Shown here: in pieces, positions 1 through 49,529 of the stretch | Position numbering within the stretch: position 1 is the stretch's first letter | Layout: the number at the start of each line of letters is the position of its first letter | Source of the DNA: Flavobacteriaceae bacterium | Lineage (GTDB): Bacteria > Bacteroidota > Bacteroidia > Flavobacteriales > Flavobacteriaceae | Assembly (NCBI GenBank): GCA_009827225.1 | Contig: WUAI01000024.1 | Location: 1-49,529 of the forward strand | Reading direction: 5' to 3' | DNA length: 49,529 nucleotides | Position numbers and translations under genes: made by a program | Notes under the pieces: model-generated | What the model was told of the DNA's origin: nothing | What the model saw: only the letters and a program-made list of their open reading frames with translations | Database searches by the model: none

Positions 1-2629
1 TTTTGGCATCTGCAAGACCTTCACGAGTGGCTACATTGCTCTCGATTTGTTGCAGATGATGTCCGTGAACAGTCATACCTAAATTCATAAAACTCGATTT
101 GAGCTTATGCGCCAGCGAACTCGCCCTCGTATAGTATTCTCTCTGTATACATTTCTGAAGACTTTGGTAGTCCTCTGGGGTAGTCTTTATAAAGATCTCT
201 AACAGGGAGATGACAAAGTCCTGATCGTTATCAAAGGTTTCCATGAGGACATTGAGTTCCACATTTTTGTTCTTTTCTGGGCCTGTCTCCTGCATTCCAT
301 CTTGAAAGTCTTGAGAATGAGGTTCCAGGTTTTCGTCTGAAATGAGCCAGAACAATACTTCCTTGATTGCATCTTCACTCAAAGGCTTTGTAAGATAGAA
401 ATCGATACCAGCTTTGATCGCATTTTTGCGGGCCTCAGGAAATACATCCGCTGAACAGGCTACGATCGGAATTTTGTTCAACGAAAATTCGTTCATCTCC
501 TTGATATGCTGAATCGCCTCAAAACCGCTCATGACAGGCATATGCATGTCCATTAAAATAAGGTCGTATCCTCCTTTTTGATTGGACAACATATCGATTG
601 CCTCCTTACCGTTCTCTGCAATATCTACTTCCACCTTAAGTCTCTTAAGCAACTGCTTTATGTAGAATTGATTCATTTGGTTGTCTTCAGCAACCAATAC
701 TTTGAGGCCTTCCAGTTCCTTGTCATGGGTAACATAGGTTTTCACCGAGTTCGCCATACTAACCAGGGAACTTTTCTTGTAAGGAATGTTGCAGGAGAAT
801 GTGGATCCCTCTCCGGGTGTACTCTCCGCATCAAAGGTACCATCCTGCAAATAGACCAATTCTTTAGTGATGGCAAGTCCAAGGCCTGTGCCGTCCGCAT
901 TTTCTCTATTTTGTATCTGGTAGAAGCTCTCAAATATCTTCTCAAGATTGTCGGGTGAAATGCCAATCCCGGTGTCCTGAACACTGAATTGAAGTTCATT
1001 ATGTTCATCATCCGACGACAATAGTCTTACGCTAACCTTAATGGAGCCTCGCTTGGTGAATTTGATCGCATTGCCTATAAGATTGTTCAGGATCTGATTC
1101 AATCGGTATTGATCTCCAATTACAATGTGTGGTACATCGTTGTCGAATTCAGTGATGAGTTCCAATCCTTTCTCACGAGCTTTGATCTCGAAACCGTCCG
1201 TTAAAGTTTCCACAACCTTTCTAAGGTTGAAATCTATGGATTGAAGTGTAAGTTTCCCGGCTTCAATCTTTGAAAAATCCAGGATATCGTTTACTATCGA
1301 CAAAAGGTTTTTCGCTGAAAAATCAATGCCGTCCAGATTTTTCCGTAAGCCTGCCACTTCGGTAATATCCCCTTTCTTAAGTATTTCTGTGAGTCCGAGA
1401 ATTACATTTAAGGGGGTCCGTATCTCATGACTCATGTTGGAAAGAAAAGTGGACTTCACTTTCGCTGTGCGCTCCGCCTGAATTTTAGACTCGCGAATGG
1501 CTTCCAACATATGTTTTTTATCACTGATGTCTTTCAGAAATATACTATAGGTAGGAACGGATTTCGAATAGTTGTTGGAGATGGAAATTTCATAGTCGAT
1601 GTCCTCCATACTGGAATCTTTCAACACGATCTCACTCCTTTTCCCGATCACGCGGTTGGGTTTACCCGATTGGGAATTCAACAGATCTTCGCTAAGCTGT
1701 AAGGAAAATTCGCGTGGTAGGAGATTCATGATGGAAGTCCCCTCTAATTTTCGGGGAAGCACATTTAATATTTTTTGAGCGTTATAGTTGCTAAATAGCA
1801 CTTTTCCAGCTGAATCGATCATAATATACCCATCGAGGATATTCTCAAAAATGTTCTTGTTCTGCTCCAGTTCCGAGGTGTGACTTTGGGTGGCGGCCCC
1901 ATTGCCGTTGATAGCGACCAGTTTACGAACAGGAGGATCGGGCTTCAGGGTGTTTTCTTCGGAAGGGATTAGATCCTCGATCGCACGTATCGTCTTGAAC
2001 CTGGGATATAAATTTTTGAATTCGATATACGAATTCTGATAGAAATTTTCTGCTTCCTCAACGCCTATACCAGGAATAAGGGATTTCTTGAGACTTCTTG
2101 AAATCTCTTTAAACTCCTGTAGTTTATTTACTCTTTCCACAATATTCAGGGTCGATGGAGGGGCTTCTGCCAAAGAGGGTCTTGATAAGTATTCCCGGCC
2201 AATGGAAGCCGTTTCCGGTCTCGAAATGAGAGAGTAGAACATATATTTCAGAAATAAATATGAAAAAAGCGTATCATGCTTTTTGTCAATCTCTAACAAG
2301 GGTAGAAACGGATCCGTTTGAAATAGTTCCGGGAATTCGTACCTGCATTCTTCTCTCAGTTTTTTCTGCGTGTTGATATATCGTGGGTCTTTGAAGACCA
2401 GGTATTGCTCCAGTTCCAGGTAGTAATACACCAGGTTGACGTTCGCCAAAAATTCAATTTCGGGATACCGGTGCTTTTCAATTCTGGATTCCAGTTCCTC
2501 AATTTGTCGTGAGGAGGAGCTTTTGTTGATTAGGTATTGAAGAAAATTGTCCCGTTTTTCTTTGATTAAATCCTGAACAATATCAATACCTTCATCTTTC
2601 GTAAAGAGACGAGTTAAAAGTGTACTCAT
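1..2629 (-). CDS. Hybrid sensor histidine kinase (PAS-HisKA-HATPase-REC-Hpt), C-terminus cut by window edge
   Basis: A continuous minus-strand frame runs from the ATG at 2629 off the left edge (about 876 residues visible). Domains in order: about 240 mainly helical N-terminal residues of no family I recognise; a PAS domain about 256-375; HisKA with the phospho-acceptor His401 in MSHEIRTP; HATPase with N box NNLIGNAIKFT (about 516), G1 DTGIGIS and G2 GTGLGLAI; a receiver domain with acidic pair AEDN, phospho-acceptor Asp694 in LILMDMHMP and Lys748 in LTKPLS; and an Hpt domain with His841 in LAHKLKSS. All phosphorelay residues are present, so it is probably an active His-Asp-His kinase. I see no signal peptide or membrane segment, which suggests a cytoplasmic sensor. 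The output regulator is not in the window. Ligand unknown. Confidence 0.93.
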   Translation of the reverse strand, partial: MSTLLTRLFTKDEGIDIVQDLIKEKRDNFLQYLINKSSSSRQIEELESRIEKHRYPEIEFLANVNLVYYYLELEQYLVFKDPRYINTQKKLREECRYEFPELFQTDPFLPLLEIDKKHDTLFSYLFLKYMFYSLISRPETASIGREYLSRPSLAEAPPSTLNIVERVNKLQEFKEISRSLKKSLIPGIGVEEAENFYQNSYIEFKNLYPRFKTIRAIEDLIPSEENTLKPDPPVRKLVAINGNGAATQSHTSELEQNKNIFENILDGYIMIDSAGKVLFSNYNAQKILNVLPRKLEGTSIMNLLPREFSLQLSEDLLNSQSGKPNRVIGKRSEIVLKDSSMEDIDYEISISNNYSKSVPTYSIFLKDISDKKHMLEAIRESKIQAERTAKVKSTFLSNMSHEIRTPLNVILGLTEILKKGDITEVAGLRKNLDGIDFSAKNLLSIVNDILDFSKIEAGKLTLQSIDFNLRKVVETLTDGFEIKAREKGLELITEFDNDVPHIVIGDQYRLNQILNNLIGNAIKFTKRGSIKVSVRLLSSDDEHNELQFSVQDTGIGISPDNLEKIFESFYQIQNRENADGTGLGLAITKELVYLQDGTFDAESTPGEGSTFSCNIPYKKSSLVSMANSVKTYVTHDKELEGLKVLVAEDNQMNQFYIKQLLKRLKVEVDIAENGKEAIDMLSNQKGGYDLILMDMHMPVMSGFEAIQHIKEMNEFSLNKIPIVACSADVFPEARKNAIKAGIDFYLTKPLSEDAIKEVLFWLISDENLEPHSQDFQDGMQETGPEKNKNVELNVLMETFDNDQDFVISLLEIFIKTTPEDYQSLQKCIQREYYTRASSLAHKLKSSFMNLGMTVHGHHLQQIESNVATREGLADAK

Positions 2630-2646
2630 GGGGGCTATTTTATAAT

Positions 2647-2662
2647 GAAGGAAAATTCCTTC
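2647..2662. promoter_or_regulatory. Short inverted repeat upstream of the sensor kinase
   Basis: Two 7-base arms, GAAGGAA and TTCCTTC, separated by two bases and centred about 25 bases before the kinase start codon. It could be an operator or just a weak hairpin in the leader. Only the symmetry is seen; no regulator is assigned. Confidence 0.3.
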
Positions 2663-2784
2663 AAAAACCTAATTTACGAAATAGGAAATAGCATCCTAAT
2701 AATCAACGATATATTCGTTATACTGTAATAAAAATCCTACAAAAAGTAAATTTTGTTAACTGTTTTTACACTATTGAGCATAAA

Positions 2785-2809
2785 AAAGGCTCCCACATCG
2801 GAAGCCTTT
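2785..2809 (-). terminator. Rho-independent terminator of pnp
   Basis: On the minus strand a stem of about 10 base pairs with one mismatch (AAAGGCTTCC pairing with the GGGAGCCTTT arm, loop of five) is followed by a T run, 19 bases past the pnp stop codon. It ends the rpsO-pnp transcript. Confidence 0.75.
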
Positions 2810-2827
2810 GTTGTAATTATGATCGAA

Positions 2828-5032
2828 TTATTTACGATCTCTGTTGCGGTTGTCGCGGTTTCTGTTATCCCTTCCGCGATTGTCTCGACGAGGAGGTCTT
2901 TCCTTATATCCTTCAGGTTTTGGAAGAATCGCCTTTCGTGAAACTTTTTCTTTTCGAGTTCGAGAATCAATTCCGAAATACTTCACATCAAAAACATCAC
3001 CCATGTTTACCACATCGGTCACGTTTTCCGTTCTTTCCCAAGCGAGTTCAGAAACATGCAACAGTACTTCATTTCCTGGTGCTTCCATATATTCTACTAC
3101 AGCTCCAAAATCAAGCAACTTTATTACTTTCACTTCGTAAACGCTGCCCACTTCAGGTTTGAAGGTGATCGAATCTATTTTCGCCAATACGGCATCAATT
3201 CCATCCTGATCGGTACCAAGGATCTCTACGATTCCTTCTTCAGTCACAGGGTCTTCATTAATTACGATAGTGGTTTTGGTTTCTTTCTGAAGTTCCTGAA
3301 TAACTTTTCCACCAGGACCAATAAGTGCTCCGATGTATTCTCCAGGAATAGTGGTTGTCACCATCTTCGGAGCATGAGGTTTCACATCCGGTTTAGGCTC
3401 GGCAATGGTGTCTGTAAGCTTTTCGAGTATATGCAATCTACCATCTCGGGCCTGCTGTAATGCCTGTATCAGGATCTCATAACTCAATCCCTTGATTTTA
3501 ATGTCCATTTGGCAAGCAGTGATCCCATCAGCAGTACCGGTTACTTTAAAGTCCATATCTCCCAAGTGATCTTCATCTCCTAAGATATCGGATAAAACAG
3601 CATATTTTCCATCCTCGCGAGAGATTAGTCCCATTGCGATTCCGGAAACCGGTTTCTTCATTTGCACTCCTGCATCCATCAATGCCATGGTACCGCTACA
3701 AACGGTCGCCATGGAAGATGATCCATTAGACTCCAATACTTCACTTACCACTCGAACGGTATAAGGACAATCCTCAGGGATCATGCCTTTAAGTGCTCGT
3801 TGCGCCAAATTACCGTGTCCTACTTCTCGTCGGGAAGTTCCACGAATAGGTCGTGCTTCACCAGTGGAGAATGGAGGGAAATTATAGTGCAGGTAGAAAG
3901 TCTCTTCTCCTTCATGAGACGGCATGTCAATTTGATTGGCCTCTCTGGAAGTACCCAGAGTTACCGTGGCTAGTGCCTGAGTCTCTCCTCGGGTGAATAC
4001 AGAAGAACCGTGCGTAGAGGGTAGATAATCGATTTCACACCAAATGGGTCTGATCTCAGTCGTTTTTCTACCATCCAATCGAAGTCCTTCATCCAAAGTT
4101 AAGTTTCGAATTGCTTCCTTTTCGGCTTTCGCCACATATTTGTGAATCAATTTCCCTAACTCATCTTGTTCTTCTTCAGAAAAAGCGTTAAACACTTCTT
4201 CCTTTATTTCGCTGAATGCTTGTCCGCGTTCATGCTTTGAAGATCCTGCTTTCGCCACGTTATAGGTTTTATCGTAAACCATATCATAGATCTTCTTTTC
4301 TAGCGCTTCATCTTCTGCAGCAGGATCGTATTCACGCACTTCCTTTTTTCCAAACGCTTCTGCCAATCGCATTTGAGCAGCACATTGTACCTTGATGGCT
4401 TCATGTGCAAATTTGATGGCTTCTGTCATTTCTTCTTCGGAAATCTCATCCATCTCACCTTCCACCATCATCACGGAATCTGCGGAAGCACCAATTACCA
4501 TATCGATGTCGCTTTCTTCCAATTGCGCTCTTGATGGATTGATTATCAACTCTCCATTAATTCTTCCTACTCTTACTTCGGAAATAGCACATTCGAAGGG
4601 GAAGTCGGATAATTGAATTGCCGCTGAAGCCGCTAGTCCGGCCATTGCATCCGGCATTACATCTTCGTCGTGAGACATCAACTGGATCATCACCTGAGTT
4701 TCTGCATGATAATCTTTAGGGAAAAGCGGACGTAATACTCGGTCTACCAAACGCATGGTTAAAATTTCACCATCGCTGGGACGCGCTTCTCTTTTGAAGA
4801 ATCCTCCGGGATATCTTCCTGCCGCTGCAAATTTTTCACGATAGTCTACCGTAAGAGGCAGAAAATCTACGTCGGAAGCATGGTAGTTAGAAACTACAGT
4901 ACAAAGGAGCATACATTTTCCAGATTGTACCACGACGCTTCCATGAGCCTGTTTGGCTAATTTTCCGGTTTCAAGCGTAATGGTACGCCCGTCACCAAGG
5001 TCTATGACCTCTTTAAATACTTTAGGTATCAT
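2828..5032 (-). CDS. pnp: Polyribonucleotide nucleotidyltransferase (PNPase)
   Basis: Phosphorolytic 3'-5' exoribonuclease of mRNA decay, 734 aa, close to the family length. The first RNase PH-like domain starts at the N-terminus with [20 protein letters not shown]. The second carries [15 protein letters not shown] and the acidic catalytic region [20 protein letters not shown] domain (about 559-626) holds [12 protein letters not shown] and an S1 domain (about 627-696) holds DFGAVVEY. The last 20 or so residues are a basic Arg/Asp/Asn-rich tail built on RDNRN units, probably RNA-binding and disordered. It lies downstream of rpsO on the same strand, the classical rpsO-pnp order, with about 190 bases between them that fold into a strong hairpin. 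PNPase is likely to control its own mRNA there, by analogy with enterobacteria. Confidence 0.98.
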
Positions 5033-5080
5033 TTTAATTGTTTTTCATTTGTTCTTAGGCAAACAATGCCATTGAACTAT

Positions 5081-5149
5081 TAGTTTTTGGTCTGTGTCTG
5101 TCGATCAGACACGCGTTGTTGTGTTGTTGTGGTGACCAATGAAAAACTA
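5081..5149 (-). promoter_or_regulatory. Structured leader of pnp (long hairpin between rpsO and pnp)
   Basis: Outer arms TAGTTTTT (5081-5088) and AAAAACTA (5142-5149) pair over eight bases. They extend through GGTC/GACC across a four-base bulge. Inside is a perfect seven-pair hairpin, GTGTCTG with CAGACAC (5094-5112, loop TCGAT). It lies in the 5' leader of pnp. In enterobacteria a hairpin at this place is cut by RNase III and mediates PNPase autoregulation; that role here is inference. Confidence 0.5.
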
Positions 5150-5198
5150 AAGGGTAGCTTTTTCTATGTACAGTTTCAGAATACTCTGAAAAATATAA

Positions 5199-5216
5199 AG
5201 GGGGCATGAGCCCCCT
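5199..5216 (-). terminator. Hairpin after rpsO, possible partial terminator
   Basis: AGGGGGC and GCCCCCT pair perfectly around a four-base loop, just downstream of the rpsO stop. On the minus strand the downstream tract is T-rich (TTTATATTTTT) but not a clean U run. It may stop part of the transcription, or protect the rpsO 3' end while allowing read-through into pnp. Confidence 0.45.
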
Positions 5217-5223
5217 GAAATTC

Positions 5224-5493
5224 TTACTTACGTAATCCTAATTCTTTAACGATCGCACGATATCTCATGATATCTTTCTTCATTAGATAATCCAATAAAG
5301 AACGACGCTTACCTACTAATTTTACCAAAGAACGCTCAGTGTTATAGTCCTTGTGGTTTTTTTTCAGGTGCTTTGTTAAATGATCAATGCGATAAGTAAA
5401 TAACGCAATCTGACCCTCTGCGGAACCGGTGTCCGTTTTAGACTTTCCGTGTTTTGCAAAGATTTTTTCTTTTTCTTCTGGTGCTAAATACAT
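5224..5493 (-). CDS. rpsO: 30S ribosomal protein S15
   Basis: 89-residue S15, which binds 16S rRNA in the platform of the small subunit. The family core is plain: KHGKSKTDTGSAEGQIALFT, then RIDHLTKHLKKNHKDYNTER, then LVGKRRSLLDYLMKKD. The start at 5493 (MYLAPEEKEK) gives the usual length. A longer in-frame start at 5553 is rejected because it would add 20 residues absent from the family and because a -7 promoter element lies across it at 5551-5558. It is followed by pnp in the same orientation. Confidence 0.98.
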   Translation of the reverse strand: MYLAPEEKEKIFAKHGKSKTDTGSAEGQIALFTYRIDHLTKHLKKNHKDYNTERSLVKLVGKRRSLLDYLMKKDIMRYRAIVKELGLRK

Positions 5494-5550
5494 GCCAATA
5501 TTATTTAAATGATTTTTATGTACCCGAATGCCTTCGTGGCAATCAGGCTG

Positions 5551-5558
5551 CAAAATTA
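5551..5558 (-). promoter_or_regulatory. Candidate -7 element of rpsO (TAATTTTG)
   Basis: Read on the minus strand, TAATTTTGCA matches the Bacteroidota -7 consensus TAnnTTTG. It would start transcription roughly 50 bases ahead of the rpsO start at 5493. No good -33 TTG is seen at standard spacing. Confidence 0.5.
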
Positions 5559-5665
5559 AGAAAAGAAAATGAATAAATCTTAAAATTATTCAAATATCAA
5601 AATATAATTAATTCAAATTGTGTGCGTTCTAGTATTCGACAAACCCAAACCTAAATCTAATTGTG

Positions 5666-6487
5666 ATGAACAAAAAAGTTAGAATTTACCTATTTGCCAC
5701 TATTTACGCATTCGGATTCACGCTGGTAAGTTGTGATAAAGATAACGATTCGAACAACAATACGACCTTTTCAGCAGAAAACGCTGCCCTTGCCGCTAAA
5801 ACGGACGCTACGGTAGATGGAACCATGAATATTCTGGAGACCGGTTACGACGAAAATGTAGACGGAACCAGAACAGCAGTATCTCTTTTTCCGGAATGTA
5901 CTGTAATTACTATCGTTACCTCAGGGAATGGAGGTACTATCACCCTGGACTTTGGAGACGGATGCCAGCTGAATAACGGAGCCACAGTTACCGGAGTTGT
6001 AGAATTGGCCTATGGACCTATCGATGGTGGAACCCGTACTATAGATTACACCTTTCAGAATTTTACCTATAATAATAACGGCGTTACCGGAGGCGGTCAG
6101 ATCGTAAGAAGGATTGCCAATGCCAATGGAAACCCTGAGTCTACAGTGAATGAGACCATTGTTGTTTCATTTCCTGACACGGAAGTGACGGCAACCAGGG
6201 TGGGAGAGCGCATTTCTGAGTGGGTAGAAGGAGTAGGTTCCGGTACCTGGCTCGATAATGTGTTTCATATCAATGGAAACTGGAATACGACATTTACCAA
6301 TGGCTTTGAACGCGACGGTGAGGTTACCGAAACTCTAGTCTGGGAACTGAATTGTCTGTATTTGGTGAGTGGAGAAATAGAAGTCACTCAGGACGGATTT
6401 ACCGGAAGTATCAATTACGGTGACGGCACCTGCGATAACCTGGCAACACTAACCATCAACGGTCAGGATTACCCCATCTTTTTATAA
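5666..6487 (+). CDS. Lipoprotein of unknown function, first of a tandem paralogous pair
   Basis: 273 aa from the ATG at 5666 (an in-frame GTG lies one codon upstream). A lipoprotein signal peptide ends in the lipobox LVSC, followed by an Asp/Asn/Ser-rich linker, so the protein is lipidated, probably at the outer membrane. The rest is Thr/Gly-rich and beta-like. An internal duplication of a DFGDG-C or NYGDGTC motif appears (ITLDFGDGC near residue 95; SINYGDGTCDN near the C-terminus), together with EWVEGVGSGTWLDNV. The next gene on the same strand is clearly a paralog. It has its own terminator. I do not recognise a named family; no catalytic motif is visible. Confidence 0.85.
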   Translation: MNKKVRIYLFATIYAFGFTLVSCDKDNDSNNNTTFSAENAALAAKTDATVDGTMNILETGYDENVDGTRTAVSLFPECTVITIVTSGNGGTITLDFGDGCQLNNGATVTGVVELAYGPIDGGTRTIDYTFQNFTYNNNGVTGGGQIVRRIANANGNPESTVNETIVVSFPDTEVTATRVGERISEWVEGVGSGTWLDNVFHINGNWNTTFTNGFERDGEVTETLVWELNCLYLVSGEIEVTQDGFTGSINYGDGTCDNLATLTINGQDYPIFL

Positions 6488-6508
6488 TACCTCACAAACC
6501 TCATATAT

Positions 6509-6538
6509 AAAGGCTTTCCTGTTCGGAAGGCCTTTTTT
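6509..6538 (+). terminator. Terminator after the first lipoprotein gene
   Basis: AAAGGCTTTCC and GGAAGGCCTTT form an imperfect stem with a five-base loop followed by a long T run, about 20 bases after the stop codon. Confidence 0.8.
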
Positions 6539-6616
6539 TGCATTTTTTTTAGAATTGGTTTTAAACCTTTCTGAACTGTCATGGTCATAAGGGCATAACT
6601 CTTAAATGTAAATACC

Positions 6617-7456
6617 ATGAAAACAAATTTATTGAAGATGGGAACCATCGTTACTTTAAGTGTAAGCATGTTTCTTACTTCATGTAGCAAGGACGATGAT
6701 TCAACTGTGACGGAGGACACACTTACCTCAGAATTAACGGCAGAGCAATCTAAAATGACGGCCGAAGCAGAGCAGGCTTCGGACGAGGTTTTTGACCTTT
6801 TGGATATGGCCTATGCCGAGCAGGAAGAAGATGCCAATCGAAATGCCAGTCTGTTCACAAGTTGTGTCAGTATTACTCTCAGTTATGAAAATGGTACGAC
6901 TTTCATTACGCTCGACTTTGGTTTGGGATGTGAATTGAATAACGGTGCAATTGTATCCGGAATTGTAAACCTTAGTTACGGCCCTATCGTTGCTGGTACG
7001 CGAACCATTACCTATACTTTCGACGACTTTACTTACAATAACAAAGGTGTAGCGGGAGGAGGCACCATTTACAGGCAGAGAAACAATGCTAATGGCAATC
7101 CTCAGTCTACTGTAAATAAAGCCATTGAAATCACTTTTCAAAATGGTGTAGTAGCTGATGTGAACGGAACTAGAGTGGCTGAATGGATCGAGGGAGTAGG
7201 TAGCGGGACCTGGTTGGACAATGTGGTGTTGGTTACCGGAGACCGTGATATTGAATTCAGTTCAGGCTTTACTCATTCGGCATTGGTTACCGAAGCATTG
7301 CGAAGAGAAGCAATTTGCCCCTATTTCGTGAGTGGAACCATAGAAATTACCCGGAATAATGGTGAAGGTACACTTGATTTTGGGGATGGTACCTGCGATA
7401 ACCAAGCCCTATTAACCGTAAACGGTCAGGAAATAGTTATCATTCTTGGTAATTAG
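6617..7456 (+). CDS. Lipoprotein of unknown function, second of a tandem paralogous pair
   Basis: 279 aa. The signal peptide ends in a lipobox-like FLTSC with the acceptor Cys at about residue 23, followed by SKDDDS. It shares most landmarks with the preceding gene in the same order: ITLDFGLGCELNNGA, GTRTITYTFDDFTYNN, NANGNPQSTVN, EWIEGVGSGTWLDNV and DFGDGTCDNQALLTVNGQ. An insertion-like acidic stretch (AEQSKMTAEAEQASDEVFD) follows the lipobox and could form a helix. It sits 129 bases after its paralog, behind that gene's terminator, so it probably has its own promoter. The function is unknown; tandem duplication is the safest statement. Confidence 0.85.
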   Translation: MKTNLLKMGTIVTLSVSMFLTSCSKDDDSTVTEDTLTSELTAEQSKMTAEAEQASDEVFDLLDMAYAEQEEDANRNASLFTSCVSITLSYENGTTFITLDFGLGCELNNGAIVSGIVNLSYGPIVAGTRTITYTFDDFTYNNKGVAGGGTIYRQRNNANGNPQSTVNKAIEITFQNGVVADVNGTRVAEWIEGVGSGTWLDNVVLVTGDRDIEFSSGFTHSALVTEALRREAICPYFVSGTIEITRNNGEGTLDFGDGTCDNQALLTVNGQEIVIILGN

Positions 7457-7476
7457 TTGATTAGTTGGTTTCTGTT

Positions 7477-7505
7477 AGCGGCTCATTTTTGAGCCGCTTT
7501 TTTTA
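7477..7505 (+). terminator. Terminator after the second lipoprotein gene
   Basis: Perfect eight-pair stem AGCGGCTC/GAGCCGCT with a six-base loop, followed by seven or more T. Its T tract reaches the stop codon of the convergent accD. Confidence 0.9.
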
Positions 7506-8369
7506 TGCCGTTTTTTCCCGTAACGGACGATTTTGAATCAAATCAAGGTATAAATTGATGTTTCGCTTGAGATCTTTTCGGTGACTGATAAAATCCAGGA
7601 AACCGTGATCCAAAACAAACTCTGCAGTTTGAAAACCTTCCGGAAGTTCTTTACCAGTGGTATCTCTCACAACTCGAGGCCCTGCAAATCCAATTAAGGC
7701 CCCCGGCTCACTGATATTGATATCTCCCAACATCGCAAAAGAAGCCGTAGTTCCTCCCGTGGTAGGATCGGTACAAAGAGAGATATAAGGAATCTTGGCC
7801 TCCGCCAATTGTGCCAATTTCGCACTGGTCTTCGCTAATTGCATCAGGGACAATGCTGCTTCCATCATACGTGCTCCTCCACTTTTGGAAATCATTAAAA
7901 ATGGAATTTTCTTTTTTCGGGAGTATTCCGCAGCGCGAGCGATCTTTTCACCTACCACACTACCCATGGAACCACCGATAAAACTAAAGTCCATACATGC
8001 GACCACAAGATCTTCACCCATGGATTTTCCAACTGCGGTTCGAACAGCATCCTTTAATCCTGTTTTATCCTGTGCAGTTTTTAATCGATCCGTATATTTT
8101 TTGCTGTCTTCAAAACCAAGCGGGTCTTTAGAAGTAAGATTTTTATCCAGCTCTTTAAATTCGTTATCATCGAAAAGGATCTCGAAATATTCTTTACTCC
8201 CAATTCGAACATGATAGCCATCCTCCGGGCTCACATAAAAGTTCTTTTCAAGTTCTTCCGCATCAACTATCTTCCCGGTAGGAGATTTGTACCATAACCC
8301 TTTTGGCACATCTTTCTTTTCTTCTGTAGGGGTCTGGATTCCTTTTTTAGTTCTTTTAAACCAAGCCAT
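7503..8369 (-). CDS. accD: Acetyl-CoA carboxylase, carboxyltransferase beta subunit
   Basis: 288 aa. With AccA it transfers the carboxyl group from biotin to acetyl-CoA, the first step of fatty acid synthesis. The crotonase-like core is well conserved: [55 protein letters not shown] and [14 protein letters not shown]. The N-terminal segment that in E. coli is a four-Cys zinc ribbon keeps its frame ([12 protein letters not shown] about 22-33, [11 protein letters not shown] about 45-55) but has no Cys. The zinc is therefore probably absent, as I recall for related flavobacteria. It lies 17 bases downstream of fbaA on the same strand, so co-transcription is likely. Confidence 0.97.
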
Positions 8370-8386
8370 GCCTTAAAATTTTTGGA

Positions 8387-9454
8387 TTATAGTGTGTTGA
8401 TGTTGTTGAGGTCCTCAAACGCTTGTATCAATCTTTTCTTGAAAGTCAATTCACCTTCACGCAACCATTTTCTTGGATCGTAGTATTTTTTATTCGGAAC
8501 ATCATCTCCATCAGGATTTCCAATTTGAGTTCTCAGGTACTCAATATTTCCGGTCATATAGTCACGGATACCTTCATTGAAAGCAAACTGGAGGTCGGTA
8601 TCAATATTCATCTTCACCACTCCATATCCTATGGCCTCGCGAATTTCAGCTAAAGTAGAACCACTTCCACCGTGGAATACAAAGTCGATCGGGTTATGAC
8701 CTGTTCCATATTTGTTTTGAACATATTCCTGCGAATTCTTCAGGATTACCGGAGTCAATTTCACATTTCCGGGTTTGTATACTCCGTGTACATTACCAAA
8801 AGCCGCTGCTACCGTGAATTGGTTGCTTACCTGCATCAACTCTTCATAAGCGTAGGCTACCTCTTCGGGTTGTGTATATAATTTTGAACTGTCTACATCT
8901 GTATTATCCACGCCATCTTCTTCACCGCCTGTAATTCCTAATTCAATTTCAAGGGTCATGTCCATTTTAGACATTCGCTCAAGATAGCGCTTGCAGATTT
9001 CTATATTCTCCTCTATTGGTTCTTCTGAAAGATCCAACATATGAGAACTGTATAAAGACTTCCCGGTCGCTTTGAAATGCTCTTCACCCGCATCCAGCAT
9101 TCCGTCTACCCATGGCAACAATTTTTTAGCGCAATGGTCAGTATGCAGAATCACAGTGGAACCGTACGCCTTCGCCATTTCATGAATATGCTTGGCACCT
9201 GCTACTGCTCCTGCGATGGCTGCTTTCTGGTTTTCATTGGAAAGGCCTTTTCCAGCGTTGAAGTGAGCACCACCATTAGAAAATTGAACAATTACAGGGG
9301 AGTTTAATTCTTTCGCCGTTTCAAGAACCGTGTTGATGGTATTGGATCCCACCACATTCACAGCCGGCATCGCAAAACCTTTTTCTTTGGCTAGTTGATG
9401 AATTTTTTGAACTTCTTTTCCAGTAGCCACTCCGGGCTTAATGTCATGACTCAT
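8387..9454 (-). CDS. fbaA: Class II fructose-bisphosphate aldolase
   Basis: 355 aa, the length of the longer (E. coli FbaA-like) class II group. It cleaves fructose-1,6-bisphosphate to two triose phosphates with a divalent metal. Visible motifs are the Asp/His zinc site VILHTDHCAKKLLPW, LEIELGITGGEEDGVDNTD, AFGNVHGVYKPGNVKL, DFVFHGGSGSTL and MNIDTDLQFAFNEG. It is on the minus strand between tamL upstream and accD 17 bases downstream. A -7-like element lies just ahead of it, so it may be transcribed separately from tamL. Confidence 0.97.
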   Translation of the reverse strand: MSHDIKPGVATGKEVQKIHQLAKEKGFAMPAVNVVGSNTINTVLETAKELNSPVIVQFSNGGAHFNAGKGLSNENQKAAIAGAVAGAKHIHEMAKAYGSTVILHTDHCAKKLLPWVDGMLDAGEEHFKATGKSLYSSHMLDLSEEPIEENIEICKRYLERMSKMDMTLEIELGITGGEEDGVDNTDVDSSKLYTQPEEVAYAYEELMQVSNQFTVAAAFGNVHGVYKPGNVKLTPVILKNSQEYVQNKYGTGHNPIDFVFHGGSGSTLAEIREAIGYGVVKMNIDTDLQFAFNEGIRDYMTGNIEYLRTQIGNPDGDDVPNKKYYDPRKWLREGELTFKKRLIQAFEDLNNINTL

Positions 9455-9474
9455 ATTTCAATTGGTTTAGCAAG

Positions 9475-9482
9475 CAAAAATA
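9475..9482 (-). promoter_or_regulatory. Candidate -7 element of fbaA (TATTTTTG)
   Basis: The minus-strand octamer TATTTTTG fits TAnnTTTG and lies about 20 bases upstream of the fbaA start, in the 44-base gap after tamL. No convincing -33 TTG is seen. Confidence 0.35.
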
Positions 9483-9498
9483 ACAAAATTTAATGTTT

Positions 9499-12063
9499 TT
9501 AGAAGGGGTAGTTAATACCAATGTTATAGACGGCATTTCGGAAGTTGTAAGCCTTGAACCAACGACCTCCTTCAGGTAGCGATGGGTCGTAGGTTTTGAA
9601 CCCGGTATCGAAACGAAGTACGAAAAAACCAAAGTCATATCGCAACCCGATTCCCGAAGCCACGGCAATCTCGGTGAGGTCTCCCAAACCGTTAAATACA
9701 AAGTCGGGATTTTCGGTATCATCGGCGACATTCCAGATATTTCCCGTGTCTATAAAGAAAGCTCCTTTAAAACTGCCCAGCAGCGTAAATCGATATTCTG
9801 CATTAAACGCCAGTTTGAAGTTGGCTTCATTGAAATCCAGAACGCCTCCGCTACTTCCTGGCCCCAGGTCGTAAGCTCTCCATCCGCGATTGTCGTTGGG
9901 TCCCCCGGCAAAATAACTTCGAACGAAAGGAATGCTATTGCTGTTTCCATAGGGCAGTGCAATACCACCAAAAGTACGGATGGCGAAGATGGAATTGTTT
10001 CCTACTTCCCAGTGTCGAATAAAATCGGTTTCAAATTTTACATATTGTGAAAATTGTACTCCAAATATCCTGCGGTTACCATTGCTATCCTCTTCGAGGT
10101 TGGCAATAGAGGCAATACTGGAGAGCAGATTCCCAGCCGCTTCAACTTTAAAACGCAAACGGGAAAAACTATTATCTCCGATATTCTCACGACTGTCGCG
10201 AGTCCAGTTAAACGTAGAGGCGAATATCAGGTTATCGTCCGTAAGTCGCTGCTTCCTTTGAGCAATACTCCTGGTTTCTTCAAGATCGTCCTGGGAAAGG
10301 TTGAATGGATTAGACGCTTGAGATCCATCGATCAAAAATTGGTCGGCTTCATCAGGAAGTCCCAGTGAAAGTGGTTCGCTCTCTTGATTCTCAAATACAT
10401 AATCGCTGGCGCGGGCTATTTCATTTAATCGGTCGTAGGAGGAAACATAAACATTGAAATAGTTACTGGTTCTTAAATTACGAACGTACTGTACGTCCAT
10501 CAAATCAAACCTATTAGTACGAATCGTTCTTGGTTTCCATTGATAACTGAAATTCCCATTGAAATTCTGACGGTCCAATCCGATATTATTCTGGGCATTC
10601 AGCCCCATACTGATACTGGTGAAAGGCGACATATATTTGGGGATCACTTTGTCTGTATTCACGGGGAAAAGGATCGTTGGAAACGTGAGTTTGACATCGG
10701 CTCCTATATCTGAGGTATTGAAGAAGCTACTGTCACTATCTGCATTGTCTTTAGAGGAACCCACACTACCTCGTGCAGATATTTCAAGATTTTCTGCCCC
10801 CCTGAATACATTTCGAATCAGGAATGAGCTACTGAATCCAATACCAAATTGCTGGATGGGCGAGGTATAGGTATCGAAATTGAAATCCAAAGTGTACTTC
10901 TTTCTAGGAGATAACAATATGGTTGAAATAAGGCCCTGTCCGGTAGAATCAGCCGGATCCTCCGAATAGCTAATATTCGGATACCTGAAATTTCTTAATT
11001 CGCTTAGCTGATTGTAAGTAAGTGTACGATCGATATCCCGAAAAATCTCACCCGGGGCAATCGAAATTGCATCGGTGATGGCTTTGGGTCTGTATTTCAG
11101 AGGTTCGTATCCAAACAATTCATATCCTTCATAAGATACGGAATCGGTGATTTTTTTATTTCGATTTGCATAGGTATAATCAGTTACGATCCGCACTTTG
11201 TTCACTTTGTGAATTTTGAAGGGAACGGTAGCTGTGGTATCGCCTTGGGTAATCCTGCGATCGGGGATGATATAATCGATATGGATCTTATGCCCGGTAT
11301 CATTGGTGTCGGCATCAAAACCGATATAGTCCTGGTCAAAATAGTACAGCCCCGAATTCCTGAACTGAATGGTCAATCGGTCAATTTCGTTTTCAAAATC
11401 GGTCGCGTTATATTGTCGTCCCGGTTTGATGAAAGTGCTGGTTTTGCTTAACTGAAACAAGGAATCTACGATGGGTGAACTTATCTTTTCGGAAATTGAA
11501 TCGATGATATAAGGACGGTATTTGTTCAATCGATAAGTAATCGAACCACGTTTCTTCTTCAGAGAATCCTTGATGATTTCAAAATCACCATCTACATTGA
11601 ACCATCCTTGAGTGAAGAAATATCGTTTTAACTGGGCCAGCGACTTTTTGCTTTTTCTTTCATCTATAATTACAGGAGCGCTTCCGGTTCGTTTCAGCCA
11701 TTCGTTGATATCAACTTTCGCTCTTCCGAGGCCAGTTACCTGCTTTCTGGAAATGAAGTTATCCAGTCGCTTCTTTCGTTTCGGTTTTCTATTCAACCAG
11801 GCTTGATAGGTGGAATCCGGATAGGGTTCTGCTATGTTGTAAACGTGCAGACCAAATGGAATTCCCAACAATGGAATCTTTGGATTGGGCTTTTGGGTAA
11901 GCAGGCTATTGAGATCGGCATCTTTCACTCTTTCGCCGTCTACGAAGATCCTGTTTTCAGTGAGAAGCAGTTCATTCTCACTCAAACGTTTCACCGCGTT
12001 ACAGGAAACCAATAACGACGTTAATCCTAAAAATAATGATATTTTTGTGAGGGTTTGAGTCAA
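9499..12063 (-). CDS. tamL: Outer membrane assembly lipoprotein TamL (BamA/TamA superfamily)
   Basis: 854 aa from a TTG at 12063. This start puts the lipobox LLVSC at residue 21 behind a normal signal peptide. The in-frame ATG at 12117 adds 18 residues and lies upstream of a -7 element (12085-12092). The N-terminal half looks like POTRA domains (for example GRAKVDINEWLKRTGSAPV, GDFEIIKDSLKKKRGSI). The C-terminal half is a 16-strand-type barrel with FAGGPNDNRGWRAYDLGPG, the conserved RGW region, and ends in GINYPF. It is the Bacteroidota TamA counterpart, which is a lipoprotein and helps insert outer membrane proteins. Its usual partner TamB is not in the window. It is divergent from the RNA methyltransferase gene. 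Confidence 0.9.
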   Translation of the reverse strand: MTQTLTKISLFLGLTSLLVSCNAVKRLSENELLLTENRIFVDGERVKDADLNSLLTQKPNPKIPLLGIPFGLHVYNIAEPYPDSTYQAWLNRKPKRKKRLDNFISRKQVTGLGRAKVDINEWLKRTGSAPVIIDERKSKKSLAQLKRYFFTQGWFNVDGDFEIIKDSLKKKRGSITYRLNKYRPYIIDSISEKISSPIVDSLFQLSKTSTFIKPGRQYNATDFENEIDRLTIQFRNSGLYYFDQDYIGFDADTNDTGHKIHIDYIIPDRRITQGDTTATVPFKIHKVNKVRIVTDYTYANRNKKITDSVSYEGYELFGYEPLKYRPKAITDAISIAPGEIFRDIDRTLTYNQLSELRNFRYPNISYSEDPADSTGQGLISTILLSPRKKYTLDFNFDTYTSPIQQFGIGFSSSFLIRNVFRGAENLEISARGSVGSSKDNADSDSSFFNTSDIGADVKLTFPTILFPVNTDKVIPKYMSPFTSISMGLNAQNNIGLDRQNFNGNFSYQWKPRTIRTNRFDLMDVQYVRNLRTSNYFNVYVSSYDRLNEIARASDYVFENQESEPLSLGLPDEADQFLIDGSQASNPFNLSQDDLEETRSIAQRKQRLTDDNLIFASTFNWTRDSRENIGDNSFSRLRFKVEAAGNLLSSIASIANLEEDSNGNRRIFGVQFSQYVKFETDFIRHWEVGNNSIFAIRTFGGIALPYGNSNSIPFVRSYFAGGPNDNRGWRAYDLGPGSSGGVLDFNEANFKLAFNAEYRFTLLGSFKGAFFIDTGNIWNVADDTENPDFVFNGLGDLTEIAVASGIGLRYDFGFFVLRFDTGFKTYDPSLPEGGRWFKAYNFRNAVYNIGINYPF
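12040..12047 (+). promoter_or_regulatory. Candidate -7 element of the RNA methyltransferase gene (TATTTTTG)
   Basis: Plus-strand TATTTTTG matches TAnnTTTG and lies within the 5' end of tamL on the other strand. It would start RNA near 12054, ahead of the favoured TTG start at 12100. Confidence 0.35.
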
Positions 12064-12084
12064 ATAATACGTGTTTCTCAAATT

Positions 12085-12092
12085 CAAAAATA
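12085..12092 (-). promoter_or_regulatory. Candidate -7 element of tamL (TATTTTTG)
   Basis: Minus-strand TATTTTTG matches TAnnTTTG and would start RNA near 12078. That is after the ATG at 12117 but before the TTG at 12063, so it helps decide the tamL start. Confidence 0.4.
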
Positions 12093-12099
12093 CTATATT

Positions 12100-12828
12100 T
12101 TGATAAGCAAAGGCCAAATTAAACTAATAACGGGACTCCACCAGAAAAAGTACCGTAGCAAAAGCCATTCCTTTATTGCTGAAGGCCCAAAATTAATACT
12201 GGATTTGCTTGATTCCGGTTTGGAATTACACCTGCTTTTTTCCACCCGACCCTTGCAAAATTTTCCTGTTGAAGCTCAATCCATATCCGAAACTGAACTG
12301 CGCAGGATCAGTGCTCTGAAGACACCTAATACCGCCCTAGCAGTTTTTAAGATTCCACAATATTCTGCACCCATGGATGAGGGATTGATAGTTGCATTAG
12401 ATGCCATCCGGGATCCCGGAAACCTGGGGACCATCATTCGCCTTTGTGATTGGTTTGGTATTTCGCAGTTGCTTTGTTCTGAAGATACTGCGGATTGTTT
12501 TAATCCGAAGGTCGTTCAGGCTACCATGGGGTCCATTGCCAGGGTGCAGGTACATTATTTAGACCTGAAGCAATATCTGCAACAAACTAGTTTGAACGTA
12601 TTTGGAGCATTTATGGATGGGAAATCGGTTTATGACTGTAAACTTCCAGAGAAAGGAATATTGGTTATGGGAAATGAAGCCAATGGAATTTCAGGTTCTA
12701 TTTCCGAAGTAATACAACATAAGATCGCTATTCCCAATTTCAGTAAAAATCAAGATGCTGAAAGTTTAAATGTAGCTACAGCAACGGCAATCCTGCTCAA
12801 TGAATTTAAGCGGACTACTGGAAAGTGA
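12100..12828 (+). CDS. TrmH/SpoU-family RNA 2'-O-methyltransferase
   Basis: About 242 aa from a TTG at 12100, which gives the family-typical beginning ISKGQIKLITGLHQKKYR. An ATG at 12055 would add 15 residues that look unrelated. The N-terminal substrate-binding part is followed by the knotted SPOUT fold with motif 1 ALDAIRDPGNLGTIIRL, motif 2 ILVMGNEANGIS and motif 3 IAIPNFSKNQDAESLNVATA. It methylates ribose in rRNA or tRNA using S-adenosylmethionine; the exact target cannot be read from sequence. It is divergent from tamL and its 3' end overlaps porT by 14 bases on the opposite strand. Confidence 0.92.
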   Translation: MISKGQIKLITGLHQKKYRSKSHSFIAEGPKLILDLLDSGLELHLLFSTRPLQNFPVEAQSISETELRRISALKTPNTALAVFKIPQYSAPMDEGLIVALDAIRDPGNLGTIIRLCDWFGISQLLCSEDTADCFNPKVVQATMGSIARVQVHYLDLKQYLQQTSLNVFGAFMDGKSVYDCKLPEKGILVMGNEANGISGSISEVIQHKIAIPNFSKNQDAESLNVATATAILLNEFKRTTGK

Positions 12829-13522
12829 AGTTGATAAAAATCCCTCGTGTAGCCATTTTATCAATATTCGAAGTCCAGGGGCTGTTCGGATCATCATCCG
12901 GCACCAGTTCATCGCTTATGGCAAACACTCCGCGGATAGAAGGGGTAAACTTGAAGAAGTATAAATAGAAATCGATCCCAAATCCAACTTCGAAATAGCT
13001 GGTACCACTTGTGGTTCTGAATTGCCCTTCATTATTATCCTCGGGATTTTTTTCGTTACTACTTAAATTCCAGGAACGAGAAACACCTCCTACTATAAAG
13101 GGTTTGATGTTGTTAAGACGTTTGGTAGAAAACTTCACCAACAAGGGAACATGAATGTAAGTAGATTTCACCTCACGCAAAACGTCATTGGGTTCTGTGA
13201 GATTAGGAAAAGTGAGATCTCTTTGCGTAAAATACAGTCCCGGCTCAAGCCTTAGATTGATATATTGGTTAATACGCATGTCTCCAATCAGTCCCACATT
13301 GAACCCCGCTTGAGTTTCTACAAGGATATCTGTATTATCGTCTCCAAACTGATTTTTATAATCGAATTTGAAATCATAGGTATTAAAACCGAGAAAGTAC
13401 CCCCAGGAAAGGAATCTTTTATCGAAGTTTTCCAGATTGGCAAGGCGTTCTTTACTGAAAAGCTGTGCCTGCGCAGTCTGCACTAACATTAAAAAACCTA
13501 TTACGAATAGTACTTTCTTCAT
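12815..13522 (-). CDS. porT: Type IX secretion / gliding protein PorT (SprT)
   Basis: 235 aa with a signal peptide ending near TAQAQ. It is a predicted outer membrane beta-barrel of the PorT family, with the characteristic RFLSWGYFLGFNTYDFKFDY near the N-terminus, barrel-like strands such as YINLRLEPGLYFTQRDL and KPFIVGGVSRSWNL, and a C-terminal Phe (FINFTFQ). PorT is required for type IX secretion in Porphyromonas and Flavobacterium. The start overlaps the stop of menG by four bases (translational coupling), an order I recall from other flavobacteria. The window also encodes several T9SS cargos. Confidence 0.92.
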   Translation of the reverse strand: MKKVLFVIGFLMLVQTAQAQLFSKERLANLENFDKRFLSWGYFLGFNTYDFKFDYKNQFGDDNTDILVETQAGFNVGLIGDMRINQYINLRLEPGLYFTQRDLTFPNLTEPNDVLREVKSTYIHVPLLVKFSTKRLNNIKPFIVGGVSRSWNLSSNEKNPEDNNEGQFRTTSGTSYFEVGFGIDFYLYFFKFTPSIRGVFAISDELVPDDDPNSPWTSNIDKMATRGIFINFTFQ

Positions 13523-14253
13523 GCTTTTGTTGCCGTATAAATGGTGGCGACACCAAATGTTTGCGGTTTATTTTCAACCTCTATAAACCCGATTTTTCTT
13601 AAAATATTGTTGAGTACTTCCCCGAAAGGAAATACAGAGGCGCTTTCACTCAGATACTTGTACGCTACCTTATCCCGTGAGAATAATTTTCCGATGAAAG
13701 GTAAAATACCCCTGGCATAGACAAAATAGCCCTGTTTCCAAGGAAATTTAGTGGGAACAGAGGTTTCCAGGATCACAAATATTCCCTGGGGCTTCAACAC
13801 ACGAAGTATTTCTGAAAGGCCCTTTTCCAATGTTTCAAAATTTCGTATTCCGAAAGATACGGTGATCGCATCAAAGGAATTGTCGGGGAAGGGCATGGCT
13901 TCGCTATCTCCTTTAATAAATTCTATCTTATCCTCCACTTGGGTATCTGTTACTTTTTTTCGAGCCACTGCCAGCATTCCTTCTGAAATATCCAGGCCTA
14001 CAATCCTTGCCTTTGGCAGCTTTTGAGCAAACTTAATCGCCAGATCACCGGTTCCTGTCGCGATGTCCAATACATGCCCAGGATTCCTTGCAACCACCTT
14101 TTTGATCACCTTCTTTCTCCATTTCACATCGGTGCCCAATGAAATTACGCGATTTAATCCGTCATAATTCCCTGAAATCGCATCAAACATCTGCTCTACC
14201 TGCTCTTTTTTCCCGGCCTCCGATTGCTTATAAGGGGTAACTTTTTTTTGCAT
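13519..14253 (-). CDS. menG: Demethylmenaquinone methyltransferase (UbiE/MenG)
   Basis: 244 aa class I SAM-dependent methyltransferase performing the last C-methylation of menaquinone. Motifs: MFDAISGNYDGLNRVISLG near the N-terminus, SAM-binding VLDIATGTGDLAIKFA, acidic LDISEGMLAVAR, DSEAMPFPDNSFDAITVSFG and NFETLEKGLSEILRVLKP. Menaquinone is the only quinone expected in this lineage and is what Na+-NQR reduces. First gene of a two-gene operon with porT; a -7 element lies 17-24 bases upstream. Confidence 0.97.
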   Translation of the reverse strand: MQKKVTPYKQSEAGKKEQVEQMFDAISGNYDGLNRVISLGTDVKWRKKVIKKVVARNPGHVLDIATGTGDLAIKFAQKLPKARIVGLDISEGMLAVARKKVTDTQVEDKIEFIKGDSEAMPFPDNSFDAITVSFGIRNFETLEKGLSEILRVLKPQGIFVILETSVPTKFPWKQGYFVYARGILPFIGKLFSRDKVAYKYLSESASVFPFGEVLNNILRKIGFIEVENKPQTFGVATIYTATKA

Positions 14254-14269
14254 AGCGTTTTAGAGGCAG

Positions 14270-14277
14270 CAAATCTA
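14270..14277 (-). promoter_or_regulatory. Candidate -7 element of menG-porT (TAGATTTG)
   Basis: Minus-strand TAGATTTGC fits TAnnTTTG, a short distance upstream of the menG start codon. The -33 element is not clear. Confidence 0.45.
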
Positions 14278-14380
14278 CGGAACTTTTCAAATATAACCTT
14301 GTCCGCGCCTTTGCAATGCGTTTCATTTTAACAAGATTTGTGAAGTGATTCTGAGGGGGATATTGTGTGTAGGCATTGGG

Positions 14381-14396
14381 TAAATTTGTACATTTG
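14381..14396 (+). promoter_or_regulatory. Candidate -7 elements of trkA-trkH (TAAATTTG and TACATTTG)
   Basis: Two octamers in a row both match TAnnTTTG, at 14381-14388 and 14389-14396; the second continues TTTGCACC. Either would start RNA about 20 bases before the trkA ATG at 14422. Another upstream in-frame ATG at 14365 lies before them and is rejected. Confidence 0.5.
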
Positions 14397-14421
14397 CACC
14401 ACCTATCTCTTACAGATATTT

Positions 14422-15771
14422 ATGAAAATTATTATTGCCGGTGCCGGTGAAGTAGGATTTCATTTAGCTAAACTCCTTTCTTTCGAGTCTCAAGACATCA
14501 CCCTGATCGATACCAACAGGGACTCCCTCACTTATGCTGATACTCACCTGGATATTCGAGTGATACGCGGGGATGCTACTTCTATTTCCGTGTTGAAAGA
14601 TGCACAGGTTCACAGAACCGATTTGGTGATTGGTGTCACTTCTTCGGAAACAACAAATATCACCGCCTGCGTCTTGGCCAAACAACTTGGGGCCAAGCGG
14701 ACCATTGCGCGGATATCGAATACTGAATTTATCGATAATAAAGACGAAGTAGGTTTCACCAAATTTGGTATAGATGAACTGATCTCACCCGAATCACTGG
14801 CTTCCGGGGAGATCGAATTGCTATTAAATCAGAGCGGCTTCAATGACACCTATGAATTTGAAGACGGAGCCTTAACCATGATTGGGTTGCATCTTTCCAG
14901 GACTGCTGCTTTTGTGGGAAAAACGGTGAAAGAAGTAGGTCAACAATTTCCTGAACTCGACTACGTTCCCATTGCTATACAGCGCTATGGTACACAATAT
15001 ACTTTGATACCACGAGGAGATACCTTGTTTAAAGAAGGGGACCAGGTGTATTTTACGACTACCCAGGAAGGAGTAGGCCATATTTACAAACTGAGTGGAA
15101 AGGTCAAAGAAGATATCCGGAATGTGATGATACTCGGAGGAAGTAAAATTGGATATAAAACAGCCCGAGATCTGTGCCGCAGCCGCTTCAATGTCAAACT
15201 TATTGAAAACAATAAGGAAAAAGCCTTTGAAATCGCCGATGATATCCCGGATTGTCTGGTAATCAACGGGGATGGCCGTAATGTTGAATTACTTCAGGAG
15301 GAGTCCATACAAGATATGGATGCTTTCATTTCAGTTACCGGAAATAGTGAAACCAATATAATGTCTTGCCTGGTGGCCAAATCCAAAGGAGTGAAGAAAA
15401 CCATCGCTTTAGTCGAGAATATGGATTATTTTCAGTTGTCCCAGTCCATTGGTATAGATACATTGATCAATAAAAAACTTCTGGCTGCCAACAATATTTT
15501 CCGACACGTAAGAAAGGGAGAAATTGTGGCAATGACCATGCTGAACAATATGAATGCGGAACTGCTCGAATTTGTAGTCTCGTCTTCTTCAGAAGTTTGC
15601 GATTCCTTTATACGAGATATCGATTTCCCGAGATCCGCCATCATTGGAGGTGTGATTCGTGACGGGGAAGGGATGATCGCATTGGGAGATTTTGAGATCA
15701 AGGCAGGGGATCGCATTGTAGTTTGTTCGCTACCTCAGGCGATAAAGAAAGTGGAAAAACTCTTCGTTTAA
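14422..15771 (+). CDS. trkA: Trk potassium uptake regulatory subunit TrkA
   Basis: 449 aa, usual TrkA length. Two RCK/Rossmann units are visible: the first opens with MKIIIAGAGEVGFHLAKLL and the second with NVMILGGSKIGYKTARDLC. Each is followed by a TrkA-C domain (for example TMIGLHLSRTAAFVGKTV; EGMIALGDFEIKAGDRIVV). It binds nucleotide and gates the K+ channel TrkH at the inner membrane. The start at 14422 is chosen because it gives the canonical N-terminus and lies after the promoter elements. Its stop codon overlaps the trkH start by one base (TAATG), a sign of coupled translation. Confidence 0.97.
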   Translation: MKIIIAGAGEVGFHLAKLLSFESQDITLIDTNRDSLTYADTHLDIRVIRGDATSISVLKDAQVHRTDLVIGVTSSETTNITACVLAKQLGAKRTIARISNTEFIDNKDEVGFTKFGIDELISPESLASGEIELLLNQSGFNDTYEFEDGALTMIGLHLSRTAAFVGKTVKEVGQQFPELDYVPIAIQRYGTQYTLIPRGDTLFKEGDQVYFTTTQEGVGHIYKLSGKVKEDIRNVMILGGSKIGYKTARDLCRSRFNVKLIENNKEKAFEIADDIPDCLVINGDGRNVELLQEESIQDMDAFISVTGNSETNIMSCLVAKSKGVKKTIALVENMDYFQLSQSIGIDTLINKKLLAANNIFRHVRKGEIVAMTMLNNMNAELLEFVVSSSSEVCDSFIRDIDFPRSAIIGGVIRDGEGMIALGDFEIKAGDRIVVCSLPQAIKKVEKLFV

Positions 15772-17273
15772 TGAGATCGGTTTCCAAACTTAATTTTAGG
15801 ATCATCTTTCATTTGATGGGACTATTGCTGTTGGTAAATGGTGGCTTCATGCTACTGGCTTCGGTAATTAGTTTTGTGTATCAGGATGGGGTGGGCCTTG
15901 ATATAGTTTTAGCGGGAATCTTAACCTTATTGGTGGGAGGTTCCTTTATGATAGGGACCCGAAATCATACGAAAGAAATTTCCAAAAAGGACGGATATGT
16001 GATCGTAACTTTTGGTTGGATCATAATGTCGTTAGCAGGGACCTTACCCTATGTAATTACAGAAACCATCCCAAGTTTTACCAATGCCTTCTTTGAGACC
16101 ATGAGTGGATATACCACCACGGGTGCCACCATTCTGGATGATATTGAATCGCTTCCGGAAGGAATATTGTTCTGGCGAAGCATCACACATTGGATAGGTG
16201 GAATGGGAATTATCGTTTTGGCCATTGCGATCCTGCCATTGTTGGGAATTGGAGGAATGCAGCTATTCGCAGCTGAAGCTCCCGGGCCGGGAGGAGACAA
16301 ATTGCACCCGCGGATTACCGATACCGCAAAAAGGTTATGGCTCATTTATGTGGGATATACCTTAGCGGAAACGGTGCTTCTGAAAATCGCAGGGATGAGT
16401 TTTTTCGATGCGATCAACCATTCATTGAGCACGCTAAGCACAGGTGGTTTTTCAACCAAGAATGCCAGTGTGGCTAATTGGAACGGCCAACCTTTGATTC
16501 AGTACATCATCATGATCTTTATGTTCCTGGCGGGAACCAATTTTGTACTGAGCTATTTTGCTTTCAAAACGAAATTCTCTCGCATCTGGCGGGACGATGA
16601 ATTCAAATTATATGCATTCTTTGTTGTTGCCTTAACGTTATTCGCTTCATTGGTTATCTATTTTGATGCAGACGTTGTAGTTAGTTCAAAATTTCCAATG
16701 GTCTGGGGGCCTTTTGAAAGTGCTCTTAGACATGGGCTTTTTCAGGTGTTGGCTATAGTGACTACCACGGGGTTTGTCACTGCCGATTATACTGCATGGA
16801 CTCCGTTTCTGGCGATATTTTTCTTTGGTTTGATGTTCCTGGGTGGATCTTCTGGCTCCACAGCGGGAGGAGTAAAAATTGTGCGTCATCTCATCATGAT
16901 TAAAAATGGTATTTTGGAATTCAGACGATCGTTGCATCCCAGTGCCATTTTACCTGTTCGATACAACAACAGGGCTGTACAGCAACCCATCGTTTATAAC
17001 ATATTGGGCTTTTTCATTCTTTACCTTTTGTCCTTTATACTGGGAGTTTTGGTTTTTTCCTGGTTAGGCCTTGATTATAAAACGGCCCTGGGAGGCGCTG
17101 CGAGTACTTTAGGAAATGTGGGCCCGGCGTTGGGAGATTTGGGACCTGTAGAGACCTATGCCAAGCTTCCGGCTGCGGCCAAATGGTGGGCGACTTTGCT
17201 AATGTTGATAGGAAGACTTGAGCTGTTTACGGTTCTTATTCTGCTAACTCCATTTTTCTGGAGGAATCGTTAA
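15771..17273 (+). CDS. trkH: Trk potassium uptake channel subunit TrkH
   Basis: 500 aa polytopic inner membrane protein. Four pore-loop filters of the Trk/Ktr/HKT family are visible: SGYTTTGATIL, STLSTGGFSTKN, VTTTGFVTADYT and STLGNVGPALGDLG. The second transmembrane part includes GGSSGSTAGGVKIVRH, typical of TrkH. The start at 15771 overlaps the trkA stop; a frame opening at 15723 lies inside trkA and is not used. The stop codon abuts, with no gap, the stop codon of the convergent OmpA-like gene. Confidence 0.97.
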   Translation: MRSVSKLNFRIIFHLMGLLLLVNGGFMLLASVISFVYQDGVGLDIVLAGILTLLVGGSFMIGTRNHTKEISKKDGYVIVTFGWIIMSLAGTLPYVITETIPSFTNAFFETMSGYTTTGATILDDIESLPEGILFWRSITHWIGGMGIIVLAIAILPLLGIGGMQLFAAEAPGPGGDKLHPRITDTAKRLWLIYVGYTLAETVLLKIAGMSFFDAINHSLSTLSTGGFSTKNASVANWNGQPLIQYIIMIFMFLAGTNFVLSYFAFKTKFSRIWRDDEFKLYAFFVVALTLFASLVIYFDADVVVSSKFPMVWGPFESALRHGLFQVLAIVTTTGFVTADYTAWTPFLAIFFFGLMFLGGSSGSTAGGVKIVRHLIMIKNGILEFRRSLHPSAILPVRYNNRAVQQPIVYNILGFFILYLLSFILGVLVFSWLGLDYKTALGGAASTLGNVGPALGDLGPVETYAKLPAAAKWWATLLMLIGRLELFTVLILLTPFFWRNR

Positions 17274-18083
17274 TCAGTCAACGGAAGTAATTTCAATTTC
17301 AACTCTGCGATCATACATATCTCCTTTTCCCGTGGGATATCGATAAGCCATTCCTATATAACGAATACGCTTCTTGTCAATACCTTTTTTGACCAGGTAG
17401 TTATGTAAGGCCTGGGCCCGGGCTTCGGAAAGATTGTTTTTTCCAGTCCTAATATTTTTGACATCCGCACCAGGATTGTTTGGATCGCCGCAGCAAATAT
17501 GTCCGATAAGCTTGAATTTCACGTTGGGGTTCTTTTTCAAGAAGTAGACCAATTCGCCCAATGCTTCTTTACTTTCATCCATAATCACATCATGATCAGG
17601 ATAAAACATGATACCTTTCAAGGTAACTTTTTCCCCTTTTACCGGAACCAGCATTGCTGTGATAGATTGTTCTTCGGTTTCGTGCGCTATAGGTGGTTCA
17701 ACGATTTCACCCGGTACCGATTCATGATCGGTTTTTAAATGAATCAAGATATCCACTCTACGATTATCCGCAGCTTCTGTTTGCAATTCGCCATAGCCAA
17801 TGGAAGAAATTATTGTAAACGCTCTTAGCTTCGCCTTTACATTTTCGGCTCGTTTACGTGAAAGTTCAAGGTTGTAATTTTCACCTCCTACGTTGTTGGT
17901 GTATCCCTTGATATGAACATCATAGAGATCCTTATCCTGAATAGAATTTAAACTGTCTAGCAGTTTGAAATGTTCCGACGTTAATTCATAGTGGTCGTGC
18001 GCATAAAACAAAGAGAATTTCTTTTCAGATTGCCCGAATAATGAAAAGGAACATAACAGAATAAGCCATACAGCAGACTTCAT
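17274..18083 (-). CDS. Periplasmic protein with two OmpA-like domains
   Basis: 269 aa with a signal peptide ending near SLFGQ and no N-terminal barrel. Two OmpA-like peptidoglycan-binding modules follow each other. The first has HIKGYTNNVGGENYNLELSR and ends in DNRRVDILIHL. The second has FYPDHDVIMDESKEALGEL, FKLIGHICCGDPNNPG and YDRRVEIEI. The typical NxxLSxxRA pattern occurs in both. It probably binds the cell wall from the periplasm. The second module carries an unusual CC pair and a longer loop than normal. It is downstream of purT with a 71-base gap and ends flush against convergent trkH. Confidence 0.85.
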   Translation of the reverse strand: MKSAVWLILLCSFSLFGQSEKKFSLFYAHDHYELTSEHFKLLDSLNSIQDKDLYDVHIKGYTNNVGGENYNLELSRKRAENVKAKLRAFTIISSIGYGELQTEAADNRRVDILIHLKTDHESVPGEIVEPPIAHETEEQSITAMLVPVKGEKVTLKGIMFYPDHDVIMDESKEALGELVYFLKKNPNVKFKLIGHICCGDPNNPGADVKNIRTGKNNLSEARAQALHNYLVKKGIDKKRIRYIGMAYRYPTGKGDMYDRRVEIEITSVD

Positions 18084-18154
18084 GGGTAGGATTGTTTACC
18101 CTAAAAGTAAGAATCGAGGTTCGGAATTAAAACTTTATTATGAATTTTAAGATA

Positions 18155-19318
18155 TTATGTCTTTACGGTAATTCGGGCCGCAAGCTCTTTTGCCCTACTC
18201 ACAACGTTCTCTAGGTTGGCATGTATGCTATCGTAAGTGACTACCACGCCCATTCTTCTGCCAGGTCTCGAGGTAGGCTTTCCGAAGAAACGAACATCGC
18301 TTTTTGGTTCTGCTGAAATCGATTCCAACCCCATAATTTGAGGATTCTGAGAATGATCTTTCGCCAGGATTACCGCCGAGGCTCCTGTTCGTTCCAGGGT
18401 TATTTCTGAAATGGGTAACCCTAAGATTGCTCTAAGGTGCAATTCAAATTCGTTAAAATTCTGGGTGTTGGCCAGGGTCACCATTCCGGTATCGTGAGGA
18501 CGCGGTGATAGTTCCGAAAAATAGACCCCATCGTCGGCAATAAAAAATTCCACCCCCCAAATTCCCGCTCCGGTTAAGGCTGCGGTAACTTTTTGGGCCA
18601 TGAATTGTGCCTCTTTTAAATGTGCTTCGAGCATTGCAGCTGGTTGCCAGCTCTCCTGGTAGTCGCCGCCTTCCTGTCGGTGACCTATGGGCGGACAGAA
18701 AAGAGTTTCTCCATTGCGTTGTGTCACGGTTAACAACGTGATCTCATAATTGAAAGTCACAAAGGCTTCGACGATCACTTCCGCCACATCTCCGCGTGAT
18801 CCTTCTTGTGAGTAATTCCAGGCAGTTTCAATATCTTCTTCCGAGCGAATGGTACTTTGGCCTTTGCCGCTGGAGGACATCAACGGTTTTACGACGCAGG
18901 GCATTCCTATTTCATCCACGGCTGCTTTCAATTCGTGCGCTGAAGTAGCGTATCGGTAATCGGCGGTTTTAAGACCCAATTCCTTTGCTGCTAAATCACG
19001 AATCGCTTTTCGGTTCATCGTGAAATTCGCGGCTCTCGCAGAAGGGACAACTGTATAGCCCATATCTTCATAATGATAAAAGCGTTCCGTTCGTATGGCC
19101 TCTATTTCAGGAACAATGTAATCGGGTTTGTGCTTATCCACCATAGCATCCAGCGCATCTCCGTCGAGCATGTTTATGACTTCATGATCGTGGGCTACCT
19201 GCATGGCGGGAGCATTTTCATAGCTGTCTACCGCAATTACGGTTTGACCGATACGCTGGGCCGCAATTACAAACTCTTTCCCCAATTCTCCGGAACCAAG
19301 AAGTAAAATTTTTGCCAT
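18155..19318 (-). CDS. purT: Formate-dependent phosphoribosylglycinamide formyltransferase (PurT)
   Basis: 387 aa ATP-grasp enzyme making formylglycinamide ribonucleotide from GAR, formate and ATP in purine synthesis. It opens with the pre-ATP-grasp fold [23 protein letters not shown]-grasp residues follow in [18 protein letters not shown] and [20 protein letters not shown], with the metal-binding glutamates, and then [11 protein letters not shown] and a C-terminal domain with [10 protein letters not shown] full-length, ordinary member. The upstream gap holds no promoter I can name. Confidence 0.97.
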
Positions 19319-19519
19319 TTGAAATGTGTTATGAATTGAACGACGTAAAGGTCTGTAATTTTCAGCGAAACTCCATCAAATTGCAGAATTCAACGGCCTT
19401 TAATCTACGGGTCAAGTAGGATACGAAGTATATTCAGCCCTGAGAGCCGAACGCTTATAGATTTTTCCCTATATGCCTGTATTTGTTGCTTTCAAGGCAT
19501 ATTTTTAACGAAAAATTAA

Positions 19520-19527
19520 TACATTTG
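19520..19527 (+). promoter_or_regulatory. Candidate -7 element (TACATTTG) of the small T9SS cargo gene
   Basis: TACATTTG matches TAnnTTTG, 28 bases upstream of the ATG at 19555. It falls inside an upstream extension of the frame beginning at 19483, which argues for the shorter protein. Confidence 0.45.
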
Positions 19528-19554
19528 ACACTTAATCATCATGAACAATTTAGA

Positions 19555-20274
19555 ATGAAGAAAATTACTTTTTTACTTGTGTGTATGTTTGCATCATTCA
19601 GCATGCTGGGACAGTATAGCCTGGAAGATGAAAACGGTAATGAGATCTTAGACGGAGCCGTATTGGAATTTGGTAGTTTCACCGAACCTGAGGCAAAATT
19701 CGATTTTTATGTAAATAATGAAACCAGTGATCCTATCAATGTGAAGATAGAATTTGTGAGTGCAGTAAATGCCGATGGAAGTTTATTTGAACTTTGCTGG
19801 GGTCTGTGCTATACTTCCATTGTACTTGGAAACGCATATCCATTAGGAAATGACTGGGTAACCATTGATGGTAACGGGCAATCTTTGGCCGGGAACCATT
19901 TCTTTAATCAATCTGACGGTGGTGGAAATGCCATCGACTATGAATTCAGATTTTATTTGGTAGACGGAAGTGGAAATGACATTGGAAGTCCGACGACCGT
20001 GTTCTACCGTTATGATCCTTTGTTGAGCATAGGAGATACAGCTATTTCAGAAGTAAAACTTTTATCCACGATGGTGAACGAAACACTACAGATTTCAACA
20101 CCGATCGATTTAGATGTTGTTATTTACAACATTCGTGGGCAGCAGGTTTTAGCTTCATCTGTTAGTGCAGGTGCGCAGGAGATCAATGTTTCAGCGCTTG
20201 CCACTCAGTCCTACTTAGCTGTGTTCAGTGACGCCAGTGGTGCTACTAAGACGATAAAATTTGTGAAACGATAA
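19555..20274 (+). CDS. Small secreted protein with type IX secretion C-terminal domain
   Basis: 239 aa from the ATG at 19555, which is directly followed by a signal peptide (MKKITFLLVCMFASF...MLGQ). The middle part is beta-rich with a Cys-containing stretch FELCWGLCYTS and no family I recognise. The last 70 residues look like a type A T9SS sorting domain: VVIYNIRGQQVLASSV, then INVSALATQSYLAVF and a final TIKFVKR. It is therefore probably secreted through T9SS and may be anchored at the surface. It is a single-gene unit with its own promoter and terminator. Confidence 0.85.
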   Translation: MKKITFLLVCMFASFSMLGQYSLEDENGNEILDGAVLEFGSFTEPEAKFDFYVNNETSDPINVKIEFVSAVNADGSLFELCWGLCYTSIVLGNAYPLGNDWVTIDGNGQSLAGNHFFNQSDGGGNAIDYEFRFYLVDGSGNDIGSPTTVFYRYDPLLSIGDTAISEVKLLSTMVNETLQISTPIDLDVVIYNIRGQQVLASSVSAGAQEINVSALATQSYLAVFSDASGATKTIKFVKR

Positions 20275-20294
20275 CGACGACACAACACATATAT

Positions 20295-20322
20295 AAAAAG
20301 CCCGGTGAAAACCGGGCTTTTT
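20295..20322. terminator. Bidirectional terminator between the T9SS cargo and the aminotransferase
   Basis: Perfect 12-pair stem AAAAAGCCCGGT/ACCGGGCTTTTT closed by a GAAA tetraloop, with T runs on both strands, between two convergent genes. Confidence 0.93.
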
Positions 20323-20338
20323 ATTTGTCATATATTTT

Positions 20339-21526
20339 CTAAGAAAGTGCTTTCTTGATTCTCTGCATCGCTTCCCTGATGTCTTCTTCTGAAGCTGCAT
20401 AGGAAATGCGAATACAATTGGGATCGCCAAACGCCTCCCCGGTAACGGTGGCAACGTTGGCATGTTCGAGCAGATACAAGGCAAAATCCCCAGCTCCATT
20501 TATATCATAACCATTCAGTGTTTTTCCGAAGTAAAAAGAAACATCGGGGAAGACATAAAATGCTCCGTCCGGTTCATTGGCTTTTAAACCTGGGATATCT
20601 GAGATCAATTCCAATATTAACTTTCGTCGTCCCTTAAAGGCATCGACCATGTACTGTATCTTGTCCGGTGAATTCTCCAAGGCCGCAATCGTGGCTCTTT
20701 GCGCAATGCAATTAGCACCGCTGGTTACTTGTCCCTGCATTTTGTTGCAGGCGCGGGCAATGTATTCAGGGCCTCCGATATACCCAATTCTCCAACCTGT
20801 CATGGAATAAGCCTTCGAAACTCCATTAACAGTTACAGTGCGATCATACATATCCGGGAAGGCAGCCATGGAAACATGATCCCCCACATAATTGATATGT
20901 TCATAGATCTCATCGCTTACCACTATGATATCAGGATAATTTACGAGCACGTCTGCAAGGGCACGCAATTCTTCCTTTGAGTATACCGATCCGCTTGGAT
21001 TACAGGGAGAACTATATATCATCATTTTGGTTCTGGGAGTAATAGCGGCCTCTAAAGCTTCCGGTGTCACTTTAAAGTCACTGTCGATGTTCGTGGGAAT
21101 TTCCACAGGAATACCTCCCGAAACTTTGCTAATGTCGCTGTAACTCACCCAATAAGGTGCGGGGAGTAATACTTCGTCGCCTTCATTTAAAATAACCTGT
21201 GCCAGGTTGGCCAGGGATTGTTTGGCTCCTGTTGAAACCACAATTTGAGAGGGCTTATAATCCAGATCGTTATCCCGTTTGAATTTCAGGATAATCGCCT
21301 GTTTCAAATCTCCATAACCGTCAACGGGTGTATACGAATGGTAATCATCTTTTACAGCCTGGATCGCCGCTTCTTTGACAAATTCCGGAACAGTAAAATC
21401 TGGTTCTCCCAAACTAAGTCCAATAATATCCCTTCCGGCTTCTTTTAATTCTCTTGCTTTTGCTGCCATGGCCAAAGTGGCCGAGGTAGACATGTTGTTA
21501 ACGCGGTCGGATAGTTTAGTATTCAT
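20339..21526 (-). CDS. PLP-dependent class I aminotransferase (aspartate aminotransferase type)
   Basis: 395 aa fold-type I aminotransferase close to the Ib aspartate aminotransferases. Landmarks: LSLGEPDFTVPEFV, YTPVDGYGDLKQAI, VVSTGAKQSLANL, SSPCNPSGSVYSKEEL, VVSDEIYEHINY, the PLP-binding Lys238 in VNGVSKAYSMTGWR, and the C-terminal carboxylate-binding Arg in RISYAAS. It most likely interconverts aspartate and oxaloacetate with glutamate, but prephenate or other substrates are possible in this subgroup. It follows the desaturase on the same strand by six bases, so the two are probably co-transcribed although functionally unrelated. Confidence 0.92.
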   Translation of the reverse strand: MNTKLSDRVNNMSTSATLAMAAKARELKEAGRDIIGLSLGEPDFTVPEFVKEAAIQAVKDDYHSYTPVDGYGDLKQAIILKFKRDNDLDYKPSQIVVSTGAKQSLANLAQVILNEGDEVLLPAPYWVSYSDISKVSGGIPVEIPTNIDSDFKVTPEALEAAITPRTKMMIYSSPCNPSGSVYSKEELRALADVLVNYPDIIVVSDEIYEHINYVGDHVSMAAFPDMYDRTVTVNGVSKAYSMTGWRIGYIGGPEYIARACNKMQGQVTSGANCIAQRATIAALENSPDKIQYMVDAFKGRRKLILELISDIPGLKANEPDGAFYVFPDVSFYFGKTLNGYDINGAGDFALYLLEHANVATVTGEAFGDPNCIRISYAASEEDIREAMQRIKKALS

Positions 21527-21532
21527 AACAAA

Positions 21533-22633
21533 TTATACAGCTAAAGCAGGATTCATTCCCATATGCTTCAAATGTTTGAAATGGGCAAAAATTGCTTTTC
21601 TGGTGGTTTTATATTCGTTGTAAGGTAAATTAAATTCCAAAGCTGTTTTCTTCACTATTTCTGAAATTTTACGATAGTGAACGTGCGAGATATTCGGGAA
21701 AATATGGTGTTCAACCTGATGATTCAGACCTCCGGTAAACCAATTGATCAGCGGATTTCTGGTAGAAAAGTTAACCGTGGTGAACAATTGGTGGATGGCC
21801 CAGGTATTTTTCATAGTGCCGGATTGATCGGGTAGGGGCATTTCAGTGTCTTCCACCACATGTGCCAGCTGAAATACAACACTTAATATTAGGCCTGCCG
21901 TATAATGCATTACAAAGAATCCAATAAGAATCTTCCACCAGGCAATGTTGAAGAATACCAAAGGGATCACAATCCAGACGATGGCATACAAGATCTTGGT
22001 AGAAATAAGAATGCTCCACTGTTTGAAAGGTGAAGGCAACTTACCATATGAAAGTTTTTTACCCAGATAACGTTTGGTTTGTTTGAAATCGGCGGTGAGT
22101 ACCCAATTTATCGTAAGCAATCCATAAAGGAAGATACTATAGATATGCTGAAACTTATGAAATCGTTTCCATGGAGCATGTTTGGAGAAACGCATGATTT
22201 GACCTGCCTCCAGATCTTCATCATGACCATGAATATTGGTGTACGTATGATGAAGAACGTTGTGCTGTACTTGCCAGTTGTATACATTTCCGGCCAAAAT
22301 GTACATACTGCTTCCCATGAGCTTGTTGACCCATTTTTTAGAAGAATATGAACCGTGGTTGGCATCATGCATCACATTCATGCCCACACCCGCCATTCCG
22401 ACGCCCATAACAATGGCCAGAATGAATAGAAGCCATCCCGGCATATCTATCAACATAATCAGAAAGTAAGGCATTAGGTAAAGCGCAAACATTATAACTG
22501 TTTTCAAGTGCAATTTCCAGTTACCAGAGCGGGAAATTTTATTTTCCCTGAAATAGGTATTTACGCGTTTATTTAGAGTTCGGAAGAATTTGGCAGAGTC
22601 GACTCGCGAGAATTTGATATGTTTATGATTCAC
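21533..22633 (-). CDS. Membrane fatty acid desaturase, front-end-like histidine boxes
   Basis: 366 aa integral membrane di-iron enzyme that introduces double bonds into acyl chains. Three histidine boxes are visible: HDANH (89-93), HNVLHH (124-129) and QVEHH (306-310). Hydrophobic segments lie between them (for example TVIMFALYLMPYFLIML and LLFILAIVMGVGMAGVG). Q in place of the first H of box three is characteristic of front-end (delta-5/delta-6 type) and related desaturases. No cytochrome b5 domain is fused, so electrons would come from a separate carrier. Regioselectivity cannot be read from sequence. It heads a two-gene unit with the aminotransferase. Confidence 0.92.
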   Translation of the reverse strand: MNHKHIKFSRVDSAKFFRTLNKRVNTYFRENKISRSGNWKLHLKTVIMFALYLMPYFLIMLIDMPGWLLFILAIVMGVGMAGVGMNVMHDANHGSYSSKKWVNKLMGSSMYILAGNVYNWQVQHNVLHHTYTNIHGHDEDLEAGQIMRFSKHAPWKRFHKFQHIYSIFLYGLLTINWVLTADFKQTKRYLGKKLSYGKLPSPFKQWSILISTKILYAIVWIVIPLVFFNIAWWKILIGFFVMHYTAGLILSVVFQLAHVVEDTEMPLPDQSGTMKNTWAIHQLFTTVNFSTRNPLINWFTGGLNHQVEHHIFPNISHVHYRKISEIVKKTALEFNLPYNEYKTTRKAIFAHFKHLKHMGMNPALAV

Positions 22634-22658
22634 AATAATATGTGTTCTTTGGGGATTC

Positions 22659-22666
22659 CAAAATTA
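22659..22666 (-). promoter_or_regulatory. Candidate -7 element of the desaturase (TAATTTTG)
   Basis: Minus-strand TAATTTTG fits TAnnTTTG, about 26 bases before the start codon at 22633. The -33 element is not evident. Confidence 0.4.
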
Positions 22667-22735
22667 AAAGCACTAAAGTACATATCTTATGATTAAAAGT
22701 AGATAAGGAACTCTTAAATTTTATCAAGTAAATCT

Positions 22736-22743
22736 TACTTTTG
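22736..22743 (+). promoter_or_regulatory. Candidate -7 element of rsmG (TACTTTTG)
   Basis: TACTTTTGCC fits TAnnTTTG, 16 bases ahead of the rsmG ATG at 22760; transcription would start very close to the start codon. Confidence 0.45.
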
Positions 22744-22759
22744 CCGTTAATAACTTACC

Positions 22760-23389
22760 ATGGAGCTGCTTCTTCGATATTTTCCACACCTAACGGCCAT
22801 TCAAATTAAGCAATTTGAGTTGTTATCCGACCTTTACAAAGACTGGAACCTTAAGATCAATGTGGTTTCCCGAAAGGACATCGATGAACTGTACCTGAGG
22901 CACGTACTCCATTCGTTGGGTATTGCGAAAGTGCAGATGTTTCATCCAGGATCCAGGATTCTGGATGTTGGTACAGGAGGTGGATTTCCTGGAATTCCAC
23001 TGGCGATCTTATTCCCTGAAGTTGAATTTCACCTGGTAGACAGCATAGGGAAAAAAATCAAAGTAGTGGATGAGGTGGTTTCGGGTCTTGGACTCACGAA
23101 CGTTATTACAACCAATGCCAGGGTAGAAAGTGTATCAGGCCACTACGACTTCATAGTAAGCAGGGCGGTAGCCCAAATGGAAACCTTTGTGCATTGGGTA
23201 AAAGGGAAAATCGCAAAGAAAAGCCAGCATGAACTCAAAAATGGAATATTATATCTCAAAGGCGGCGATCTGTCCGAAGAGCTGAAAAACTTCCCTAAGG
23301 CTCAAATTTATTCGCTTCATTCAATCTTCGAAGAAGAGTTTTTTGAGACTAAAAGTGTGGTGTACCTGCCACTTAAATACAAGGCATAA
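22760..23389 (+). CDS. rsmG: 16S rRNA (guanine-N7) methyltransferase RsmG
   Basis: 209 aa. It methylates G527 of 16S rRNA (E. coli numbering) using SAM. Family landmarks: NLKINVVSRKDIDELYLRHV, the SAM-binding loop ILDVGTGGGFPGIPLAIL, FHLVDSIGKKIKVVDEV and FIVSRAVAQMETFVHW. The length is normal. It is divergent from the desaturase and ends just before a terminator hairpin. Confidence 0.97.
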   Translation: MELLLRYFPHLTAIQIKQFELLSDLYKDWNLKINVVSRKDIDELYLRHVLHSLGIAKVQMFHPGSRILDVGTGGGFPGIPLAILFPEVEFHLVDSIGKKIKVVDEVVSGLGLTNVITTNARVESVSGHYDFIVSRAVAQMETFVHWVKGKIAKKSQHELKNGILYLKGGDLSEELKNFPKAQIYSLHSIFEEEFFETKSVVYLPLKYKA

Positions 23390-23392
23390 AAA

Positions 23393-23413
23393 AAGCCCGG
23401 CGTCACCGGGCTT
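23393..23413. terminator. Terminator between rsmG and the convergent Omp28-like gene
   Basis: Stem AAGCCCGG/CCGGGCTT with a five-base loop. On the minus strand it is followed by seven T, so it is strong for the Omp28-like gene; on the plus strand the tail is poor. Confidence 0.85.
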
Positions 23414-23430
23414 ATTCAATCTTAAAAATT

Positions 23431-25116
23431 TTATTTACTGATCAATAGCTTCTCAACGGCTACCTGATCGTCTTTTGCGATCTGGATCAAATAAGTTCCA
23501 GCCAATAAAGCAGAAACATCAACCTCTTGATTCAATTTCATTGACTCAACGGTCATTACTCTTCTTCCTAAAAGGTCGAAGATAGTGGCTGTTGCGTTTT
23601 CGGCATTCACAATATTGATTCTTTCCGAAGCTGGATTCGGGAAGATGGCCATATTACTAAAAACAGAATCTCCGGTTCCTAAGAACCCTTGCGTGGCAAA
23701 GTTTGCACTTGCTCCGGCACCGTAATCTCCTGAACTACTGTATACCACATTGTTTTGAGAATCATACAATACCACAGATCCTCCACCGTTTCCTCCGGAA
23801 TCGTAAAGGTTGAAAACATAACAATCACCAGATAACGACAACGGGATGTTATAGTTCTGGTTATTGTCATAAGGACCACCACTTTCTACGACAGCTCCGC
23901 TCAAATCCATGATCTCCCATGTACATTGTGAGCCTTGTCCGTCTGTATTAAGAAGAAGGGTAAGGTCATTCGTAGTAATCACAGTTTGATTGAAAGTTCC
24001 TTCAACCGTATTGTTGGAATTATCGTCGTCGTTCTCGATTGTCACGGTTACCGTATTCACCTCTTGCAGATCATAAGAGATCGCTGGTAAGGTTACCGTT
24101 TCATTCTGAAGTGAGGTAAGATTTCCAGTCCAGGTGTAAGATTGCTCAGCGCCACCATTAACGGAATATTGGATTTCCAAAGAAGTAACAGGGTTTTCAC
24201 CTGTATTCTGAATATTTACATGAGGCTCAACATCGAAACCACAGTTATCAGGAATTTCCTCAACATAACGAGCCGTTACGTCATTCTGAAATGGGAAATT
24301 TGAGTAAGTTGGATAGGCTCCATTACCACTGATCAATTCCTGGGTAGTTTCAGTCATGAAGACCACTAACTCAAGGTCTGCAAGTTCAACAGGGATGTTG
24401 TTGTAGTCTGCGGGAATGGTGTAGGTGTACGTTCTGTCGATAAACGACCCAGCAGTTGTTGGAGAAATAGTCTCACCCCATTGTCCTGTTACCATGTATA
24501 CAAGACGGTGCATGTGTACATATTCGTTCCCCATGTTACCACCTGTTTGTGGGCCTAGTGTGTTGTTCTGAAGCAAAGCTACATTCAACCTATTGGTCGA
24601 TTCAGGGCTGGTCCCTGTGTAATAAGCCTCTACGTGTACAGTAAGCTCGTTGGTTTGAACATCGATATCCGCTTCAACCGCCATGTTCATGTACGAAGCT
24701 TCACCCAAAGTTTCGTTGGAAGCTGAAGTCCACTGGCTTCTACTCATTGCAGTTCCCGTTCCACCATTTTGTGCCTGGCCAGGGAAGTAATGTCTGTTTA
24801 CGGTTCCGGCGGGATACCCCACTAGTTGCGATTGACCCGCAATAGCAGATCCAAAAGGAGTTCTGAAGTCCGGCTGTCCCGAATTTGGGTTGGCAAAACT
24901 TCCCGTATGGATGTTGATAAGGAATACGTTACCCGGATTGTTATTCTGAATGGCTTGCGCGATAGCATGACCATCAGGACAGAAAACACAATTGATTCCG
25001 GTAAATTCTTCTAATACCACCTTCTTATTTTCCGGTGTAGTGCTCACTATGGTTTGCCCGAATGAAATTCCGAACATCATAACCATCATTGCAAGTGAAA
25101 GTAATTTTTTAGTCAT
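23431..25116 (-). CDS. Secreted Omp28-like thioredoxin-fold protein with T9SS sorting domain
   Basis: 561 aa. A signal peptide (MTKKLLSLAMMVMMFGISFG) is followed by an Omp28-type thioredoxin-like domain with KKVVLEEFTGINCVFCPDGH; the CxxC is Cys43-Val-Phe-Cys46. The Omp28-like domain covers roughly the first 270 residues (VYMVTGQWGE is a later landmark). Then follow adhesin-like beta modules (for example VTVTIENDDDNSNNTVEGTF) and a C-terminal type A T9SS domain from IFPNPASERINIVNA to VAVEKLLISK. It is probably surface-attached, and may act on disulfides or bind ligands there. It has its own candidate promoter and terminator. It belongs to a local group with DUF6029, TlpA and two Omp28-like lipoproteins. 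Confidence 0.88.
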   Translation of the reverse strand: MTKKLLSLAMMVMMFGISFGQTIVSTTPENKKVVLEEFTGINCVFCPDGHAIAQAIQNNNPGNVFLINIHTGSFANPNSGQPDFRTPFGSAIAGQSQLVGYPAGTVNRHYFPGQAQNGGTGTAMSRSQWTSASNETLGEASYMNMAVEADIDVQTNELTVHVEAYYTGTSPESTNRLNVALLQNNTLGPQTGGNMGNEYVHMHRLVYMVTGQWGETISPTTAGSFIDRTYTYTIPADYNNIPVELADLELVVFMTETTQELISGNGAYPTYSNFPFQNDVTARYVEEIPDNCGFDVEPHVNIQNTGENPVTSLEIQYSVNGGAEQSYTWTGNLTSLQNETVTLPAISYDLQEVNTVTVTIENDDDNSNNTVEGTFNQTVITTNDLTLLLNTDGQGSQCTWEIMDLSGAVVESGGPYDNNQNYNIPLSLSGDCYVFNLYDSGGNGGGSVVLYDSQNNVVYSSSGDYGAGASANFATQGFLGTGDSVFSNMAIFPNPASERINIVNAENATATIFDLLGRRVMTVESMKLNQEVDVSALLAGTYLIQIAKDDQVAVEKLLISK

Positions 25117-25189
25117 TGTTTAGAGTTTAATTATGAAATGGGTTGTTAAACAGGTTTGTTAATTCTTAAAATAACGTTAATTAAGTGCT

Positions 25190-25219
25190 AAATATACAAA
25201 TATGAGGTTAAAATACAAT
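25190..25219 (-). promoter_or_regulatory. Candidate promoter (TTG-N19-TATATTTA) of the Omp28-like T9SS gene
   Basis: On the minus strand TTG (25217-25219) is followed after 19 bases by TATATTTA (25190-25197), one base off the TAnnTTTG consensus with standard spacing. It leaves a leader of about 65-70 bases. Confidence 0.5.
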
Positions 25220-25342
25220 GGATTATGAAGACGGCTTTTTCTTGTTAGACCCCTGACTTTACTGACATTGTCGCTATACCTTGATATCAACGCTATCCCA
25301 CCATGTCACTAGGAAATAACATTTTTTTTAATTCATATAAAA

Positions 25343-25370
25343 AAACCCGGAATACCATGTATCCGGGTTT
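25343..25370 (-). terminator. Terminator of tlpA-like/DUF6029-like unit
   Basis: AAACCCGG/CCGGGTTT stem extended by ATAC/GTAT across one bulged base; on the minus strand it is followed by a T run. It lies 22 bases past the stop of the DUF6029-like gene. Confidence 0.88.
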
Positions 25371-25391
25371 GAATTGTCCAAGTTGAAAGGG

Positions 25392-27035
25392 TTAAAATGT
25401 TACTACGAGGTTGGCGTTCAAACCATTACTTTCAGGTACAAATCTACATACTCCTCCAATACATATAAGTCCGCCACGCTGTCGTCCATAATTCATGGAA
25501 AAGCGAGCTCTTCCTTTACTGTAGTTTCCACCAACATTGTAATAATGGATCTTTCCTTCTCCTCCGTAGTTGTAATTGTCGGCAACGAAGAATCCGATTC
25601 TGGGAGATAAACTGAATTCAATGACTCCGGCTACCCAGTTTTTGCGATCCTCTTCGCTCCACAAATGCTGTGCGACAAATCGGAATGATTTTCCCTGGTC
25701 AAATTTATAGGTGGCTTCCGCAACTGCTATAGTGGCCTCTATATCACCTTGCACACCCAGCGGTCCTCCTAATGAAACCCCTTTGTCTATAATTACGTTT
25801 TGAAAAGTAAATACTGTATTCCAGGCACTACTCCAGCGGTTTTTGATCTCGAAATTGATATCACGGAAATAACGATCCCCGGAACCTATGAACTCTACAT
25901 CATAAGACAAGTCCTCTTTAAAGGTTGCATCCAATCCGGCCCAATAGGAAAAATTAGCTGCAATTTTTGTTCTATACTTACCCAGTGCAGATTCTTTCGG
26001 GAAGGAATAGAAAATGTCAAACTGGGTACCCACTTCACCCGCACGTCTTTCAAAATCTGAAGTCAATAGCCTTGGCTGTGGATTGTAGACATAGATGTTT
26101 GTCAATAGATAATCCTGCTGTTTGGTCAATCCGGGAACGAAGTTGATCAGCTGTTGCAGGAAGATATTCCCTTCAGCAAGACGATCTGAATAGAAACTGA
26201 AATTTTCCAAACGACGGAAAATCGCATTCAATCCTAAACCTTTTTGAGCATACCCCAAGTTTACTTGCAGGGCCGTACCATCGTATAGACGGTTACTCAC
26301 CAATACTCCTTCATTCGCTATTACATCTTTATCCTTAATCACGGCTTCTATTTCCCCGAAGAAATTACCCACGCCCACATCCAATCTTACACCATAGGCG
26401 TTCACCGTCTTTGGAATAGAATCATTGATACCCCGATCCTGATAACGGCCTACATAACTGATACCTGCACGTATATCTACCTTCTCAGAATTCAAGGCAG
26501 TACCTATGTCGATAGCAGCGTCCAGTCCTTGTACAATTCCTTCGGAAAGTTCAAAGGCATTTCGTGTTTGACCGTATACTCCTTTCAGGCTGATAAAATC
26601 ATTCGCATCAAATTTCACACGAACACCTCGAAGGGCATTATTAACCCCCAGCTGGCGATCTTCCCAGGACCTCAAAATGAGTCCGCTTCCGAATTGCTCG
26701 TAAAAATATCCTCCGGTTACATCCAGTCCTTTGTCTTTGAAGTTCAGGTAATAGGTGGCAATATCATTTCCCCCGTCAAAATCCGGGCTGTAACCCAGCA
26801 AGGCAGAAGGTAAGTAGGATTCGTACTGAACCCCAGCAGTGAATTTTCCGAGATTATAGTTTAACTGAAAATAATTATTGGACCGGAATTGGTCTTCCGG
26901 AGCCGCGAAGTTCAGGTCGGTATCATCAAGAAGCCATTGGGAATTAGATTCCAGACCGCCGAAGAAATATCCGCTTTCCTGGGCATATCCTAATGAGGAC
27001 AATACCAATGCGGCCAGCATTAAGTAATTTTTCAT
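25392..27035 (-). CDS. Outer membrane beta-barrel protein, DUF6029-like
   Basis: 547 aa with a signal peptide ending near LGYAQ. The remainder is a run of amphipathic strands rich in aromatic and Gly residues, for example YLNFKDKGLDVTGGYFYEQF, and it ends in NLVVTF with a terminal Phe, the usual barrel signature. From memory it matches the uncharacterised DUF6029 family of Bacteroidota. The function is unknown. It is 23 bases downstream of the TlpA-like gene, so both are probably in one operon. This pairing suggests a link with extracytoplasmic thiol chemistry or with export, which is inference. Confidence 0.82.
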   Translation of the reverse strand: MKNYLMLAALVLSSLGYAQESGYFFGGLESNSQWLLDDTDLNFAAPEDQFRSNNYFQLNYNLGKFTAGVQYESYLPSALLGYSPDFDGGNDIATYYLNFKDKGLDVTGGYFYEQFGSGLILRSWEDRQLGVNNALRGVRVKFDANDFISLKGVYGQTRNAFELSEGIVQGLDAAIDIGTALNSEKVDIRAGISYVGRYQDRGINDSIPKTVNAYGVRLDVGVGNFFGEIEAVIKDKDVIANEGVLVSNRLYDGTALQVNLGYAQKGLGLNAIFRRLENFSFYSDRLAEGNIFLQQLINFVPGLTKQQDYLLTNIYVYNPQPRLLTSDFERRAGEVGTQFDIFYSFPKESALGKYRTKIAANFSYWAGLDATFKEDLSYDVEFIGSGDRYFRDINFEIKNRWSSAWNTVFTFQNVIIDKGVSLGGPLGVQGDIEATIAVAEATYKFDQGKSFRFVAQHLWSEEDRKNWVAGVIEFSLSPRIGFFVADNYNYGGEGKIHYYNVGGNYSKGRARFSMNYGRQRGGLICIGGVCRFVPESNGLNANLVVTF

Positions 27036-27058
27036 TATTGGAAGGTTAGGTAGTCGTA

Positions 27059-27538
27059 TTAGTTGGAGTACTCCTGTACTTTTTCATAAAGTTCCAGCTC
27101 GGAACCGGGATTATAACCAGAATGACGATAGACTATTTTATTGTCCTTCACCACAAGAGTTAATGGCACGGTAGCAGCACCCAGCGCTCTTTTAAGGTCA
27201 TTATTTGTATCCAGTAAAATTTTATAGTCCCATGCTTTACCGTTAATAAGGGGTTTTACTCGTTTCACGGTTCGACTGTCGTCAATAGAAACGGCGATCA
27301 GTTCAACGGAGGTTTCATCCTGCCAGTCTTCATAAACGTCATTGATGGCATCCAGCTCTTTAAGGCAAGGTACACACCAGGTGGCCCAAAGCGAAACTAT
27401 CTTCACGTTTCCATCGCTCGTAACTTCCTGGAAGTTGATCGTTTCTCCGCCAAGGGTCGATAAATCAACATCTGGGAGCTCATTCTGGGCATTCAGTCCA
27501 AGTGAAGCAATAAGAAATAAAATGGTTAAGGTTCTCAT
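27059..27538 (-). CDS. TlpA-like extracytoplasmic thiol-disulfide oxidoreductase
   Basis: 159 aa, short. The signal peptide MRTLTILFLIASLGLNAQ is followed by a single thioredoxin fold with the active site WATWCVPCLKEL (Cys55, Cys58), the structural cis-Pro in GAATVPLTLVV, and YRHSGYNPGSE near the end. It probably reduces or exchanges disulfides in periplasmic proteins. It lies upstream of the DUF6029-like barrel in the same transcript and is divergent from two Omp28-like lipoproteins. The region between the divergent starts (27539-27688) holds no promoter I can name. Confidence 0.9.
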   Translation of the reverse strand: MRTLTILFLIASLGLNAQNELPDVDLSTLGGETINFQEVTSDGNVKIVSLWATWCVPCLKELDAINDVYEDWQDETSVELIAVSIDDSRTVKRVKPLINGKAWDYKILLDTNNDLKRALGAATVPLTLVVKDNKIVYRHSGYNPGSELELYEKVQEYSN

Positions 27539-27688
27539 ATGTTATGGTATTTGTTTGCGAATGTATTAATAAATTTTTATTCCTTCACAACAGGAAGGAA
27601 GCCTATTACCCTATGGGATTGATTGGTTATAATGAAAAAATCATTCCAAAAAAAAAAGTTAAATTTATCGGCTCAAAATAAAAGTATT

Positions 27689-28735
27689 ATGAAAAGAGTG
27701 AAATGGTTATTTGGAGCCATGATTATCGGACTGGTAGTTCTATCCTGCAGCAAAACAGAGGATTTTTCGAATTTTGAAAACGAGACGGTGGTCATAGAAG
27801 AAGAAATCGTATCGGCTCTGGTAGTGAGAAGTAGCTCGCTCAGGGATCAGGAAATTAAATTTACTTTGTTGGATGATGAAGGAACCGATATTTCGGAAAC
27901 GGCCGTATTTTATGTAGACGGAGAACCCATTACAGGGTCGATGTATAGCTCTTCGGAAGTAGGAACGTTCGAAGTTTATGCGGAATATGAAGTAGATGGT
28001 ACCGTAGTAACGAGTGATACTGAAACTTTTTCAGTAATTATTCCGAAGAGAAAAATTGTGATCGAGGATTACACGGGAGCCTGGTGTGGTTATTGTCCTA
28101 GAATTTCCGCAGCCATAGATGCCGTTCACGATGAAACCGAACATATTGCGGTCGTGGCCATTCATAATGACGATGACATGGCTTTACCTTTCGAGCAAAA
28201 TCTTAGAGAGGTTTTTGAAGTATTCGGTTTTCCTTCCGGAAGAATCAATCGCACGCAAAACTGGAGCAATCCACATCCGGTAGAAGATGTAACCGATATT
28301 GCAGGGCTTAATACCAACACCGCGATTTCCATTCAGTCACAAATAAGCGGAAACAATCTGGCCGTGAAAGTGTCTGTGGTGTCCGAGGAAGGACTCAATG
28401 ATATGAAACTCGTTTTATATCTAGTGGAAGATGGGGTGTTGAGCGAGCAGGTAAATTATTTCGATCAGGATCCTAGTAGTCCGTATTATGAAATGGGAAA
28501 TCCTATTATTGATTTTGTAAACAACGACGTGCTAAGAGCTTCTCTCACGGGAATCTTAGGAGATGATATTCCTGCCACTGGTGCCTTACAGGAGTTTGAA
28601 GCAAATTATAGTACGAGTCTCGATGCCTCGTTCAACAATCAAAATCTTAGGTTAGTAGCAATGTTGGTGCAAATGGATAATACCGCAGTCAATGCCCAAA
28701 CTGCTACCGTCGATACCACAGCGGCCTACGAGTAA
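27689..28735 (+). CDS. Omp28-like thioredoxin-fold lipoprotein (one Ig-like domain)
   Basis: 348 aa from the ATG at 27689, which places the lipobox VVLSC at residue 20. Upstream in-frame starts at 27623 and 27632 would add a Lys-rich extension before the signal peptide. After a linker there is one Ig-like domain (about 43-120, ending FSVIIPKRK), then an Omp28-type thioredoxin domain with IEDYTGAWCGYCPRISAAID (Cys133, Cys136). The last part includes YYEMGNPIIDFVNNDVLRAS and ends in a Thr/Ala-rich tail. It is probably tethered to the outer membrane. The next gene is a paralog with an extra Ig-like domain. Confidence 0.87.
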   Translation: MKRVKWLFGAMIIGLVVLSCSKTEDFSNFENETVVIEEEIVSALVVRSSSLRDQEIKFTLLDDEGTDISETAVFYVDGEPITGSMYSSSEVGTFEVYAEYEVDGTVVTSDTETFSVIIPKRKIVIEDYTGAWCGYCPRISAAIDAVHDETEHIAVVAIHNDDDMALPFEQNLREVFEVFGFPSGRINRTQNWSNPHPVEDVTDIAGLNTNTAISIQSQISGNNLAVKVSVVSEEGLNDMKLVLYLVEDGVLSEQVNYFDQDPSSPYYEMGNPIIDFVNNDVLRASLTGILGDDIPATGALQEFEANYSTSLDASFNNQNLRLVAMLVQMDNTAVNAQTATVDTTAAYE

Positions 28736-28764
28736 ATAAAAAAACATAAAAATTTAAGAAAAAG

Positions 28765-28792
28765 ATCTCCCCGTCTTTGGGGAGATTTTTTA
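28765..28792 (+). terminator. Terminator after the first Omp28-like lipoprotein gene
   Basis: Perfect eight-pair stem ATCTCCCC/GGGGAGAT, six-base loop, followed by a T run, about 30 bases after the stop. Confidence 0.9.
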
Positions 28793-28851
28793 TTTTCACG
28801 GGTAATAAAAACTTGTAATTGATACATTAACTAAACCAACTGTATTTCTAA

Positions 28852-30123
28852 ATGAAAAAGAATTTTAAATTTCTAGCCTCACTATTAGTGATCACCCTTT
28901 TTCTGGGGTGTACCGAAGAAGAAACTCCTCAAGGGAATTCAGGAATATCGGCCTTAATAGTTTCAGCAAATATTCAGGGTAATTTGGTGGCTACCAATAC
29001 GCTGGTAACCTTCAATGCTGTGGGAGATAACGATATCGACTATTCAACAGATGCAAATTTCTCAGTGAATGGAAACCCGATTAACAGTTTTCAGTATGAA
29101 TTTGTCAATCCCGGAAATTATACGGTAACCGCCGAATTGGATGGAATCGTGAGCAATGGCCTGGAAATCCAGGTAGTAAATCCTGAAACCCGAATGCTTG
29201 TGGTTCCGGAGGATAGAGGGATGAGGAATCAACCTATGCAGTTTCAATTGCTGGGTCCCGATGGAAATGATTATGCAAGTTCAGCAACATTCTACGTTAA
29301 TGGCACTGCCATTCAAGGATCATCTTTCAGCAGTAACGAGGAAGGAATCTTCGAGGTGTACGCTACCTATGAGATTCTTGGAAGCCAGTCAACAACAGAC
29401 ACTCAGGAAATTGAAATATTTATTCCGAAGAGAAAAGTATTATTCGAAGATTATACCGGTACCTGGTGTCCGGCCTGTACACACATGTTGGAGCGAATTG
29501 ATTTGATGAAAGCAGCCACGGATAATGTAACCGTTGTGGCCGTACATGTGGGGAGTCAGGATCCTTTTGTGGCAGATGAGGCACAAACGCTGATCGACGC
29601 TTATGAGGTGATTTTTGTACCCACGGCGTTTACCAACCGACAGTACTTCTTCGGTTTTTTGGATAACTATGAATGGGCACTTACAGGAGCCGGGGATGAG
29701 GTCAACACAAGTATAGCATTAAACTCAAGCCTTGATGGAAATGAATTAACCGTAGAAGCATCGGTTATTTCCGAAGATGCCCTGGAAGATAAAAGATTGG
29801 TCCTGCTTCTATTGGAAAATGGTTTGATCTATGATCAGGATAATGCAGGAAATAATGACCCCGATAGTCCTTACTACATGATGGGAAATCCGATCCCGGA
29901 TTTTGTTCATAACGATGTATTACGGGAATCGTTTACCGACATTTTTGGTGATGCTATTCCATCAACGCCTGCTTATTCCAAATACACACGGGAATTCAAT
30001 ATGACGGTTCCTTCAGGATACAATCTGGATAATTTAAGTCTGGTAGCATTTGTAACCGATACTGAGAACGTTTCCATAAATTCTCAATACGCCGACGTAG
30101 GTGAGAATAAGGGATTTGAATAA
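28852..30123 (+). CDS. Omp28-like thioredoxin-fold lipoprotein (two Ig-like domains)
   Basis: 423 aa with the lipobox TLFLGC (Cys20). Two Ig-like domains follow (about 33-110 and 115-195). The second ends FIPKRKVLFEDYTGTWCPAC, matching the boundary in the preceding gene; the active-site-like pair is Cys206-Pro-Ala-Cys209. The thioredoxin part has YYMMGNPIPDFVHNDVLRES, almost the same as in its paralog. It probably sits on the outer membrane and acts on, or senses, thiols. It is separated from its paralog by a terminator, so it is likely expressed on its own; the next gene starts 24 bases later and may be co-transcribed. Confidence 0.87.
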   Translation: MKKNFKFLASLLVITLFLGCTEEETPQGNSGISALIVSANIQGNLVATNTLVTFNAVGDNDIDYSTDANFSVNGNPINSFQYEFVNPGNYTVTAELDGIVSNGLEIQVVNPETRMLVVPEDRGMRNQPMQFQLLGPDGNDYASSATFYVNGTAIQGSSFSSNEEGIFEVYATYEILGSQSTTDTQEIEIFIPKRKVLFEDYTGTWCPACTHMLERIDLMKAATDNVTVVAVHVGSQDPFVADEAQTLIDAYEVIFVPTAFTNRQYFFGFLDNYEWALTGAGDEVNTSIALNSSLDGNELTVEASVISEDALEDKRLVLLLLENGLIYDQDNAGNNDPDSPYYMMGNPIPDFVHNDVLRESFTDIFGDAIPSTPAYSKYTREFNMTVPSGYNLDNLSLVAFVTDTENVSINSQYADVGENKGFE

Positions 30124-30147
30124 TTTGATTTATACTTATACGTGGAA

Positions 30148-31386
30148 ATGAAAAAGCTGTTATTAGTTAGTTTACTGCTTTCAAATCTGTTTGCTTTTTC
30201 CCAAATAGTGAACATTCCGGACACCAACTTTAAAGATGCCATTATAGATTGTTTCTGTGCGGATCTTGATGGCGACGGATCTTCGGATGGGGACGTTGAT
30301 ACCAATAATGACGGTGAAATACAGGTAAGCGAAGCAGAGGCGGTATTCGGATTAACTATTCAGAATCATAATATCACTTCCTTAGAAGGAATTCAGAGTT
30401 TTACAACGCTTGAAACGCTTTATTGTGGCTTCAATGATTTGACACAATTAGACGTATCTTCCAATGTTAATTTGACTTACTTAGAATGCGGCAACAATCA
30501 ATTAACATCGTTGGATATTAGTTCGAATCTGGCCCTGAGAAACCTTAATACCTACACCAATCAAATCACGGGAATCGATGTTTCTTTGAACACATTATTG
30601 GAATCTTTGTTTATAGGTAACAATCCTATTGCAAACGTGGACATTTCCAACAATTTAAATTTGGAGTTCTTAGATATTGCGAATTGTGAATTATCAAATC
30701 TCGATGTAAGTCAGAATTCTCTTCTGAGCTATCTGGTTTGTGCAAATAATCTTTTAACTGAAATCGATGTTTCGCAAAATCCAAACCTGGATTTCTTTGT
30801 TTGCAATAGGAATTTGCTAACCAATTTGGATGTGAGTCAAAATCTCGTGCTTAGACATCTCAATGTTTATGATAACAATTTAACGAATCTGGATTTGAGT
30901 GGAAATCCTATATTACAAAAATTATCCGCTCAGGAAAATCAACTTACCAGTTTAAATATTCAGAACGGGAATAATTTCAATTTGGTAAGGATGTTTGCCC
31001 AAGACAATCCTGAACTTGAATGCATTCAGGTGGATGATGTGGCTTTTGCAAATAGCCAGGATTGCATTTTTCCAACTGATAGCTGGTGCAAGGATAGTAT
31101 TGCAGTGTATAGTGATTCATGTATTTTGAGCACTAACGAAAATGAACTCGATTCAGAGAGCATTTCAGTTTATCCGAATCCGGCAACGAAGAATGTTCAC
31201 ATAAGCAATTTGGGTGATACCTCTGTGATAAATTTGTCTTTGATAAATTCGCTGGGTGTAACTATTCTAGAAACGATTGGTAGCGGATCCATGGTTATAG
31301 ATGTTTCTGCTTTGAGTCAGGGAATATATTGGATACGGCTAGAATCTGGCGGTAAGGCCGTGGTAAAACAAGTAATAAAGAATTAA
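30148..31386 (+). CDS. Secreted leucine-rich-repeat protein with T9SS sorting domain
   Basis: 412 aa from the ATG at 30148 (an in-frame GTG two codons earlier is less likely). A signal peptide ends at LFAFSQ. Next comes a segment IPDTNFKDAIIDCFCADLDG followed by Asp/Asn-rich residues like a calcium-binding loop (DVDTNNDGEIQVSEAEAV). Eight leucine-rich repeats of exactly 21 residues fill about 98-265, then a short capping region with NPELECIQVDD. The C-terminus is a type A T9SS domain (ISVYPNPATKNVHISNLGD to VVKQVIKN). It is probably a surface protein for binding other proteins or polymers; the partner is unknown. It lies 24 bases after the Omp28-like lipoprotein gene. Confidence 0.9.
   Translation: MKKLLLVSLLLSNLFAFSQIVNIPDTNFKDAIIDCFCADLDGDGSSDGDVDTNNDGEIQVSEAEAVFGLTIQNHNITSLEGIQSFTTLETLYCGFNDLTQLDVSSNVNLTYLECGNNQLTSLDISSNLALRNLNTYTNQITGIDVSLNTLLESLFIGNNPIANVDISNNLNLEFLDIANCELSNLDVSQNSLLSYLVCANNLLTEIDVSQNPNLDFFVCNRNLLTNLDVSQNLVLRHLNVYDNNLTNLDLSGNPILQKLSAQENQLTSLNIQNGNNFNLVRMFAQDNPELECIQVDDVAFANSQDCIFPTDSWCKDSIAVYSDSCILSTNENELDSESISVYPNPATKNVHISNLGDTSVINLSLINSLGVTILETIGSGSMVIDVSALSQGIYWIRLESGGKAVVKQVIKN
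30439..30942 (+). repeat. Eight in-frame 63-base leucine-rich repeats
   Basis: Eight consecutive units of 21 codons, pattern LTxLDVSxNxxLxxLxCxxNx, fill residues 98-265 of the LRR protein with no length change. Strongest conservation is in the LDVSxN part. Confidence 0.9.
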
Positions 31387-31402
31387 TAAATACATTCACA
31401 AA

Positions 31403-31430
31403 AAAACCCGAAGCGATAACTTCGGGTTTT
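31403..31430. terminator. Bidirectional terminator between the LRR gene and pruA
   Basis: Perfect 11-pair stem AAAACCCGAAG/CTTCGGGTTTT, six-base loop, with T runs on both strands, between convergent genes. Confidence 0.93.
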
Positions 31431-31440
31431 TTTTATTCCA

Positions 31441-33066
31441 TTATCCAAGGAATGGATATCGGTAATCGGTTGGAGTGACAAAGGTCTCCTTGATCATTCT
31501 CGGTGAGATCCAGCGATACAGGTTCAGCTTGCTTCCTGCTTTATCGTTCGTTCCACTGGCTCTGGCACCACCGAATGGCTGCTGACCCACAACAGCTCCG
31601 GTAGGTTTATCGTTGATGTAGAAGTTGCCTGCTGCGTTCTCAAGGATCTTAACACCTTGCTCCAATGCGTAGCGATCTTCACTAAAAACAGCCCCGGTCA
31701 AGGCATACTCACCGGTCTCATCTACCAGGTGAAGGGTCTCTTCCCATTTCTCGTCGTCGAAAACATAGATAGTCACCACGGGTCCGAAAAGTTCGGTGCA
31801 CATCGTAACGTAATTTGGATCTTCGGTTTTGATCACCGTAGGCTCTATAAAATATCCTTTACTTTTATCATAGTTTCCACCCATGATCACTTCTGCGTTT
31901 GAATCACTTTTAGCTCCGTCAATAAAGCCGGCAAGTTTATCGAACGAGCCTTCATGGATCACTGCTGTAATGAAATTGCTCATGTCTTCGGGTGATCCCA
32001 TGGTCATCGAATCTAGATCGGCTCTGAGGTACTTTTCCACATCGTTCCAAATGGATTTGGAAATATAGCAACGACTGGCTGCACTACATTTTTGGCCCTG
32101 AAATTCGAAAGCTCCTCGGGCAATGGCCGTAGCCACCTGCTTCGGGTTGGAAGTCTTGTGGGCAACGATAAAGTCTTTTCCTCCGGTTTCCCCAACAATT
32201 CTGGGGTATGTTTTATAATTGTGAATGTTGGTTCCTATTTTTTGCCAGATATCTTTAAAGACATGGGTGGAGCCTGTGAAATGGATTCCGCTGAAATCCG
32301 GACTTGCCAACAAGGTATCTGTGATCATTACCGGGTCACCCATCACCATATTGATCACTCCCGGAGGCACTCCTGCTTCGTTGAACACGTCTAGTATTAC
32401 TTTGGCTGAATAAACCTGGCTATCACTTGGTTTCCATACAACAACATTCCCCATCAATGCCGCACTGGCAGGGAGATTTGCCGAAATGGCCGTGAAGTTA
32501 AACGGTGTAATGGCATAAATAAATCCTTCCAGAGGTCGATATTCCAAACGGTTCCACGCCCCCGAAGTAGATTCGGGTTGTTCCGAATAGATCTCGGTCA
32601 TGAACTGCACGTTGAACCGTAGAAAGTCGATCAATTCACAGGCGGCATCAATCTCTGCCTGGTGAATGGTTTTTGACTGGGCCAACATGGTTGCCGCATT
32701 GATCTTTGCCCGGTACGGACCAGCGATCAATTCGGCCGCTCTAAGGAAAATTCCGGCTCTTTGTTCCCAGGGCATTTGAGACCACTTTTTTCTGGCTTCC
32801 AATGCCGTTTCAATGGCTGTTTCTATATGATGTTTTTCGGCTTTGTGATAGGTGCCAAGTTTGTGCTGATGATCATGCGGTGGCGACATGGTGGCAGTAT
32901 CGCCCGTAGCAACATATTCACCGTTGATGAAGAGCGGAACGTCCACAGAACTATTAAACATTTGCTTGTAGGTTTCAGCAACTTTGGCCCTTTCAGGACT
33001 GCCTGGAGCATAGCCTTTTACCGGCTCGTTTACTGCGATTGGAACTTCGAAAAATCCTTTTCCCAT
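31441..33066 (-). CDS. pruA: L-glutamate gamma-semialdehyde dehydrogenase
   Basis: 541 aa NAD-dependent aldehyde dehydrogenase oxidising glutamate semialdehyde (pyrroline-5-carboxylate) to glutamate, the second step of proline catabolism. The catalytic Glu293 is in IVGETGGKDF and the nucleophile Cys327 in FQGQKCSAASRCY. Other landmarks are ITPFNFTAISANLPA, WKPSDSQVYSAK, GIHFTGST and GQQPFGGARASGTNDKAG. The N-terminus (AVNEPVKGYAPGSPER) and length fit the stand-alone PruA1 group. Proline dehydrogenase is not in the window. It has its own -7 element upstream. Confidence 0.97.
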   Translation of the reverse strand: MGKGFFEVPIAVNEPVKGYAPGSPERAKVAETYKQMFNSSVDVPLFINGEYVATGDTATMSPPHDHQHKLGTYHKAEKHHIETAIETALEARKKWSQMPWEQRAGIFLRAAELIAGPYRAKINAATMLAQSKTIHQAEIDAACELIDFLRFNVQFMTEIYSEQPESTSGAWNRLEYRPLEGFIYAITPFNFTAISANLPASAALMGNVVVWKPSDSQVYSAKVILDVFNEAGVPPGVINMVMGDPVMITDTLLASPDFSGIHFTGSTHVFKDIWQKIGTNIHNYKTYPRIVGETGGKDFIVAHKTSNPKQVATAIARGAFEFQGQKCSAASRCYISKSIWNDVEKYLRADLDSMTMGSPEDMSNFITAVIHEGSFDKLAGFIDGAKSDSNAEVIMGGNYDKSKGYFIEPTVIKTEDPNYVTMCTELFGPVVTIYVFDDEKWEETLHLVDETGEYALTGAVFSEDRYALEQGVKILENAAGNFYINDKPTGAVVGQQPFGGARASGTNDKAGSKLNLYRWISPRMIKETFVTPTDYRYPFLG

Positions 33067-33098
33067 TTGTGTAAGTTTAAGGTGTTGTTAAGAGCTGG

Positions 33099-33106
33099 CA
33101 AAGTTA
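33099..33106 (-). promoter_or_regulatory. Candidate -7 element of pruA (TAACTTTG)
   Basis: Minus-strand TAACTTTGCC fits TAnnTTTG, about 33 bases before the pruA start, in the gap after the YEATS gene. The -33 element is not clear. Confidence 0.45.
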
Positions 33107-33178
33107 CAAAAATGGAGAGTAATATGGAGTGCTTTGAATAAGGATTTAATGTCGGAAATATGAGGGTAAAAAACGCTT

Positions 33179-33619
33179 CTAACTTCTGCCTCGAGTCATA
33201 TCCACGAAGGTCACCTGTTTGGCAGGGGAATCAGCCGAGATAGACCGCTTCTTACGTTGCTCCCTAATCTCATCATCATAGCTTAAGTAATGGTACAATA
33301 CAACGAAATTACCGTCATGATCTTCCGCTGTTACCTCAATCTGGAATTTACCCCAGGTCCAGATCACAATTCCGCAGTCGGGATTATCAAAACTTCGTTC
33401 TACTATTTTAACCGGATCACTAAAGGTTTCATGAAGTTCATACTTCACCCGTTTAATAAATGGAACGTCTTTGCCCGTTAAAGATATTCGTACTCTAAAA
33501 AGAGGCTTCTCGTGAGACTTAGGTTTCTTATAATAAACATTGAAGGGATTATCCGAATTAGGCATTTCCGGATCGAAAACCGTGTCCTTAACTCCAATAT
33601 CGTAGGCTCTATTTAACAT
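33179..33619 (-). CDS. Prokaryotic YEATS-domain protein
   Basis: 146 aa, soluble, no signal peptide. Residues about 41-113 read as a complete YEATS beta-sandwich: FRVRISLTGKDVPFIKRVKY, then ELHETFSDPVKIV (LHETF 62-66), IWTWGKFQIEV (86-96), DGNFVVLYHYLSY. In eukaryotic YEATS readers the equivalent LHxSF and xGxGxF positions build the aromatic pocket for acylated lysine; here His63, Phe66 and Trp87/Trp89 occupy similar places. The ligand of prokaryotic versions is not established. The N-terminal 40 residues and the basic tail (REQRKKRS) look flexible. It follows a three-helix membrane protein by nine bases and is almost certainly in the same operon. Prokaryotic YEATS domains are, as I recall, found in predicted signalling or conflict systems. 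Family assignment good, function unknown. Confidence 0.82.
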   Translation of the reverse strand: MLNRAYDIGVKDTVFDPEMPNSDNPFNVYYKKPKSHEKPLFRVRISLTGKDVPFIKRVKYELHETFSDPVKIVERSFDNPDCGIVIWTWGKFQIEVTAEDHDGNFVVLYHYLSYDDEIREQRKKRSISADSPAKQVTFVDMTRGRS

Positions 33620-33628
33620 TATTTATTT

Positions 33629-34156
33629 TTATTCGATCTCAATATCAACATCATCTACTCCCTCTGTCGAGGCTTCTTCATCCTTAGCAGTTTCGTTTTT
33701 CTTGGACGGCTTAGGTTTTCCCTTCTTCTGAATGGATTCCGGATTGCCCTTTGGAGTCACATTGGACTGCGTACTTCTCGCGGCAGACTCACCGTAATAA
33801 TAACCAATAATCGAGCCTAAAAGACCGCCTAAAGAAGCAATGACCAGTTGCAAAGCATCAATTTTTTCCTGGTAAACGTCACTTGAGGTCACTGCAAAAA
33901 TACTCAGGGTCACAAAAAGAAGCACTATAATAAGTGCTAAGAAATGCTTAAAATCATTGATAATATTGACAAAGATTTGTGTGATGATATAAGAGATACT
34001 ATGATCTTGTTTCCCGGTGGAGCTAACCGACTTGAATCTACCCCATCCAAAAATTTGTGCCATCCAGCGCAAACATAAAATGAAGACCAGTAGCAGTAAG
34101 ATTAGAACCAATACACCATTCACATGCGCCTCGAGGAAATAAAAGAAATCATCCAT
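33629..34156 (-). CDS. Three-helix membrane protein with charged C-terminal tail, partner of the YEATS protein
   Basis: 175 aa, not a family I can name. Hydrophobic helices are visible at about 14-30 (GVLVLILLLLVFILCL), 71-90 (HFLALIIVLLFVTLSIFAVT) and 101-121 (ALQLVIASLGGLLGSIIGYY). The last ends in GYYYGES. After this comes a Lys-rich then Asp/Glu-rich tail (about 129-175), which is probably cytoplasmic and flexible. A membrane anchor next to a soluble YEATS reader resembles a split form of a membrane-plus-YEATS architecture. It might serve as anchor, oligomeric scaffold or effector; nothing catalytic is visible. It is the first gene of the pair and has its own candidate promoter. Confidence 0.8.
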   Translation of the reverse strand: MDDFFYFLEAHVNGVLVLILLLLVFILCLRWMAQIFGWGRFKSVSSTGKQDHSISYIITQIFVNIINDFKHFLALIIVLLFVTLSIFAVTSSDVYQEKIDALQLVIASLGGLLGSIIGYYYGESAARSTQSNVTPKGNPESIQKKGKPKPSKKNETAKDEEASTEGVDDVDIEIE

Positions 34157-34184
34157 ATCTTTAATATTGAGGGGAGCAGAAACT

Positions 34185-34214
34185 TAAAGGTACAAAACTT
34201 TCTTTTTTTTGCAA
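34185..34214 (-). promoter_or_regulatory. Candidate promoter (TTG-N19-TACCTTTA) of the membrane protein-YEATS operon
   Basis: On the minus strand TTG (34212-34214) precedes TACCTTTA (34185-34192) by 19 bases, one base off TAnnTTTG. Transcription would begin about 20 bases before the ATG at 34156. Confidence 0.5.
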
Positions 34215-34290
34215 TAGAGATTCTGTAATCGTCATCATAGATATTGATAATTTTTGTAAGTTTCAGAAAAGATAACAGACCTAAAACTAT

Positions 34291-34995
34291 ATGTGTACCG
34301 TCACTTTTTTACCGAGGAATAATTCGGAATTCATATTGACTTCGAATAGGGATGAGGCCCCTAACAGGGCCACGCTCATGCCAGATTTTTATAGCGTGAA
34401 CGGGAGTCATCTATATTTTCCGAAGGATCAAATTGCCGGTGGGACATGGATAGGCACCAGTTCCAAAAACCGTGTGGTTTGTTTGCTGAATGGCGGCTTC
34501 GAACCTCACGAAAGACGAGCTGAATATCGAATGAGCAGAGGACTCATAGTGACCGAATTGCTCACATCCGAGAATGCCGAGGAGACTCTTAACGGTTTTG
34601 ACCTGCATGATATAGAACCCTTTACTTTGATAGCTGCCGATTGGAATGACGATCTCCAATTGTTCGAACTGGTCTGGGATGGAGAAAGGGCGCATCTTAG
34701 TAAGAAACCCCTCGAGCCCACAATATGGTCTTCTTCTTTGTTATATACTTCTGAAATGAAACAAAAACGTGAGTTGTGGTTCGATGTTTTTCTGAAAGAT
34801 GTGGAAGTTCCTTCAGAAGATAACATACTGGATTTTCATAAGAATGCCGGAGAAGGCAGTTCCGACTATGACCTTATCATGGATCGGGGATTTGTAAAGA
34901 CGAGGAGTATCAGTCAGGTGCGAAGAGACCATACAAATACTGTTTTTCGTTATGAAGATTTGAGTTCCGAAAAAGTTTCAATCAGGGAAATATGA
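34291..34995 (+). CDS. NRDE-family (TANGO2-like) Ntn-hydrolase-type protein
   Basis: 234 aa. It starts MCTVTF, placing Cys at position 2, where Met removal would expose an N-terminal nucleophile. The family signature NRDE is at about 19-22 (TSNRDEAPNR), followed by FPKDQIAGGTWIGTS and VVCLLNGGF, both typical. Proteins of this family (human TANGO2 is a relative) are thought to adopt an Ntn-hydrolase fold; the substrate in bacteria is unknown. The protein is cytoplasmic by sequence. Its last four bases overlap the start of the next gene (ATGA), showing translational coupling. It is divergent from the YEATS operon across 134 bases. Confidence 0.9.
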   Translation: MCTVTFLPRNNSEFILTSNRDEAPNRATLMPDFYSVNGSHLYFPKDQIAGGTWIGTSSKNRVVCLLNGGFEPHERRAEYRMSRGLIVTELLTSENAEETLNGFDLHDIEPFTLIAADWNDDLQLFELVWDGERAHLSKKPLEPTIWSSSLLYTSEMKQKRELWFDVFLKDVEVPSEDNILDFHKNAGEGSSDYDLIMDRGFVKTRSISQVRRDHTNTVFRYEDLSSEKVSIREI

Positions 34996-36008
34996 ACTAC
35001 ACAGGCAAAATAATTGTACTGGCCTATCCGGATACGTTTGTCACCATGAGTGATGAATGGATTTGCAAGTTTCTTCCATTGGTTGGATTGGGAACCCAGA
35101 AATATATCAAGGCCGGACATGCAGCCCTGATCCTCGTGGAGAATGAGAGCGGCATGGCCCGTTATTATGATTTTGGCAGATATGTAACTCCTGCGGGCCA
35201 CGGCCGGGTGCGTGGTAGCAATACCGATGCTGAATTAGAAATACCGTTCAAAGCAATCCTTGATTCCGGAGATGAACTGCAAAACCTTGATGAATTTCTT
35301 TTATGGCTGGATGCGAATCCGCAGAAAACCCATGGTGAAGGGAGGTTACTGGCTTCCGTATGCGACGCCATCCATTATGAGAGTGCCCATGGCTATATTT
35401 CCAATCTTCAAAAAAGGGGAAGTATTCCCTATGGAGCTTTTCATAAAGATGGAAGTAATTGCTCACGATTTGTGACAGACACTATCCTGAGTGCCACACT
35501 CGAAAAAAGGATCATCAAGGCATTGAAGTTTAATAAGAGATTTACCCCAAGTGCAGTGGGTAATGTCGAAAAGGCCGCACCATCCAGCAACGTTTGGGAA
35601 GTGTCTGGCGGACAAATAAGTCCTTTCACGAGTTCTGCGTTTAAGGAGAACCTCGTCAATTATTTTCATCGAACCCCACATTGGGGTCTGAAATCGGTTC
35701 CACGGGAAACGATGCCGAATGCGGTTCAAAAACTTGAGGGTATAGGTAGCAGTGCTTATTTTTATCTTACTTCGGAATCAGGTCTGGGCAAGGCCGAGGT
35801 GCGTATAAGACGTTATAACGATCTGGGTGAAATGGATTTCGACGGAGTATTCTTCTCGAAACATTTCCGAAGAGAACTGCCCTACACTTTCACTTACGAT
35901 TCTCATTGCGAGTTTTGCCACGTACTTCAGGATGGTCACCTGATTCAACTACAATTTGTCAAGAAATTTTCTGAAGTTAATTCTGCGCAAAAGGTGCGCT
36001 CAGCTTGA
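34992..36008 (+). CDS. Permuted papain-like protein (DUF6695-like), possible amidase or peptidase
   Basis: 338 aa, cytoplasmic by sequence. Near the N-terminus is AGHAALILVENESGMARYYD with His43. About 115 residues later comes DGSNCSRFVTDTI with Cys157. The order His then Cys, with GHA followed by a YYDFGRY strand, is that of circularly permuted NlpC/P60 (YiiX/LRAT-like) folds. I infer a thiol hydrolase or acyltransferase; the third catalytic residue is not identified. The C-terminal third (GLKSVPRETMPNAV, YFYLTSESGLGKAEVRIRRY) is of no family I know. The DUF number is from memory. It overlaps the NRDE gene by four bases and its 3' end overlaps convergent apaG by 32 bases. Confidence 0.75.
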   Translation: MNYTGKIIVLAYPDTFVTMSDEWICKFLPLVGLGTQKYIKAGHAALILVENESGMARYYDFGRYVTPAGHGRVRGSNTDAELEIPFKAILDSGDELQNLDEFLLWLDANPQKTHGEGRLLASVCDAIHYESAHGYISNLQKRGSIPYGAFHKDGSNCSRFVTDTILSATLEKRIIKALKFNKRFTPSAVGNVEKAAPSSNVWEVSGGQISPFTSSAFKENLVNYFHRTPHWGLKSVPRETMPNAVQKLEGIGSSAYFYLTSESGLGKAEVRIRRYNDLGEMDFDGVFFSKHFRRELPYTFTYDSHCEFCHVLQDGHLIQLQFVKKFSEVNSAQKVRSA

Positions 36009-36357
36009 ATAAAGGAATACCCACTTTTATCTTTCGGGTAGGGGTTAGCATGTTATAATAACCCTGCATGGAGCCCACAGGAGAATTCAATAAACATCCG
36101 CTGTTATACGTGTGTTTCTCTCCCGGATCGATAATAGGTTGCTCTCCGATTACGCCGTCGCCTTCCACTATCTCGGTGGCATTCAGCGCATCTTTTATCA
36201 TCCAATAGCGAGAAGTAAGTTGTACAGGATATTCACTTTGGTTTTCGATAGTGATGGTATACGAGAACGCATACTGCCTTTTGTGATTATTGTAAAAGGT
36301 GTCTTCGTATTGCGTTTCTACGGAAACTTTTATGCCCTGTGTAATTAATTGAATCAT
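35977..36357 (-). CDS. apaG: ApaG family protein
   Basis: 126 aa, a fibronectin-III-like small protein. Landmarks are GIKVSVETQYED, YAFSYTITIENQS, VQLTSRYWMIKDA, EGDGVIGEQPIIDPGEKHTY and GSMQGYYNM. ApaG is associated with Co2+ resistance and Mg2+ efflux in enterobacteria; its biochemical activity is poorly known. The DUF3667-like gene starts upstream on the same strand, but in transcript order apaG comes first: its start at 36357 is upstream of nothing else nearby, and the DUF3667-like stop is one base away at 36359, so the DUF3667-like gene precedes apaG in one operon. Confidence 0.93.
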   Translation of the reverse strand: MIQLITQGIKVSVETQYEDTFYNNHKRQYAFSYTITIENQSEYPVQLTSRYWMIKDALNATEIVEGDGVIGEQPIIDPGEKHTYNSGCLLNSPVGSMQGYYNMLTPTRKIKVGIPLFKLSAPFAQN

Positions 36358-36358
36358 C

Positions 36359-37624
36359 TTAATACATAGCCGCCGTTATCGTAAAAAATAGAACGGCACT
36401 TATGGTAGCACTTATCGCAAATACCCAGTTTAAAAATATGAATTTTATTATTGTTATTAGTCGGTTTTGACGATAAAAATTACGCAGGGCTTTGTAAAAA
36501 TAAAATGGTCCGATTATAAAATATAAAATGGAGGCGAAAATATCATTTCCAATAATTGTATCGGGGATAAGACAGATGAGGGAGGCAAGAAATATGAAAC
36601 TGAAAATATGGAATATAAAGATCATATGTTCCATGTAGGTATATTTCTTTTTTGAATAGATCAACCAAAAGAACAAAGCAAAAACCGGGGTAAAAAAGAA
36701 GACGAAGAACGGCGTCTTTTCTATGAGGTAATTTGCAAATTCCCTTGGATTCTCTTCGATCTCTTCAAACATTTCGTTCTTTTGATAGGCCCAGCGATTA
36801 TAGTTGGTTTGCGGATGTTTCAGGCTATCCAGGGCCAACGAAGGATCTTTTATCTTGGTGGTTTTATAAAAGTCCCTGTAAAGCACAAATCTCTGGAAGA
36901 ATTTCCCGGCGTTGCTTAAAGTGTCCAGGTCTTCTTCGGAGTAGTATTTATAAGTCTGAGCCGTATCTTTTTTGCGATTAAACAAGTTTATGTTATTGAC
37001 TATTGTATCCAGGTTGGGGTTGCGTATAACTTCATCGCTGGTTAGGATAGAATCCAGATTCACTCCTTTTTGTTCAAGGATAGAATCGAGGTCAACACCT
37101 TGTTCGCTTAAAATAGAATCCAAATTCTCTTTTTGATTCAACAGGATGGAATCCACATCGACGGTGTCCTTATCGGCACGCACCAATTTAAAATCATCTC
37201 CGTCTTTTTTCAGTTCGAAGTTGGGGCCATCTGTTGTGGTGGTGTCCTGGACAAAGTTACTCTCTCCTGTAAAAGTTGAAATCAATCCCTGAACCAGGAA
37301 ATAAATGATGGACACACTTAGAAAAAAACGAAAGGGATTGGCGTATTTCAACCGTTGACCGCCTACAAAATTACGTGTGATCACGCCCGGACGGAACAGG
37401 AGGTCCTTGATAGTAAATCGAAAACGGGAATCGTAGGTAATGATACTTCCGATGAACTCTCCTAAGAAATCTTTAAGGGATAGGTTTTTGGTGGTGTTGA
37501 GCTGACCGCAGTAGGAGCAATATACATCGCTCAATTCGAGAGGATGTTTGCAGTTCAGACATTCGGGGCCACGATATTTTTGGGCTTTCCGGCCCTTAAA
37601 TTTTTGTGGTAGTTGGTCAGTCAT
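36359..37624 (-). CDS. DUF3667-like membrane protein with zinc ribbon and 11-residue repeats
   Basis: 421 aa. An N-terminal zinc ribbon (Cys22-x2-Cys25 and Cys36-x2-Cys39, CLNCKHPLE and YCSYCGQLN) is followed by LKDFLGEFIGSIITYDSRF and RPGVITRNFVGGQRLKYANP, which are typical of the DUF3667 family. One membrane helix follows near 98-117, then a long hydrophilic region, then several helices in the last 150 residues (TPFFVFFFTPVFALFFWLIY; FIFHIFSFIFLASLICLIP). The loop after the first helix holds four tandem 11-residue units with DSIL. The ligand and role are unknown. It is upstream of apaG with a one-base gap. Confidence 0.85.
   Translation of the reverse strand: MTDQLPQKFKGRKAQKYRGPECLNCKHPLELSDVYCSYCGQLNTTKNLSLKDFLGEFIGSIITYDSRFRFTIKDLLFRPGVITRNFVGGQRLKYANPFRFFLSVSIIYFLVQGLISTFTGESNFVQDTTTTDGPNFELKKDGDDFKLVRADKDTVDVDSILLNQKENLDSILSEQGVDLDSILEQKGVNLDSILTSDEVIRNPNLDTIVNNINLFNRKKDTAQTYKYYSEEDLDTLSNAGKFFQRFVLYRDFYKTTKIKDPSLALDSLKHPQTNYNRWAYQKNEMFEEIEENPREFANYLIEKTPFFVFFFTPVFALFFWLIYSKKKYTYMEHMIFIFHIFSFIFLASLICLIPDTIIGNDIFASILYFIIGPFYFYKALRNFYRQNRLITIIKFIFLNWVFAISATISAVLFFTITAAMY
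37028..37159 (-). repeat. Four tandem 33-base units in the DUF3667-like gene
   Basis: Codons 156-199 encode four 11-residue units: DVDSILLNQKE, NLDSILSEQGV, DLDSILEQKGV and NLDSILTSDEV. A fifth, diverged LDTIV follows. The period of 11 suggests an extended coil between membrane helices. Confidence 0.85.
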
Positions 37625-37674
37625 ACGGTAAATTTAAACAAACTTACCGATAGAAACAACGCCGAATTTCAGGT

Positions 37675-38928
37675 TTAATTATTTGAAATTTCGTGGGAAT
37701 TGGATTGCCCATATCCAATAATTCGATCGAATCGCTCACCGGGACCCCGATAATAAACCAACACGGAATAGTTGTTTTCGGTTTGCCAGAAATTCCCACC
37801 AATGGCGCCCTGGTCAATGGAACCATCGCGATCCACTAGCACAAATCGATAGTTATAAAACCCCTGTTTGAACAAACGCGTATTTCTGAATACGTCGGCA
37901 TCGGCATCATAACGCATGTAGGTGCTGTCGTCGATACACCAGTTGTTAAAATTTCCGTAGATATGAATCTCCTTATCGCCAATATCTTCAAAATACTGCA
38001 ACGCAAAATGCATCCGAATATATTCTGCTTCGATATTCGTGTTTTCTGCGCGAAATGCACGCACTACAAAATTTCCATTGATATCAGGATTGTAAGTGTA
38101 GGGCCTGTCGAAGCGGGCTCCTCTGGTATATAGATAATGCTCGAAGAGATCGGTAAGTTCGATTCGGCGAATACCATTATTAGCGGATCGGGCTTCCTTG
38201 CTATCGAAAAAGTGAAATTCATTGCCGCCCCAGAAAGCTGCTTCCTGGTCATAACGATAGATCAATTCTGTTCCAATGGTATATTGAGGTTTCAGGTTTG
38301 TGATGGCCTGTTTGATATTGCCATTTTGAATCACTAATGTTTTTACATTCTGCTTCGGATTGATCAAAAGTTCGTCCTTGGAATTGATGGCAAATTGTAC
38401 GACCTGCTTAGTGTCGATATATTTAATATCCCTGGATCTCTTTATTTCTACACCCACACCAACCTCTTGCCGCATGATCATAAACTTACGTGTGAAAACC
38501 AGATCACCGTCATAATTGTAAACGCTGATAAGGTAGTTTCCGGTTTTTTTCAATCTACGGGTTTCCCGATTCGGGATATTCAGGAAATAGTGTGAATATA
38601 GCTGAAGGGAGTTGAGTGAATTTTCATAGGTTTCTATGCGAACATCATCGAATCCATCGAGGAATTCTCCTTTAGACAAGTCGCTTTCAGACCAGTCGAA
38701 ATTATGATGGGTGATTTTATAGTAGTAATCCTCTTCATCCCCGTTGATATCATCGAATGACAGCCTGAGGGATTCACCCAGCCTGATTATAGGTAGTTCG
38801 CTGAACTGGGAATTACCGCTAAACTGAACGGTACGGATATGATAGGGTTCAATTTTTTCGATTATCTGAGCATGGATATTCAAGGCAAAGCCGAATATCA
38901 TTGTCAGGATGACCATTTTCTTAGACAT
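37675..38928 (-). CDS. Exported DUF5103-like protein
   Basis: 417 aa from the ATG at 38928, chosen because a signal peptide (MVILTMIFGFALNIHAQ) follows at once and because a -7 element lies between it and an upstream in-frame ATG at 38973. It is beta-rich. The N-terminal part has PIIRLGESLRLSFDDINGDE and YYYKITHHNFDW. The C-terminal part (about 320-380) has EIHIYGNFNNWCIDD and QGFYNYRFVLVDRDG, resembling an E-set/CBM48-type carbohydrate-binding module. This pattern fits the DUF5103 family common in flavobacteria (from memory). No catalytic site is visible. It is divergent from nqrA. Confidence 0.85.
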   Translation of the reverse strand: MSKKMVILTMIFGFALNIHAQIIEKIEPYHIRTVQFSGNSQFSELPIIRLGESLRLSFDDINGDEEDYYYKITHHNFDWSESDLSKGEFLDGFDDVRIETYENSLNSLQLYSHYFLNIPNRETRRLKKTGNYLISVYNYDGDLVFTRKFMIMRQEVGVGVEIKRSRDIKYIDTKQVVQFAINSKDELLINPKQNVKTLVIQNGNIKQAITNLKPQYTIGTELIYRYDQEAAFWGGNEFHFFDSKEARSANNGIRRIELTDLFEHYLYTRGARFDRPYTYNPDINGNFVVRAFRAENTNIEAEYIRMHFALQYFEDIGDKEIHIYGNFNNWCIDDSTYMRYDADADVFRNTRLFKQGFYNYRFVLVDRDGSIDQGAIGGNFWQTENNYSVLVYYRGPGERFDRIIGYGQSNSHEISNN

Positions 38929-38946
38929 ATTTGAAAATTTACCGCT

Positions 38947-38954
38947 TAAAGATA
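38947..38954 (-). promoter_or_regulatory. Candidate -7 element (TATCTTTA) of the DUF5103-like gene
   Basis: Minus-strand TATCTTTA is one base off TAnnTTTG, with a TTG 16 bases upstream, slightly short of the usual spacing. It supports the start at 38928. Confidence 0.35.
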
Positions 38955-39049
38955 AAACAATTTTTATGCCCAAATTTTTTTCGAAAACCTTGTCGTTAAT
39001 CTTAGCGGAAAATTATAGTTATTTATTATGCAAAGCAGGTTTTAATTCC

Positions 39050-39057
39050 TAAATTTG
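39050..39057 (+). promoter_or_regulatory. Candidate -7 element of the nqr operon (TAAATTTG)
   Basis: TAAATTTGCA matches TAnnTTTG, giving a leader of about 55-60 bases before the nqrA ATG. No good -33 TTG is seen. Confidence 0.5.
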
Positions 39058-39120
39058 CAATCGCAAAATCTGACTAAAAATTCTGTAAGGATTTTTAAAA
39101 GAATTTAATACAAGAACCCT

Positions 39121-40470
39121 ATGTCCAAAGACATTAAGATTAGAAAAGGTCTTAATATTAGATTGAAAGGCGAAGCAGAAAAAACTCTTTCCAAAGCACC
39201 ACGCTCACGAACCTTCGCTATAAGACCTAAAGATTTTCACCTCATCACTCCCAAAATGGTTCTTAAAGAAGGCGCAAAAGTGCAGGCTGGAGAAACCGTT
39301 TTTTATTCCAAAGCCAACGAGGCCATCAAGTTTGCTTCACCGGTAAGTGGAACATTAACTCAAATTGAAAGAGGTGCGAAAAGAGTAATCACACAAATTG
39401 TAATTGAAGCCGATTCTCAAGATACCTTCATGGATCACGGGAAACTGGATCCGGGTACGGCGAGTGCAGATGCGATTAAAACATTGCTATTGGAGTCGGG
39501 TTGTTGGCCTTTTATCAAGCAGCGACCTTATGACGTAATAGCAAATCCGGAAGGATCACCAAAGGCGATCTTTGTATCCGGTTTGAATACAGCGCCTCTG
39601 GCCGCAGATTTGGATTTTACTTTACAAGGCAAAGAGAAAGAATTGCAGGCTGCAGTGACAGCCCTAAGCAAACTTACCGAAGGCAGCGTTCACATCGGGG
39701 TAGGAAGCAATGCTTCTCCACTATCTGGTATGACAGATGCGGTAATCCATTCCGTGAAAGGACCACATCCTGCAGGAAACGTGGGAACGCATATTGCCAA
39801 AATTGATCCTGTGAATAAAGGAGAAGTGGTTTGGACCGTGAATGCCCAGGATCTGGTGATAATAGGAGAGTTACTTTTGACAGGAAAGTTCAATGCCGAA
39901 AGGGTGATCGCGTTGGTTGGTTCTAGTGTGAAGGCTCCGCAATATTACACCACGCGTGCGGGAGCAGAGGTTTCAACCTTTGTATATGACAGCGGGATCA
40001 ATGAGGAAAATTCAAGGGTGATCAGCGGAAATGTTCTCACAGGAACGGCGATTTCACCCAAGGGACATTTAGGCTATTACAGCAATACGGTAAGTATTAT
40101 TCCGGAAGGAGACGATTACGAATTCTTCGGATGGAACAAGCCTATTTTCAATAAAATATCTCCTTCGCGAGCGTTGACCTTTTCGTGGATGTTTCCGAAG
40201 AAAAAATACGACTTGAATACCAATACCAATGGAGAACACCGTGCCTTTGTAGTTACAGGTAATTACGAGGCAGTCTTTCCATTGGATATCTATCCACTTC
40301 AAATTTTAAAAGCCTGTATGGTGCAGGACCTGGATCAAATGGAAGCCCTGGGGATGTACGAAGTTGCCCCTGAGGACTTTTCACTTACCGAGTTTATCTG
40401 TGTGTCCAAGCAACCACATCAGCAAATAATCAGAGAAGGATTGGATTTAATGTATAAAGAAATAGGATAA
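39121..40470 (+). CDS. nqrA: Na+-translocating NADH:quinone reductase subunit A
   Basis: 449 aa peripheral subunit of Na+-NQR, implicated in quinone binding. Landmarks: IRKGLNIRLKGEAEKTL, PKDFHLITPKMVLKEGAKVQ, FASPVSGTLTQIERGAKR, SGCWPFIKQRPYDVIA, VGSNASPLSGMTDAVIHSVK and HLGYYSNTVSIIPEGDD. The length matches the family. First gene of a six-gene operon in the canonical A-F order, which distinguishes NQR from the related RNF complex. Confidence 0.98.
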   Translation: MSKDIKIRKGLNIRLKGEAEKTLSKAPRSRTFAIRPKDFHLITPKMVLKEGAKVQAGETVFYSKANEAIKFASPVSGTLTQIERGAKRVITQIVIEADSQDTFMDHGKLDPGTASADAIKTLLLESGCWPFIKQRPYDVIANPEGSPKAIFVSGLNTAPLAADLDFTLQGKEKELQAAVTALSKLTEGSVHIGVGSNASPLSGMTDAVIHSVKGPHPAGNVGTHIAKIDPVNKGEVVWTVNAQDLVIIGELLLTGKFNAERVIALVGSSVKAPQYYTTRAGAEVSTFVYDSGINEENSRVISGNVLTGTAISPKGHLGYYSNTVSIIPEGDDYEFFGWNKPIFNKISPSRALTFSWMFPKKKYDLNTNTNGEHRAFVVTGNYEAVFPLDIYPLQILKACMVQDLDQMEALGMYEVAPEDFSLTEFICVSKQPHQQIIREGLDLMYKEIG

Positions 40471-40474
40471 CGCT

Positions 40475-41674
40475 ATGGGATTGAAACAAAAATTACATAC
40501 GCTGAAAGAAAAGTACAGAGGGAAGAAAATGGCTCCTGCCTTTAATGCTTTCCATACATTTTTGTACTTACCGAATGAAATCACCCATGGTGGAACACAT
40601 GTTAAGGGGGCAGATGATCTTAAACGTACGATGAATACGGTGATCATGGCTTTGGTTCCCTGTTTGATCTTCGGAATTTTCAATGCCGGATACCAACACT
40701 ATGCGGCGATAGATGAAACACTCAGATTGGCCCCATGGGAGAACTTCTTTACCTGGGAGAACTTCACACTGGGTTGTTGGACTGTATTGCCATTGGTCGT
40801 TATTTCCTACGGAGTAGGACTGGCGGTGGAATTTGTCTTTGCCGTGATCAAAGGTCATGAAGTGGAAGAAGGATACCTGGTAACCGGAATGTTAGTTCCG
40901 CTTATCGTACCGGTGGATATTCCGTTATGGATGCTTACGGTTGCCGTTATTTTTGGTGTGGTGATAGGTAAGGAAGTTTTCGGGGGAACCGGAATGAACA
41001 TCCTGAACCCAGCACTTACCATTCGGGCCTTTTTATTCTTTGCCTATCCTACCTGGATGAGTGGAGATAAAGTTTGGGTACACGATGCAGTAAACAGAGC
41101 TGGTACGCCGGATGCAATTTCAGGAGAAACTATTTTAGGTAGTTATGCCCAGAATCAGGATATCGTATATAGTTTATCTGATATGTTCTGGGGATTCATC
41201 CCGGGATCCGTTGGTGAAACTTCCAAAGTACTCATCATATTCGGTGCATTGTTCTTAATCTTTACAAAAATTGGAAGCTGGAGGATTATCTTCAGTACCC
41301 TTGCCGGAGCACTTGCTATGGGTGCTATCTTTAACCTGGTGGTGGATTCCGGAATCATTTCTGAAAGTTCTAAATTCTATGGTTTGATGAGCGTACCTTA
41401 CTGGCAACACCTTATTATAGGTAGTATACTGTTTGGGGCCGTCTATATGGCCACCGATCCGGTTACCGCCTCCCAAACTAATCGAGGAAAGTGGATCTAT
41501 GGATTCCTTATCGGATTTATTTCCATCATGATTCGTGTCTTCAATCCGGCCTATCCGGAAGGAGTATTCCTTGCCATACTGTTGATGAACGTGTTCGCAC
41601 CAACCATCGACCACTACGTGCTGCAAGGAAATATCAAGAGAAGAGCTAAACGTCTAAAACTTAAAACTGCATAA
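40475..41674 (+). CDS. nqrB: Na+-translocating NADH:quinone reductase subunit B
   Basis: 399 aa polytopic membrane subunit carrying covalent FMN and, in known structures, riboflavin, and forming part of the Na+ path. Landmarks: HVKGADDLKRTMNTVIMALV, EEGYLVTGMLVPLIVPVDIP, GKEVFGGTGMNILNPALT and YMATDPVTASQTNRGKWIYG. The site expected for phosphoester-linked FMN reads DAISGETILG, with Thr219 in an S-G-E-T context instead of the S-G-A-T I expect, though the acceptor Thr is kept. It starts four bases after nqrA. Confidence 0.97.
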   Translation: MGLKQKLHTLKEKYRGKKMAPAFNAFHTFLYLPNEITHGGTHVKGADDLKRTMNTVIMALVPCLIFGIFNAGYQHYAAIDETLRLAPWENFFTWENFTLGCWTVLPLVVISYGVGLAVEFVFAVIKGHEVEEGYLVTGMLVPLIVPVDIPLWMLTVAVIFGVVIGKEVFGGTGMNILNPALTIRAFLFFAYPTWMSGDKVWVHDAVNRAGTPDAISGETILGSYAQNQDIVYSLSDMFWGFIPGSVGETSKVLIIFGALFLIFTKIGSWRIIFSTLAGALAMGAIFNLVVDSGIISESSKFYGLMSVPYWQHLIIGSILFGAVYMATDPVTASQTNRGKWIYGFLIGFISIMIRVFNPAYPEGVFLAILLMNVFAPTIDHYVLQGNIKRRAKRLKLKTA

Positions 41675-41676
41675 CT

Positions 41677-42423
41677 ATGGCTTTAAACACAGAGAAAAAT
41701 AGTTATACCGTATTCTTCGCTGTCATCATGGTGGTGATAGTAGGATCGATTCTGGCAGGTTTTGCCAGCGGACTAAAACCATTGGTAAAGGCCAATGAAC
41801 GTTTCGAAAAGCAGCAAAACATATTATATGCACTCGGCGTCAACGCTAATGAAGGTGCGAGTGATGTGGAATTTATTTCTACGGATGTGGTAGAAGCAGA
41901 GTTCAATAAGTATATCACCAAGCAAATTGTGATCCAGGGAGAAGAGATCACCGAAGATGGTGAGGCTTACTTGATCGACCTGAAAAAAGAAGCTAACAAA
42001 GCCAAGGATCCTAATTATGAGCGACGTCTTCCCCTTTTCATCGGAGAGAAGGATGGGAAAGAAGTGTTTGTGATTCCGGTAAGAGGGAAAGGACTTTGGG
42101 ATGCCATCTGGGGATTTGTAGCCGTAGACAAGGCTATGACCATCGAGGGTGTATATTTTGATCACAAAGCGGAAACTCCCGGTCTCGGAGCTGAAATTAA
42201 GCAACGTTATTTTATGGATGATTTTGCCGGCGAGACCTTCTTGAATGATGGTAGGTTCGACGGGATTGCAGTTGCCAAAGGAAATAACGATCCTAAAAAC
42301 GAAGATAAAACAGATAACGAGGTAGATGCATTGGCCGGAGCTACGATTACGGGCGACGGTGTAACCGCTATGTTGAAGAAGGATATTCGAATGTACGTAC
42401 CTTATTTTAAATCCTTAAAATAA
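41677..42423 (+). CDS. nqrC: Na+-translocating NADH:quinone reductase subunit C
   Basis: 248 aa. One N-terminal membrane helix (YTVFFAVIMVVIVGSILAGF) and a periplasmic FMN-binding domain. The flavinylation site is DALAGATITGDGV (Thr223), matching the ApbE-transferase pattern Dxx-(S/T/A)GAT. Also GKGLWDAIWGFVAVD and HKAETPGLGAEI. The flavin transferase ApbE needed to load the FMN is not in the window. It follows nqrB by two bases. Confidence 0.97.
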   Translation: MALNTEKNSYTVFFAVIMVVIVGSILAGFASGLKPLVKANERFEKQQNILYALGVNANEGASDVEFISTDVVEAEFNKYITKQIVIQGEEITEDGEAYLIDLKKEANKAKDPNYERRLPLFIGEKDGKEVFVIPVRGKGLWDAIWGFVAVDKAMTIEGVYFDHKAETPGLGAEIKQRYFMDDFAGETFLNDGRFDGIAVAKGNNDPKNEDKTDNEVDALAGATITGDGVTAMLKKDIRMYVPYFKSLK

Positions 42424-42427
42424 ACCT

Positions 42428-43075
42428 ATGGGACTTTTATCAAAAAAAGACAGCAAGCTCATACTGGATCCCTTAGCCGATAACAACCCGATCACCATTC
42501 AGGTATTGGGAATTTGTTCGGCACTGGCTATTACAGCACAGTTAAAACCATCCATTGTGATGGCGATATCCGTAATATTTGTAATGGGCGTGGGGAATGT
42601 TGTGATCTCATTGATGCGAAATGTGATCCCATCGAAAATTCGAATTATCGTTCAGCTGGTAGTAGTAGCTACCCTTGTAATTATAGTGGACCAGGTACTG
42701 AAAGCTTTCGCCTATGCGTTGAGTAAGGAACTTTCAGTATTTATCGGTTTGATCATTACCAACTGTATCATCATGGGAAGGTTTGAGGCCTTCGCTTTAG
42801 GAAACGGACCGTGGAGATCGTTCCTTGATGGAATCGGGAATGCCCTAGGTTATGGGGTGATTCTGATCATAGTTGGATTTTTCAGAGAACTTCTTGGATC
42901 CGGAACCTTGTTTGGAATTAAAGTGTTAGGTGATCCTGTAGAGAAATCCGGTTTGTATGCCATCGGTTATGAAAACAACGGATTTATGGTACTGCCTCCT
43001 ATGGCCTTGATCGTAGTGGGATTGATTATCTGGGTTCAGAGAAGTAAAAACAAAGCATTAATCGAAGAAAACTAG
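42428..43075 (+). CDS. nqrD: Na+-translocating NADH:quinone reductase subunit D
   Basis: 215 aa membrane subunit with about six helices; with NqrE it holds an intramembrane iron centre in known structures. Landmarks: DNNPITIQVLGICSALAIT, VFIGLIITNCIIMGRFEAFA and GYGVILIIVGFFRELLGSG. The Cys in GICSAL and in TNCII are the expected ligand positions. It follows nqrC by four bases. Confidence 0.97.
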   Translation: MGLLSKKDSKLILDPLADNNPITIQVLGICSALAITAQLKPSIVMAISVIFVMGVGNVVISLMRNVIPSKIRIIVQLVVVATLVIIVDQVLKAFAYALSKELSVFIGLIITNCIIMGRFEAFALGNGPWRSFLDGIGNALGYGVILIIVGFFRELLGSGTLFGIKVLGDPVEKSGLYAIGYENNGFMVLPPMALIVVGLIIWVQRSKNKALIEEN

Positions 43076-43099
43076 TAGGCATCTGCCGAATTCAATATT

Positions 43100-43822
43100 A
43101 TGGAGCATTTAGAATTATTTTTTAAATCGGTTTTCGTGGACAACATGGTATTTGCCTATTTCCTTGGAATGTGTTCTTACCTGGCTGTATCGAAAAAAGT
43201 AAGTACAGCAGTAGGTCTTGGTGCCGCGGTGATTTTCGTTCTAACAGTAACAGTTCCACTAAACTGGTTGTTGGATACATACATCCTTCAAGAAGGAGCA
43301 CTCACTTGGTTAGGCCCTGATTTTGCAGACTACGACCTTAGCTTTCTATCGTTCATCCTGTTTATCGCAACCATTGCGACCATGGTACAGCTGGTAGAGA
43401 TCGTGGTGGAAAGATTTTCACCAGCTTTATATAATTCCCTGGGGATTTTCCTTCCCCTAATCGCTGTAAACTGTGCGATTTTGGGTGGATCACTATTTAT
43501 GCAGTCCAGAGAAATCGAAACTTTCACACTGGCGCTCAACTACGGATTTAGCTCCGGAATTGGCTGGTTCCTGGCAATTCTTGCCATTGCAGCGATTCGC
43601 GAAAAGATTCGTTACTCTAACGTTCCTGCGCCATTGAGAGGACTGGGAATTACCTTTATCATTACCGGACTTATGGCGATTGGATTTATGAGTTTCGGAG
43701 GAATGTTAACCGGTGGTGATGAACCGGTAGAACAAGAAGCCCAATCGGCTGTGATTATTGAGAATGTTGAAGAAGAAAAAGAATCGGCGGTGGAAACTGC
43801 AGTTTCAGAAATAAAAAATTAG
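43100..43822 (+). CDS. nqrE: Na+-translocating NADH:quinone reductase subunit E
   Basis: 240 aa membrane subunit paired with NqrD. Landmarks: [76 protein letters not shown] and [19 protein letters not shown]. The Cys in LGMCSY and VNCAIL are the expected iron-ligand positions. The C-terminal ~30 residues are an acidic extension ([17 protein letters not shown]) which I believe is longer than in Vibrio. It follows nqrD by 24 bases, the widest gap in the operon. Confidence 0.97.
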
Positions 43823-43825
43823 ACT

Positions 43826-45133
43826 ATGATGTTAGCGAGTACATTAGGAGTAATAGCTGCCACGGTAATTGCCTTTTTGGTATTAGTATTGCTTTTGGTA
43901 GCCCTGTTGCTTTTTACAAAACAAAAATTATCTCCTTCCGGCCCGGTAAAAATTACAATCAATGATGAAAAGGTAATCGAAGTGCCTTCAGGAGGAACTT
44001 TACTTTCTACTCTTGGAAATCAAAAGATCTTTTTACCATCGGCTTGTGGAGGTGGAGGTACCTGTATTCAATGTGAGTGTCATGTTATAGAAGGTGGAGG
44101 AGAAGCCTTACCAACGGAAACGCCGCACTTTACCAGAAAGGAATTGCAGGCGGGCGCAAGATTATCATGCCAGGTAAAAGTAAAGCAGGACATGAATGTT
44201 CATATTCCGGAAGAAGTATTCGGGATCAAGAAATGGGGCGCTACGGTGGTAAGAAATTATAACGTTGCATCTTTCATTAAGGAATTCGTAGTAGAGATTC
44301 CTGAGGACATGAACTACAAAGCTGGAGGATACATTCAAATTGAGATTCCTCCTTGCGAAATTAAGTACAGCGACATGGATATTACTGCTCACCCTGAGGA
44401 GCACGACAGTCCGGATAAGTTCAAGGACGAGTGGGATAAATTTGACCTTTGGCCGCTGGTAATGAAAAATACAGAAATCGTGGAACGTGCTTACTCCATG
44501 GCCTCTTATCCTGCTGAAGGAAGAGAGATCATGCTGAATGTTCGTATCGCAACCCCACCATGGGACAGAGCCAGGAATCAGTGGATGCAGGTGAATCCGG
44601 GGATTGCTTCTTCTTATATCTTTAATTGTAAGGAGGGAGACAAGGTAACGATTTCAGGACCTTACGGTGAATTCTTTATCAACCATTCTGAAGCAGAGAT
44701 GCTTTACGTTGGTGGGGGAGCCGGAATGGCGCCTATGCGTTCTCACTTATATCACTTATTCAATACATTGAAAACCGGGCGTACGGTAACTTATTGGTAC
44801 GGTGGCCGTTCAAAAAGAGAATTATTCTACATTGAGCATTTCCGCAAGCTTGAGCGCGAATTCCCGAACTTCAAGTTCTACATGGCACTATCTGAGCCCT
44901 TAGAGGAAGATAATTGGAAGGTGAAGAAAGACCTTCAGGATGAAGAGGGAGACGGATTTGTCGGGTTCATTCACCAGGTAGTGATCGATAATTATCTAAA
45001 CCATCATGAAGCACCGGAAGATATTGAACTATATTTCTGTGGTCCTCCACTGATGAACCAGGCGGTTCAGAAAATGGGAGAAGATTTCGGAATTCCGGAT
45101 GAGAATATTCGATTCGACGATTTTGGAGGATAA
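43826..45133 (+). CDS. nqrF: Na+-translocating NADH:quinone reductase subunit F
   Basis: 435 aa, the NADH-oxidising entry subunit. One N-terminal membrane helix is followed by a [2Fe-2S] ferredoxin domain with Cys74, Cys80, Cys83 and Cys115 ([16 protein letters not shown] ... ARLSCQVKV), an FAD domain with [12 protein letters not shown], and an NADH domain with [18 protein letters not shown] and [14 protein letters not shown]. All cofactor residues look intact. Last gene of the operon, three bases after nqrE, followed by a terminator. Confidence 0.98.
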
Positions 45134-45157
45134 GAACTAAAACCTCAAAAACTCATA

Positions 45158-45186
45158 AAGCCGTTCCGTTTGGAGCGGCTTTTTTA
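45158..45186 (+). terminator. Terminator of the nqr operon
   Basis: Ten-pair stem AAGCCGTTCC/GGAGCGGCTT with one G-T pair, four-base loop, followed by a T run, 24 bases after the nqrF stop. Confidence 0.9.
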
Positions 45187-45393
45187 TTGCTACTTCTGAA
45201 ATGTTAACTTTTTCTTTAAATTCTGACAGAAAAATTCTACATTTCCAGTTAAATCTTATTAATAACTTGAAGTTGATACACTTAGAGCGTATCGAAGGTT
45301 TAATCGGTTATCACCGTTTCTGTGATTTCACAACCTAATTTGGCTTTCGAACTCTGTAATGTTACCGCTGAATTCCCCAAAAAAATGATAATC

Positions 45394-48300
45394 ATGAAAA
45401 TTAAGTATTCACTTTTAGTTTTGCTACTTTTAGTAGCTTACAATATAACAGCGCAGGATAAGAGCATTCAAAAGAATGATGCCGAAGCTTACGTTCCCTG
45501 TGAGAGTCCAACCCTGATATTACAGCCCAGTAACTTTTTTATTACCAAACCGGTACGAGACATGCCTGTGTGCGATGACCTAACCACTTTTGATGGATTG
45601 ATCGTGCCCAAAGATGGTGTGTATACCTCGGAAGAAATGAGTGCCAAGCGCAAACGAAAACTGGCCTATTTGAATTCGGCTGGGAAGAGTCCGACGAAAG
45701 TGGACCCTTTGGTGCAAAATGCAGAAAAACTCGTTCACAACTCCAACAATAGGGCACCTATCGTGAGTTTCGAAGGACTGGGACTCAATGTTTCTCCTCC
45801 GGATCCATCCATGGCGGTTGGTCCGAACCACATAGTCACCATGGAAAATGGACAGTGGTCGGTATATGATAAAAGTGGAAATATGGCAGCCGGTTTTCCA
45901 AAGCTCCTAACAGATCCATTGAGCGCACCTGGAAGTACAGCCAATGCGGGAGACCCGGTGGTAATGTATGACCGCGAGGCCGATCGATGGTTCATCTCAC
46001 AGTTTCAATTGCCCGGAAGCAACGATTTTCTGATTGGAATTTCAGTTACTCCGGATCCAACGGGATCTTGGTATGTTTATGAATACAACCTTACTGCGGG
46101 TAACGACTATCCTCACTATGGAGTTTGGGGAGATTCCTATGTTACTGCGGGAAATTTTACGGGAGCTCAAAAAGTATATACGTTCAATAGAACGAAAATG
46201 TTAGCTGGAGATGCCACTGCGGAAATCGTTGGTTTCTCACCTTCAGGTTTAGGGTCGGCAGGTTTTGCTGCGCCCATTCCAGTGCATTCGGAAGCGTCGG
46301 GGGTAGCCACAGGCGATATAAAAATTGTCTTCTACCAGGATGACGCATTCGCCGGGATCACATCAGATCACATCGGGCTATGGAACATCGATATGGACTG
46401 GAGCAATATTCCGGGCTCGACCATTTCAGCAAAAAATGAAATTCCTACCGCAGCCTTTGATGCAGCGATTGCAGGCGGTTTTGCGAACCTGGCCCAGCCG
46501 GGAACAGGACAACGAATAGATGCTATTGTGGGTGCTGTTATGAATATGGCCCACTGGTACGAATTCGGAACACACCAGTCGATAGTGTTGAACTGGGTGG
46601 TAGAAATCGTTGATGGAAGCCAGATTTCAGGAATTCGTTGGGTAGAACTGCGTAGTACTGATGGTGGAACTACATGGAGTGTTTACCAGGAAGGAACTTT
46701 TACCGATCCTACAGGAAGTGAATCGGTTTTCATGGGATGTATATCCATGGATATGAACGGAAATATTGGATTGGGATATACCAAAACCGGAACAACCACC
46801 TTCCCATCATTATACTATACCGGCCGATTGGCGGGCGATGCTTTGGGAAGTATGAGTGTGGCTGAGCAATTAGTTATTGCTGGATCCACTTCGGTGACCA
46901 TCAACGATCGCTATGGCGACTATGGACAAGCGGTTCGAGATCCTAGCGACGATCTTACTTTTTGGGTTACTTCGGAATATTCCGGGGCTCCGGATAGAAG
47001 AACGCGTATCTATTCTTTTGAAATCGCTTCGCTCGCAGCGCCATCTATTGGATTTACAAATACTGCGGTGAGCTCACCCGAGGGCTCTGAATGTGGTTTT
47101 GTGGACATCACAGCCACCCTTAATATCGGACAGGCGCCTTCTGCGAATGCGGACGTAAATCTGGCGATCAATGGAGCGAGTACAGCGGATTCAGGTTCCG
47201 ATTTTGATTTACTTACCTCGAGTGTCACTTTCTTAGCGGGTCAAACTACAAGTCAGGATGTGATGATTCGTGTGTATGAAGATGGATTTGTGGAAGGGGA
47301 TGAAACAGTGGTGATCGACTTTACGGTGAACCCGAACGGCGGAGATGCCGTTTCCAACCCTACATCCGATACGCTTACGATTACCATCACTGATGATGAT
47401 ACAACGTCTTCATCTACCACCAGCGTGAGTTTGTTTTTTGAAGATTTCGATGATGGGGTGTTCGATGTGACCACTTCAGGGAATACAGGATCTGATCTGT
47501 GGGCTGCGGGTAATGCGGGAGCTGCCAGTAGCACGTTCTGGAACACTACAGGAAATAGTACCATTTTTGCATTCACCAACGATGATAACTGTAACTGTGA
47601 CAAAAGCAACGATCTGTTGATTACAGATCCTTTCAGCATGGTGGGAGCTTTTTCATCTGCTACTCTTACTTTTGATCATGCGTTTTCCGATTTATTATCG
47701 GAAGTCGGGGATGTACTTGTAAGTACGGGAGGTCCGTACACTTCGGTATTGAATTTAACGAATTCATCGACAGCGAATGGTGGAGGTTCGTTCACTACAC
47801 CTTGGGTAAATGGCGTGACTTTAGATATGACTCCATATATAGGTCAGGCCACAGTCCAGATACAATTTAGATACAATGATGGAGGAGCCTGGGCCTACGG
47901 TATGGCAATAGACAATATTTCCGTTTCTGCAGAAATTGCAACTGGAGTGCAAACTGCTGTTAATTCAGGAATTCCGGATCAAATCAATATAAACAATTCG
48001 GGATCGGTCTATTCAAGTGATCCTGGTTCAGCAGATGTCATGCTGGACATTACCAGCAATAATACTTTCGATTATGGATGTGTGGATATTTCGGTGTCCC
48101 GTTCGGGTAACAGCGCCCAGTCCTATGTGGGGAGTTCGTCGCCCGATTTGGTTACCGATAAAACATTCAGCATAACACCTACTAATACTACAGGTGGTGG
48201 AAATACGGATGTAACTTTTTATTTTACTGAAACTGAAATCTTAGGATGGGAAGCGGCCACCGGTATATCGAGAACCCAATTGGTGATTGGTCGTGGAAAT

Positions 48301-49529
48301 GCCAGCGGAGTGGTGGAGACAGATCCTGCTGTGATTGGTGCATTTGGAACCAATGTTACCTTAACTGGAAGCTTTTCGGGATTAAACGGAACGTACTATT
48401 TTGGAACTGCTAATTCTTTCTTCAGTTGTTTGGGTGGCGTAAAAACATGGAACGGAACTTCTTGGAGCCCAAGCGGTGCGCCCGATAATACTAACTCTGT
48501 GATCATTGCCGGAAACTATGATACCGCTACGAATGGTAATCTTATTGCTTGTGATCTAACTGTTAACGGAGGTGCTGTATTGAATGTACCATCAAATACG
48601 TTTGTTTCCGTAGAAAGTAATATTGTGGTTAACTCACTGGGAAGTTTGCTAATTCAACATCAGGGAAGTTTGGTGCAGACCGATCCGGATGCCACAGTTA
48701 CCAATAACGGAACAATTAACGTATTACTAGATACACCTAATTTGGCTTCAAGAGATTTCATGATTATGGGGGCACCGATGGATTCTGAAACAAGACAAGA
48801 TGTTTGGGGATCAGCATTTATAGTATTGAATCACAATACTATTGATTTCGTACCCAATGCTGCTGTCGCCATTCAATTTCCGAATGCGGAGAATTTTGCG
48901 GATGACAACAATGATTTCTGGACTTTTTACAATACCGGAGGCCTCAATGTTGGGGAAGGATATTTGGTGAGACCACAAGCAGGTTATGGACAACCGGGAG
49001 GTGTCTTCAGCTATACTTACGGACTTAATGGAGGAACATTGCTCAATGGAAATATCAATTTCAATGTGATCTATAATACCCCCGGACCCACCGCAGCCGA
49101 TAATAAAAATGCTAGTCCGAATGTATTGGCGAATCCTTATCCATGTCCGATCATGGCAGACGATTTTATCAATGCCAATGCGATGGTGGATGAAGTGTAT
49201 TTCTGGGAGCATTTGACTCCGCCAAGTCCTAGTTTACCCGGTGCCGGTTCAATGAACTTTTCGATGGAGGATATTTCTATGTACAATCTCCTCGGTGGAG
49301 TGGCGGCTGGAAATCCACCCGTACCTTCTACCGAACCAAATGGAGTGATCTCCACGGGTCAGGGATTTGGTATCAAGGCAAATGCCGCAGGAACGGCCAT
49401 GTTTACCAATACCATGCGACGAAACACGGGGAATACTACTTTGAGAAAGCAGGATAAAGATCGAATCTGGAGTAAAGTGATTGATACTGAGTATCAGACC
49501 GGAGGTACCGCACTGATCGGATTTACAGA
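45394..49529 (+). CDS. Very large secreted surface protein with Calx-beta domain, C-terminus cut by window edge
   Basis: An open frame runs from the ATG at 45394 to the right edge (about 1,378 codons; an ATG three codons earlier is an alternative). A signal peptide (MKIKYSLLVLLLLVAYNITAQ) is followed by a region with LGLNVSPPDPSMAVGPNHIV, GDPVVMYDREADRWFISQF and ELRSTDGGTTWSVY, like a six- or seven-bladed repeat fold. A Calx-beta domain follows at about 550-668 (DGFVEGDETVVIDF, TLTITITDDD). Then a beta-sandwich of the kind seen before surface anchors (about 680-840, FFEDFDDGVFDV to MAIDNISV), and a late region with VKTWNGTSWSPSGAPDNTNS and VNGGAVLNVPSNTFVSVESN typical of flavobacterial surface proteins. 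A T9SS sorting domain is expected beyond the edge but is not seen. The upstream gap (45187-45393) shows no promoter I can name. Confidence 0.88.
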   Translation, partial: MKIKYSLLVLLLLVAYNITAQDKSIQKNDAEAYVPCESPTLILQPSNFFITKPVRDMPVCDDLTTFDGLIVPKDGVYTSEEMSAKRKRKLAYLNSAGKSPTKVDPLVQNAEKLVHNSNNRAPIVSFEGLGLNVSPPDPSMAVGPNHIVTMENGQWSVYDKSGNMAAGFPKLLTDPLSAPGSTANAGDPVVMYDREADRWFISQFQLPGSNDFLIGISVTPDPTGSWYVYEYNLTAGNDYPHYGVWGDSYVTAGNFTGAQKVYTFNRTKMLAGDATAEIVGFSPSGLGSAGFAAPIPVHSEASGVATGDIKIVFYQDDAFAGITSDHIGLWNIDMDWSNIPGSTISAKNEIPTAAFDAAIAGGFANLAQPGTGQRIDAIVGAVMNMAHWYEFGTHQSIVLNWVVEIVDGSQISGIRWVELRSTDGGTTWSVYQEGTFTDPTGSESVFMGCISMDMNGNIGLGYTKTGTTTFPSLYYTGRLAGDALGSMSVAEQLVIAGSTSVTINDRYGDYGQAVRDPSDDLTFWVTSEYSGAPDRRTRIYSFEIASLAAPSIGFTNTAVSSPEGSECGFVDITATLNIGQAPSANADVNLAINGASTADSGSDFDLLTSSVTFLAGQTTSQDVMIRVYEDGFVEGDETVVIDFTVNPNGGDAVSNPTSDTLTITITDDDTTSSSTTSVSLFFEDFDDGVFDVTTSGNTGSDLWAAGNAGAASSTFWNTTGNSTIFAFTNDDNCNCDKSNDLLITDPFSMVGAFSSATLTFDHAFSDLLSEVGDVLVSTGGPYTSVLNLTNSSTANGGGSFTTPWVNGVTLDMTPYIGQATVQIQFRYNDGGAWAYGMAIDNISVSAEIATGVQTAVNSGIPDQININNSGSVYSSDPGSADVMLDITSNNTFDYGCVDISVSRSGNSAQSYVGSSSPDLVTDKTFSITPTNTTGGGNTDVTFYFTETEILGWEAATGISRTQLVIGRGNASGVVETDPAVIGAFGTNVTLTGSFSGLNGTYYFGTANSFFSCLGGVKTWNGTSWSPSGAPDNTNSVIIAGNYDTATNGNLIACDLTVNGGAVLNVPSNTFVSVESNIVVNSLGSLLIQHQGSLVQTDPDATVTNNGTINVLLDTPNLASRDFMIMGAPMDSETRQDVWGSAFIVLNHNTIDFVPNAAVAIQFPNAENFADDNNDFWTFYNTGGLNVGEGYLVRPQAGYGQPGGVFSYTYGLNGGTLLNGNINFNVIYNTPGPTAADNKNASPNVLANPYPCPIMADDFINANAMVDEVYFWEHLTPPSPSLPGAGSMNFSMEDISMYNLLGGVAAGNPPVPSTEPNGVISTGQGFGIKANAAGTAMFTNTMRRNTGNTTLRKQDKDRIWSKVIDTEYQTGGTALIGFT

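Follow-up and report, generated by a model that had tools for sequence, protein, structure and literature searches.

A YEATS-domain protein and a small membrane protein encoded as a gene pair in an accessory cassette of Bacteroidota

The YEATS fold and its pocket

The YEATS domain is known from chromatin, and the way in which its pocket holds an acylated lysine has been described for eukaryotic readers. In Taf14, according to the available text of one study, T61, F62, W81 and G82 hold the acyl-lysine, with F62 and W81 on either side of it, and the WG motif of Taf14 is common to the aligned YEATS members except AF9 and ENL (PMC6212594). In AF9, the cage is formed by F59 and Y78, as given in the available part of another report (PMC10138300). 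The accessible text of a 2021 review leaves open whether acetyl-lysine readers, bromodomains or YEATS, are used by bacteria (PMC8556138). Besides this question, our literature search found no paper on a bacterial YEATS protein, a weak absence, as most subscription papers were outside its coverage. The domain family itself is already known (Pfam PF20305, pYEATS), and what seems to be new here is the pairing of a pYEATS gene with the gene for a membrane protein. A likeness is offered by the predicted pore-forming SLATT 2TM effectors, in which, as far as the available text of the source goes, a small membrane protein is likewise encoded beside a sensor gene (PMC7159879). The pair discussed here lies in the window, that is, the whole 49,529-nucleotide stretch of Flavobacteriaceae DNA that was analyzed [Table 1].

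Table 1. Features of the pYEATS locus, in positions of the window
Feature	Position	Strand	Description and basis
Membrane protein gene	33629..34156	(-)	175 aa, three-helix; ORF call
Stand-alone pYEATS gene	33179..33619	(-)	146 aa; H63, T65, F66, W89, G90, F92 and an extra W87
A-rich intergenic gap, 9 nt	33620..33628	(-)	Sequence
Promoter-like TTG-N19-TACCTTTA	34185..34214	(-)	Read from sequence, without statistical test
Inserted cassette, approximate extent	33112..34219		Between pruA and TANGO2; flank alignment; ends uncertain by tens of bases

The pYEATS protein of the window covers the whole of the PF20305 model (model positions 1-73 of 73) with 57.7 bits, about twice the cut-off of 26.9, and it also matches YEATS (PF03366; 29.2 bits, cut-off 22). 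Its best sequence match in PDB is TAF14b (E 1.8e-4), and YEATS4/GAS41 (E 6.5e-4) and Yaf9 (E 6.1e-3) are also found; the non-YEATS matches are the repeat protein 7rdr (E 0.0018) and two others with E > 0.4. The AlphaFold model, built from 10 paired relatives, has a mean pLDDT of 83.5, with values of 93-97 across residues 41-110. Foldseek gave 58 matches to this model at E 0.001 or better. The best 50 of these 58 were listed, and all 50 are YEATS chains or YEATS-holding complexes (best E 1.1e-5), with TM-scores by query length of 0.41-0.49 among the matches listed. Collectively, the sequence matches and the predicted model confirm a YEATS beta-sandwich fold, which an earlier note on this DNA had read from the letters. 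A signal peptide is absent, as judged by eye, and the protein is probably cytosolic.

The motifs LHETF (62-66) and WTWGKF (87-92) are located where the earlier note had placed them. In the alignments, T65, F66, W89 and G90 map onto T61, F62, W81 and G82 of the Taf14 cage. The aromatic pocket proposed in the note, with His63, Phe66 and Trp87/89, is retained as far as the residues go, but the assignment of the two tryptophans has to be refined: W89 corresponds to the cage Trp, while W87 precedes it by two residues, at a position that is Thr in GAS41 and Yaf9. The alignment of the 11 paired pYEATS sequences has 17 invariant columns, and six of these fall within 63-66 and 87-92 (H63, F66, W87, W89, G90 and F92); moreover, position 65 is T or S in all 11. 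The residues that make up the cage of acyl-lysine readers, a Phe and Trp/Tyr sandwich, a Ser/Thr hydroxyl and WG/YA, would accordingly be represented by F66, W89, T/S65 and G90 in 11/11.

Two marks distinguish the paired clade. One is W87, present in 11/11 paired pYEATS and, by eye, in 0/10 of the unpaired pYEATS that were aligned. The other is position 88, which is Thr in 10/11 and Leu in the remaining one, while GAS41 and Yaf9 have Gly there; a Gly before the cage Trp, a feature of GAS41 and Yaf9 and not a firm reader criterion, is seen in 0/11. Both residues adjoin the cage and may change the ligand, and together they could narrow or close the acyl channel. The cage residues themselves may have been kept for folding. 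Hence, the window protein shares the fold and the LHxTF ... WG cage with the eukaryotic readers (Taf14, GAS41/YEATS4, Yaf9 and AF9/ENL) and differs from them in being without chromatin, in the extra W87 and in having Thr/Leu for the Gly of GAS41/Yaf9. Relative to the pYEATS family, it stands out as a stand-alone protein of 146 aa with Trp at 87 and a membrane partner gene.

The gene pair and its insertion site

The two-gene layout described in the earlier note was recovered: both open reading frames are on the minus strand, with the membrane protein gene first [Table 1], and the 9-nt gap between the genes is consistent with a single transcript. The TTG-N19 element in Table 1 resembles the Bacteroidota promoter (TTTG...TAnnTTTG) and may be the cassette's own promoter. 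In scans for sigma-70 promoters and terminators, no score exceeded those of shuffles; the Bacteroidota promoter type is outside the sigma-70 model.

In the genus search, pYEATS was found in 3/9 genomes, window included, and the membrane gene in the same three. Scanning the genome contigs of 84,980 species genomes with the membrane-protein alignment gave 36 pattern matches, nine of which encode a relative, and in 9/9 of these a pYEATS gene, recognized by alignment, directly follows the membrane gene. Two of the nine were already known as congeners (L032 = G583 and L035 = G156). The pair in another family, L044, was found from the pYEATS side, in the search of 395 genomes of the class, and here too the membrane gene adjoins the pYEATS gene. 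A single-sequence pYEATS scan of genome contigs gave 16 pattern matches and no relatives. The survey of other genomes that the earlier note had proposed thus amounts to 11 distinct pairs in Bacteroidota, and the two genes are paired in 11/11 loci holding a close relative of either protein; the pYEATS of these loci is recognized by Pfam in four and by alignment in the rest. The nine carriers from the contig scan are labeled in their records as Dokdonia, Aureisphaera, Flavobacteriaceae, Lewinella, Saprospiraceae or Saprospirales and Flammeovirgaceae, and the named strains with relatives are Dokdonia pacifica DSM 25597 and Aureisphaera galaxeae NBRC 110018.

In the other 10 pairs, for which gene starts were set by script or manually, the two genes overlap by 4 nt at one extreme and are 22 nt apart at the other. 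The pairwise distances of the two proteins are correlated (r=0.85, reached in 0/5000 permutations), a value to which shared descent of the hosts contributes. The membrane gene and the pYEATS gene are one unit. At the same time pYEATS is rare, being present in 4/199 genomes of the family and 9/395 each of the phylum and the class, with the window counted in each; in the class search, eight of the nine matches are over the cut-off.

In the window, the pair sits between pruA and a TANGO2-like gene. TANGO2 is present in 8/9 genus genomes, the window's included, and in 6/6 other genomes with both genes in view, a spacer of 130-233 bp, free of the pair, separates pruA from TANGO2. Since they abut without the pair at all of these visible congener sites, the pair is an accessory, inserted cassette; loss in the other genomes would be a less simple alternative. 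Two of the six pair-free sites are in genomes that have the pair elsewhere (G156 and G583), and in G585 the pair is absent beside TANGO2, with pruA out of view. Aligned with the 142-bp spacer of the closest congener (L055), the left and right flanks in the window score 70 and 73, as compared with 200-shuffle maxima of 49 and 49. This alignment is strongest at the two ends of the spacer, with overlapping weak parts in the middle, and the other five spacers score 27-51 against the window flanks.

G156 and G583 have the pair at a second site, next to a 137-aa gene that is also found in five other genus genomes, the window's included, without an adjacent pair. The far-side gene was not found in the flanks of those five genomes, so a clean empty second site was not obtained. 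Around the cassette of the window only short repeats were found, with no long terminal repeats, and the insert has no transposase ORF. Outside the cassette, a gene for a TseH-like protein (PF25218) with DUF6695 is located at 34992-36008 of the window. This family takes its name from a type VI effector. The gene looks like a core gene here, not an effector, because it is beside TANGO2 in 8/8 genus genomes having TANGO2.

The membrane partner

The three-helix membrane protein announced by the earlier note is borne out by three hydrophobic segments (residues 15-33, 72-90 and 99-117, simple hydropathy) and by a model with helices at 12-36, 54-91 and 95-130, the confidence of which is modest to low (pLDDT 63.1). 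From residue 133 onward the tail is predicted to be disordered (pLDDT < 50). The positive-inside rule would place the tail and the loop that follows helix 1 in the cytosol. Helix 3 carries a glycine zipper, G110-G114-G118-G122 (GxxxGxxxGxxxG), in 11/11 membrane proteins, which makes tight self-assembly likely. The background of this pattern is 17/249 ORFs of the fetched loci, pair loci and duplicates counted, and 16 of the 17 belong to the 99 ORFs with a hydrophobic segment. Moreover, of 22 positions that are invariant in the 11 proteins, 16 are from A101 on.

For the window protein, Pfam gave nothing below E 2.7, NCBIfam gave weak scores only, far under the cut-offs, and a PDB search with the membrane-protein profile found nothing below E 0.11. 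Among the three members scanned with Pfam, Ion_trans was matched (E 0.0013) in the membrane protein of one of two congeners. A SLATT match is absent from the Pfam scan, and with its three helices the window protein differs in this respect also from the SLATT 2TM effectors. A phage family of unknown function with a length of 75 aa, PHROG 38564, resembles helices 2-3 of the membrane protein (window 33632-34156); 10/10 members scanned match it (best E 7.8e-6), and it may be a true relative. Kinship with KwaA of Kiwa was considered and not accepted, the PADLOC matches being weak and scattered (best E 0.0069 for the window protein). Besides the window, the membrane profile has four weak matches in the 395 phylum genomes (E 1.6e-4 to 7.9e-4), which were provisionally taken as chance matches on hydrophobic helices.

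Possible functions and other pYEATS proteins

We consider the pair to be an accessory cassette in which a pYEATS sensor is docked on a glycine-zipper membrane assembly and has a third molecule as its ligand, a reading to which we assign a probability of roughly one half. It builds on parts that are established, i.e., the genes, the fold, the pairing and correlated distances, the cassette insertion, the conserved cage residues and the zipper, and extrapolates from them to physical docking, ligand binding and a membrane output. In this scenario, the membrane protein would self-assemble tightly in the inner membrane through the four-glycine zipper of helix 3, and the soluble pYEATS domain would dock on the cytosolic side of this assembly, as suggested by the pairing and by natural fusions of pYEATS to membrane segments. 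The conservation of the cage raises the possibility that the Taf14-like pocket, with its second Trp and its Thr/Leu for Gly, senses a third-party ligand, which could be an acylated lysine or another small planar group. Binding of the ligand would then alter the state of the membrane assembly, e.g., by opening or recruiting.

The fusions referred to above come from 16 unpaired pYEATS ORFs, 10 from the family and phylum searches and 6 from the class search. In 9/16 of these (L017-L023, L025 and L045), simple hydropathy finds membrane-type segments in the same polypeptide, which indicates that membrane tethering of pYEATS recurs; the pYEATS of L025 is under the Pfam cut-off. In these proteins pYEATS and membrane segments are joined in one polypeptide, whereas the window has two genes, and by eye the membrane parts look unrelated to the membrane protein of the window. 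The L048 protein, which combines DUF7379 with pYEATS and has one hydrophobic segment, was left out of this count, and the unpaired pYEATS of L049 is at a contig end. A single protein of L017 (6971-8944) combines an nSTAND1 NTPase, a hydrophobic segment and, at its C-terminus, pYEATS, and L016 (5264-7829) has a TIR gene, a pYEATS-TIR fusion and a patatin gene in a row, a defense-like cluster. Four unpaired pYEATS are apparently exported, L024 and L046 (by eye), L043 and L047. A peptidase Pfam match is over the cut-off in L047 and just under it in L024, and the presence of pYEATS in such peptidase-like, apparently exported proteins is a counterpoint that makes acyl-lysine reading less obvious there. 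The L047 protein (196-1743) belongs to the papain family of peptidases and contains two stretches of pYEATS; it may be exported, and reading of acyl-lysine would not be expected in such a setting.

The earlier note suggested another ligand, namely acylated lysines in the tail of the partner, which the pYEATS protein would read to give an acylation-controlled membrane complex. In the window protein, the tail is indeed first basic and then acidic and has 8 Lys, it would face the cytosol if the positive-inside rule holds, and the cage residues that such reading would use appear to be retained. One other tail, that of L044, resembles it, with 4 Lys clustered as KKEDKK followed by an acidic stretch. 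What decides against a conserved role of these lysines is the comparison of the 11 members. The other 10 tails have 1, 1, 1, 0, 2, 3, 3, 2, 2 and 4 Lys, each of the eight tail Lys columns is Lys in only one or two of 11 in a gappy alignment, and L030 has kept the pair with a tail that is free of Lys. All 11 tails are net acidic, and their predicted disorder would leave them free to vary. Lysine is invariant at no position of the membrane protein. K98 comes closest (Lys in 8/11) and could be cited in favor of a lysine ligand, though its loop is on the outer side in the probable topology. As a conserved mechanism the Lys tail was rejected, and reading of the partner's own tail is very unlikely.

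A special case of the third-molecule reading is an anti-phage or stress module, in which firing of the pYEATS sensor would release the glycine-zipper protein as an effector that damages the membrane. Prokaryotic YEATS domains have reportedly been placed in predicted immune systems (Burroughs and Aravind, 2020, J Bacteriol), and the patchy, inserted nature of the cassette, the association of other pYEATS of the phylum, by fusion or as neighbors, with TIR, nSTAND1 and patatin, and the weak KwaA scores of some members (best E 0.0017 over 10 members) would fit such a role. However, PADLOC gave no clear model match to a known anti-phage system for either protein: the pYEATS protein has no match at E 10, and no one KwaA model matches more than 3/10 membrane proteins. 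Of the neighbor proteins, taken from 6 of the 11 pair loci, 9/10 are without a match at E 0.001, and the tenth is a LytTR response regulator from L029 whose first 60 residues, probably the receiver domain, match PDC-M60B (E 3.9e-8). No relatives were found in viral contigs (both proteins), in plasmids (pYEATS search) or in phages (membrane-protein search). A defense role is possible by analogy with other pYEATS loci, the neighborhoods examined give it no support, and we regard it as doubtful. The pYEATS protein might instead act on the membrane protein simply as a chaperone or assembly partner with an immunoglobulin fold, its pocket binding nothing. Many beta-sandwich domains serve as protein adaptors, and the pairing and the correlated distances would be explained without a ligand. 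This alternative has to contend with the cage positions, which are, in the alignment, among the most conserved of the protein as six of its 17 invariant columns, and we consider it rather improbable.

The third-molecule reading has a more specific form, a bacterial module for reading acyl-lysine at the membrane. Here, the Taf14-like cage, remodeled by WxWG, would bind an acylated lysine of a third protein, or a free acyl metabolite, and gate the zipper assembly. This form is unlikely, but if true, acyl metabolism would be coupled directly to the membrane by a reader domain that has so far been tied to chromatin. Irrespective of the ligand, Bacteroidota use this chromatin-associated domain repeatedly on the membrane side, and the pair lends itself to testing whether acyl-mark readers occur in bacteria at all. 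A simple binding test is feasible with a small, apparently soluble pYEATS protein that has kept its cage residues, comes with a defined partner and is related to proteins of named strains.

The immediate neighbors of the pairs are varied. Ten were scanned with Pfam, which identified a LytTR regulator, a TetR, a DUF2807 protein, an APH-fold kinase, a C25 peptidase (L034) and a methylmalonyl-CoA mutase (L044) and left four unnamed. Longer operons are possible in single genomes (L051, L034, L036 and L037). In one genome, a connection with acyl-CoA metabolism may exist: in L051 (422-4489), 12 nt separate the pair from a methylmalonyl-CoA mutase gene that precedes it on the same strand. In three Saprospiraceae MAGs (L034, 4922-8492; L036, 2165-5632; L037, 2050-5510), a long ORF on the same strand begins at the end of the pYEATS gene. 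This ORF encodes a C25 peptidase by Pfam in L034, and those in L036 and L037 are alike by eye.
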